Assembly (NCBI RefSeq): GCF_018446385.1
Contig: NC_055989.1
Span: 131,405,004 to 131,469,003 of the forward strand
Direction: 5' to 3'
Source: Zingiber officinale
Taxonomy: Eukaryota > Streptophyta > Magnoliopsida > Zingiberales > Zingiberaceae
DNA: 64,000 nt
Under the pieces are notes generated by a model that had not been told where the DNA came from, searched no databases, and was given only the letters and a program-made list of their open reading frames with translations. Position numbers and translations under genes: made by a program. This document shows, piece by piece, positions 1-64,000 of this stretch. How positions within the stretch are numbered: position 1 is the first letter of the stretch; every line of letters starts with the position of its first letter.

Positions 1-558
1 CCAGTCGACTAGTATTTGGTCATTAGCAGAAAATGAGTTCTGCATAAAGTCGTTGGTTGTGTCTAACCGCTACATCAGTCGACTGGTGCATGGACCAGTC
101 GACTGATGTTGAGTTGAGTTGATTTATTAATAAACTCTCTCCACATATAAAAGAGGAGCTTTGGAACATGAAGGAGGTTACTGATTATTATTGAATCACT
201 CATTTGTCATTGTCCAAAGCTTCCAAGTCATACTCTTCTTCCTACTCTTAATCTCCATCTTGTAAAAGAAGAAGAAGAATGCCTTGTGAGAGGTTGTACT
301 CCATCGAGAAGGAGTAAGCTCTAGCCAGAGATTGTCGGGGACTGATCCACCAAAGGATCAAGGGTTCGTCCACCTCAAGGGCACGCCGTGGAGAAGGAGC
401 AAGCAATCTTCGAACCACGTAAAGGAATTGTGATAGCGTTTGTATTCTCTCTTGTTTGCTTTCATTATTTTAGTTTTCTTATTTCTGCTACGCACTAATC
501 TTTTATAGAGAAGTGATTGAAGTTGGGGGTGACCAAGCTATCCAACCTCCCTTCTAGC
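1..558 (+). mobile_element. Truncated Ty1/copia-type LTR (3' part)
   Basis: This looks like the downstream part of a copia-type LTR. Self-complementary CAGTCGACTG motifs lie in the first 115 bases, a TATA box (TATAAAA) at 146-152, then a pyrimidine-rich leader. It ends in a tract (about 536-558) resembling the ends of the copia LTRs at 56480-56511 and 63745-63777. The upstream part lies outside the window, and the right end abuts Tat element A. Family is assigned by resemblance to the other LTRs here, since no coding region is attached. Confidence 0.6.
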
Positions 559-1247
559 CAGTCGCTGATCTCCTACACGAAGTCCAGCAACTGCGTGCTT
601 CGAGCGGCCAATCGACTGCTTCACAGGCACACATGGAGCATATGATCACCGAAGTGTCCCAATTAAAAGACGATCTGCAACTGAGCTCTGAGCTGCTGGA
701 GGCAGAAAAGGGGAAGAGTGCCAAGCAGGCAACGCAGGTGGCGAGGCTCAACAAGCAGGCCGCCTCATTTGAAGCAAAAATCCACTCGGCCAACACCAAG
801 AAGCTTCGAGCTATCGAGGATTTGGAAATCAAGAACAAAGAGTTTCGGGTGTTGGCTCAAAGTCTGAAGGAAGCGAAAGCCTCCCTAACTACCGAGCGGG
901 AGGGTCGGTCAGCTGAGTTCTCCGCTGTGAAGACCCAGCCTGTTGCAAAGGATGAGGAGCTGGCCAAGTTGAAGGCGTACCTGGAAGCATCACGAGAAGC
1001 CCTCGAGGTTTATCAAGGTGCTGAGTCCAACTAGTTCGAGCTCATGAAGCAGGACTACCTTCGCTCGGATGCCTTCAATGACCAGCTCACCGATCGGGCG
1101 CTCCATCTCTTCAATCTTGCCATTGATGGGACGCTCGACAAGCTGAAGGGTGACGGTTATATCTCGACCGCTCTGACAAACAAGGTCATCAGCCGTGACA
1201 AATTGACCGAGTCGCTGCCTAACGATGTGCTAGATTACCTCGAGTGA
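559..1247 (+). pseudogene. Extra ORF of Tat element A, opposite strand to pol, coiled coil
   Basis: The region encodes a lysine/glutamate/alanine-rich protein with heptad-like spacing (633-1034), followed by a segment around residues DYLRSDAF (1044-1247). A similar product is encoded by the minus strand of element B at 14575-15243. It runs opposite to A's own gag-pol. Additional ORFs, some antisense, between pol and the 3' LTR are known in the Tat/Retand/Ogre lineage; their role is not established. It is a fossil copy here. Confidence 0.6.
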
Positions 1248-2254
1248 ACCTGCTCCTGTGAATCTTGTCTCATTTTTTATTGCTCCTTAAAATTTTTCTA
1301 AATGTTAATGGAAGAAAGCCCATTCGACATCTTTTCCTTTTATGTATTGATCTCCGCTCTGCTCGAGTAGGACCACTTACCGTTTTTGCAAAAAATTTCT
1401 TAAGTGTGGCTCCATGAACTATCGAGCAGCGACTTTATATTCATAGATCATCTTTATGCATAGTAGGCTTAGCTTTAGAGCGGTCGATCAACCGTTTTTC
1501 ATTGTAGCCTCAGATTTAGAGTCGTCGCTCGACTATTGACGAAGACCGGAGTTTAACATCACCGCTTGACAGTTGAAATGTGTATGTACGAGTTTAAGGT
1601 CACCGCTTGGCCAAGTTGAAGGCGTACCTGGAAGCATCACGAGAAGCCCTCGAGGTTTATCAAGGTGCTGAATCCAACTAGTTCGAGCTCATGAAGCAGG
1701 ACTACCTTCGCTCGGATGCCTTCAATGACCAGCTCACCGATCGGGCGCTCCATCTCTTCAATCTTGCCATTGATGGGACGCTCGACAAGCTGAAGGGTGA
1801 CGGTTATATCTCGACCGCTCTGACAAACAAGGTCATCAGCCGTGACAAATTGACCGAGTCGCTGCCTAACGATGTGCTAGATTACCTCGAGTGAACCTGC
1901 TCCTGTGAATCTTGTCTCATTTTTTATTGCTCCTTAAAATTTTTCTAAATGTTAATGGAAGAAAGCCCATTCGACATCTTTTCCTTTTATGTATTGATCT
2001 CCGCTCTGCTCGAGTAGGACCACTTACCGTTTTTGCAAAAAATTTCTTAAGTGTGGCTCCATGAACTATCGAGCAGCGACTTTATATTCATAGATCATCT
2101 TTATGCATAGTAGGCTTAGCTTTAGAGCGGTCGATCAACCGTTTTTCATTGTAGCCTCAGATTTAGAGTCGTCGCTCGACTATTGACGAAGACCGGAGTT
2201 TAACATCACCGCTTGACAGTTGAAATGTGTATGTACGAGTTTAAGGTCACTGCT
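961..2254. repeat. 647-bp tandem duplication inside element A
   Basis: Bases 961-1607 and 1608-2254 are almost identical, with one difference noticed by eye (position 1032 against 1679). The unit contains the last part of the extra ORF and the following untranslated DNA. The near-identity, inside an otherwise decayed element, points to a recent duplication or gene conversion, or to an assembly artefact. Confidence 0.9.
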
Positions 2255-2830
2255 TGACCATCGATGAAGACGAGGGTTTAACGTCGCCTCTTGACTGTTG
2301 ACGTAGACGAGGGTTTAAGGTCGTCACTCGACTGTTAACGACAAGGGTTTAAGGTCGTCGCTCAACCGTTGACGTAGATGAGGATTAAAGGTCGCCGCTC
2401 GACCGCTGATGACGATAAGGGTTTAAGGTCGTCGCTCGACCGTTGACGTAGATGAGGGTTTAAGGTCGCCGCTCGACCGCTGATGATAACAAGGGTTTAA
2501 GGTTGTCGCTCGACCGCTGAAATACATAGACAAGGGTTTAAGGTCGCTGCTCGACCGCTGATGATGACAAGGGTTTAGGTCGTCGCTCAACCGTTAAAAT
2601 ACGTACGTCATCGCTCGACCGCTGATGACGACAAGGGTTTAAGGTCATCGTTGGATCGTTGAAATACGTAAACAAGGGTTTAAGGTCATCGTTGGATCGT
2701 TGAAATACGTAAACAAGGGTTTAAGGTCGCCGCTCGACCGCTGATGACGACAAGATTTTAAGGTCGCTGCTCGATCGCTGTTGACGACAAGCGTTTAAGG
2801 TCGCCCTTGACCTTTAACTTGGCCGATTGG
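2230..2830. repeat. Minisatellite in the untranslated region of element A
   Basis: A degenerate tandem array with a unit of about 40-45 bases built on GGGTTTAAGGTCGTCGCTCG followed by a variable ACCGTTGA or ACCGCTGATGACGA part. About a dozen units are visible. It lies between the extra ORF and pol, the same relative place as the shorter array at 14060-14400 in element B. Confidence 0.85.
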
Positions 2831-2869
2831 CTCAAGAGTCTGGAATACGTGTGACTTTATTCATATTTG

Positions 2870-5020
2870 TCCTGCATCCAGAAGACATACATGTACTTAT
2901 ATAGGTACATTTATATGTATTCACGCACCTCTCACCCGACCCTATAAGGTTGGAGATGGTTTGCGCTCCATGATCGCTCGAGATGTCTTCCGTCTTCGTC
3001 CTCCAAGTAGTAGGCTCCCGAGCGGAGCTTTTGCACGACCTTGTATGATCCCACCCATGGTGCTTTGAGTTTGATGACGTCGCCGACCAGCTTTATTCTG
3101 TTCCACACCAGATCGCCGACTTAGAAAGACCTCGGAATCACACTCTGGTTGTAGTTCTGCTTCATCCGCTGTCAGTACGCCATCAGGCGAACGACTGCCT
3201 TATCCTGTGCCTCGTCCACCAAATCGAGCTCTATAAGTCTTTGCTTAGTGTTCCCCTCATCATAGAGCTGCACCCGATTGGATTCTACTCCGACTTCCAC
3301 CGGGACTAACGCTTACCGCCATACACTAGATGAAATGGTGTTATGCTGGTCGCCTCTTTTAGAGTCGTGTGAAGGGCCCACAGGACACTGGGAGCTCGCC
3401 GACCCAGCTGCCTCCTGTGTGGTTGAGTCGAGCTCGTAGACCTCTAAGGATCTCCTGATTGGTGACTTCCGCTTGGACATTGCTTTGGGGGTAAGCCACT
3501 GAGGTGAAGGCTTGCTGAATGTCATAGCCTTCACAGCACTCCATGAGCCTCTTACCAGCGAACTGCCTCTCGTTGTCTGAGACGAGCCGGTGAGGGATAC
3601 CAAACCGACAGAAGATGTTCTGCCAGACGAATTTGATGACCATATGCTCAGTTATTTTTGCTAATGGCTCAACTTCCTTCCATTTTGAAAAATAATCCAC
3701 GACGACAAGCAGGAATCTTGCCTGAGCGGTCGCCATTGGAAACGACCCAACGATGTCCATCCCCCATTAGTCGAACGGGCAAGAAACCGTGGACGCCTTC
3801 ATTTCCTCAGTCAGTCGATGTTGGATACTATGATATTTTTGGCAGGACTGCCAGGTAGCTACTATCCGAGTGGCGTCCTCTTGAAGTGTGGGCCAAAAAT
3901 ATCCGCCCAGAAGGATCTTCCGGGCTAGTGAGAGGTCGCTTGGGTGACTTTCGCAGGAGCCTTGATGTACCTCTTGGAGGATGTACTCTGTGTCTTCTGA
4001 TCCAACACATTTGAGCAGTGGCCTCGAGAAAGCCCGCTTATAAAGTTGGTCCTCGATCAACGTAAATCGTCCAACCCTCTTTTTCAATAGATGAGCTGCT
4101 TCCTGATCGGACAGTGTGCTTCCTGATTGGAGGAATTCAATCAACGGCATCCTCCAATTGTTTGGAAAGGAAATTCCCTCTATCCAATCGATATGCAGCA
4201 CCAGTGAGACCTGCTCGATCGGTTGGCTTATCACGACCAAGGATAATGAACTAGCTAACTTAGCCAATTTGTCTGCTGCCTGGTTGTCTGATTGAGTGAT
4301 CTTTTGTATAATGACTTCTTGGAAATTTGCCTTCAGCTTCTCGAAGGCTTCCGCGTACAACTTGAGTCAAGAGCTGCTTATTTTGAACGTTCCCAATAGC
4401 TGCTAAGTGGCTAACTGGGAGTCTGAGTGAATGAGGATTTTTATAGCTCTGACGTGCCGAGCTGCCTGTAGGCCGGTTATCAAGGCTTCGTATTCGACTT
4501 CATTATTCGTCGCCTGATAATCCAGCCGAACGGACAACTGCATCCGGTCCTCCTGAGGTGAGATCAACAGAATGTTGATCCTGCTGCCTTACCGGCTGGA
4601 TGAGCTGTCGACGTATATCTTCCAAGTTGCATCTGGCTCGGTGTTCTAGACTTCTGTGGCGAAATCAGCCAAGGCTTGGCTTTAATCGCCATTCGAGGCT
4701 GATATTGAATGTCAAACTCATTGAGCTCGGTCATCCACTTGATCAGTCGTCCGGACGCCTCAAGGTTTAGAAGGACTCTTCCCAAGGCGTTGTTGGTCAT
4801 CACGATGATTGGGTGCGCCAGGAAGTATGGGTAGAGTCTCCCAGCGGCTAGTACTAATGCATATGCTAATTTTTTAAGACAAGTGTAACGGGACTCTGCG
4901 TCTTTCAATATATGACTGAAAAAATACACAGGTTGTTATTCATGACTGTTCTGCTTTACGAATGTTGAGCCAACTACATACTTGGTGGATGATAAGTAGA
5001 TCCAGAGCGGCTCACCGACG
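2870..5020 (-). pseudogene. RNase H and integrase regions of Tat element A
   Basis: Minus strand: RNase H thumb region with YFFSHILKDAESRYT (4564-4929), the RNase H tail and integrase zinc finger (3767-4360, EVHQGSC...SCQKYH), and the integrase core (3359-3760, MDIVGSFPMATAQARFLLVV). The integrase C-terminal part runs on to about 2900. It is decayed. Confidence 0.85.
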
Positions 5021-5335
5021 CTCGGTGATCTGGCGATAAGCATAGGGGGACCCGCATGGGCAAGGATCAACGACACGTGGAGGTTAATGTAACGACCCGA
5101 CCCTCTTGGCCCATTTGGCGGCCCATTTGGCGACCTCTCATGTCGTCGACCGTCGGCCCTTATGTCGTCGGCCCATTTGGCGATCTCTAATGTCGTCGAC
5201 CGACGACCCTTGGCCGTGCCGTTACTCACTAGGACTTTCCACCCCTGGCCAGTGGATTTTTGCCTTCCCAAGGATTCGAACTCTAGACATCCAGGCTTAA
5301 GTATTAGAGTTTATGAATCCCGGTAGCCAAGTGAG

Positions 5336-6245
5336 CGCCTCTCACTTGGTTTTTTATTGTAACGACCCGGCCCTCTTGGCCCATTTGGCGACCTCTCATG
5401 TCGTCGACCGTCGGCCCTTATGTCGTCGGCCCATTTGGCGACCTTTAATGTCGTCGACCGACGACCTTTGGCCGTGCCGTTACTCACTAGGACTTTCCAC
5501 CCCTGGTCAGTGGATTTTTGCCTCCCCCAGGATTCGAACTTTAAACCTCCAAGCTTAAGTATTATAGTTTATGAATCCTGGTAACCAAGTGAGATGATCT
5601 CACTTGGTTACCAGGATTCATAAACTCTAATACTTAAGCGGCCCTTATGTCGTCGGCCCATTTGGCGACATTTAATGTCGTCGACCGACGACCCTTGGCC
5701 GTGCCGTTACTCACTAGGACTTTCCACCCCTGATCAGTGGATTTTTGCCTCCCCCAGGATTCGAACTTTAAACCTCCAAGCTTAAGTATTATAGTTTATG
5801 AATCCTGGTAACCAAGTGAGATGATCTCACTTGGTTACCAGGATTCATAAACTCTAATACTTAAGCGGCCCTTATGTCGTCGGCCCATTTGGCGACCTCT
5901 AATATCGTCGACCGACGACCCTTGGCCGTGCCGTTACTCACTAGGGCTTTCCACCCCTGGTCAGTGGATTTTTTGCCTCCCCCAGGATTCGAACTCTAAA
6001 CCTCCAAGCTTAAGTATTAGAGTTTATGAATCCTGGTAACCAAGTGAGATCCCATTTGGCGACCTCTAATGTCGTCGACCGACGACCCTTGGCCGTGCCA
6101 TTACTCACTAGGACTTTCCACCCCTGGTCAGTGGATTTTTGCCTCCCCCAGGATTCGAACTCTAAACCTCCAGGCTTAAGTATTAGAGTTTATGAATCCT
6201 GGTAACCAAGTGAGATCATCTCACTTGGTTACCAGGATTCATAAA
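5336..6245. repeat. Direct and inverted repeats of the foldback unit
   Basis: Copies of one unit of roughly 190-250 bases recur at about 5360-5595, 5640-5825, 5870-6050 and 6051-6240. Each carries the TCGTCGACCGACGACC motif, the GGACTTTCCACCCC motif and a TTAAGTATTAGAGTTTATGAATCC tail that ends in the CCAAGTGAGAT palindrome arm. They differ from each other by only a few bases. Confidence 0.85.
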
Positions 6246-6251
6246 CTCTAA

Positions 6252-7659
6252 GGGTGCGTTTGGTTCGGGGTTATCTTTGATAACCTTGGTTATCTATCCA
6301 AGGTTATCAACAAAACCTTTGTTTGGTTTAAGTAATCAACAATTCTGAAGTTATAATGCATGTCTGACACGTCAGCAATTTGGGCATCCAACCCGGAATC
6401 AGAAAACCTCAGGAAAGCAAGGTTTTTCTTGATTCCGGGGTTAATAATTTTTTTAAGACAAAATTAACCTCCAATTTTTATCGATTGTGACAAAAATAAC
6501 CCTGCAAGTTTATCAAATAACAATTTGCCACCGACGCTAGAAAACCCATCCATGTTCGCGTGTTCCCTGCCTCACAGAAATCCTAGCACGACGGTGATCC
6601 TCCTTGCGGCCGAATCCAGGAATTTGGATTTAGCGAATAAGGAGACGAGGATACCTTGGTGCCGCCATCAAAGGGATTCGGCCGGCACAATCGCGCATAG
6701 ATCTCCTTCTTGCAAAGACGTGCCCTGGCCGTCTCATCCATCGCCTTCCCCATCAAGTACGCGTAGTTCTTCGGCAGCTTCGTCTCCCACATGATGCCCG
6801 CCGAAGCCGCCCCTCGGAAAGCCCGGCTGAGCCGCGCCGCGCGGCAGACCTCCGGCGGATCAAGGTGTAGCAGCACCTCCGCGATGCAGCTCTCGGGCAA
6901 GTCCCCGAGGCCCGCGCTTAGTCCGCTGCCGCTGCCGGCGTGTTCCGCCCTAACGATGCTCGAAATCCACGACCCCATCCCCCGCAGCCAACGACACCAC
7001 AGCGCACCGGAGCAAGGAAGAAAGAGGCATCCACACCGGAATCGATTCCAGGTCGCTCGCTCGCTCGATCAGGCAGCCGTCGCACTCCGCGGATCGATTC
7101 GATGCTTTGCTTGAAGACGAGGGCAAGGAATCCAAAAAAGGATTATATATATATATATAAACAGATCGATTCGAAACAGATTTTCGTGGTCCAACTAATA
7201 AATCCTATTTAACGCCGACGTGGATCCTGGTCAGCAATGCTTATCTAAAGGATAATAATAAAATGGGGTAATAATAAACCTTCCAAAACTCTCCTTTCCT
7301 TTTATTAAATCAAGGAAGCCTAGCCTGATATGATAAAATATTAATCAAGGGTAATAATAAAAACGAGATTTTATATGGTAAAATATTAAATCAAGGGTAA
7401 TAATAAAAACGTTTCATTCCAGGGTATGGTAAAATCACTATTAATAATATAATATTATCATTATTAAATCAAGGGTAATATGGTAAAATATTACATTAGG
7501 TTATGTACTAAAACCTTCAAACAAACGAGATTTTACTAGATTACCTAAATTGAACCAAACAACCAATGGTTATGTTTCATTCCCTATAACCTTGGTTATG
7601 TGATTACTTGGTAATCACATAACTAAGGTAATATACCATAACTTGAACCAAATGCGCCC
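6252..7659. mobile_element. PIF/Harbinger-like non-autonomous transposon with captured gene piece
   Basis: Termini are GGGTGCGTTTGGTTC and the inverse of GGGCGCATTTGGTTC (13 of 15 match). The flanks are TAA at 6249-6251 and 7660-7662, the 3-bp duplication typical of PIF/Harbinger and Tourist elements. The uninterrupted target can be read in the neighbouring foldback repeats, which confirms the boundaries. There is no transposase. The interior holds an F-box exon in minus orientation (6655-6978), and AT-rich DNA with several similar AAATCAAGGGTAATAATAAAA stretches at 7320-7500. Confidence 0.88.
6655..6978 (-). pseudogene. Captured first exon of an F-box PP2-A13-like gene
   Basis: The minus strand encodes 108 residues starting MGSWISSIV. 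It contains GDLPESCIAEVLLHLDPPE, an F-box in the form used by the PP2-A12/A13 group of plant F-box/lectin proteins, then WETKLPKNYAYL and KEIYARLCRPNPFDGGTK, which is also characteristic of that group. Coding similarity stops at an AAG|GTATCC splice donor (6655/6654), so what was captured is exon 1 with the beginning of intron 1. GC content is high, unlike the surrounding transposon. The lectin-like PP2 part is absent, so it is a gene fragment. Whether it is transcribed is unknown. Confidence 0.85.
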
Positions 7660-8887
7660 TAATACTTAAGCCTGGAGGTTTAGAGTTCGAATCCTGGGGG
7701 AGGCAAAAATCCACTGACCAGGGGTGGAAAGTCCTAGTGAGTAACGGCACGGCCAAGGGTCGTCGGTCGACGACATTAGAGGTCGCCAAATGGGCCGACG
7801 ACATAAGGGCCGACGGTCGACGACATGAGAGGTCGCCAAATGGGCCGCCAAATGGGCCAAGAGGGTCGGGTCGTTACAGTTAAGGTCAGAGGGGTCAACC
7901 TACAGGTTCGGCCGATCGGAGAGGCCTTATGGCCGCCCGGCCTGGAGAAGTCTTATGGCCGCTCGGCCAGGATCGCGTCAGGGCTGGTGCGAAGACAGCT
8001 CGACCACGAGTCGAGCTTCCGACGCTCACAAACTGCCAAGTACAGAGAAATTGCCAAGCCGAGCGTCCTGTCTGCTCGGCTGAACTGCAGCTCAACCAAG
8101 GAAGCATTCTCGCTCGGTCCGACATGCCTTCAAGCCCGAGCCCTATAGGGTCGAGCGGCTATTCCGCTCGGCCCGAAATGGACAAGGCGCAGAAGGGGAC
8201 AAAGGGAGCAGCTAAGGATATCCTTCTCAAGACGTGTGTCGCCGACAGACAACATGGTTGGCGGCTGGACTAGACAGAGAATCGTACGGTGGAAGTTTCC
8301 ACTGTCACGTCAAAGATGTGCCCGGACGATTGCGGCATGGCGCCAGGCACGCTTTTCTGACACGACCATTCCAGGTATGCTTTCAGGAGCGTACACGCTT
8401 TGGGATGCGTGCACGCATCCCCCCGGGAGCCCTATATCAGGACCCTCAGGCTTCGACGGAGGTATGCATTCTACGTTACTGTAGCTACAGTATTCATTCT
8501 CGTCTTTCTCTCTTTCCGCCGAAGTTGACTTGAGCGTCGGAGGGCCGTTGCCGAGAACCCCTTCCCAGCTCGGTTTTGTGCTTGCAGGTTCTCGCCGAAG
8601 GTTCACAGCAGTCGAAGGGCTATACGTCATCACCGGGAGCGCCACGTACCCAGCGTTCATCGACTCAACACTCGGACAGGATCAAATTGGCGTCGTCTGT
8701 GGGAACACACCTGAATCCGAGCCGAGAAGATGGAAGAAGCTAGACGCCAACTCATGGTAACGCTCTCCCCCGAGGAGCTCAACGCACTCATCCAAGCGCG
8801 AGCTCGAAGATGGTCGAGTAACAGCAGAAGGCCCAAGCCGAGCGGATAGCGTAGCAGGCCACCTCGGTTTCTGGTGGCCGAGCGGCG

Positions 8888-9610
8888 ATGGAGGACCGAC
8901 CGGAGCAATACTCTTCTTGGGCACAGAACAAGGGGCAGACCGGCGCCCCAAGGAGACGCGTTGCCCGCCCCTATTCCATTTTATCGGGCACTGCTCCAAA
9001 TCCGTCGGAGCTGGCCCTAGCCAACCAGGGATCGTCCGATGAAGCGCCCGTGTCGAATGCCAGAAAGGAGAAGGCGTCGCGGGCTGAGTCATCCCCTGAG
9101 CGGGTCAATCGCCAGTTCTCCGAGGCGATCTCACAAGACCCCTCTCCCAAAGCATTACGCTCCCATATCGATCAGAGAGTATAACGGCACAACTGATCCG
9201 GACGACCACCTCGGTAAGTTCGATAATGCTGCTACTCTCCATCAATACACCGACGGAATCAAATGCAGAGTCTTCCTCACTACATTGTCTGGTTCGGCAC
9301 AACGCTGGTTCTGAAGGTTGCCGGACGGATCAATTAAGAGCTTCAGAGACTTCCGAACGACATTCCTTCATCACTTTGCCAGCAGCCGACGATACCAGAA
9401 GACCAGCGTCAGCCTTTTTTCCATGAAGAAAGGGCCAAGAGAAACTCCCCGAGCCTACATCCAACGCTTCAACCAAGTAGCTATGGACATCCCCGCGGTC
9501 TCATCCGAGACAATGATGCATGCTTTCACACAAGGCTTAGTCAACGGGGACTTCTTTCGCTCGCTCATCAGGAAACCGCCTCGCAACTATGACCACATGC
9601 TGAAATAAGC
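8888..9610 (+). pseudogene. gag region of Tat element B
   Basis: The stretch encodes a retrotransposon gag domain, recognisable by FLTTLSGSAQRWF (about 9276-9314) and a following region with TPRAYIQRFNQV. Gag forms the virus-like particle. A related gag lies on the minus strand in element A (20606-21072). It is a fossil copy. Confidence 0.8.
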
Positions 9611-10057
9611 AAGTGAGTATATTAACGTGGAGGAAGCGCAGGCGGCCCGAAAGAAGGAAGCACCAGGCGAGCCTTCGGCCCCGATCGAACGTAGACCACA
9701 CGCCAGCCAGCAACGCCGAGAGGACCACGTGCCGAGGGGATGAGGCCACGTCAAGATTCCAGGTTGCCCGCCGTTCAGCACATTGCGGCCGAGCGGCCTA
9801 GACAAAAAGGCAATGTATGGACGCCCATGTTTTGCAGAATCCATCAATCAGCCACTCATAACACTAGAGACTGCTGGAGTCTCCCCCCGGTCAGCCAACC
9901 TGAGCCAAGGAACTATCGCCGCCGATCACCTTCACTGGACAGGCGAGCTCATCATCAGAACGCCGAGCGGCGAATAGCTAGGCGTTCACCCGAGCAGCAC
10001 CACCATCAGCAGCAACATCACTAGCTAAGGGCCAACCCCCGAGCCTCACAGGAGAGA

Positions 10058-10957
10058 GTGAGACCATCCGCTCAGGAGGAGGAAAATAGAAGCAATGCAG
10101 CTCAGGGCGAGATCAACATCATCGCCGGCGGACCGACGGGCGGTGACTCGAATCGGGTCAGAAAGTCACACGCCCGACAACTTAGGATCCACGCGGTTGG
10201 CTGCAGCCAAGAATGGGCAGCCGGACCCGAGATCAGTTTTGGTCTCGAAGACCTTGAGGGAGTGGAAGTACCCCACGATGACGCCCTCATCATCCGAACG
10301 GTAATATCTAACTACACTATTCACGGTATATTTATTGATACAGGCAGCTCGGTCAACATTATCTTCAAGAAGACGTTTGACCAACTTCAAATTGACCGAG
10401 CCGAGCTATTGCCAATGACGATCCCGTTATATGGGTTAACTGGCAATGAAGTCCTTCCGATTGGGCAGACCAGGTTGGCTATCTCGCTAGGAGAAGAGCC
10501 GCTACGAAGGACGTGGACCACTAACTTCATTGTGGTCGATGCCCCCTCTGCCTACAATGTAATATTGGGGCAACCGACCCTCAATGAGTTCCGGGTGGTT
10601 GTCTCAACCTTTTGCCAAAAAATCAAATTTCCCGTAGAAGATCGAGTAGGAGAAGTCCAGGGAGATCAGCTAGCGGCCCAGCGATGCTATGCGGAGATGG
10701 TCCGAGCCGAAGCAAAGTCCGCTTGGAAAACACCACGCATCGAGGTAAACGCTATAACCGAAAGGCCCCCTACTTTAGTTTATGAAGAAAAGGAGGAGGT
10801 ACAGATCCACCCGGCCCGACCAGAGGCCACGACGTTCATAGCCTCCGACCTGGAGGCAAGCCAGAAGGAGGAGCTGACCAGGTGCCTCCAACAAAACTGC
10901 GATGTCTTCGCTTGGTCAACTCATGAGTTGCCGGGAATCTCACTGAGCGTGACGTAG
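10058..10957 (+). pseudogene. Protease region of Tat element B
   Basis: This is the start of pol. A retropepsin-type site IDTGSSVNIIF lies near residues 93-103 of the 299-residue reading, followed by hydrophobic strands and ILGQPTLNEFR. The end of the reading (DVFAWSTHELPGIS) is the usual lead-in to the reverse transcriptase of Tat elements. It is a fossil copy. Confidence 0.85.
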
Positions 10958-13930
10958 CACGAGCTTCATGTCCGGTCGGACGCTCAGCCTATAAAGCAAA
11001 GGAAGAAGGACTTCAGTGTCGAACAAAATGTCATCATCTGAGCTGAAGTCGAGAAGCTTCTGGAGGTCGGCCACATACGGGAGGTGCAATTCCCGAGCTG
11101 GCTCACAAATGTGGTGCTAGTCTCCAATCCCGGCAACAAATGGAGAATCTGCATCGACTTCCGTGATCTGAACAAGGCGTGTCCAAAGGATTTTTACCTA
11201 CAACCCGGATTGACCAAATGGTGGACTCAACGATAGGGTGCGAACTGATATGCATGCTGGATGCTTATCAGGGCTACCACCAAGTGCCGCTCGCCCGGGA
11301 AAACCTAGAGAAAGTTAGCTTCATTACGGCGGATGATACCTACTGCTACAACGTGATGCCATTCGGACTGAAGAATGCCGGAGCTACGTACCAGCGGCTC
11401 ATGAACAAGGTGTTTCGAAAGCAAATCGGGCGGAACTTGGAGGTATACGTAGATGACATACTTATTAAATTACTTCGAGCGGCCGACCTGTATGCAGATA
11501 TAGAAGAAACCTTCTGCACGCTGAGAACGTATGGAGTCAAGCTGAATCCCGAGAAGTCTATTCGGAGCCAAAAGCGGACGCTTCCTGGGATACATCGTCA
11601 CCGAGCGTGGCATCGAGGCGAACCCTAGCAAGGTGAAGGCATTGCAGGATATGCCGCCGCCTAGAAATCTCAAGGAAGTTCAGCGTCTTATCGGTCGGAT
11701 AACAGCACTATCGCGATTCATCTCCCGGACGGCCGACCGAGCCTTGCCCTTCTTCAAGATTCTGCGCCGAGATACCAAATTCCAGTGGGACGAAGAATGT
11801 GACCGGGCGTTCGAAGCTTTGAAGGTTTATCTGAACTCTCTACCTGTATTAGCCAAGCCAACTACCGGCGAGCCGCTCCGCGTCTATTTATCATCAACCG
11901 AGCATGCTGTTGGCTCGGCATTGGTACGGCCGAACGGCGAAGAACAGCTGGTGTATTTTCTAAGTCACATTCTAAAAGATGTCGAATCTCGCTACACTGG
12001 TCTCGAGAAGTTTGCTTTCGCGTTAGTCCTCGCTGCTCGGAGGCTCCGGCCTTACTTCTTGGCGCACACGATAATCGTTATGACGAACAACCCTCTAGGG
12101 AGAGTCCTCCTCAACCCAGATGCGTCCGGACGGCTGATCAAATGGACAATCGAGCTCAGTGAATTCGATATACGGTACCAGCCTCGAACAGCAATTAAGG
12201 CGCAGTCCTTAGCAGATTTCATAACCGAAGTACAGAACCCCGAGCCCGCAGCTTTATGGAAAATATTTGTGGATGGATCATCCACTCAGCTCGGAAGTGG
12301 AATCAGTATCTTACTACTTTCTCCTCAAGAAGAGCGGATGCATCTGTCTGTCCGGCTGGATTACCGAGCAATAAATAATGAAGCTGAGAATGAGACCCTC
12401 ATAGTCGGCCTGCAGGCTGCTCGACATGTGGGGGTCGGTCGGGTGGTCCTTTACTCGAACTCTCAACTCGCCGCCCAACAGCTTTCAGGAACTTTCGAAA
12501 TAAACAATGCACGGCTTCGGCTTTATGCGGACGTCTTCAAGAAGCTCAAAACCAACTTCGAGGAAGTTGTCATACAAAAGATTCCCCGAACGGAGAACCA
12601 GGCGGCAGATGAATTAGCTAAACTCCCGAGTTCAATATCGCCGGTCGTCATCCAACAACCGATCGAGCATGTATCTTTGGTGGCACACATCAACAGAATG
12701 GAGGGTCTCACATTCTCGAGCGATTGGAGAACAGGCATAATGGAATTTTTGCGCTTTGGAACTACATCGTCCGATCGGGAGGAAGCCTAGCTGCTGAGAA
12801 GAAGAGCCGGTCGGTTCACCCTCATAGGAGACCAGCTCTACGAGAAGGCTTTCTCCCGACCGTTGCTAAAGTGCGTCAGCTTAGAGGATGTGGAATATAT
12901 ATTAAAGGAAGTGCATCAGGGATCTTGCGGAGGACATCCGGGCGGTCGCTCGCTGGCGAGGAAGATCCTGTTAGTAGGGTATTTCTGGCCGACCCTTCAA
13001 GAAGATGCCGCCCGGATCGTCGCCAACTGCCTTTCCTGCCAGAAACACCACTGCTTCTCCCATCGGCCAACGGAGGAGATGAAGGCGTCTACGGTATCCT
13101 GCCCGTTCGACCAGTGGGGTATGGATATTGTGGGGTCTTTTCCCATGGCGACCGGATAGCGGAAGTTCTTATTGGTAGCGGTAGATTATTTCTCAAAATG
13201 GGTCGAGGTCGAGCCGCTGGCGAGAATAACCGAGTAGATGGTCAAGAAGTTCATCTGGCAACACATAATATGTCGGTTCAGCATTCCCCGCCAGCTCATG
13301 TCCGACAATGGGCGGCAGTTCGTCGACCAAGAGCTCCAAGTATGGTGCGAAGGGTACGACATCCAGCAGCACTTCACTTCCGTAGTGTATCCCCAAAGCA
13401 ATTGGCAGACCGAGGTCGCCAATCGAGAGATCCTTCGGATTCTTCGCGTTCGGCTCGACCATGTAGGGGGGATCTGGGTGGATGAATTGTCGGGCGTGCT
13501 ATGGGCCATCCGCACGACCCCAAAGGAGGGAGCAGGCGTTACTCCGTTTCACTTGGTATATGGAGGAGAGGCGATCGTCCCAGTCGAGGTCGGTGTGGAG
13601 TCCGAGCGGATATTGAGCTACGACAAGGACAACGCTGAACGGAGGCAGCTAGAGCTAGATTTGATTGACGAGGAGCGAGCCAAAGCAGTCGTCCGGCTAA
13701 TGGCATATCGGCAAAGGATAAAGCAGAATTACAACAAGCGAGTAATCCCCAGAGCATTCCAGGTCGGTGACCTGGTGTGGAAGAAGGTAAAGCCGGTCGG
13801 CGATGTGAGTAAGCTGGATGCCCCATGGGCTGGTCCCTTTAAGGTCGTCGAGAAGCTCTGATCGGGTGCCTACTACCTCGAAGATCAAGACGGACGACGG
13901 CTAGAACGGCCATGGAGCGCTAATCACCTC
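10958..13930 (+). pseudogene. Reverse transcriptase, RNase H and integrase regions of Tat element B
   Basis: Reverse transcriptase is recognisable from WRICIDFRDLNKACP (about 11140-11185) and the active-site YVDDILIK (about 11443-11466). RNase H begins near KIFVDGSSTQLGSG (about 12260). The integrase HHCC finger lies near 12900-13060 and its core begins around WGMDIVGSFPMATG. There is no chromodomain after the core, as expected for Tat. The copy is broken. Confidence 0.85.
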
Positions 13931-14039
13931 CAGCCGTATCGAGCTGGGTGAAAGGTGCGCCAATATAATAATTTAAGCATGTTTTCATTCTTCTGTACTC
14001 TTTGACTGTAGGAATGGAATCACAAAACACAAGGGTATA

Positions 14040-14410
14040 CCGATTTCCACCGAGCGGCCGAGCTCCATCCGTCGAGCGACAACGTTAAATCTCAGAGTCG
14101 GACCGGTAACTATAAACCCCCCGGCCTGAAGACCGTCGAGCGGCGACGTTAAATCCCAGAGTCGGACCGTCGACTATAAACCACCCGGTCTGAAGACCGT
14201 CGAGCGACGATGTTAAATCCCAAAGTCGAACCAGCGACTATAAATCCCCCGGCCTGAAGACCGTCGAGCAGCGATGTTAAATCCCAGAGTTGGACCGGCG
14301 ACTATAAACCCCCCGGCCCGAAGACCGTCGAGCGTCGACGTTAAAACCCATAGTCGAACCGGCGACTATAAACCCCCCGGCTCGAACACCACCGAGTGTC
14401 GCTCGGAAAG
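14040..14410. repeat. Minisatellite downstream of pol in element B
   Basis: About six units of about 60 bases, each carrying GACCGTCGAGCGRCGAYGTTAAA and CCGGCGACTATAAACCCCCCGG. This corresponds in position to the longer array in element A. Each unit carries a TATAAA-like string, but it is simply part of the repeat. Confidence 0.85.
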
Positions 14411-14574
14411 AATGTGGTTTGAGAAGTAAACAAGAACAAAATTGAAAGGTTATGTTGATTCGTCGCATGACCAATACGTAGACAAAAGTCGAAAAAGATT
14501 CGGATAAATTCAGATAATACTAACTCGCCGAACAACGAGTATACAGATGAAACTTCAAAATTTAAAGGCACTCC

Positions 14575-16860
14575 TCACTCTAGAACATCGAAGATTGGCT
14601 CAGAGATGGTTTCCAGCAGTTCGGCCAAGTCTCTGGGGGGGACAGACGTCGTCTCCGGAAGATGGCCCTTGGCTTTCAGATAGGCAGTCGTAGCATGGAT
14701 GGCTTCCTCAAAGGTCAGGACAAGACTATCGCTGAGCTTATTGCCAAATTCTTCCGAACGGACATAGTTTTGCCTCATCACCGCGAAGCGACCTGATTCG
14801 CCATCTTGGTACTCCTTGAGAGCGGCTCGGGCGGCTTCGAGGGCATCCTGGAGATCCTTCTTATCTCCTTGAAATTTAGCTTGGTCTGCCGATCGATTTT
14901 CCCGCTCGGTGGATAGCAAGCCAGTCAATTCTTGGACGCGTTGCTCCAGCGCTCGGGCCTGCACATTCTTTGCCTCTAGATCAGAAACAACCCTATTCTT
15001 CCTGTTAGTCGCCAGCTTGATCTCCTGGTCGTGAGACTTAACCTAGGCTTCGAGTCCAGCTACCCTGGTTTCCAGGCCAGAAGATTTATGCCGCTCGGCC
15101 ACCAGCAGTTTTTCAGTTTTGTTCAGCTCGACCCGAAGCATGGCGTACGAAGGCTCCTGAGCTGGCGGCTCTCTAGAAATCTGAAGTTTCTTCAACTCTT
15201 CCTCCAGCGCCGCCAGGCGATTGCTGACCGTGATGTTCTCCACCCAATTCTGCGCTCAGATGAAATAATATCAAGAACCAAGCAAAATAATCATATAGGA
15301 GTCTGAGAGGCATACCCCGATAGCCTGCTGCAAGTGGCTGTCACCGAGCTGACCGGGAGTCATTAGGGCAACACAGGCCCTCGCATCCTCCCATATTTTG
15401 ACAAGTGGTTCGCGGATGGTGATCTGATGTTCAGGGGCAGTTGGTCGATCAGCTGCCAGAAGGAATTCTTCGGTTGGGAGATGCAGGACAGCCTTAATCA
15501 CTCGACGGCGGCTCGGATCAGACTGGGCTGAAGGTGAGCGACCGGACGACTCACCGAGCGGAGCGGAGATTATGCCCGAGCGCCTAAGCCGACGATGGAC
15601 TCGTGGCAGAGAAATGACGGGTTGCACCTCGAGGGAAGCCGCTGGCAGATCGAGTTGTGAGGGAGTCCGATCCGAGGAAATTGCCTCGACCGAAACGGGG
15701 GCTAGGTCGACTGCTGCAGAAGGACCGCCGACCTGCTTTGACACTGGTTCCACAGATGTAGCCGAATGGGAAGGAGGATCCGTTCTGCGCTGCTTGCGTG
15801 TCACCAACGGAGCATCATCGACCGAGTACCCCACACCCTCCGGCGTAGGATGTCCAGCAGACGAGGTAGCATCGCCGACCGCTTCGGTTGCAGGGACCCG
15901 ATCGGGCTACTCTCCTACGACGGGTGAAGCTTCTTTGCTCTCACCCTCGCGTGAGCCGACCGGCTCGATGCCTAGGTCAGCCATCTCCTTAGCAGCCGCC
16001 GCTTCAATCTCAGCCGCCCTCAACCTCATCCGCTCGATAGCGCGAGCAAGCATCATGATGTCAACTGCAGAAAATGAAAACAAATCAGTTAGATTAAAAG
16101 GAAAGAATGATCAAGAATGCTCTTACCCATGCTGCTCGGAAGCTTTGAGCGGATCGGACTCAACCCGAACACGTACAACACGCCTTCGCAAAACAGCTTG
16201 TTGATGTTGAACTTTTGGCTGGCCAGCATGTTGGCTGCATGAAGGTAGTCCGGCTAGCTCCTATATTTTCCGAGATCTGGTGGAAGCGGTACGGCGGTCT
16301 GCCATTTGGTTCGGAAAGATGGCAGCTCCGGAAGACACAAGTAAAAGAGGTACTCTTTTTAGTGTTTGTTTGAGGTCGGCATTTTGTCAAAGAAAACAAG
16401 GCTGATCCGCGACTGGAAGAGGAAGGTGCTCCACTCAGACTGTTTGAGGTAGTAGAAATAATGGAAGATCTTGGGGACTAAGGGGATGTCGTGCAGCCTA
16501 AATAGGACAACCACTCTGCACAATAGCCTGAAGGAATTTGGGACGAGCTGGCCGAGCGGGTGGCGGAAGTAATTGCAGACTTCACGGACGAACAGATGTA
16601 AGGGGAAAGCGCAGACCGGCTACAAACTGGTCGCGGAAGAAACAAATGGTGCCGGTTGGCGGGTCATGTGGCCGATTAGAGGGGGTAGCTAATATTAGTT
16701 CGTGGTCAGAAGGGAGTTCGAAGGTTCAGACAAGGCTCAGCGCGTCCCTTTCATCAAACCGACTCTCCATGGTAACTTACCAGAGGCCGGGGGTGGGGTC
16801 AGACTGGCGAGAGGAACTAGCCATTACCGAGACAAGGGGCGAAGTAAAGGAGAAATAGTA
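14575..16860 (-). pseudogene. Antisense extra ORF of Tat element B
   Basis: The minus strand carries a coding-like region opposite to gag-pol. From its 5' side: a region (about 16130-16600) resembling the plant 'putative gypsy type transposon' domain (Transposase_28), with strings such as HPLGQLVPNSFRLL and FNINKLFCEGVLYV; a Ser/Pro-rich linker (15271-15834); and a coiled-coil part (14575-15243) similar to the plus-strand ORF of element A. A TATATAAG box lies upstream on the same strand at 16962-16969, and a consensus splice donor (GTAAGT) follows a short first exon near 16780. It is a fossil copy. Function is unknown for this family of extra ORFs. Confidence 0.6.
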
Positions 16861-16960
16861 GGGTCGACGGGAAAGATGACTGGAGCAGTGCCAAAAGTGG
16901 CAAAAACTGCGAGAGTGCGAAGAAAAACGCAAAAGAACGGAAAGGCGAGAGGCAGAGAAG

Positions 16961-16970
16961 CCTTATATAG
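16961..16970 (-). promoter_or_regulatory. TATA box of the antisense extra ORF
   Basis: CTATATAAGG read on the minus strand, upstream of the antisense coding region and outside the LTRs. This suggests the extra ORF has its own promoter. An equivalent TATAAGAG lies at 50902-50909 in element D. Confidence 0.45.
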
Positions 16971-17562
16971 AAGAAGGTGATCGAAGAAGGAAACGAGGGG
17001 TCGCCGGAATGTTGAAGAACGAAGTCGCTGGAGCGCCAAACGTGAGCAGGAGCCCAAAAGCACGAATGCAAGTAGCGGCGAGGGAAGGCGATAAGAGCAT
17101 TATAAAGGTTGGGCTCGAGTGCTCCAAGCCATTGGATTCAGGGCACAGGGCCCGAGGACCGGATCCGGCCGTGGAATTCAAAAGGGCAAGGGTCGCATCA
17201 ACCCTGACAACCCGATCGCGTGGTGTCGGCGGCAGCGCCACGCGTCGCTCGCTCATAGGGCACATTTAATGGGCTCCATTACTAAGGCGTGGCCGCATGC
17301 TCGCCCTCAATGGTGAGGATTTATACAAATCCCGAGGAAACCTTAAAGACGTCAGCATTGACCGCCGTTTGATCGGCGAGGCAGATGGTGGCAAACTAAA
17401 ACTCTCAAATTTCCAGAGAATGTGCTGCCGAGCGGCACGATTCCCCTCTAGGGTTCCTGAGCGGTTAAGCATTTTCGGCAAAGCGACTGTCAGATCACCA
17501 GGCTAATGGTCCAGTCAGTTGGACTTGAGGCCTCCTTCGACTAGACTTGAGGGGGAGTCACG

Positions 17563-18424
17563 TGATCTGGCGGTAAGCATAGGGGGACCCGCATGGGCAA
17601 GGATCAACGACACGTGGAGGTTAAGGTCAAAGGGGTCAACCTACGGGTTCGGTCGATCGGAGAGGCCTTATGGCCGCCCGGCCTGGAGAAGTCTTATGGT
17701 CGCTCGGCCAGGATCGCGCCAGGGCTGGTGCGAAGACAGTTCGACCACGAATCGGGCTTCCGACGCTCACAAATTGCCAAGTACAGAGAAATTGCCAAGC
17801 CGAGCGTCCTGTCTGCTCGGCTGAACTGCAGCTCAACCAAGGAAGCATTCTCGCTCGGTCCCGCATGCCTTCAGACCCGAGCCTATGGGGCCGAGCGGCT
17901 ATTCCGCTCGGCCCGAAATGGACAAGGCGCAGAAGGGGACAAAGGGAGCAGCTAAGGATATCCTTCTCAAGACGTGTGTCGCCGACAGACAGCATGGTTG
18001 GCGACTGGACCGGACAGAGAATCGTATAGTGGAAGTTTCCACTGTTATGTCAGAGATATGCCCGAACGATTGCGGCATGGCGCCAGGCACGCTTTTCTGA
18101 CACGATCATTATAGGTATGCTTTGAGGAGCGTGCACGCTTTGGGATGCATGCACGCATCCCCCCGGGAGCCCTATATAAGGACCCCCGGGCTTCGACGGA
18201 GGTATGCATTCTACGTTACTGTAGCTACAGTATTCATTCTCGTCTTTCTCTCTTTCCGCCGGAGTTGACTTGAGCGTCGGAGGGTCGTTGTCGGGAACCC
18301 CTTCCCGGCTCAGTTTTGTGCTTGCAGGTTCTCGCCGGAGGTTCACAGCAGTTGAAGGGCTATACGTCATCACCGGGAGCGCCACGTACCCAACGTTCAT
18401 CGACTCAGCACTCGGACAGGATCA
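17563..18424 (+). repeat. 3' LTR of element B
   Basis: 862 bases, TGATCTGGCG to ACAGGATCA, preceded by a polypurine tract at about 17549-17557. It contains a TATATAAG box at about 18173-18180. It matches the 5' LTR with about 5% difference, mostly transitions, as expected of methylated DNA. Confidence 0.93.
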
Positions 18425-18429
18425 CTCGG

Positions 18430-21080
18430 CTTGGCCAATATAGGCAAGGAGTTGAGATATTCCTTGAGCTCTTCCAGCGCCTTGTCACATTCTGAGTCCC
18501 ATTGGAATTTCGTCGCTCGGCGCAGCACCTTGAAGAACGAATGACTCTGGTCAAATAACTTGGAGATAAACCTTGATAACACAGTGATCCGTCCGGTCAG
18601 CCGTTGGACCTCCTTTAAGCTGTGAGGCGGGGGCATGTCTTGTAACGCCTTCAACTTGCTCAAATTCGCCTCGATGCCCCGTTCGGTGATGATGTATCTG
18701 AGGAAGCGATCACTCTTCGCGTCGAACAGACATTTGCTTGGATTCAGCTTTATCCCATATGCCCTTAAGGTTTGGCATGTTTCTTCGATATCTGCACAAA
18801 GATCAACAGCTCAAAGGGATTTTATTAATATGTAATCGACATATACCTCCATGTTACGGTCGATCTGTCGACGAAACACTTTATTCATCAGCCTTTAGTA
18901 GGTGACTCCGGCGTTCTTCAATCTGAACTGCATCACGTTGTAGCAATACGTTCCATCGGCCGTGATAAAACTGACCTTCTCCTAATTCTCCCGGGCGAGC
19001 GGCACTTGGTGGTACCCTTGGTACGCGTCAAGCATGCAGATCAGCTCACAACCTGCCGTAGAGTCCACCATTTGATCAATCCTTGGCAGCGGGTAAAAAT
19101 CATTCGGGCACGCCTTATTCAAGTCACGGAAGTCAATGCAGACCCTCCATTTGTTGGCCGACTTGGAGACTAGCACAACATTAGCGAGCCAGCTTGGGAA
19201 TTGGACTTCCCGGATGTGTCTGGCCTCCAGCAATTTTTTGATCTCCGCCCGAATGATCAGGTTCTGCTCCGCGCTGAAGCTAAGTCCCTCTTTTTCTGCT
19301 TCATGGGCCTAACGTCCAGTCGAAAGTGAAGCTCGTACTGAGCCACACTCGGTGAAATCCCAGGGAGCTCATGTGTCGACCAGACGAAGTCGTGATTTTG
19401 TTCATGTGTCGACCAGGCGAAGTCGTGATTTTGTCTGAGGTAGGCGACCAGCTCTGCCTTCTTCTCGCTTTCCAGGTCGGCGGAGACAAAGATAGTTGCC
19501 TCCGACCGGCTTGGGTAAATTTGCACCTCCTCCTTCTTGTCATTGTCCAACGTAGGAGGTTTCTCTATGATAGCATTCGCCTCCAAGCTTGGGTTCTTCT
19601 GAGCAACCCTTGCTTCGGATTTGACCATCTCAACGTAGCATCGCCGAGTGGCCAACTAGTCGTCTTTGACTTCACCTACCTTGTCGTCCATCGAAAATTT
19701 GATCTTCTAGCAAAAGATGGAGGCCACCGCTCGGAAATCATTAAGTGTTGGTCGGCCTAATATGACATTAAGTGTTGGCCGATTGTGCACCCCCATAATG
19801 AAAATTGTGATCCTTATCCTCTTTAGCAGCTCCTCCCCAACCGAGACAGCCAGGCAAACTTGGTCGATTAGCAACACTTCATTGCCTGTGAATCCGTAGA
19901 GTGGAGTCGTCATGGGCAGTAAATCGCTCCGGTCGATTTGCAGCTGATAGAATGTCTTCTTGAATATGATATTCATTGAGCTCCCTGTGTCAACAGAGGT
20001 TCGGTGAATAACGTAATTAGCGATTACCACTCGGATGATTAGCGCGTCGTAATAAGGGGCTCCACTCCCTCTAAGTCCCTCGGGCCAAAACTGATCTCGA
20101 GTCCTTCGGTCTTCTCCTTGCTGCAACCCACAACATGGATCTCAAGTCGCCGAGCATGCGACTTCCTCGCCTGGTTGGAATCACCATTGGTCGGCCCACC
20201 AGTGATCATTCCTATCTCTCCCCGAGCGACGTTACTCCTGTTCTCCTCCTCTCGAGCTGAAGGTTAGCTCTGCCCGGCAGAGGCTAGGGCTGGACTCCGG
20301 TTGTCCCTCCTCTAAGATTGATGAGGGCATGGATTGGCCATCGTCCTTTCTTCCTCCCTTCACCTAGTTGATCGGCGCCTGTGTCATCAATCAAGAGATG
20401 GGGATTGGCGGCAGTATCCCCGCGGAGCCGACCTGCTAGCTATTAGCGTTAGTTTGTAGCAGTCCCGTGTGTTGTACGTCGTCGACTGGTGGAAGGAACA
20501 GAACATCGGCATCCACACTTTGCCTTGTACAGCCTTTGGGCAACCGGTTGCCACATGCTGTACGGCATGCATCCTGGGCTTGTTGTGTGGTTGCGCTCCT
20601 CCCGATTAAGGCCCCTTGGGAGGCTGATGGTTGCTCGATGAACGCCGCTCAGGCACTGCTGCGGGTTCGTTTAGCACCTCCCTTCTTCTAGCCGCTTGAG
20701 CTTCTTTCACGTTTATGTACTTCATGTCTTTCCTCTGCAAGTGGTCGAAGTCCCTTGGTGGCTTCCAAATGAACGATTGGAAGAACTCTCCTTCAGTGAG
20801 CCCCTGGTGAAGGCGTTCACCAATACATCCGAGGAGACCGCCGAGATGTCCATTGTCACTTGATTGAAGCGCTGGATGTAGGCTCTCAATGCTTCCCTGG
20901 GCCCTTGCTTCAATGAGAACAAGTTCACACTCATCTTTTGGTGGCGACGACCGCTGGCGAAATGGTATAGGAACGCCGCCCGGAAATCCTTGAAGTTGTT
21001 GATGGAACCGATCAGCAGTCTCTTGAACCAACGTTGCGCTGATCCAGAGAGGGTGGTGAGGAAGACCCACATTTCACCCC
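18430..21080 (-). pseudogene. gag, protease and reverse transcriptase regions of Tat element A
   Basis: Read on the minus strand: gag (20606-21072, with FLTTLSGSAQRWF), a protease region (19707-20126, DTGSSMNIIFKKTF), the protease-RT linker with FAWSTHE (19257-19655), RT N-terminal part with KWRVCIDFRDLNKACPND (18982-19233), and the RT/RNase H connection (18430-18663). The matching downstream part lies left of element B. It is decayed. Confidence 0.85.
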
Positions 21081-21639
21081 ATCAAAGTACTGGTGAAGTG
21101 TGGTCGCATTGTCAAATTTGGTCAGATGGTCATCCAAGTCGGTAGATCTGTTGTATTCTCTGATCGCCAACGGAGTATAATGCAGGGGCAGGGGATCGTC
21201 CAGAATCCCTTGTGAAAATTGTTGATTGATTCACTTGGGCGAATCATCGTCCCTCGGCGCCTTCCCTTTCCTTGCATCCCGAACAAGCGCATCATCCGAT
21301 GAAGATCCCCACTCTTTGTCCGCTCGGCCCCGTTCCTTCAATAGGATCCTGAATAGTGCTCGGTGGAAGGGAATAGGCGCGTTGGGCGCTTCCCCATATG
21401 TGTCGTTCGGCTTTTTGTTATTCCCTCGAGCGGATATTTGGTCTGCTCGGTTATCGCGTTCAGCTGGTCGACCAGCAGCTGATGCTGTGGGTTCTTGTGC
21501 TTGGCGTTCGGCCAGCGCCTATTGTTATTGTTGCTCCACTATCTTGGCCGCTCGGGCTTATACCAGCATGTCGAGCTCCTCTTGTGTTAGTGTCACCGTA
21601 ATGAATCATCCAACATCCTCCATCTTCTCATTCGGATGC

Positions 21640-22239
21640 AAGATAGTGCCAAACAGTAATAACGTGTACCTTCATCGGTGATGGACCCCTTTTTATATAG
21701 AGCCTAGTGGGTGGCATGCACGCTTCTCGAGGTGTGGGTGCGTTCTCCGATACATCCTATGAAACGACCTGCCAGGAAAATTTCTCTGACGTCATACCTT
21801 AACAAGGCATGCATATCCCTGACAAGACAGTAGAAACTTCCGTCGTACGATTCGCCTATCGACCATGCCTCATGTCAGCGACACTATCTCCCAAAAGGAT
21901 GTCAAGAAATGCTGCAGTGGTCTCGTTGCTTGGCCGAGTGGAATAACCGCTCTGCCGAGACTCCGCTCCGTCCTTGACTGGGTCCCATTGCTTGGCCGAG
22001 CGGGCTAGCTGCTCGGCCGAGACTCCTCCGCTCTATCGACCTCGGGCGCTCTCCTATGCGGTACCTGTATAGCTAGTAACATGCCCTCCTCCGTTTGGCC
22101 AAGCTATTCGGGCTCCTTTGGCGTCCTACTATTTCGTACTGAGCATCGACTATCTTACATATTATCTCGAACTAGATAGATTGTCGCTCAGATATTCCTT
22201 CCGTCGATCGGGCTCTGACTGCCCCCACCTACCGTCACA
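21640..22239 (-). repeat. 5' LTR-like end of element A
   Basis: On the minus strand it starts TGTGACGGTAGG at 22239, similar in layout to the LTR start of element B, and carries TATATAAAAAGG near 21690-21700. Shared strings such as GGCATGCACGC and CGCTCGGCC tie it to the Tat LTRs. The downstream boundary is not clear. Confidence 0.55.
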
Positions 22240-22466
22240 AAGCCTCTTTCTACCGCCGCATCAGTGCTTATAATCTGCATATATATTAAATATTAGTTTA
22301 GTTAAATATAATTGCTTCGAAAAGAATATTGCTATTAAATTATTAATCTTTTGTTCTTCTCCTGCGAGAAGCCTATAAATATTGACGGTGTCAGTGCGGA
22401 ACTCCTCGCCCACTTCCACTCCAGCATTGATAGTCACCTTCCAAAGCCGGAACGCTGGCGGCGGCC
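22240..22466 (+). promoter_or_regulatory. Short promoter of the WAT1-like gene
   Basis: 227 bases between the end of Tat element A and the ATG. An AT-rich TATATATTAAATATTAG stretch (about 22278-22296) could serve as TATA region. Any farther upstream control DNA now lies in or beyond the retrotransposon. Confidence 0.4.
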
Positions 22467-24536
22467 ATGGCGGCGAGTGAGTGGACGCCGGGCCTCATCA
22501 TGGTGGCCGTCGACGTGGTTTTCGCCGTCATGAACACTCTGATCAAGGAAGCCACTGAGCGCGGCCTCGACCGCGCCGTACTCATCACCCTCCGCCAACT
22601 CGTCGCCGCCCTCTTCATGGCCCCCGTCGCCTTCTTCCACGACAGGTCCCACTGTCATTCCCATCAGCATCCATCAAACCAGAGCATGAAGCTCTCTCTC
22701 TCTCTCTCTAATATGAATTGATCTGACTGATTGCAGGAAGACGAGGCCGAAGCTGACCTTGGAGATCTGTGTTTACCTCTTCTTCAGCGCATTGCTCGGG
22801 TGATTATGATTAATCTGGTCGTTTAGTTTCCGTTTGTGATCGAAAAAAAAAAACAGAATGATGGTTGAAATTGCAGGGCGTCGTTGACGCAGTACCTGTT
22901 CTACTTGGGAATGGAGTACACTTCTGCTGCGTTCGCCTGCGCTTTCCTCAACCTCGCTCCCGCCTTCACCTTCCTCATCTCGCTGCCGCTAAGGTACTCT
23001 TTCAACTTCCTCAAAATGTCACGTTAATGTTCGATTTTAGTAATCAGAAAACGTGGTGATCATTAATGGTTTCTCCAGATTAGAATCCCTCGACTGGAAG
23101 ACCAAACCAGGGCTGGCCAAGGCCCTGGGCGTTTTCCTCTGCTTCCTCGGCGTCACCGTGCTCACCTTTTACCAGGGGCCTGCGCTGCAACTCAGTCATG
23201 CATTTCGTCGAACACCCAGAGGGAGACCCGAAAGGGAGAGCTACTCGCCGTCAGGGAAATGGCTGAGGGGATCGGCGGCGCTGCTCGGCGGCAGCTTCTG
23301 CTGGTCGTCGTGGTTCCCGCTGCAGGCCAAAGTGGGGAAGAAGTACCCGGCGATCTACACCTCCACCGCAGTCATATTCTTCCTCGGGTTTCTTCAGGCG
23401 GCGGCCGTGAGCTTGGTCACCAGCAGAGGGAGGATCTCCGCGTGGCTTCTCGAGGATAAGTTGGAGATCGGCACCGTCTTCTTCGCTGTAATGTATCTTC
23501 TTCTGTTTAGTAAGAGAAATTTACCTTTTACTCTCCAGATTTATGGAATTATCAAAAGGTCCCTAAGCTTTGGTAATTTTATGGGCAGAAAATTAAAAGT
23601 GTTTTACAAAATATTAAAATAATATTCTTATCATATTTATCATTTATTTTTTTATTTCAATATTCTTTATTATTAGAGAAAAATAGTAACTTTAGTGGCC
23701 CCTCTACGCCCCATGATCTAAGAAGGACATGAGTAGAGAGATTTATCTTACTACGATCTTTATTAAAATTACTGATTGTCATAAATATTATACCTATCAA
23801 AATTACACTACATATTATTATTCTAATATTTTAGTAAAAAATATTTAAATTTAATTAAAAATTTAACTTGCTTAAAATTATTGTAATGATATTGTAGTGG
23901 CTACTATGTAGACTATAAAAGTTAGATGAGAAGTTCTGTTATTCCTAAAACATCTCAACTAAACATCTGTGGTCATTTTAAAAACAGTCAAACCTTAAGG
24001 GATGTTTTCAAAATTACTTTATAGGTCAACTGCTGAAAATATTTTTATAGTTTTACTATTACTACTTTGCCCTATACTTTTATGAATATTACTAAAATAT
24101 TTGTATAATTCATAGTTTTTTAAAGGAAAATATAATTCATGTGCATTTATATTATAAATAAATAAATAAAATAAAACCAGGGTGCTTTGGGCTCTGGTGT
24201 CGGCTTCTTGGCCATGTCATGGTGCGTGGAACAAAGGGGCCCAGTCTTCACTGCAGCATTCACTCCCCTCGTGCAAATTATTGTTGCAGCCATTCAATTC
24301 CTCTTCCTCCACCAACAAATCTTCCTCGGCAGGTATTATTTATTTATTTATTTATTTATTTAAATAAATATTAATGGTGTAAGTAAATTGGCAGTGTGTT
24401 GGGCTCAATTTTGGTTATTCTTGGGCTCTATTCTCTCTTGTGGGCCAAGCGCAATGAGGCCCATTTACTTCAACCAAAGCCCCAACGACCCATCGAAGCC
24501 CATGAACAGAGCCAACAAGCACAACCACAAGTCTAA
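22467..24536 (+). CDS. WAT1-related (UMAMIT/EamA) membrane transporter
   Basis: Six exons fit GT-AG rules and one frame: 22467-22645, 22737-22799, 22877-22993, 23079-23487, 24181-24332 and 24395-24536, giving 353 residues. The product has the ten-helix plan of plant drug/metabolite exporters with two EamA domains. Recognisable parts are ALITLRQL-type helix 2, YTSAAFACAFLNLAPAFTFL in the first domain, and SWCVEQRGPVFTAAFTPLVQI and LGSVLGSILVILGLYSLLWAK in the second, all typical of WAT1-related proteins. Family members move amino acids or auxin-related compounds across the plasma membrane or tonoplast; the substrate here cannot be told. The start is the first ATG, directly before MAASEWTPGLIMV. 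Length and C-terminus are normal. A Tat retrotransposon ends only 227 bases upstream. Confidence 0.9.
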
Positions 24537-27086
24537 TTCATGAAGCGATTATTTGGAATTCATGAGGTTGATTATAACTTTTCTATGATTAATTTAGAAC
24601 CATTATTTTAAAATAAAACACATATCTAGATTTATTTTATTAGAATAAAATACTTATCTTGTCGAATATTGAGTTTGTTTGCTATGATTTTGTTGCAAGC
24701 CACGCCACCAAGAAATTTGTAGTTACAAAGCATACAACTTTACCGCTACAACTTAGACAAGCAAGTAGTCATTTATTTTACTCAAACCTTTATCCAAGTC
24801 TTAACTTAGAATTTTTCTACAACTAGTTTCTTGAGTTAACTTGCACTTTTAGGGCAAGTAATCTTGTCGTCACCAAGTACTTAATGATCAATATAACAAC
24901 ATACACGGTGCAAGAATTATTCAATATTAAGCCGTGTCAATTAGATCCATTTAGCATCAACTTGTTAGTTACTTTATTAATAAAGGTTAAAGTCGCTTGT
25001 TAATCATTTATCTTACATCAAAGCGAGTTTTGACTTCCAAATTTTCAAGTTTGAACTAGTTGAATAAAAAAAAACTCAATTAAGTTAATCGAAAGACGCG
25101 AAAATCATTAGCCCAAAAGAATATTGATGTCCCAATCTAAATAAGATTGTGTGTGTGTGTGAGCATGTTTGAGTCGTACGGCCTACATGTTAAACATGGT
25201 AAAATGGTCGATTAATTAGACTTTTAAGCTATTTTGACTCTTGCATTTAGAGACAAATTAAACATGCCGGCTAAACACGGTTGCGGTGAATATTATATAG
25301 TAGAATTAGGTATCATATATCATGGGAAATAATTACTATTAATTAATTAAGAAGGATTAGGTTGGTGACATTCCAAGGGAGAATACTTACTATATATTTA
25401 TATAAGAAAGAATGTAGTTTCATATTTGGACTTTACCTTCTTCTTTATATAAGATATATTTTAATAATAATAATAATACAATCTACTCTTATTTTTTTAA
25501 GAAAAATAACAAAAGGTATGAGAGAATTGTATTAAAAGCAATGTCAAACCAATGACTAAGGATTCTATTATTTTATTTTCAATGTGTTTTTATGCAATTA
25601 ATTAGTGATTAAAGACGTGTGAACAAAAATGTCACGAGTCACGACCACATTGAACGAGGGGATATTGAGCGAGCCGCGTAGATTTCATGTCACATTGCAA
25701 GTCATTAATTAATTATATAGGTATTTATATACATTTGTTCATGATCGATCGACAACATGAAATGTCACGATCTCCATTAAAGGGATGCCGTATCAAGCCA
25801 TGCATCTCCCTATTGCTATTAATTAAATTCTATCTATATTTTTCTAAAAGAAAATTAAAAGTACGTAAAATGGTTTATTTATGAAAATAGCAATATTTTT
25901 AAATAATAAATATAGGAGATAAGTGAAACATTTTGGAAAGCTATTTATAACTTAGTCATTGCGCGTTGGAAAACTATAGCAAACCTATTGTAACAAATCT
26001 TCCCTTATAAAAATTAATTTAATATATCCCTTGATCTTAGCTCACGATATTATCAATTCTAAAATGAACAATCAGATAAAATCATTAATAAACTTTTTTA
26101 AAAAATCAATATAAAAAAATATTAACATAATAAACATTTTATTATGAACTTCGCTAGAATATTAGTTAGTAAAGATCATTTAATAAAATAGTAAGATTTA
26201 TTTAATTGAAATCTTGCTAGCACATGTGGCATGCCCTCCATGCTATTTTTCTTTCAAATGAAATAGTTTAGATTTATAAAAGTATTTAAAAAATAGTTGA
26301 AATCAAATATTTAATAATTTATTTAAGCGCCTTTTAAACAATTAGGAAAAGTATAGAGCATTTTAAAATTATCCTTTCTAAAAAAATAAATTTTGAAGTA
26401 TATCTTATAAATTCTAGCTACAGTTTGAGAAATGTTTTTTAGATTTAGATATTCTCAAACCTCTATATTTTTTTACCAAAACTGAGACTTAAAATACGTC
26501 TAAAAAACTAAAAAAAGCACATTACCACTATACTGTTGCCTTACTTCTTAGACCTCTATAGTTGTTAATGATACAAGAAGTGATCAGTGCTATATTCCTA
26601 TCGTCAAATATAAGTTGTGCTCAATTCATATATATATAGAGAGTGATTAGTTCGATCTTATGAAAATATTTTACTGGTCGTTGAGATTAATTCAGAAAGT
26701 ACAAATAGGGGCCTAGCAGATAGCCCAATATCACGAGTGATTAGAATATCATGGGCATATGAAATGTTCCATGTGGGAATTGAATTCTCGTTACATGAGT
26801 CCGTCCTAACTCTTACTATCACATTGTGCCTCGGGAGGCAAGTTATGCCTACTTCATATATCAAAAGTTGATACGACACCTCAAGTGCTTCTCCACGTTC
26901 ATCCCAAGGCATTTAGAAGAGAGATAAATCATGATGATCGAATGATATATTTTTAAGTGAGAGATTTTATTCCCTAGGAGAATAATCCATATGATTCGAG
27001 TCTTATTTTCATTTGACAATCTACTAACTATTACCAACTCAGTTACCCATGGAGACAAGTTATGCCTACTTTTTTTTAGTTGGTAC
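24537..27086. other. AT-rich intergenic DNA
   Basis: No gene is seen. There are simple repeats (ATTT)n at 24339-24366, just inside the WAT1-like gene's last intron, GT repeats near 25150 and ATA repeats near 25465. A string GAGRCAAGTTATGCCTACTT recurs at about 26835 and 27052, suggesting remnants of an unidentified transposon between them. Confidence 0.5.
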
Positions 27087-28310
27087 TGTTGGTGTAGATT
27101 GCATTAATTAGGTGCAGGTTGCATTAACAGTTTGATTTTAATGTATGACAAATAAGTTAAAGTTATACGGATTGTTTATCTAACGCTTCTACTAAGTATG
27201 CAGGAGTTGACTAGTCTGAAGGACCTGACACTAGGATGAAATTTAGCTAGGTCCATGGGGCTCGATAGCTGGTGAGAAATCTAGCTAGGTCTATGGGTCC
27301 GATAGTTGGTGTGAAATCCAGATACCTCCACGAGGCCCGATATCTGACGGGAAGTCCGGTTGGGTCCGCGGGACCTGACAACTGGCCGAAGTCCAGTTGG
27401 GTCTCCGGACTTAACAACTGGTGGGAAGACCTGATGGGTCAGAGGTAAGTCGAGTGACTACAAGTGGTAAGTAAAAATAAGCAACTGGATGAGAGATCCA
27501 GTAAGAACACGTTCCTCATAGAGAACTGTAGGTGTCGATCCATCTTAGGTCAATTTAGGAAACCTGAACTAAGACATTGACTAGATCCCGGTCTTGGAGA
27601 GACAGGATCTAATTACTACTCATATTCTAGTATGTTGTGCTAACTCTGTTTTATAGGGAAAAATATATTTTTAGGTTGCCCAGGACTAACCTTTTCTGCA
27701 GAGGAAAGCTACTAAAGAAAAGAGGTCCGGGCGCTCGAAAGAAGTCCGAGTGCCCGGACCAAGCTCACCCGGGCAGGCCCCAGGCGCATAGGCGGTCTAG
27801 GCCCTCGGAGTTGGTCCAGGCACCTGGATCCGAAACTTCATCCACAAGCTGACGTGGAGCGCGTCGGTTGGCCGAGCCAAGTAGTCCAAGCTCCCAAAAT
27901 GGGCCTTATAAAGGCCTTCGACCCGGAGCTTCAAAACAACAACTACTACAAGTTTTTTCTTGCTCGATACTCTAAAAAGGCTCCCGCAACGCTGCTACAC
28001 TCCACTAACAACTGATGACCAAAACTTTTCAATTCTATTGTTGTTGTTGGTAACTTTTTCTAGTTCTTGTACTTACCTCCTATAACTTGTAATCTTTTGC
28101 GAACTGTTAGTAGATTGTCCAATGAAAGTATTCGACGAGTGCGGACATTGGAATAGGAGTCGTCGAAGGCTCCGAACCAAGTAAAACTTGATTTGTTAGT
28201 ATTAGTTCATTTTTTTCTTTCGCTGCATACTTCGATTAATTCGCTGTCGATTTTCATGATCGCTATTCACCTCTCCCCTCTCTCTCTCTAGCGTTCTTTT
28301 CAATCCTACA
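27087..28310 (+). mobile_element. Solo copia-type LTR
   Basis: 1224 bases from TGTTGGTG to CCTACA, flanked by GGTAC (27082-27086) and GGCAC (28311-28315), a one-mismatch target duplication. The text follows the LTR at 62684-63777 (repeats of a ...GTCCGGTTGGGTC...-like unit, a GC-rich palindromic stretch at 27720-27850, TATAAA at 27907-27912, then an AACGAAAGTA-like leader region). No internal region adjoins it, so it is probably a solo LTR. Confidence 0.8.
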
Positions 28311-28453
28311 GGCACAATGTATCCAATTTACGCCAATTAATCCTAAGGATTACTAATCTAGTCCTATAAAAATTTTCATCAACTACCAAAATAAATCAGG
28401 AAGTATTATAAAAATAAATCAGAAAACACTCGCAATTCGCATTCGCCCCATTA

Positions 28454-28740
28454 GAGCATCCACACGAGCTTCTCTATCCAAAATGTATAATTTAGGGTAA
28501 AAAAGTTACTTTATTAAATTTAGATATCCACTTTTCAAAACATCATATATCAGCTTCCCTATTTCTTCTCTCTCCTCTATAATGTTTAGGAAATGGAATC
28601 CATTCCCTAAATTTAGAGAAGTACTGTTCATAAATGCATAATTTAGGGAATGGATAGGGTAGCTAATGTAAAGATTTTTTAACTACCCTATTTAAACTTT
28701 AAAGTAAAATCTTTAAATAGGATATCTGATACATATGCTC
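28454..28740. mobile_element. Tourist-like MITE
   Basis: 287 bases starting GAGCATCCACACGAG and ending with the inverse of GAGCATATGTATCAG, flanked by TTA (28451-28453 and 28741-28743). The GAGCATCC start and TTA duplication are typical of Tourist/PIF miniature elements. The interior has inverted stretches around TTTAGGGAATGGA. Confidence 0.8.
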
Positions 28741-28743
28741 TTA

Positions 28744-29840
28744 AATGAGAGGGTGATAATGCATTTGCCCACCTTATCATCAAAATGATGGAGGGATTCG
28801 TATTCAGCGTGCAAGAGTGTGACAAAGAGATGGTAGAATTTGTGGAAAATACATAACTCTTATCGACATCAGATAACGATTGAAAAGACACTGTAGACAA
28901 CAAGACTTACGACCATCACTATATAGGAAACGAGTCGTCGTTGCAATAGATCATGGGGGACAAACAACAACTAGATCTGAAGCCACAAAGGTATGAGGGT
29001 GTTTTGATAAATATTAAAATTTGACATCATTTTGAGAATGTTCTAAAACTTAGGGGCATTTTATAATTTCACCTCTACTACTATTAATAAATAATAATAC
29101 CCAAATTAAAAAAAAAATCTGACATAGTAGGAGATAAATACAGATAACATTAAATTTAAATACATAATAGTATAAATTCAGATTATGAGTTCTTGAAAAT
29201 TGATTTTTGATCATTCCGTTAAAAATATTATGCACCTACCATATAGGTCTTGGGGCTAAAGTATTTATATCAATTACTCTATTCAAAATTTTTATCTTAA
29301 ATTTTAGATAAAATAATTAAAAAATATTTAAATTAATTATTCTATCTATTCTCTAAATTTAATATATATAAATAATATTTTTTTTTTTAATTTAGGGGAT
29401 AGTAATTTTTATATCCTAAATTATATATTTTAATAACGAAACTGGTATAGATTTCTAATATCCAAATTTTAACGATTTGTGCACGGTCGGTGAGAGATGA
29501 CGTCAGGCGATGGAGGCTAATCACATTAATTAATTAAATCCTAAACTAACCATCTAAATTTGGATACTTCATTTTGCATTTGAAGCAGCCAACTCGCATT
29601 AAATCATAGATTTCATATTTTATTTTAAATATTTTATTAATAAATGCTATAAATAATATTTTATTTTATTTTTTAAATCTGACATTGGTAAATGATTAAT
29701 TATTGACTCATAGAAGAACCTCAACCTGTGGTTTAAGTTTAGTAGTATTTTATCAATGTCGAAATTTAACGGTGAATTTTATAATTCTAGTTATGCGCCG
29801 GTTTAATCAAACCAAGCAAATTTAGTCAATCGGACCGGAC
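28744..29840. other. AT-rich intergenic DNA
   Basis: No supported gene. The stretch 29240-29450 is rich in TTTAGATAAAATAATT-type inverted strings and may be another decayed miniature element, but no clean ends were found. Confidence 0.4.
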
Positions 29841-29844
29841 CGGA

Positions 29845-29880
29845 CACGTGCGGTCCCACTGAGCACTACGCTCTATTTAT
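29845..29880 (+). promoter_or_regulatory. G-box and TATA region of the first RING-H2 gene
   Basis: A perfect G-box CACGTG lies at 29845-29850 and a TATTTAT box at 29874-29880, 77 bases before the ATG. G-boxes bind bZIP and bHLH factors in light and ABA responses. Use here is inferred. Confidence 0.5.
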
Positions 29881-29956
29881 TATTGTCCCCTAACTCCAAA
29901 CCACCACCACCACCACCTTCGCCGCCGCCATTGCGTCGCCGACTGCTCCTCCGGCG

Positions 29957-30433
29957 ATGGGCTTCCCCTCCGTCTGCTACACGGTGATTCTGCCCCGGCC
30001 CGTTGCAATCGTACTCCACTTGCTCGAACGCCTAAAGCTCGCCGTCTCCGCCGCGCTCTTCTTCGTAGGCCTCGCTTCCTCCTCCTCCGCCGCTGCCGAC
30101 AGCTTCTACCCTTTCGGCTACCCCATCTATCTCTCCGATTCCCCCATTCCACCAGCTGCCGTCAAGTCCCGCCTCCCCGTTGTCCGCTTCTCCACCCTCC
30201 GATCCGACGCCGCGCCCCTCTGCGCCGTCTGCCTCGCCGCCCTCGAACCCCGCCACGAGGTCCGCCATCTCGGGAACTGCGCACACGTCTTCCACAAGGC
30301 CTGCATCGACAAGTGGGTCGACGTCGGCCAGGTCACCTGCCCCCTCTGCCGTGCCCTCCTCCTCCCCGGGCCGCCCAGAAGCCACCAGCATCAACCGGAG
30401 GAGGTTAGCCCTAGGTCTCATTCAATTGGCTAG
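29957..30433 (+). CDS. RING-H2 finger protein, BRH1-like E3 ubiquitin ligase
   Basis: A single-exon gene of 158 residues. The N-terminus MGFPSVCYTV and a hydrophobic segment (about residues 27-44) are as in the BRH1/XERICO-like group of small membrane-associated RING proteins. The RING-H2 motif is complete: C89, C92, C108, H110, H113, C116, C128 and C131, with the conserved Trp at 120 and Pro at 129 after the seventh ligand. The finger would bind an E2 enzyme and ubiquitinate unknown targets. Homologues respond to brassinosteroid, chitin or ABA. The gene is extremely GC-rich compared with its flanks, a monocot trait. A second gene with the same start and spacing lies at 39777. Confidence 0.9.
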   Translation: MGFPSVCYTVILPRPVAIVLHLLERLKLAVSAALFFVGLASSSSAAADSFYPFGYPIYLSDSPIPPAAVKSRLPVVRFSTLRSDAAPLCAVCLAALEPRHEVRHLGNCAHVFHKACIDKWVDVGQVTCPLCRALLLPGPPRSHQHQPEEVSPRSHSIG

Positions 30434-31933
30434 GGTTTCTAACTCTTCTCTGCTTGTAATACAAAAAATGTTCCTCTTCCTCCTTTGATTTTCCTCTTTA
30501 TCAATGAATACCTGGCGATCGAGTGCATCAAGAACCCTAATGTTAGATTTGGTCACAAATCAACCAGCAAAGCACTTGGTCATGAAACTACCCACTTCTC
30601 ATCGTCATTGCGAATGATCACAAGTGAAAAATTATCGAAAGCTACATCATTGATCCAATGCTTGCTCACTCTATGAATTCCAATCTTTTCCTTAAGAAAA
30701 AAAAGGAAAGAACTTAATTAGCTTGAGCTTGCAACTACTTTCTGTTTCTTCAGACATTAATTTGCTTATACTTTCCATATCAAAACCACCCATGCGTGTA
30801 AACTCTGGGAAATGAACAACCTACCTTTGGCTTCTGATTGCAAGGACAGAAATCATTTGGTTGGACTTTGTTCATCTTCTTCATGAGTGCTAGATGAAAA
30901 ATATACCAGAAATAATTGTTTCTCATTCTAACTTGCCTATTGGTGGTGGATCTTAATCAGCTGTTTCAGTGCCAGGGTTAGATAGATCCCAAAGCTTCTT
31001 GTCTTGTTCTGAAGCATGGTAGGTAGACTAGTATGGAATGCTTTAAAGCCCAAGTAAAGTGTAGGAAAATAGTCTGCCAGATGATGCAACTGTTGGTAAA
31101 TTCTTTAAGGCAACTCTTAATCACTCTTCCTCAAAAACCTGACACCATTCTCTCAGTTATTCATTTATTGAAACCTGTTTGCTGACAGAATCATTGTGTA
31201 TAGAGATTAAACAAGTGGTAAAACCTGATCTTAGATTTGAATTGATGAATACTTGTACCTGAAAAATGAATATGATGAGGGAGGGCATTGTGCCATTAAG
31301 AATACTGTGATGGTGATGAAAAGGAACTGCAGAGGTGACTAGATCAATTGTAGCAAAATTGATCAAGGTACTATGTCAAAATGAGCAGTACCTTTCTAAC
31401 ATTGATCACACCAGTGATGGGTCCCAAGCTTGAGAAATTGGAGCAAGTGGTACAGGGTTCATTTATGAAGATCATTGTGCCTGTCCCTAGGTTCTCTCTG
31501 GTAATTTGAGAGTTGTATTGAACAAGAAGATGATGAAGGCACCTTTTAGAAAAGAATTCTCTAGTTCTTCCTGATGCATTAAGCATTGTTCTTTAGAGAA
31601 AAATATTCTTGCTCAGAAAAAAAAACAAAGAATTATATTCTTAAATACATTTTAAGCAAGAAAGTGACTTGAAATCAGTAGAAACTTTGATAATAACTTG
31701 ATACCATATCATCATTCTTGTAAAGTTATACTTGATATAATTGTTTTGTTCAACTCTGCATGAGATTATATAATGACTAATGGTCAAATTAGTTAAATTA
31801 TTTTTTACTAATTAACATTATCTTTCTCCATGCTTGCCACATTGCTGATATGAAAAGCAAGCAAAAACAAACACAACCAAGTCAAGGTGGTAAAGAACAA
31901 AAGAGTAAACGACAAACTTGAAATGCTGCATTT
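30434..31933. other. 3' flank and intergenic DNA after the first RING-H2 gene
   Basis: The first 300 bases probably include the 3' UTR, with AATACA and ATGAATACC-type A-rich strings. The rest has only short open frames without recognisable motifs. I see no gene. Confidence 0.4.
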
Positions 31934-31938
31934 AATTC

Positions 31939-32758
31939 TGTTGGTCCCGGTCGATCAGCGGAAGAGGATTGAGTTGTCTAAAACACTAAAAATAAATCTT
32001 TTTCATTTTTCGACTCAAATTAGTAATACAATTAAAATAGAAATAACAATTTAAAGAAAATAAGTAAAAGATATCAGAATTTATTTGGTTATAATCTAGA
32101 TGGTTATTAATCCAAGACAGTAGAAAGCTCACTAAGAACTTCCTTCATTGAAGACGGAGAAGTTTTTTACACACAATGAAAGCTTAGAAAAGATTAGGAA
32201 AGTGAATATACAAGTTGTTATTTATTTTTTAGGTTCAGGAGTTTTTTTATAGTCCTTGGGAAAGCTCGTGGATAAAACTTTATCCATGGTCAACGACTCA
32301 TTTCAGCCTAGTCGAAGGTGCTTTCCATAGCCTTGGAAGACGCCTTCCATAGAAGGCGCGGAGGCGCCTTCAACAGCCTTTGAAGGCGCCGCTAACAGTA
32401 CTTGCAGCTTCATTTCACTCTTTTACTGCTGTGATCTCTCGATGAATTCGATCATCGGAATAAGGTTCACCCGAATCTAATTTTCAGCCTTCTCCTCGAG
32501 CAGATTTCCTCTCCGGCTTTTCGTCCCTCGAATGTTGCACACGTCCTTCTCGTCCACCGGCGTCTCTTCCGTAATATCTCGTTCTTTGGACGCACCGAAC
32601 CCGTCAGTTCTCTCCCGTGCCGTCCTTCTCGCTAGCTGCATCTTCCGCTCGACTTTCTGTGCTCCTAAGTTTCTACATAATTAGACACAAGGATCAAAAC
32701 ATAATAAAATCTAACTTAATTTATTTGATCACATAAAGATAATTTTGAGATACCAGCA
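31939..32758 (-). mobile_element. Solo copia-type LTR, minus orientation
   Basis: 820 bases with TG...CA ends and a perfect target duplication AATTC (31934-31938 and 32759-32763). Orientation is from the minus strand: TATAAAAAAA at 32251-32242, and an end GGGACCAACA like the copia LTR ends at 56511 and 63777. A GC-rich palindromic stretch (AAGGCGCCTT-type) lies at 32310-32400, upstream of that TATA box. No internal region is present. Confidence 0.82.
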
Positions 32759-32763
32759 AATTC

Positions 32764-35047
32764 CACTATGTTTGTTGGCTGCTTCTGTATGAACAAAATG
32801 GGGCCTGTCCGTCAAGTCTTTGTTTATCAAATTAATTCAAATCTTTGCTAGACACCATCCTTCTTTGTTAAGAATACAAAAAAGAAATTATAGTTTACTT
32901 GTTTGAGAGAGAACTTTCTAGAGAGAACTCTAGTTCCATGTGTTCCATGTGTGTTTGTATCATATGAAGTGCCCTCAGTTATTGGTTTGCTCCAAAATTA
33001 TGGATCGAGGACTTCAAAGTCTCGATAATGCGTTCGGTGAGAACATTTTGACAATCAAGTGGGAAGTGTAGATTGGTTTTTTAGGGGGTTCATCCAATGT
33101 TCAACGCATGGTCGATTAGAATTTTTTGTGCGCGCGAGTAGCTTGAGGGAACCTCATGAAGATGTTGAGTGATCTTCATGATCGGCCTTTGAGCGCTATC
33201 AAAAAACACTTGGTTGGACGACGGAGTCGAAGCACATTAGCTTGCTTGAGTTGGAGTTCACCTATCTATCCTATGTTATCTATTTCTTCAATGGGATTGC
33301 ATACATCCAACCTCTAACATTTCTTAAACACTTGGGTTCATATTTGAACAGAGAATGTCATTAATTAGAGAAAAACCTTGCCCTCAACCTTCATATTAAC
33401 TCAGACTAAAAGTCAAATTAGATTTTTTTTTATTTAATCTTTGATAGTACATTTGGAATTCTTAACATGCCATTCTAGAAAATTCTAGAAAGTTCATGTG
33501 GTGTAGAGGACAATATTGGACGTTAAAATTGAGCATACTATTTGAGTTAATTAATGTGACTGCTTACTTTTCTTTAAAGTTTGACCATAATTAAGTCAAA
33601 TTTGTCATCTCCTTCTTTCTTTATAGTTATCAAATTTAATGCAAATGATTTACTACTATATAATTATAATTAGTTATCAAATCACAATATTATAATTAAA
33701 ACTCTTTCAACCAAATATGAATGGATAGATATTAAGAAACTTTTTTGTATCTCAAATAGAGCCCAAATTAAAATCAACTAAAATAGAGCCCGATAAAGGC
33801 CCAAATGGACTATTAATCAAATATTTATTTTTATTTCTAAAATCAATCAATGAGAAAGTGTTTTAAATTGAAAAATATATCAAAACATTAAAAGGTTTGA
33901 AGTAAGAGATAGGCCATGAAAACTAGTCCATGATGATTTAAATATTTATTTTGAAAAATTAAAGAGGATAAAAGGGCCTTTCTTTATTATTTAGAATCAC
34001 CCTCTATTTTAATTTTTTATCAACTATCCTTAACTATTGTATCTTAATCATATTATTATCTCTTTTCCATTTTTTCTTATCTAAATCTACACATTAAGCT
34101 ACGAATTTATAATTACTACACAGTTATAACATTTAGGATTTTGTAGTTGTTATACAGTCATAGTAATTATATATAGTTTCGTAGTTACGATAATCAAGTT
34201 GCCACATAATTATAGCAGCTGTGATTTGTAGCTGCACAGTTGTTACAGTTACAATGTAAATGTTATAAATCATAAATTTTAAGAGATCATAACTTTTAAT
34301 TAGAGTTGAATTACACAACGTATAATATATCAAATCGAAATCTATAATTGATTATAGGATAGAACTCACAAGGGCTCAATTTTATGTTAAAAAAATATTA
34401 TTTAAATCTTTTTCAAAAATGTTGAATAATTTAATCCTAATTCTTTTTTCATACGATAACAGCTAAGAAATTATAGTTACTATAATTATGTGATAAATTA
34501 ACTGTTATATGATGTTATAGTTATTATAACTTGTCAATTTTGTAAGTCTCGATTGAGATAAAAAAAAATTATAGAAAAAAGATAATAATATAAATAAATT
34601 ATAGTTATATAGTACAAGTAGTTCGATAATTATATTCGAAATGTCATATCCTTTTATAAAAAAAATTAATATAGGACGTTCTTTCACGATTCTATCAAAA
34701 AAAAAAAAAAAAAAATGGGTCTCATAATAAGTTGTTATTATTATATTTGTACTTTACCTCTATGGGGGAGACAAGATAGAGAGACAAAGGAAGTGTTCAA
34801 TGTTCCCACGCACTGAAATAATTTAATTAGATAAAAATATTTTTATGTTGACTCTCAGGCTCTGGTGTCTGCCATGCTTGGCCCATTTCCACCGCCACCG
34901 CACGGCGGCGGCCACCACCACCGCCGTGGTCACGAGGGGCAATTAATGGAATTAATGAGACATGGCCCACAATTCCCATGGAGGCAGGCCATGAATGAAG
35001 AGTGGGGTTGACATAGGTGCATGCACTTGGGCATGATTTATTCTTTA
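32764..35047. other. AT-rich intergenic DNA
   Basis: The stretch 32880-33330 has a different, less AT-rich composition and may be a decayed transposon, but no motif was recognised. A GC-rich island at 34858-34995 is treated in the findings. Otherwise nothing is seen. Confidence 0.4.
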
Positions 35048-35055
35048 GTCATGCT

Positions 35056-35895
35056 CAGAGCTGTACCTGTGTACGACGGGACCTGAAGCGCATATTAAAA
35101 AAATGACTCTTCTGCTACGATAAATAATAATAAAGTTCAATTTACAAATAACATATATATTAAATATATAAAAAAATTAAAAATAAATATATTACATCAA
35201 CAAAAAAATAATAAATATTTAAAATAATTATATAAACACTACTCATATAGATGTTTTAGAGATAAAAACAATTATCAAATCTGCATAATTCAATTGTCGA
35301 ACTCTTTCTTTCTCAATAGATAACATTGGTAGCCCATTTAGTGTATCATATAATACTGATACCAATGCGGTAGCTACAGACAGTAGCAAGACGACAAGTA
35401 GTAACCACCATGCAATTAGGTCGCAGTTCGTACAAGCGACTGAGGTAGCGTGTGACAGCCCCGTGCTATGCAATTAAGTCACGCGAACAAAGGTCAACTG
35501 CCAACCCGCATCGAGTGAGATAGCCACTGTGAGAATCGACGCGATTAGGTCGCACAAACGATTCTTGTTGCATGATTAGGTTACAATTAGTGTCACGTGT
35601 TGCAAGACGAAGAAGATGGTCGAAGAAGAAGATTATGATTACCTCTTGTTCCGTGGATCTGTGCCTTAGTAGAAAGAACACCGAAAAAGAAATCACGTGC
35701 AAAGAATAGCAACACCGAAGAATAAATTATGTGCAAATAAGAGTCATGCGTCAATGTGTGCCTCGGAACTGTGAGAATAGGTTTAACGACCATTTAGGAT
35801 TCATATCTCTCATTTTTTTAATAAAATAATGGGCCCTTCATTGGGCTGGGCCCTGAGGCGATCGCCTCTCTGGCCTCATGGAAGTTACGGCCCTG
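35056..35895. mobile_element. Non-autonomous hAT transposon
   Basis: 840 bases flanked by a perfect 8-bp duplication GTCATGCT (35048-35055 and 35896-35903), the size hAT transposases leave. The ends are CAGAGCTGTACC and the inverse of CAGGGCCGTAAC, imperfect short inverted repeats of the hAT CAG...CTG type. The right subterminal region CCCTGAGGCGATCGCCTC is palindromic. No transposase is encoded. Confidence 0.85.
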
Positions 35896-35903
35896 GTCAT
35901 GCT

Positions 35904-38900
35904 TAATTCTTGATTTATTTTTACAAAAATAGTTAATAAAATTAACATAATATTTATTTTTTTCATATCAAATCAATTTAATCCTTCTTTAATATTGTTC
36001 ATTCTAGTAAAAGATGAGTTACTTGAACGGAGATAATTCAGTCTGTTTATAATTGACCGTTAATTGATTATAAAGTAAGAGAATTTTTTTTTTCCAAGAA
36101 TACGATTCGTTATGAATTAATCATACGCTATTATAATAAATAATCCAATAAGAACTTGTTTAATATTTGCTTATAATTTGATGGTTGATTTTAATTGCTT
36201 CAATATATTTTACATTCATTTCTTTGTCATCACCTAACTTATTATAAGTGGTATTTTCATAGTCTCACAGATTAACTTAGTTAATAGGTCTTATATTGAT
36301 TTCCAATGGATACATCATGTTTTATTGATTATCTTAACCCTTCCTTATATGTGCTATTGCTGCTGGATAAAATCTTCATGATTTATCTTCCTTCTAGATG
36401 GTAAGAGGCCACCAGCGAAATGACGATTTCATTTTTTACTATTAATAAATGGTATTTTCATTTTTCAACTTCATCCCTGAATCATCATCATCCCTCTTTA
36501 TCTTACTCAACTATTCTTATTGCATTATTGATTTCGCTTGAATTCGAATTCACTTTCATTAATCGCTTTCATTTATATTATAATTCAGATATCTAATCTT
36601 TCAGATTGATTACTTTTAAAGATGATTGATTCAGCTCCATGAAAATTTCACATTAACTGTCAAGATATATTATGGATGTTGACTGATGACTCAACATCAA
36701 AAGATAAGGTTCAAGGGTGAACTAGGTTGGCTCCAAGCAGCTTAAATAAATTTAACCTTTTGATATTAAATGTATTTTAACAATCTTCAAATTTTAAACT
36801 TTTCTTCTCACTTTCTAATCTCTTCCATCTACTTTTTTACTAAGCCAATTTGATTCAATTATTAAAATTTTGATTTCCATTATACAAAACCAAGTACTCA
36901 ACTTGCCACTATGAAAGTGTTTATTGAAAGGAAGGAAAACAATCCTAACACAACTTGCAAGTGTGCCATGATTTTTTTTTGATAAACCTTACCTGGGGCG
37001 AACAAAATCTCAATTAAATTGAAAAAACTAATCAAATTAATTATATTAAAAAATTCGATTGGATTAATTTGGAAATCTATATTTTTAAAAATTTCAATTA
37101 TTTTGATTTATTTGGTTCAATCTCAATTTTAAAATTCAAAATTTGGTTACATTGAACCGGTTCAACATATCAATCAACCGTTGGCCCAAGTCTATAATAT
37201 TTTTTTAAAAAAAAAATCCCTAAACCGTGTAATAATAAAATCACGACTTGTTAGGATCAATCGAATAAAATCAGTCGGTTGTTGGACTAATAAATCGGAT
37301 AGTAAATTTAATAGTCGAGTGATGCAATTAATTGACGTCCACAATCAAACACAGTAAATTCAACAATCGATCAGGTGCAATCGACTGCTCACATAACAAG
37401 ACTGCTAATGAAGGAGTAATTAACCGTCTGTTGTTAATGAAAAAAATAGTCGATTACTTAATAATTCAGTAGTTAATTTGATAGATTACCAAATTAATCG
37501 ATTTTATATCAGTTTGGTTTATTTAGTTTTAATGACAAAATTTATCCAAAAACTAATTTAAGTAATTCAGTTTCAATTTCATAGGTTCTATTTTAATCCA
37601 ATGCTCAACCTAGTCCTTTGTGTGCCGCTGAGACAAGTGCGAGGTACATGTATTGTTGCCATGAAGAATATGCTGGATAAAAAATTAGGGTTGCACCCTT
37701 TTTTGTGAATTGAGGCACATGAAGACCTGCCATATTGCCTCAAGCTTTGATAACAAAAGGACTATGATTAGGCATGTGTATTGATATACGTGTGAGATTC
37801 CATTCAAAGTTAAAGTTGATCGTTAAAAGGAGGAGAGATTTTTCTTTTCCACTAAGAAAAAGGTTGATGTGAAGCATGTGGCACCAGATGGAACAATTTT
37901 AGGCACAGAATGTTGACACAATTTTTGTTTGGATTAGTCATATCAATATCATAATTTATTAAATGTTTTTATAACTTCATCCTCTAGATGCAATTGAAAG
38001 GTCACAACAAATGGGTCATAATCTTGCATTTAATCTATCTAAATCCATACCAGTGATGATAATATTGTTTAAATTATAAACTATATATTTTTTCCATAAT
38101 CCAATGGGCACCCTAATCAAATAACTCCTAGAGAACCTTTACTGAGGAATCTTATCCTAGAAAGAAAGAGACAATATTCACAGAGCTCATAATTCATTGA
38201 CGAGAAGAAACAATGATGGTGTTTTGATATGAGGTTGCAGAGGAGATCTCATGGAAGATATTGTGGCAAGTGAAGGGGAGTAATCTGAGAGAACAAATCT
38301 TGTCTCCATATCTTTAAATGCAATCAAATTCCAAAACCCTTCTCTATCTTTTCCCTGTCAAGGCATCCACATCTTTGGTTGTGTTGGTGGACACCAAGAG
38401 ATAAGGTGATGTTACTAACACATGGTGTGTGCGCGCGCATTGTGGCAGGATTAAATGCATTCAGCAGACAAGAGGAGTACGTGTCTCTATCTCATTGTCA
38501 TCTTTGATGTGCAGTTGAAGGTAAACAAAAGACGTAAATAAGAAAGAAAAAAAATAGTTTTTTACCTCACAGAGATTGGTCGGTGAAGTAACGACGAAGA
38601 ACTTGAACCTTTGGGTGGCATTTAAGAGAGGGTTGCCTTGAGCCATGATGGCAATATTAAATGCCAATTGATCAGGTTCAGCTGGCTAAGGATGGAGCTA
38701 AAAGAGTTAGCTTGTTCTATGCAAACAACATGACATGCATTCAGATATGAATCTATTGAGAACATTTTGACAATATTAAAGCTGAGTTTGAGTAACAAGG
38801 AAGAACTTGAACCTTGAGAGAATACAGTGATGGTTGGCTGTTGAGGTGCCAATCGATCGGGTCCAGTTCGTCCACAGATGATGCCAAAAGAGACAGATTG

Positions 38901-39340
38901 GTCGATGCATTTGGATGTGATCCAATGAGAGCATTTAACAAAACTGAAGCCTAGAAAAAAAAAATGAAAGCAACTAACAAGTCTGTTACTTTGTAAAGAT
39001 TTTCTAATACTTTTTTTTTTTACTGAGAACTTGATTAATTGACCTGTGGAAATCTGAAGGCAATGATGGCAGCTCAGAACGATCTGTTGCACTACCAAAC
39101 AACTTTTCAGCTGATGAGTCAATTGCCCAGCAATAAATCATGCTTCTCTCCACAGGATCCATCACATGCCATTCTTCTGGTCTTTCTTCACAAAGGGATG
39201 GGGATGGAATTGACTACACCTCCATCCACACCCATGTATAAAATTATACCCAACACCACCTCTTCTCCAGACACAGACACGGCCACAGAGAGCAAAAGGC
39301 CAAAGGAAAAGTGACCCCGAAATCCTTATTAGCTGTGAGA
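35904..39340. other. AT-rich intergenic DNA
   Basis: No gene was recognised. The stretch 37000-37620 is rich in CAATCGA/TCGATT-like strings and may be a decayed element. A degenerate direct duplication lies at 38580-38960. Confidence 0.4.
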
Positions 39341-39770
39341 TTCTCTCGGGCATTTCCTCATACAATTACCAGTTACAGCCCGCCTTCTTATAAATTATAA
39401 TTCTCCCAGGCATTTCCTCAAACAATTGCAGCTTTTCCTCTTAGGAATTCTCGCAGGCAATTGCAGCTTTTTCTTCGTATGAATTTTCTCAGTCATTTTC
39501 TCAAGCAATTGCAGCTTCCCTTCTCATAAATTCTATCTGGAATTTCCCCAAGCAATTGCAGCACCCATTCCTATGATTTCTCTCTCAGGCATTTGTTTAA
39601 ACAATTGCAAGCTTCCCTTCTTATGATTTTCTCAGGCATTTCCTCGAACACTTGCTGCGTCTCTTCTCATAACTCTCTCAGGCATTTCCTCGAACAGTTC
39701 CAGTTGCCGAGTTGCAGGTAGCATTCTCAATAATTCTCTAAGGCATTTCATCGAACATTTATCGCGCACT
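39341..39770 (+). repeat. Tandem repeats in the leader of the second RING-H2 gene
   Basis: About nine degenerate units of about 46 bases built on TTCTCAGGCATTTCCTC, AARCAATTGCAGCTTC and a CTTCTTATAA tail run right up to the ATG at 39777. They probably form the promoter and 5' leader. Confidence 0.8.
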
Positions 39771-39776
39771 TCTGCC

Positions 39777-40244
39777 ATGGGCTTCCCCGTCTGCTACTCA
39801 GAGCTTCCCAAGCTGCTCCTCCACCTGCTGTTCCTATTGGCTCACCTGCGGAGGTTCCTCAACTGGGTCTCCAGTTGCCTCGGCCTCTCGGACCCCGAAA
39901 GCGACCTCCACCAGGAGGCGGATCGCTGCTTGCTCCTGCCCCCGGTGCCGGCCGAGCTCATCCAGGAGCTCTCCCCCGCTACCCGCTTCGAAAACCTGGC
40001 GGGCGGCAACATCTGCTGCTGCGCCGTGTGCCTGTCCGAGTTCGAGCCTGCGGACAAGGTCCGGCGAATGAGCGACTGCCGTCACATCTTCCACCGCCAC
40101 TGCGTCGACCGGTGGCTCGAGCACGGGCAGTGCACCTGCCCCCTCTGCCGCGCCCCGCTCTTCCCATCACAACCGCCCTCCGCCGCCGCTGACGAAGACT
40201 TCCCGTGCTCCGTCCCGCTGCCGCTAGGGTTGCCCTCGCCCTAG
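39777..40244 (+). CDS. RING-H2 finger protein, BRH1-like E3 ubiquitin ligase
   Basis: A single-exon gene of 155 residues beginning MGFPVCYSELPKLLLHLLFL, where the leucine-rich segment (residues 11-23) is a likely membrane anchor. The RING-H2 finger has C82, C85, C101, H103, H106, C109, C121 and C124, the same spacing as in the gene at 29957, with Trp113 and Pro122 in the E2-contact positions. The predicted activity is ubiquitin transfer to an unknown target at a membrane. The gene is GC-rich and intronless. The start is fixed by the conserved MGFP motif. The upstream leader is a tandem repeat array, unlike that of the paralogue. Confidence 0.9.
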   Translation: MGFPVCYSELPKLLLHLLFLLAHLRRFLNWVSSCLGLSDPESDLHQEADRCLLLPPVPAELIQELSPATRFENLAGGNICCCAVCLSEFEPADKVRRMSDCRHIFHRHCVDRWLEHGQCTCPLCRAPLFPSQPPSAAADEDFPCSVPLPLGLPSP

Positions 40245-41604
40245 GAAACTTGTTCATATCTGCTCTGCCTTGGAGAAGACTGATGGAGATGGATTGAAGT
40301 TCCGGAATTTGATCATGAAGGACGATCCAAGAACAATTGGAGATCGAGGGAGGAGTCTGGTATGAGATTGTGGATCGAATCATGGAATCCCTCTGCTCTG
40401 TTCCTTCTTCCGGGTTGGCCGGCTGAAGTTTTGTTGTTGTTGAAGAAAACCTGTGAGCGCTTCAAAATTTCACGAAACAAATGTCTTTTCTTTTTCTTCC
40501 TTAGTTTCTGAATATGATGACGTGATTTTGTGCATTTTTATTAGGGAAATCATATTTAGTTCGATAAATCTAGGTAGAAATTTTTAGGGTTTATGAATCT
40601 GTCTGTGCAAATAGTTTATCAAAATTTATATCAAATATATATATTTTTAATCATTCAAACAAAAATACTTAACACTGCCAAAGGGATTTTTTAAGAGGGG
40701 AACAGAAACAAAGAAAGAAATGATGAAAAAAAAATTATTAAATCATTTTATTAAATATCAATGAGATCATATCTAAATCACAATCCCTAGTTCGTCGGGA
40801 TAGAAAAAGAAAGGAAAGAGTTAATATTCATGGTTTGGAGATGATATGATCCGACGTATGAATGTATATTATGTATTTCAGTTGGCCTTAACGACCAAGT
40901 GAGAAAATGGTTCGATGGATTGGAGGTTGGTTTCAAAGGATGTGACTCGACAAATTCAAACTTACAAAGCAATTAGAGTTTGACCTAAGGTCACAAGTAT
41001 TAAAGCTAGACACAACCGTTCATCTAACCTTTTGTAGATATGGACCTATGTGAGTGATATGGTACGATGGATTGTATTAATGTATTAACTGCCAGATAAG
41101 CTGCACAAGCTTTTTAGGCTACGGTGCAACGGAAAGATACTAAATTGTCAACCAAATATTTGTATTTTGATATCTAATTATAATACATTTATAGAAAAAA
41201 AATTTTCAAATAAGACATGCAACTACAGAATACTAGACTTCTGAGCTGCTCGTCATGAGCACTTTCTAATTTACTCCAACGACTAATGAAAAATTTTCAT
41301 AAGAAAAAACTAGACAACCATCATTCCAGGTTTGATTCGGTGTTATTTGCTTCACCCTTTGTTTTTTTTTTATGTGCCGGACAAGATTGAGGCTTCTTAG
41401 AAACAAGAACAGACTTTTCGATGCTGTATACTACCAATTCTGTCATGGTATTTTGATCTGGGGAAATAGATGTTTCTCTCGTCTGAAACAAAATAATTCA
41501 GCAAATGCAACCCACAGATGAAGCCAGCCCTAGCCCCCAAAAGAACAGATCTAAATAAAAATATCCTCAAGTAAATATGGAATAACCTTTCCGCAGATTT
41601 CGGA
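40245..41604. other. Spacer between convergent RING-H2 and EMC2 genes
   Basis: The spacer separates the 3' ends of two converging genes. A-rich and T-rich strings are consistent with polyadenylation regions. No further gene is seen. Confidence 0.45.
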
Positions 41605-44600
41605 TCAAGAACTCAGTTTCATGTTCTTAAGCATGCTGTTGAGAAGAGGCAGCTTCTTGGGAGCCCTGTTCTTGTAGTCGCGTCGCAAAGCTTCTGCCCC
41701 CAGATATGGCAGATCGGAGCTCTCTTTCTCTTCCTTGTTCCTGCCTTTTGTTAGCTGACTGATGGCAGCGTTACACTGGAGGAGTTTGACGTGAAATGTC
41801 AGCGAGTACGATAATTGTGGGAAAGCGACAAGTAGTAGTTATCAAGGATGTCTTACCAAGCATATTCCATAGAGAGCTCTAATGTTCTTTCCTCCGCTTA
41901 GGGTGATGGCAGATGCATAGTACTTCTTGGCTGTCTGGAGATTTTCCAGGCTCCCCATGGTGTAAAGTACCTGTTGAATCAAGACACAAGACAGTGAGGA
42001 GATCACTTGAAGGGAACTTGCATGCTCTTGTAATTCATTGTCAACCGAGAAAAGGAAAATAAATTATGAGAGGATAAACTACCAAATTATTTTTATCTGA
42101 TCCGCTTGCTCGAGTGAGAAATTTGCAATTTTATTGGTCTAGAATTAGAAAGAAAACTGAAATTGCCACTATGTCTACTTGATAAAGTGGGTATCCATAA
42201 AACTGGCAAGAAACTTGGATTCCTCGTCCAAATTTTAAACCACGCAAGAACATTAACCATGGAAAATGAGAGATCTCATGGTTTTAATAATTGCCTAGCA
42301 CTTGGGATTATACATTCGTTAAATCAACCTTTCAAATATATTTTGAATACTCTCTCTAGTTTTTCTTTGTCTTCCGTTTGTAAGATTTCACTAAACTGAA
42401 AATTTCAAGCTACCACCTGTGATCATAGTTAAGTCTCAAAATTGATGGTTTAACATTGAAAAAGAAAATCTGGCATATACCTTATACATTATCCCGAAAG
42501 CTGATATCAATGAGATGATTAGGCGATAACAAAGATAAGTAATTTTAATATCCAACCAAATAGAGAGTTCATTTCATCATATTCACACACATCTTCTCTA
42601 CTCTTAATCTCAATTTCGTATTCTCTATAGTTTTTGTCTTCATTTCTACACACTTTCATTTCCAATTTTCAATTACAATGGAGGAGGCCGTGGAGGTGCA
42701 TCATCTCGAGCTTGGAAGGGAAAGGAAATAGTGAATTCACGGGAGGAGGGCCCCAACATTTAATCCACCGATGATGAGATTGAATCCGACACCCGAAACA
42801 CAAGGAAGTACCGATGCAATTACTTTTAAGATTCGGAAACTTTCTCCTCTAAAGTCTTCTATTTTCACTAAACATTTTAAGAATGTCACTTTTCTGTCGG
42901 GAGAAATGCGTGCAAAATGTAAGCACTGCAATGTTTCCTACAAATTCCAAGCCGACGACGGCTATGGATCGTTGAAACGACATGTAGAAACGAAGCACCC
43001 GACGGAATATGGACTCAATCATTCTCAAACACAATTATCAAGATTTTCTTCAACTAGCGGTACTACTGATTCCGGTTTATGTTTATATTCGGATAATAAA
43101 TTAAGAGAATCATTAGATAAATTTATTTCCGTAGAACATCTTTCTTTTAGTTTTAGATTTAAATGTACGTTTGAAGATTTTTATAAAGAATCTCTTAATC
43201 CATGTACTAAACGTGTTCATAGGACTACACTTACTCGTACAATTAAAAAATTAGTAAAACAAGAAAAAAAAATTAATTGATGAATTTAGTAAATTAAATA
43301 ATATTTTTTTTTTATGTTCCGATATTAGTAATGATCATTGACAAATATACTCGCATATGGGTGTGACTTGCCATTGGATTGATAACTCTTGGAACCTCCA
43401 AAAAAAGATTGTTAGCTTAGAGAGTTTTTGATGAATCATATAATGCTCATAACATCGCACAATTATTATGTTTAATTTTAGAAAAATATGGATTAACTCA
43501 TAAAATATTTTCAATATTATTAGATAATGCTAGTTCCAATACCACTTGTATAGATGATCTAAAATTTGTTTGTCATCTATTATTGGTGGTTTATTTTTTC
43601 ATATTCGTTGTGTATGCCATGTTTTAAATTTATATGTTCAAGATGAATTAAAAATTTTAGAAAATTATATTAAACAAATTAGAATTGCAATTTCTTATTT
43701 ATGGTCTCATCCATAAACAATAGGGTAGGTTTTGTAAAATTAATGGAATGAGACCTAAAAAATTTCCACGTGATGTACCAATATGTTAGAATTCAACATA
43801 CCAATTATTACATAATTCATTTCAATATAAAGAATTATTATGTTTATTTTTTGCACAAAATACTAATACTAATATATATTTATTTTCACAACAATGGAAT
43901 ATTTATAGTAGTATTTGTGAAATTTTAAAAGTATTTAATGATGCAACCAAACACTTTCCGGTGTTTATTATCCCACTGCTCAATTAGTTTTAGAAAATTT
44001 TTCTAATATAGTATTAGTTTTAAATGAACATATTAATAATGAATTTTTATCTTCTTACATCTTAGCTATGAAAACTAAATAGGAAAAACATTTTTATTTT
44101 ATTCATGAAATTTATTTAATTGCATTTGCTTTAAATCCTAGATTTAAATTAGAAGTTTTACGAGAAATGTTAACTTTATATTATGACACTTTAATTCAAT
44201 TAAAGATTCTTCTCCTCCTGATCCAGTTAATATTATATATAATGTTAGAATTTATTTAGATGATATTTATAACTAATATTATGCAAAATATGGAATACAA
44301 ATTAATATTTCTGAAATACAAAGTTTACAAAAGCACAACTTTTATTAAAAGAACGGACGAAATGTCCACGACGATCCTCAAGTTCCACGGAGGAACTTGA
44401 GAATTATTTTACAACTTGTTTTGATTTTAATGAAACAGATAGCGAAAATTTCAATATCTTAAAGTGGTGGTCGCAGAAGGCTCAAAGCTTCCCGTTCTCT
44501 CCGTGATCGCCAAAGAAATTTTAGCTTGTCCAGTGTCAACTGTTGCTGTGGAGCAAACGTTCAGTGCCGACGGCAACATATTAATGACGATCAACTTTGT

Positions 44601-47600
44601 CTCCCGACTCATTGGAAGCCCAAGACGATAGCACCAGAGCCGAGAAAAGAATCAAAGGAATGCAACTTTCAGATGACGAAGTCAAAGATTTTGATACTGA
44701 AGGAACGAATATAACAGGAACGGGAAATGGAATCGAGCGATAATGTAAAAGGGTAACAATGTAAAAGAACTACGTGGACTTTGATTCCCCTATACCCTAA
44801 GGCGATACGTAGGCAGCTTAAATAAGTGTAAGCCCTTTTTTAAAATAATTTTTATTTTTTTTAATATAATAATCTTGAATCATGGCAAACCGTGAACCGT
44901 AATCGTCTTGGGTGGTTAAGGTTAAGGGTTGACCTGCCAGGAACCGTCGAACCGACGGTTCCGAACCGTGGTCAAGTCTACCACCAAATCAAGAGAACAC
45001 ATTAACTACTTGATAGATCCAACTATTGGTCCAACTCAAGTTAATAATAGTTCTTCCTTGTCATTAGCCCACAATTCTGCTTGCATTGACAGTCTCGCTC
45101 ATATAAGGCTTGGACATCTTGCAAATGCTCAAATTGTAATTGACGATCTAGTCAACATCATGTGGTCTCTCCATCAAAGGCTGTCATTTTCAATTGGATC
45201 ACCTACTACAATGTCTAGAACTATACTATACCTCTACTGCTATCAAGTATAGCAACTAGTTGAAATGAGAAATAAAATCTATTAAGGTGTTAGGTCCAAA
45301 ATGCTTCAAAAATAAAAATAGTAGTTTTCAAATAAACAAAAATCCAAGTAAGGTGTCAAATTTATAAACAAGACTGTATCAACTACTGCTCTCCTAAGGG
45401 AGAAGCATTAAATTAAGAATGTTAAATGCATTAGAAACCATCTGTACATGGAAGAATAGCAATTAAGAACATGAATGAATTGCCAAGATCGTTGAAAGCT
45501 ACTTGCCTCTGCATACGCTAGATGATACGGAGAAACTGTTGGTTGAGACAGTATCAGCTCCTCGTAACAAAAGGCTGCTTGCTTATACCTGAATGGGAAG
45601 AAAAGTTAGAAAAACATAAATAAGCAGTAAAATATGCTAAACGGTATTACAAAATGACAATCAAGATGCCTCACATTTGTAGAGACACATAGATCTCAGC
45701 CAGTTCTCTCCAGGCATCATGATCCGCCATAAATCTAATATAATGTCAAACAATTCACAATGTGTTAGTAACAAAAGATTGTAATGCAACATAACAAAGA
45801 AAATTCAAATACTAATGGATAAGTCCCCACATGTCTAAGTACTTGTTGAGAAAATCAACAGCAACTTTCATATCTCCTCGTGCTTTTGCAATAGCAACCA
45901 TTCTCTTGAAGATTATCTGCACAGTGTAGGTATAAGACTTACAATTCGTTGTTCAAGAAATTCATAAAAAAGCCATAACATCTAAAGAGCAAACAAATAT
46001 TAAAGAAACCCAATTAACTTGGTCAAATCACAAGTTGCATTTAGCACCACAAATTGATAGTATTATGCCATCAAACACTGATCGAGCATATGTCAGCAAA
46101 CTCAACCTAACAAGAATTTAACATTCAGACCTACAACCAAGTGTTTTTCATTCAAAACTCAGAATGAAACAGGAAAGATTATTCAGAGATTGAGATTCGA
46201 GAACGCACCTGATCAAGTGGGTTGTCTTCTAGAAGGCGTGCATATACTTTTTCTGCTTCGGCCAAAGCACCTTTGGCCTCAAGCAGCATTCCCTCTAGTC
46301 TTCCTGAAAATTTTTGCAAAAATATGTAACTATAAAGTCCTAAAATAACTAGTATCAATAAAGGGCAGCCCGGTGCACAAAGCTCCCGCCAATGTATGGT
46401 CCCGGAGAAGGGTTGACCAAAATAATTAGTATCAATCTTTGAACAAAATCAACAAGCATTTGCATAGTAAACCTTAAATGTAACTGAAAGCATGGTAACT
46501 TCATAATAACATTTTGCAGGTTGAAGAAACCACAAAACATTTTGCTTCTCTATGTCTTGTTTATCTACTATTAGATATTCTTTCCATTGTGTGTCTATGA
46601 ATCTGCTCAAGTGCTAACATTTGCAACAAGCCATTTCACAAGAGCAAAAGAACAACATTCAATTGGCAGTGCCAAAGGCAAGGTAGAAGTGATGGTTGAA
46701 GAATCTAAGTGTTTATACTTAAAAATGGTAACTCTAATGTCAATCAACAAGCTAATGACAAGAAAATTAAAAAACTAAAGAAAAACCTAAATCCTGACTT
46801 AAAGAGTTAAGACAACAGGCGGTCCAAAAGGATACTTGACTAGTGTTCTCTACAGCTTGGGTCATGCCTCAGTGTTGCAAAGAAGGTTGACTTAGCATAA
46901 CCTATTAGGCACAGATGTTTCAACCTTCACAAACTGCTGTGCTGGATCTTTTAGATATCCTAGGGGATCAACTGAATCTAACAACCCAAACATTTGCAAT
47001 AGGTTTAGCAATTTAACAAAGCTTTGTTGACCTTGCTGACTCCAAAAGAAATAATGTAGTTGCTTATTTATTTTAGAAGATGACGAACTGTTTAGTGTTG
47101 ATATATATTAATATTTATGAAAAAAAATGGAAAAGCTCACCAATTCTTAGGCTTCCAGGGAATTCCTTAGAGAGAACTGCTATACAATCCTGCAAGAAAA
47201 AAAAGATACCAAGTTACTATAAAATGTTGAAAATTTAAGGAGAAAATAATGGAAAACATGCTCTCTTTTTTTTCTACTCCAGACAATCACTTAAAATTGA
47301 CATCCTAATAACCGTTAAAATGCTTCTCAATTTCCATAGACTTTCTGAAAGACCGTGCAATAACAGGAAGTACTTTGAATAGAGCAAAGATAAAAAACTT
47401 CTTCAGGCCGTCAAACATTTGTTTAGAACTTTTTCTCACACGCATGATGTTAACAGCTATATAACACACATTCATATACCAAATGAATAAATGGGTGGGT
47501 CAAGTGGTCAATAAAAAATTCAGCAATTTCCAAGCTAATCATATTAAAAGGCACCTATACAGGTGAGAGTGCAAAAAACATAATAAAACTTCGCAGTACG

Positions 47601-49317
47601 TGACATAGAAATGACATAGAAAATCATGTGTTACTGCAAGATACAAAATGAACTATGGTACAGAGTGAGTAAAATAAACTTCAAGGAAGTAAAATCAAAT
47701 AAATATATAGGCCAAGATAGAAGATGTGTGCGCGCACGAACGCGTGAGAAGATGTGTGTGTACAAAACCATGTGTTAGCGATATGTATATCAAGGAACTG
47801 TTGTTCAGAGCAAGTAAAATAATCAAAAAGGAAGTAAAATACAATCAGATATATAGGTTAAGATAGAAGATACATGCCTGAAGTAAAATACATCAGTTAT
47901 GTGTTAAGTAAAATAAATATATAAGTTAAGATAGAGGATGTGTGTGTGTACAAAATCATGTGTCGATGGAAAACTAAGACACAACCATTACTCAAAGCTA
48001 ATAAAATTAACTTCAAGAAGTAAAACACAATTAATTAAATATACAGGTTGAGAGAATTGTACCTTTGCAACATTGTGTTGCTGGCAATCAAAAGCAGCAA
48101 AGGCTACCTGCTCATAAAGAGTCCATTCTGCATCAAAAGAGAAACAGTAAATTTCTTGTCTTCCATTACTCAGGTAGGCTTTTAGCATATGTCAATTTAC
48201 AGATGTTTGTATGGCAACCACAGGAAAAAGTACAATGCTTAATAGTTGAGAAGGAATTTGACCTTCGAAGCATGTCACTTCTTTTGCCAATAATTCCTAT
48301 AGAAATTAGAAAAAGAAGTCTGGCAAAGTAGTGATATCGTATATATAACAATTACTGATTGGCCCAAACCATTTCCGCAGGTGAGCCGTGGGTGACAATG
48401 GGAAGTTATATCACGTCGTAGTCTCTACCTGATGTTTGGAATTAACTATGCATTCGATCTTGCTAGAAACTAATATTTTCTTGGATGCTTGTTATAGAAA
48501 ATGTATAACAAACATGTCAAATGCAATTGAAAACTAAGTTCGTAGTTCCATTAAAATATCATATGAAATCATATTGGCATAACCGTGAATCTCAGTAGGC
48601 TTTGTACCTCAGCTCTTTCTTTTATTAGCCAACCAACAGAAAAGTTTAACTCCAGGAATTTACAGTCTATCCAAATGCTTAAGCTGTCTGGTCAGAGGTA
48701 AATTACACTTAAACTGACGCATCAGTACCACCAAAAAGCACAGCTTATCATAGTTCCGAGTGAAATTGATAGCAATATTTGATTTGATCGGTCGAAATGT
48801 TGACAGGAAACCTTTTACCAAGTCATTTTTTCTATGAATTCGTCCAGACAAATTGGATCTACCAACACGAACTCGAGAAATACATTTTGCATGGCCCAGT
48901 GAAATTTTGATTCTCTTGATCGAATATCTTACTACTTCTCCGATGGCAATGTTCTCCAGTCTCCACAAAGACAATTCTCATATGGACAAAGGGCAACGCG
49001 TATTAAGGCTTCAAACAGCCGGATCTAGGTGTCTCATAAGACTGCCCTATGACCCATGAAAGATTGGAAGCGATCTCCGACAATTATACAGAAAAATATA
49101 TATATAAAAAGATCAATTAACGTGACATACCTTCTCCTCCGAGCTTGGATCGGACCGTAGGATCGTTCAAAATGGCGAGTCCGTGCTTTAGGACCTTCTC
49201 GGATCTCCGGGCTTTGAGTTTGCGGACGAGGCAGAGGTACTCCCACGCCCCTCCGCCGCCGCTGTCGACCTGGATCTCGAGCCGATCCAACTGAGCCGCC
49301 TCCTCCGCTACCACCAT
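41605..49317 (-). CDS. EMC2: ER membrane protein complex subunit 2 (TPR protein)
   Basis: Nine exons on the minus strand, listed 5' to 3': 49131-49317, 48063-48127, 47141-47189, 46209-46303, 45831-45916, 45675-45734, 45507-45588, 41857-41970 and 41605-41775. They give 302 residues in one frame. Motifs typical of plant EMC2/TTC35 are GGGGAWEYLCLVRKLKARRS near the start, EEWTLYEQVAFAA, GRLEGMLLEAKG, FMADHDAWRELAEIYVSLQ, YKQAAFCYEELILSQP and LTKGRNKEEKES near the end. EMC2 is the cytosolic TPR scaffold of the EMC insertase, which places transmembrane helices in the ER membrane. Length is normal. Intron 7 is 3.5 kb, holds a hAT relic and starts with GC instead of GT (AGAG|GCAAGT). Intron 4 holds an Au SINE piece. 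Confidence 0.93.
42771..44720 (+). pseudogene. Decayed hAT transposase in EMC2 intron 7
   Basis: The first open part (42771-43280, 169 residues) has a BED-type zinc finger, C-x2-C then H-x4-H around CKHCNVSYKFQ...LKRHVETKH. Downstream, in several frames with stops and shifts, follow GVTCHWID near 43360, LDNASSNTT near 43525, and the hAT dimerisation region VLSVIAKEILACPVSTVAVEQTFSA (44486-44560). The order matches Ac/RICESLEEPER-type hAT transposases. It cannot make a full protein. It lies opposite to EMC2 transcription. Terminal inverted repeats and an 8-bp duplication were not found. Confidence 0.85.
46360..46432 (+). mobile_element. Au-type SINE fragment in EMC2 intron 4
   Basis: GGGCAGCCCGGTGCACAAAGCTCCCGCC followed by GGTCCCGGAGAAGGGTTGACC is the conserved tRNA-related head of the Au SINE, a family spread across flowering plants. 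The tail part is missing or unrecognisable, so this is a short old piece. Confidence 0.8.
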
Positions 49318-49686
49318 CGCCGGCGAAGTTCGCGCCGCAGAGAGACAGAGAGATACCGAAGAGAGAAGCGCCGGTTGCAGACTTTGATACGATTAAAACG
49401 CTCTACAAAAGATACTCATAAAAATAAATTCAGTTGGTATCCTGACCAAATTATATTCCTCTCACCTTCATTTTATACTGGACGGACGGTCAGGATTGAA
49501 GACAGTATAATGAACGTCTTATTAACAAAGTGTAAGGTACATAATTAAGTTTAGCTCGGATAGGATCAACAACAATTCCATTTTTACACTTGTCGGGTTA
49601 CGAGTTTGGGTCAGGCATGAACTCGGAGCTCTGATTATCTTTCGACTACTTTATTTACTTTTTTTATTTTAGGAAAAACTCAAAAG
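49318..49686 (-). promoter_or_regulatory. EMC2 upstream region
   Basis: 369 bases between the EMC2 ATG and the target duplication of element D. The first 60 bases are GC-rich with a GAGAGACAGAGAG leader string. No clear TATA box was seen. Confidence 0.4.
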
Positions 49687-49691
49687 GACCT

Positions 49692-52057
49692 TGATCCTGT
49701 CTGAAAGCTGAATCAACGGACTCTGGGCACATGGCACTTTCTGAGTTACTGACGTAGATCTTCGGTACATCGCACGGCGTTCCGATGAACCTGCACAGAA
49801 GTCGGGCCGGGAAGGGATTCCCAGCGATGACCCTCCGACGCTCAAGTCAGGTAAGCGAACAACGAAGAAACGGCTCCAAGTATCAGAGATTGTGTACCTC
49901 CGGTGAAGTGCGAGGCTCCTTATATAGAGCTGGGAAGGAGCTCATGCACACTTACCGAGGCAAATACGTGTCCCCAGCCCATACCTCCGTAAAGCGTGTC
50001 AAAAGGCTTACCTGACACCATACTGCTACAGTCAAAGCATGTCTTTGATGGGACAGCGGAATCCCTTGTCATAAGATTTGAAATATGGCTGGATTATAGA
50101 GCACGCCCGCTGTCAGAAGATGTCCTTTGTCCTTTTCTCCTTACTCCCTGTCGGTCGTCCGGCTGGCCAGCACTCGCCTTACGTCCGGCCGGTCATATAT
50201 AGTGATCTACTTGGGAGATTCTCGGTAATGTACTCTGTGGAGACTGTTAGCAGTATGCTACCTTATGTCTTCGGCCGAGCGTACCATCCGCTCGGCCCTA
50301 TGATCATGCTCCCCGAGCGCCGGAACCCCGACTCCCGCCGGGGCGACTTTTGTCCCCAGATGGACACCGGTCGGTCGGCCGAGCGGTCGACCAACCCTTC
50401 TCCGGTCGGCCTATTGATCCAACCTTTTCTCGGGGTTCCGGTCAGTTCATCCTTCTTCTATCGACCACCTGGCCCTTTGACTTCCACGTGGCGTTGACTC
50501 CCCAGAACGGGGGTCCCCTGTTCTTACCGCCGGATCACTTGCCTCCCCTTCAAGTCTAGTCGAAGGAGGCGATCAGTCCGACTGACTGGACTACGAGTTT
50601 AGCCGGGTGGCTACTTCGTGCCATTATCCTACGCTCAGCCTCCCGTAGGGATGGCCGTAAGGTTAGTCAACAACAACATTCCTCGAATCTCCTCGTAATC
50701 TGCGCCAATCTCCGACATTAAGGTTGAGCATACGCTCATTAAATGCATCGAATAGCTGACTGCCACATGGCGCACTGCCGTCATCGTACGGCGGCGGCAT
50801 GGTCGAGCGACGAGATCGAGGCGGTTTGAAATGAACGGCTGGATGTGTGCTTTGGCTCCCGTGGCCTGGATCCGACGGTGGAGGTCGCTCGGGCTCCGCC
50901 CTATAAGAGCTTCGCTTTCTCCTCCGTGGTCTCACTTATGCTCTCGCGTGCCCACAGTTATTCCTCGCGGTCCAAAGTTCCGGTGATCGTGTTCTCCTGT
51001 TTCCGGCGATCTCCTGTGGTCCTCCTTCGATCCTCCTCTTCCTTGTAAGGTTCTCTTTTCTCTCTGGTCTTTGTGCTTTTTTTGCATTTCTTTCCCAAGT
51101 TCCAATCTTTGGGGCCTCTCTTCGTCTGCTGTCTTCTTTCTTCTGTCTTTCTTGGCCTTTTTAATTCCTTCCGATCGGATGCAGGAGCGTTCCCACAGAC
51201 GACGCCAAATTGATCATGTCCGAAAGTTGAATCAACGGACTCTGAGCACGTGGTGCGCTCCGAGTTGCTGACGTAGATCTTCGGCACGTCGCACGGTGCT
51301 CCGGCGAACCTGCACAGAAGTCGGGCCGGGAAGGGATTCCCGGCGACGACCCTCCGACGCTCAAGTCAGGTAAGCGAACAACGAAGAAGTGGCTCCAAGT
51401 ATCAGAGATTGCGTACCTCCGGTGAAGTGCGAGGCTCCTTATATAGAGCTGGGAAGGAGCTCATGCACACTTACCGAGGCGAATACGTGTCCCCAGCCCA
51501 TACCTCCGTAAGGGCGTGTCAGAAGGCTTACCTGACACCATACTGCTATAGTCCAAGCATGTCTTTGATGGGACAGCGGAACCCCTTGTCGTAAGATTTG
51601 AAATATGGTCGGATTATAGAGCACGCCCGCTGTCAGAAGATGTCCTTTGTCCTTTTCTCCTTACTCCCTGTCGGTCGTCTGGCTGGCCAGCACTCGCCTT
51701 ACGTCCGGTCGGTCATATATAGTGATCTACTTGGGAGATTCTTGGTAATGTGCTCTGTGGAGACTGTTAGCAGTATGCTAGCTTATGTCTTCGGCCGAGC
51801 GTGTCATCCGCTCGGCCCTATGATCCTGCTCCCCGAGCGCCGGAACCCCGACTCCCGTCGGAGCGCCTTTTGTCCCCAGATGGACACCGGTCGGCCGGCC
51901 GGGCGGTCGACCAACCCTTCTCCGGTCGGCCTATTGATCCAACCTTTTCTCGGGTGTCCGGTCGGTTCATCCTTCTTCTATCGACCACCTGGCCCTTTGA
52001 CTTCCACGTGGCGTTGACTCCCCAGAACGAGGGTCCCCTGTTCTTACCGTCGGATGA
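49692..52057 (-). mobile_element. Non-autonomous LTR element D related to the Tat elements
   Basis: Two LTRs of about 846 bases (49692-50537 and 51211-52057) flank a 673-base interior. Target duplication GACCT lies at 49687-49691 and 52058-52062. Read on the minus strand, a primer-binding-site-like stretch TTGGCGTCGTCTGTGGGAA lies next to the right LTR, and a polypurine tract GAAGGGGAGGC next to the left LTR. Both match element B. No gag or pol is present. LTR differences are about 6% by hand, suggesting roughly 2 million years. It looks structurally whole for a non-coding element and must depend on proteins of relatives. Confidence 0.88.
50902..50909 (+). promoter_or_regulatory. TATA-like box antisense to element D
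   Basis: TATAAGAG within CCCTATAAGAGC, followed by a pyrimidine-rich leader, a GTAAGG donor-like site (about 51045) and a GATGCAG acceptor-like site (about 51184). It matches in place and strand the antisense promoter of element B. Confidence 0.35.
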
Positions 52058-52062
52058 GACCT

Positions 52063-52590
52063 TTTATTTTTATTATCATTAAAATAACGATGTCTTAGTT
52101 TATGAAAATTAAAAATATCTTTATTTTAATATTATTTTAATAGTTTTAGTCATAATTACTTTAATATATTTAAAATTACTAAATAATTATAATTAAAGTA
52201 GTTTGAAATTGGCCCAAATGTGTTTAACTATTAATAAAAATTAATCTAACCTAATCAACTAGTTAAGCAAATTTAATCAAAATCGTTACAAATTATGAGA
52301 TAACTTTTATCATCTCTAATTTAAAATATTATATCTATCCTTTGTATTGTATAAAATAAAAAAAAAAATATTATTCATACATATGCATTTATATTACTTA
52401 TAGAAGCTATTGCTATCTTTTATCAAAATAATTTTCAATCTACTCGAAAATATTATAAATAATTATATCATTTTTTCCTTTATTGTCATATAAATTTATA
52501 CATAATCTTAATTCATAATCAACTTATCATTTTATTCAATAAATAATTTTTTTTAAAAAAAAAAAATTAACACGGGCACAAATGGATGAG
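52063..52590. other. AT-rich intergenic DNA
   Basis: Only AT-rich sequence with A and T runs. No feature was recognised. Confidence 0.4.
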
Positions 52591-52596
52591 TAAGAA

Positions 52597-53957
52597 TAGC
52601 TCCAATCCATCACCTAAATATCAAATTTTGTGTAAAAATAATACTAAAATATTCCAATTCATACACCAAATTTCACATCAAATATGATGGGGTAAATAAT
52701 ACAACACCATCTTTGGTGTTGTTATTCACATCACCATATTTGGTGTAGTAGAGACTTTTTATTTTTATTTTTATTTTTATTTTTATTATAAAATTAATAA
52801 AATTAAATGTAATTAATTTATAACTATTTATCTTTATAAGATATTTAAATGTAATTAGATGTAATTATTATTTTTTATAAATTTAAATTAAGTGTATTTA
52901 ATAGCATATTTAAAATTTATTATGTATATTGGTAAAGATTTAATTTATTAAATTATTATTTTAAAATTATTTAATATATTTTAATTATAATTACATTTAT
53001 AAATTATATCACTAATTTCATAAAAATAATACAATAAAATATTATAAAATTTATATGCATAAATGTAAAATGCATTACCCATTACATTACATTGACATAC
53101 AAAATAAAACTAGTAATGACACTAAATCAAAATATTACTAATAAAAACTTAAAAACATGAGTAAATAACTTAACAAAGTACAAAAAAAATAATGATACTA
53201 ATAAAATACACATAAACTTGAAATTACTTCAATAATATTATAATATTAATATTTGGGAATATCACTCCCCATTCTAATAAAATAATTATGAAATTATCCA
53301 AAAATATTTCGTAGGATTTTGAGATTCTTGATCTTCACATTGAGTTGTGATCCTTCTCTATGTATTAGAAATGTTTGAGATCCTTCTCCTTAATGTGCAA
53401 CTGAATGAGATCCTTAGACTTGCATTCTCTTTTGCATAATTCTAATTTGTTCATTGCGAATATATTCACACATCATCAGATTAGAGATCGAGTTCAAATA
53501 TTTGAATAAAATTTTAGTTTCTTCCTTGTAAATCATAGTATCAACCATTTTTATAGTAGTCTCAACAAGTTGAGCATTAATATTAATTACTTTTGTAATT
53601 TGTTGATCATCTATTTTCTTTATTTTTGCTTTATTCACCCCAAGAGGTCGTTTATTAGAATAACATTACTATCTGAATCAGTGATATTAAGATCAATAGA
53701 AGACACATAAGGAGATAAAGATGTATAGAATTTTTCATTAGAGAATTATTATTCAGATGAACCATCATTAGCATTTTGTTGTTGTGATTTCATGTCTGCA
53801 TTATTCATAATGTTAGTGCCAAATTTTTCAATGTCTTTGAGAATATTTCAGACATGGTCAAATTTGAAACCCTTTGTGTATTTTTGGATCTTTTGCTAAC
53901 AATATTTTAGCACGAGCTAACTGCAAGAAAATAATTGAACATTAGTTATGAAGACAA

Positions 53958-54002
<45 letters not shown>

Positions 54003-54715
54003 TAAACTTAGACTTTGATTATAAAATTTAGCTAGTCTAAAATAAATATGAGTATAGTAACTTACAATATCTTATTCAAATGCTCCACTAAGATTCAAAT
54101 GTTTGATTTGTCGTATGCAATCTTTCATTTTGGATTAAAATTTAGAAGCATTCTTTTTGGCAAAGATCTTAGCGATCGTCTATAATGTACAAAATTGTGA
54201 TATGCATGAAACTCTTTCTCAATTATTGCTCAAAATTGATCATTCAATTGGTTGATCCCAATGATTAGATTTTGTGAAATATGATAACATAAGTGTTTAT
54301 CTTCTTCAAATGAGTATAAAGTTTGTCGAGGGATTACACTCATTTTAGTAGAAGAGAGATTCTCATAAAAATTATTGACATAAAATGTGTTATGCCAATA
54401 TCTGGTTGCCATTATATAGTGACAAAATGTGAATATAAAATTATACAAATTTTGATTCAGTGTGTCACGTCGCTTACTCAACTTGTCTCGATGTTATCAT
54501 TGTTGTGTCACGCCAACTGTGCAATTTTATTCAAATATGTTCACTGTTAGGACACGTCATATGCAGAAAATAAAGAAAATATAGATATAATATACATTAT
54601 AAATATATACCCTATAAGCAACATGTACCTTGTCCATTCAATTTTCTCAAAAAATGGATAACAACAATGATGATTCATTAACTTTATCATCTTCAAGCTT
54701 TGATGATGATAACTA
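52597..54715. mobile_element. PIF/Harbinger-type relic, split by element C
   Basis: The left part has AGCTCCAATCCATCACC and TTTGGTGT repeats (52597-52750) like the ends of PIF/Harbinger elements. On the minus strand (54481 to about 54100) lies a Myb/SANT-like ORF1 segment with FEEDKHLC...IIGINQLNDQFW, and its NAM-associated C-terminal part is at 53638-53414 (VNKAKIKKIDDQQ, EYIRNEQIRIM). Both frames are decayed. A divergent plus-strand start, MDNNNDDSLTLSSSSFDDD (54654-54710), may begin the transposase ORF, and similar low-complexity coding text resumes after element C at 62492-62626. The right terminus was not found. Confidence 0.6.
53959..53999. repeat. (TA)n microsatellite
   Basis: About 20 TA dinucleotides in an uninterrupted run, inside the PIF/Harbinger relic. 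Confidence 0.95.
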
Positions 54716-54914
54716 TGTTGGTGCAATATTCCCTAGGTCAAGGTTGACCTGGTTGACTGAGCTTGAATTGGTTCAAGCTCGAGTCTTGATGTATGAGTTT
54801 CGATGTTTGACAATACTTGTAGACAACACATGGAGATTGCAGGTGCGATTGTTCATGTGGGGAGATTGTGAAGGAAAGTCAAGTAGGTCAATGTTGACTG
54901 GATATTTGACTGGA

Positions 54915-55340
54915 AAATCCTGGTGAGTGAAGCCAGGTGAAAGTCCTAATAGGGAGGTTAGGCAGATTAGAAAGTCCTAGTAAGTGAAGCTAGGCAGAAG
55001 TGAAAGACCTAGTGAGTGAAGCTAGGCAGAAGTGAAAGACCTAGTGAGTGAAGCTAGGCAGTATAGAAAGTCCTAGTAAGTGAAGCTAGGCAGTATGAAA
55101 AATCCTGGTGAGTGAAGCCAGGTGAAAGACCTAGTGAGTGAAGCTAGGCAGTATGGAAAATCCTGGTGAGTGAAGCCAGGTGAAAGACCTAGTGAGTGAA
55201 ACTAGGCAGTATGGAAAGTCCTGGTGAGTGAAGCCAGGCAAATGGAAAGTCCTGGTGAGTGAAGCCAGACAAATGGAAAGTCCTGGTGAGTGAAGCCAGG
55301 CAAATGGAAAGTTCTGGTGAGTGAAGTCAGGCACAAGAAA
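54915..55340. repeat. Tandem array in the 5' LTR of element C
   Basis: About a dozen units of roughly 30-37 bases built on AAAGTCCTGGTGAGTGAAGCCAGGC, with variants GACCTAGTGAGTGAAGCTAGGC. The matching array in the 3' LTR (60903-61320) has a different unit order and number. Confidence 0.92.
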
Positions 55341-55669
55341 TCCAGATGGATCAAGTTTGATCAGACATCTGGTGTTGGGAAGCCCAAGTAGGTCAAAGGG
55401 ATTGATCGGATACTTGGCACAGGAAATCCAGGTGGATCAAGGTTGATCGGACACCTAGTGGAGATAAGTCCAAGTGGGTCAAGGATGACCGGACACTTGG
55501 CACGAGGAGAAAAGTCCAAGTGGGTCAAAGGGATTGACCGGACACTTGGTGAGTGAGTTCTAGCAGGTCAAGGGTGACCGGATGCTAGACATGATGTACC
55601 AACAGGTCATAGGTGATCGGATGTTGGTTTAGGGGGCTTTGGACTTGATTTTGGGCAAAATCAAGGAGC

Positions 55670-55990
55670 TGGATCGATCAGCCGATCGATTGGCTCATGT
55701 CCAATCAATCGGTTGATCGATTGGATGAGTCCCCATGACAAGCTTCCTCCCAATCGATCAGTGGATCGATTGGGAGAGGCTCGCAATCGCACAGAACAGC
55801 GCTGGATCGATCAGCCGATCTGTCCAGAGCTCCCAATCGATCGGGCGATCGATTGGGAGGTGCGATTCTGCGCAATAAGCCCTGGATCGATCCGTGAATC
55901 GATCCAGGCGTTTCCCGAGAGCACAGAGGCTCTCTGGATCGATCGACCGATCGATCCAAAGCCTCCCCGATCGATTAGGAGCAATCTAAT
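55670..55990. repeat. Palindrome cluster in the 5' LTR of element C
   Basis: About eight close copies of self-complementary motifs such as CAATCGATCGGGCGATCGATTG and GGATCGATCCGTGAATCGATCC. The cluster is repeated at 61660-61985 in the 3' LTR, with a smaller one inside the element at 59800-59985. Confidence 0.9.
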
Positions 55991-56765
55991 CGATCGGGAT
56001 CCGACCGTTGGCACTGGATAAAGCCGTTGGCGTGCGATTCCTTCGCCATTGCTCGCACTGTTCAGCTCCGATCTACACAGCAGCTTTTCCACAGCGTTTT
56101 CCACTCTCACCGTCAGTTCTTAAAGGATCTTGGAGAGACATCCAAGTCAAGAGGCGTGACTACAACAAGAGGAAGAAGCTAGGGTTAGGGTTTTCACTAC
56201 ATATCTTGTAAGATATTTCTTGTATTTGTCTTCTCTTGCTTTCTTGTTGTATTGAGAGTATTGTAGGGCTTCTCCACCTTCGGTAGTTACCGTAAAGGAG
56301 TGTTTTATTAGTTGAGGGTGCGTGAGTGTGTGGATCCTTGGACTAGTCACCTCTTCTTGAGGTGGATACCAAGTAAATCTACGAGTTAGCGTTGTGTGGT
56401 TGTTTCTTTGTATTTTCCGCTGCATTTCATCACAAGAAACAAGCAACGACGAGTACGAGATCGCGCCGAGCTATTCACCCCCCCCCTCTAGCTACATATT
56501 TGGTCCCAACAAGTGATATCAGAGTAAGGCCGCTCTTCACCGGAATCATCGCCGGAAGGGGCAACAAAGCTAGAGGGTGTAGAAGTTGGAGCAAATTCTA
56601 TCAAGTCAAAGACTTCATCATCAAGCTCAACTTCAAATGGAATTCCAAGATGGTCTTAGATTCGACACAAGGGTGTCTCCACCATTCACAATGATGAGCT
56701 TCGATCTTTGGAGATCAAGGATCGAGAATTTCTTAATGGTGGAGATAGAGCAATGATTTACTCTA

Positions 56766-58247
56766 ATGGAAGGCTTCGAAGCTCCAAAGAATTCAAGGGG
56801 CAAAATTCTCAAGAGGAGCAAGTGGAATCAAGACCAAATCCAAAGATGCAAGGTCAATGATAAAGTGACCAAGCTTTTGGTCAATCTATTGCCGAGCAAC
56901 ATCTTAGAGCAAATTGGAGATTTTGAAGATGCCAAAGAGCTATGGAGCAAATTGGCCAAGATTCATGAGATCCCCTCCACTGTACCAATTCAAGAAAAAT
57001 CCAAAGAGGGTGACTCATTGGAGCAAGACCAAGAGGAGGGGAATTCCGAAGGTGAGAGATGCTCATCTTCCGAAGAAGAAATCCAAGAAGCTTCATCTTC
57101 AAATGAATGCAATGAAGAGGGCAAGGAGAGGGCATACTCCTTGTTTCATACACAAGACAAAGATGAAGAAGCCTCCACCTCTAGGATTGAGGGGGAGTGT
57201 AAATCATTGACACCGGAACAAGAAGAAGCCTCCACATCCGGGTCAAGAGAAGAAGAGGATGAAGAAGCTTCCACCTCCACAAGTCAAGCTAAATCAAATG
57301 AAGGATCAAGTGTCATCCCTACACATGAAGGTATAAATGTTCCAATTAACAATTAAAATTATATTATATGTTTTGAGTGTAGGGAACATGGGCACTACAA
57401 GAGCAAGTGCCCCGAATTGGCAAAGAAAAAGAGTCAAGTGGCACTAAAGGGTAAGGAGAAGCCCAAAGAGACCGCTCCCTCAACAAAGAAGAGCAAGGAG
57501 CGCATTATGTGTTTTTTGTGCAACCAAAAGGGACATTATAGAAGTCAATATCCCAAGGGGAAGAAAGCGGTCAAGGCTCAAGAAGGAAGCACAAATCAAG
57601 GGGGAGCCTCCAAGGTAAAACGAAAGGTATCATTTATTGAGCCTACCCCTTTAAATAATGGTAAAAAGCATGCTAGTTCTAATTTATATCATTTTAATGC
57701 TATTTACCATAAAAATAGGAAGCATGATGCCATTCAAGAAAAATACATGACTCTTCATGCTAAAACTATCACACCTAGGGTTAGGAAGGTAGATAAGAAT
57801 TTAGGCAATAACTCTAATGATTTTAGTTATAAGCCTAGAAATAGAAATGCTCATGGACTTAATGAAAAATCAAAAACTAAGGATTTATGGAAAGAAAATC
57901 AAGTCTTGAGGTCAAGACTTGATAAAATGGAAAAGACCCTAAAAAGGATAGAAAATATCCTAAAAGGGCAAAATGAGCAAAATCTAGGTTTAGGACAACA
58001 AAAGCCATCCAATGGCCATAAAGGTTTGGGATACAAACTTAAGGCTAAGAAGGATGTAATTTCTTACCATAAGGTTCCATATAGCTATGGAACCGAGTCT
58101 AGGTCTAAGGGTCAAGTCAAAAGTACAAGGGAAGTTATCCCTAGGAGTATTTTTACAACTAAGGTGACTAAGACTTCTAAGAAGTCTAACAAAGTCACTA
58201 AAAAGGTCACAAAGGAAGAAATCCCTAGGGTTGACCAAGGTTTCTAA
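56766..58247 (+). pseudogene. gag-like region of element C
   Basis: The first part (56766-57356) includes LWSKLAKIHEIPS, a copia gag string, then an acidic Ser/Glu-rich stretch with repeated EEASTS. A zinc knuckle of the CCHC type lies near 57370-57415 (CREHGHYKSKC), and a second knuckle-like motif is near 57510-57555. A lysine-rich tail with repeated KVTK strings follows. Gag packages RNA in copia elements. It is a fossil or non-autonomous copy. Confidence 0.7.
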
Positions 58248-60704
58248 GAAGCCTAACAAGGTCACTAGGAAGGTATCTAGGGAAGTTATCCCTAGTGAAT
58301 ACCTAGAGCATCCAAGGAGCACCAATAGGTTTTGGGTTCCCAGGAGCATTTTCTTTACCCCATAGATGAGTTAGAGAGTGTCAACTCAAATTGAAAGGGT
58401 AGTTAACCTAATCATGATGAAGTGACACTCAAGGAGCCTTTTCAAGGTTATTATTAACCTTTGAAAATGAAAAGGATCATCATTTACTCTTAATTGGAGT
58501 AATATGTGCTATGAGTTGAGAAGTTTTGATGTATTTTCAATGGCAAAACAAAATATGAGTAAAAGAAATGCTAATTTGGGATTTTGGCATTTTCTTAGAA
58601 AGTTAAGGGCAATTGAGGCCTTATTTTTAAATGGTTACTCTTGTAAGAGTAAAATGTGTCAAACCTTGAGGAATTGTGTTTCTAAATTAAATTGACACAA
58701 TTGGGATAATAATAAGAACTACCAAGTTGATATTTTGGTAGTTTGTTAAGGGATTAAAGGCAATCTATGTCTTAACTCAAATGGTTACTCTTGGAAGAGT
58801 AGATTGTGCCAAAATTTGAGGAATATAGTTAATTTCAATTGGCACAACAAATTAAGAGTAAAAGAAATGTCAAGTTGGGAGTTTGGCATTTTATGAGGGA
58901 CTTAAGGGCAATCTATGACTTAAATTTTAAGTTAGCCAAGGTTTTAGGATACTTAGATAGGTAATGTAGGTATTTTATTTATGCTAAAAATTGCCATTAT
59001 TGTTTGCCTTTTATATATCATGACATCATATTTATTTTTGCATTCATGTCTTATTATGAAAAACACAAAAATACCATGTCATGTCATACATACATCATAT
59101 AGTTATAAGAAATTTTCTTTTGATTTTTTTTTTTTTATGTATGCCATAACATATCATGCATTATTTTAATTCCTTACAATTTAAGGATAAATGACATTTA
59201 TTAACAAATAACATCCTTGGTGGATGTTCATAACCTCAAAGTACCTAGGTAGATATGCATGATCCCTAGATTAGGGCAAAACCAAACTTTACATCTCACT
59301 ATGAACTATAAGGTGACTTGTATGTGGTTTAGTACACATTAAATACAAGTGAGATGTTAGGATGATGAACAAAACTCAAGATGTTGATTTAGTGCATTCT
59401 TTTGAGTTTTAGGTTCATCAAAACACATAGTTATGTGTTTTCTAATCATTGGGAAAGCTAATGTACAAGTCATGTGCATTGAGCCTAAGGAACATGGTTG
59501 GATATTGGTTTTGAAAATCATTTTAAAATACTTTTGGAAAACCTTGGTGAAGGCTATCTTTTGATAGTAATCATCATTGAATAGTTGAGCACAAACTTGA
59601 AGAAAACACTAAAGTGTTTACAAGTTTTCAAGTTTGTGTCAATCTTTGAAAATATGAAGTATTTTCTTAGAAAACTATTTTTCCATGATACTATATGGCC
59701 TAAATAATGTCTACAACGATTTTTATGATTTTTGAAATTTTGTAGATTTTTCTAGGGGTTTCTGAAAGTGACTGAAATGAAATTTCAGCTTTTTCAGAGC
59801 TTCAATCGATCACCCGATCGATTGAAGGGTCTCAATCGATCGGGCGATCGATTGAGAGCAAGCTTCTCGCGAATAGAAGCTTCCTGGATCGATCCACCGA
59901 TCGATCCATCCCTCCTGAATCGATTAGTGGATCGATTCAAGCAGGTTCAATCGATTGGGACCCAACTCCAATCGATTGGGAATGTTGATTTTGGCTGGTA
60001 AAGTCTGATTTCAGTATTTTGGACCATCTTTAGTCTAGGTAACCATTCCTAACCCCTCAAAACATATTTATACACATTTAAGGGGAGTTTTCATGATGAA
60101 AACAAGGATGGATTGGTTAAGAAAAACTAAGTAGAGGTTTAGGTTGAGGTTTGGTTTCAATATTGAACTTTTAAACCTCAAAACTTCTAAATTTGGGTTT
60201 TCTAAAGATTTAGGGATTCCAAGTCATTGTTGGTGCAATGACAGAAGTTACGCGCATGTCTTTAAGGGGAGTTACTCTTTAAGGACATGAAAATTTATTT
60301 TTCATACACCTTGGAAGGTGGTTAACCTTCTTTAGCAAAAATGCTCAAGGTTGGGCATTTGAATGTAATGAAGAGTGGATATCTTCATTATTCAAGTGAT
60401 GTTTGCTCAAGGATGAGCGTTTAGAATAATGAAGGGTATGAGACCTTCGTTATTGTGTTGTGAACAACGAGTGAAGTTGTCAACAACGTTGAGTAACTCT
60501 TCAGGGGGAGAATTTTTGATGTGTGCAAATAGGGGGAGAATGTGTGGTTAAGTTAGGCCTTCATTACCTAAAGAGGGAGTTTGCCCTCTAGGAAAGGAGG
60601 AGAATGAAGGAAACCATCACTTTCATACTGGCATGAAAGGAGTTGAGGCTATGGGATTAGCTTAACTTATAAGTGGTATTGTCAAACATCAAAAAGGGGG
60701 AGAT
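58248..60704. other. Non-coding interior of element C
   Basis: No pol domain is recognisable. Repeated text such as GGTTACTCTTGKAAGAGTA (about 58630 and 58785) and AGTAAAAGAAATG shows local duplications. A palindrome cluster lies at 59800-59985, and the polypurine tract closes the region. Confidence 0.6.
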
Positions 60705-62491
60705 TGTTGGTGCAATATTCCCTAGGTCAAGGTTGACCTGGTTGACTGAGCTTGAATTGGTTCAAGCTCGAGTCTTGATGTATGAGTTTCGATGTTTGAC
60801 AATACTTGTAGACAACACATGGAGATTGCAGGTGTGATTGTTCATGTGGGGAGATTGTGAAGAAAAGTCAAGTAGGTCAAGGTTGACTGGATACTTGACT
60901 GGAAAATCCTGATGAGTGAAGCAGGTGAAAGCCCTAACAGGGAGGTTAGACAGACTAGAAAGTCCTAGTGAGTGAAGCTAGGCAGAAGTGAAAGACCTAG
61001 TGAGTGAAGCTAGGTAATATAGAAAGTCCTAGTGAATGAAGCTAGGCAGAAGTGAAAGACCTAGTGAGTGAAGCTAGGCAGTATGGAAAATCCTGGTGAG
61101 TGAAGCCAGGTGAAAGACCTAGTGAGTGAAGCTAGGCAGTATGGAAAATCCTGGTGAGTGAAGCCAGGTGAAAGACCTAGTGAGTGAAGCTAGGCAGTAT
61201 GAAAAATCCTGGTGAGTGAAGCCAGGTGAAAGACCTAGTGAGTGAAACTAGGCAGTATGGAAAGTCCTGGTGACTGAAGCCAGGCAAATGGAAAGTCCTG
61301 GTCAGTGAAGTCAGGCACAGGAAATCCAGATGGATCAAGTTTGATCAGACATCTGGTGTTGGGAAGCCCAAGTAGGTCAAAGGGATTGATCGGATACTTG
61401 GCATGGGAAATCCAGGTGGATCAAGGTTGATCGGGCACCTGGTGGAGATAAGTCCAAGTGGGTCAAGGATGACCGGACACTTGGCACGAGGAGAAAAGTC
61501 CAAGTGGGTCAAAGGGATTGACCGGACACTTGGTGAGAGAGTTCTAGCAGGTCAAGGGTGACCGGATGCTAGACATGATGTACCAACAGGTCATAGGTGA
61601 CCGGATGTTGGTTTAGGGGGCTTTGGATTTGATTTTGGGCAAAATCAAGGAGCTGGATCAATCAGCCGATCAATTGGCTCATGCCCAATCGATCGGTCGA
61701 TCGATTGGATGAGTTCCTGCGACAAGCTTCCTCCCAATCGATCGGTGGATCGATTGGGAGAGGCTCGCAATCGCACAAAATAGCGCTGGATCGATCAACC
61801 GAACGGTCCAGAGCTCCCAATCGATCGGGCGATCGATTGGGAGGTGCGATTATGCGCAATAAGCCCTGGATCGATCCGTGAATCGATCCAGGCGTTTCCC
61901 GATAGCACAGAGGCGCTCTGGATCGATCGACCGATTGATCCAAAGCCTCCCCGATCGATTGGGAGCAATCCAATCGATCGGGATCCGACTGTTGGCGCTG
62001 GATAAAGCCGTTGGTGTGCGATTCCTTCGCCATTGCTCACACTGTTCAGCTCCGATCTACACAGCAGCTTCTCCACAGTGTTTTCCACTCTCACCGCCAG
62101 TTCTTGAAGGGTCTTGGAGAGACATCCAAGTCAAGAGGCGTGACTACAACAAGAGGAAGAAGCTAGGGTTAGGGTTTTCACTACATATCTTGTAAGATAT
62201 TTCTTGTATTTGTCTTCTCTTGCTTTCTTGTTGTATTGAGAGTATTGTAGGGTTTCTTCGCCTTCGGTAGCTACCGTAAAAGAATGTTTTATTAGTGGAG
62301 GGTGTGCGAGTGTGTGGATCCTTGGATTAGTCACCTCTTCTTGAGGTGGATACCAAGTAAACTTACGAGTTAGCGTTGTGTGGTTGTTTCTTTGTATTTT
62401 CTGCTGCATTTCATCACAAGAAACAAGCAACGACGAGCACGAGATCGCGCCGAGCTATTCACCCCCTCTAGCTACATATTTGGTCCCAAGA
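60705..62491 (+). repeat. 3' LTR of element C
   Basis: 1787 bases matching the 5' LTR, with the same tandem array (60903-61320) and palindrome cluster (61660-61985). Confidence 0.9.
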
Positions 62492-62683
62492 AACTATGTG
62501 AAAATTTTTGGTGCAAGGCAACAACTTATCGCTCGGGTGATTTCTACTAACAATCAAATTATCTTGAATTATCTCAATGAATTAAACAACCAAAGCATGC
62601 ATCGAACCTTGTTGGGGTTCAATTAATGTCTCACATTGAAAAGATTTGATAAAGATCATGGAGTTAAAAGGTTGCATGATATC
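62492..62683 (+). other. Continuation of the DNA interrupted by element C
   Basis: This starts with the second copy of AACTA. A short open stretch with ARQQLIARVISTNNQ follows and may be the start of a PIF/Harbinger transposase ORF interrupted at 54716. The assignment is tentative. Confidence 0.35.
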
Positions 62684-64000
62684 TGTTGGTGCGGTTAGCA
62701 CTAACGGTCTAACTCAGATTTTGATGAATGACAAATCAGGTTAAGTTAGGTTCGTCGTTATTTAACACTCTGATCGAGTGTGCAGGATAAGTCCAGACAG
62801 GTCGATGGGCTGACCGGATGTCTGGCACGAAGTCCAGCTAGGTCGACGGGCTAACCGGATAGCTAGCGAGAAGTCCAAGCGGGTCGACGGGCTGACCGGA
62901 CGCTTGGCAAGAAGTCCAGCTAGGTCGACGGGCTGACCGGATAGCTGGCGAGAAGTCTAGACGGGTCGAAGGGCTGACCGGACGTCTGGCAGGTAAGTGA
63001 GGTAAGTCACTAGAGGGGAGTGACTGCGAGGACGCGTTCCCGGGAAGGGAACATTAGGCGTCGATCCGGCTTAGATCCATTTCGGATGTCTAAGTCGAGA
63101 TCGTGACTAGATTCCGGTCTCGGAAAGACGGAATCTAAGTCATACTATTTGTGCAAATTCATAAATGTGCTAACAATCTATTTTGCAGGATATGTATTGC
63201 CTCGGACTAACTTTGTTTTGCAGGAAAAGGGAGTTTTCTGGAACAAGGTGGTTCGGGCGCCCGGAGGTCCGGGCGCCCGGAATGGATCCGAGCGCCCGGA
63301 AAGCAAATTATATCCAGGCCAAGTCGTTGCCACGTGGAGCATCTCGGTTTGAGCAGCTACGTCACATTCCAGGCGCCCGGAACGACCGGAGCAACATATA
63401 AAAGAAGCCCCAGGCAGGAGCTTCAGAATCATCTTTCACATCTGAGAACTCTGAGATTACTCACTCTGCTGCTCTACGCTCCAACGACGATCACAGAGCT
63501 CCGACGACACGATCCCGCTCTTTTAAATTCCTTGTTTGTCGGTACAGCTTTGTTTTTCTTTTCATTAGCATATTTTTGTACTTAAATTGTAATTATCCGA
63601 ATTGCTAGTGAATTGCCCAACGAAAGTACTCAAGGAGTACGGGCCTTTGAGTAGGAGTCGTCACAGGCTCCGAACGAAGTAAAAAAACACTGTGTCTACT
63701 TTACTTTTCCGCTGCGCTTATACTCGATATTTTCGAATCGATATTCACCCCCCCTTATCGAATCTAACGGTCCAACAAGTGGTATCAGAGCAGGTACCGC
63801 TCTGATTTGGTGCAACCACCAATCAGACTGGGGGTGAAATTCTTTTTCTTTCTTCAGTTTTACACTTAACTCCAAACTGGTTTATCATTTTTTTTTAATA
63901 TTTTTTTTGCAATTAAATCTAAATTGGTGCAACACCAATCTAGATTTTTCTACTATTTTCTCTTCCCGCACTACTAATCCAAGACCAAGTCTTGGGATAT
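62684..64000 (+). mobile_element. Start of a further copia-type element (5' LTR and primer-binding site)
   Basis: The 5' LTR spans 62684-63777 (TGTTGGTG to GTCCAACA, 1094 bases) with TATAAAA at 63397-63403. It is followed by a primer-binding site TGGTATCAGAGC (63780-63791), complementary to the 3' end of initiator tRNA-Met as in many plant copia elements. The element runs off the window, so its coding part and age are unknown. Repeats of AGTCCAGCTAGGTCGACGGGCTGACCGGA mark the early LTR. Confidence 0.88.
63780..63791 (+). promoter_or_regulatory. tRNA-Met primer-binding site
   Basis: TGGTATCAGAGC two bases after the LTR end, the standard minus-strand priming site of plant copia elements. Confidence 0.9.

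Follow-up and report, generated by a model that had tools for sequence, protein, structure and literature searches.

The analysed window, a 64,000-nucleotide stretch of ginger DNA, contains a non-autonomous element of the PIF/Harbinger type with a length of 1408 bp. The first-pass annotation, made from the letters alone, had placed an element of about 1.4 kb here, and its limits hold to the base. Between the ends of the element lies host DNA from the 5' part of an F-box/PP2 gene, in minus orientation; the F-box exon with its 108 open codons and intact splice donor was likewise found exactly where it had been annotated. The features are listed below in window positions.

6249-6251, no strand: left target-site duplication TAA, read directly; an empty site is present in the surrounding array
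6252-7659: complete element, 1408 bp, non-autonomous, PIF/Harbinger-type
6252-6266, plus: left terminal inverted repeat, 13 of 15 bases matching the right end
6252-6614, plus: left element backbone, common to PPR-carrying and other family members
6583-6978, minus: 131-codon frame that results when the splice donor is unused, with the F-box inside
6615-7253, minus: captured host DNA (upstream region, exon 1 and start of intron 1 of the F-box/PP2 gene)
6615-6654, minus: first 40 bp of the parental intron 1, with the donor GT at 6654-6653
6655-6978, minus: exon 1, 108 open codons with the F-box
6979-7253, minus: 275 bp of captured DNA 5' of the parental ATG, with a TA-repeat stretch
7254-7659, plus: right element backbone, which holds AT-rich repeats
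7313-7332, plus: 20-bp marker block AGGAAGCCTAGCCTGATATG, present in three F-box and five PPR elements
7645-7659, plus: right terminal inverted repeat
7660-7662, no strand: right target-site duplication TAA

The element begins with GGGTGCGTTTGGTTC on one side and with GGGCGCATTTGGTTC when read from the opposite side. It had been described as having clean inverted ends and a TAA duplication; the duplication was confirmed on both sides, and the ends proved to be imperfect, with 13 of 15 bases alike. When 62,586 positions were scanned at a single spacing of 1408 bp that was picked post hoc, this element was the only place at which 12 or more of the 15 end bases matched and a 3-bp duplication was present. 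The empty target CATAAACTCTAATACTTAAGC (21 bp) occurs seven times in the 64-kb window with up to two mismatches, five of them exact, as compared to a mean of 0.01 occurrences in 100 shuffled sequences. The joined flanks of the element (117 bp) match three near-full-length intact stretches of the surrounding array at 97-99%, and other matches in the array are shorter or weaker (down to about 90%). This array (window positions 5088-6251 and 7659-7878) is composed of repeats of approximately 227 bp in a large inverted arrangement, in which two arms of 220 nt with 97% complementarity are separated by 2.35 kb; together with short palindromes, this resembles a fold-back element.

Searches for related elements covered the best 40 of 2338 candidates with the right end and the best 40 of 3850 candidates with the whole element, so that the family may be larger than the elements described here. 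An exact 3-bp duplication flanks 10 of the 12 bounded elements (TAA or TTA in nine cases, TTG in one), and the target duplication of the remaining two, L039 and L040, is not clean. The terminal inverted repeats of the family start with a GGGCGCGTTTGGTTC-like motif, which we take to be PIF-like. One relative at C9:145616998-145623098 (L047 with L045) has a length of 6101 bp, similar ends and TAA on both sides, and contains a DDE_Tnp_4 stretch (E 9.2e-15) and a Myb/SANT stretch (E 4.2e-9). Its frames are interrupted, be it by introns or by decay. This relative is a candidate source of transposition proteins; the window element would presumably be mobilised by a transposase encoded elsewhere. The ends, the 3-bp duplications and the relative with its two domains bear out the original assignment to PIF/Harbinger. 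As is characteristic of a Pack-PIF, the window element has no transposase and holds host gene DNA between its ends, and cargo has moved with the element to several places (four F-box elements and seven elements with a PPR cargo). We therefore regard it as almost certainly a Pack-PIF. As such it belongs to a described kind, and it is the likely ordered exchange of its cargo that makes it of interest.

A parent gene of the cargo, which the first-pass annotation had proposed to look for, could be identified as an F-box and PP2-lectin gene. The cargo at 6615-7253 has 95% identity to C14:83724688-83725339 (L028 4689-5340) and 94% identity to C13:99353792-99354450 (L027 4693-5351). These two places are presumed to be two alleles of one gene; we infer the homology of C13 and C14 from the search tables. 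In L028, the F-box exon of the donor gene ends at a splice donor in the position seen in the element and is followed by a probable middle exon, which was identified by eye, and by a 3' exon in which a PP2 domain is recognised (E 1.5e-27). Its F-box and PP2 domains were computed, and we assume PP2-A13-like to be the appropriate name. In the element itself, the 131-aa read-through frame is recognised by the Pfam models F-box-like (E 1.9e-6) and F-box (E 2.9e-6), both of which pass the cut-offs. As the cargo spans 275 bp of upstream sequence, exon 1 and the first 40 bp of intron 1, its template was DNA; a retro-copy of the mRNA is ruled out by the presence of intron 1 and upstream DNA.

All 21 first-look candidates for the F-box cargo were scored and comprise four elements, the two donor places and 15 weaker matches with at most 79% identity, of which L029, L030 and L046 were compared. 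In L046 (C10:99957500-99967000), which is related to the donor gene, the F-box exon carries a frameshift; that of L029, at a distance of about 117 kb on C10, has kept an open frame. The four elements are the window copy, L031 on C22, L032 on C13 and L033 on C3, so that the further copies with the same cargo that the annotation had called for do exist. Since both cargo junctions are identical in all four elements at their four places, a single capture with subsequent copying is the simplest reading, and the sequences suggest that this is what happened. Of the four, L031 has a frameshift, and the 108-codon frame is still open in the window copy, in L032 and in L033. In the right part of L033 (5276-5330), segments of its cargo are repeated and rearranged, such as patchy repair might leave behind.

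For the C3 copy, an uninterrupted counterpart was found at C4:155673145-155673445 (88% identity over positions 1-298 of the 302-position query; 28 of 28 candidates scored). None of the 21 scored cargo candidates lies at this place, and the C3 insertion thus appears to be limited to one haplotype. The best uninterrupted match for the C22 copy among the best 40 of 5941 candidates is C21:23005008-23005285 (95%, full length), which we infer to be allelic to the insertion site within a repetitive flank. L032 has a high-copy flank; among the best 40 of 4116 candidates we saw uninterrupted repeat copies and no allelic empty site. Apart from its open frame, nothing would speak for the window piece being a true F-box gene or an assembly artefact instead of a transposed copy. 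Four dispersed copies with 3-bp duplications of their own, empty sites and separate donor places leave this reading practically no probability, and a true gene at the window site was rejected on the basis of the donor places and the dispersed copies.

In seven sister elements (L007 and L034-L039), the same ends enclose a different GC-rich piece, which is PPR-like. The nine candidates for this cargo, all scored, correspond to these seven elements and two places on C7 and C8. These donors contain a stop-to-stop frame of 647 codons that has the appearance of a PPR protein; the captured N-terminal part stays under the Pfam cut-offs for PPR models (best E 0.001). L038 and L039 share their left PPR junction with the other five elements. 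They do not have the block AGGAAGCCTAGCCTGATATG, and their PPR donor DNA extends past the point at which the block-type copies stop. This block, located to the right of the cargo, was found at eight places in 3.09 Gb with up to two mismatches, namely in five PPR and three F-box elements, and the reversed-sequence control gave one match. The fourth F-box copy, L033, is without the block, and its right part is rearranged. The junctions of F-box and PPR cargos with the backbone nearly coincide: they follow CTTGCGGC on the left and precede TAATAATAAAA on the right, where the agreement in position is less certain because TAATAATAAAA occurs three times in the window element.

When a tree was built from both ends of 13 elements, the F-box copies formed a group (UFBoot 96), and L038 and L039 were placed with two relatives that have neither cargo (UFBoot 95), so that the remaining five PPR copies fall with the F-box ones. 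The tree of the left end, in which L041-L044 were included as well, agrees with this result (local support 0.974). The right-end tree also places L038 and L039 with the neither-cargo relatives (0.923), but the F-box copies are not grouped, and L033 is found with the PPR copy L037. As a later copy cannot easily regain donor DNA, L038 and L039 represent the older state. The simplest order of events would thus start with the capture of the PPR piece, continue with a change at its right junction, and end with the F-box piece taking the place of the PPR piece. From the sequences we consider it probable that the F-box fragment replaced an older PPR fragment in nearly the same slot in an ancestor of the window element, although recombination among family members could imitate such a replacement.

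An alternative to this order is that a block-bearing ancestor free of cargo gained the F-box and the PPR piece independently, and that L038 and L039 are recombinants. Similar elements can indeed recombine, and the support in the trees comes from short ends, with the right ends alone being unresolved. However, a cargo-free element is not among the eight block-bearing places that were found, and L038 and L039 combine the left PPR junction of the other five with additional donor DNA, as expected of an older state. We thus consider independent gains unlikely. If replacement did take place, error-prone repair of an excision gap would have switched to an unlinked template and inserted the F-box fragment. 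Interrupted gap repair with template switching fits the data because there is one slot, extra sequence is present and the donors are on other chromosomes; the extra sequence lies to the right of the new cargo. From these sequence features, we give replacement by such a repair event an even chance.

Fusion of two neighbouring family members, instead of template switching, could also have brought in new cargo. Fusion of neighbouring insertions is the published model for Pack-TYPE elements and for Pack-PIFs in particular (PMC8903248), and the donor gene does have a related element upstream of the captured DNA (L028 3654-4491, with matching parts at L027 3679-4456). This older, diverged family member ends 197 bp before the captured stretch. 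Its identity of 74-78% over the matched parts is much lower than the 94.6-98.7% between the ends of the F-box elements and the PPR element L034, so that these ends do not stem from the donor's neighbour and the latter was not adopted as their source. Furthermore, the 3.6 kb fetched around each PPR donor contained no detectable related element, and the backbone bases that flank the new cargo are nearly those that flanked the old one. Fusion therefore seems rather doubtful to us, if somewhat less so than independent gains. Neighbour fusion is also described in a 2026 review, which adds that a different mechanism, still to be discovered, might operate on unlinked genes (PMC13317346).

To assess selection and mutation pattern, substitutions were counted in gap-free columns and only when private to one sequence; three differences that separate all four F-box copies from both donors were excluded. 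The F-box cargo has 16 nonsynonymous and 6 synonymous private changes (p 0.80 versus a neutral expectation that ignores C-to-T bias, with the frameshifted L031 included). Since the coding changes of the donor alleles (4:3) do not differ from this ratio (Fisher p 0.64), selection is poorly resolved for this short exon, and a neutral reading of the cargo depends on few changes. The proposed dN/dS comparison with the parent gave values of 0.44 to 0.85, likewise based on few changes; the two donor alleles differ from each other with a dN/dS of 0.43, which is close to some of the copies. The PPR cargo has a ratio of 34:13 (p 0.74) versus 1:8 in its donors (Fisher p 0.001). C-to-T or G-to-A changes at CpG or CHG sites account for 22 of 31 changes in the F-box elements (7/7, 6/7, 4/9 in L032 and 5/8 by copy), compared with 1 of 18 for the alleles of the donor (p 6.6e-6), and such methylation-type changes make up 38 of 47 in the PPR cargo versus 2 of 9 in the donors (p 0.0012). 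An excess of this kind resembles the pattern of methylated DNA, and the copies look like decaying, silenced transposons and not like working genes.

The first-pass annotation had speculated that the F-box exon might act as a competitor or as a regulator of its parent. Expression of the captured exon is conceivable, as three of the four copies keep 108 codons open and upstream DNA is included, with the donor site intact; the product could be a short protein competing for SKP1. In addition, the four copies jointly match 223 of the 304 21-mers of exon 1 exactly in one donor allele and 183 of 304 in the other, so that small RNAs acting in trans on the parent mRNA are possible, and the nonsynonymous share in the elements does not depart from that of the donor alleles. 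Against such a role stand private changes in a neutral ratio that are mostly of the CpG/CHG type, the frameshift in one of the four copies and the dN/dS values given above. The donor F-box alleles moreover do not show the mutation bias, so that the copies are unlikely to have kept the parent methylated for a long time. The proposed function thus finds no support, and we consider an expressed F-box exon, whether as protein or as small-RNA source, highly unlikely. Judging from the sequence pattern, the cargo very probably has no coding role today. The joint explanation that accounts best for the data, and in which we have considerable confidence as a whole, is a Pack-PIF whose cargo, copied from the 5' part of an F-box/PP2 gene, was captured once, probably replaced a PPR fragment, perhaps via gap repair, and has no coding role.

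Several known systems share features with the ginger family. Ds elements generate 8-bp duplications, and Pack-MULEs, which belong to the Mutator superfamily, have longer ends and 9-bp duplications. Capture by Harbinger-type elements is less rare than the first-pass annotation had it: gene-carrying PIF elements are reported in grapevine (PMC2528002) and Pack-PIF elements in rice and maize (PMC8903248). The latter are likewise non-autonomous, have mostly TTA or TAA duplications and carry host gene fragments between conserved ends; however, in the PIF example given there a second fragment was added to the first by neighbour fusion, whereas here one fragment apparently replaced another (PMC8903248). 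The grapevine study describes elements with exons and introns of host genes, Pifvine-3 (PIF) and Hatvine-6 (hAT). Members of Hatvine-6 have common ends and often different interiors, as in the ginger family, but Pifvine-3, unlike the window element, carries its fragments in an extended 5' region next to the usual coding regions (PMC2528002). In maize, Ds-l4 comprises similar elements of about 1 kb with filler DNA, some of it from genes, and a Ds2 element with a retained intron points to capture at the DNA level as observed here (PMC3260210). Both differ in belonging to the hAT superfamily and not to PIF. Pack-MULEs, mentioned in the 2026 review (PMC13317346), are similar in that a non-autonomous DNA transposon captures and copies gene fragments. 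A limited literature search, and hence a weak negative, yielded no published case of ordered cargo replacement in one slot.

The way in which cut-and-paste transposons acquire fragments of unlinked host genes is still unsettled. The ginger family, in which one slot has an earlier cargo, a marker at the junction and a later cargo from an unlinked gene, allows the fusion and repair models to be compared, and the same sequences inside and outside the transposon, which differ strongly in methylation-type mutation for both cargos, provide an internal control for cargo decay. The internal slot of PIF/Harbinger elements may be exchangeable, with gap repair after excision swapping a captured fragment for an unlinked one at nearly the same junctions, a generalisation for and against which we see equal weight. 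If this is true, a single PIF/Harbinger lineage would sample host genes in succession, and the exchange of PPR for F-box cargo would be a polarised example with all states in one genome: the older state in L038 and L039, the intermediate right junction in L007 and L034-L037, and the new cargo in the F-box elements.
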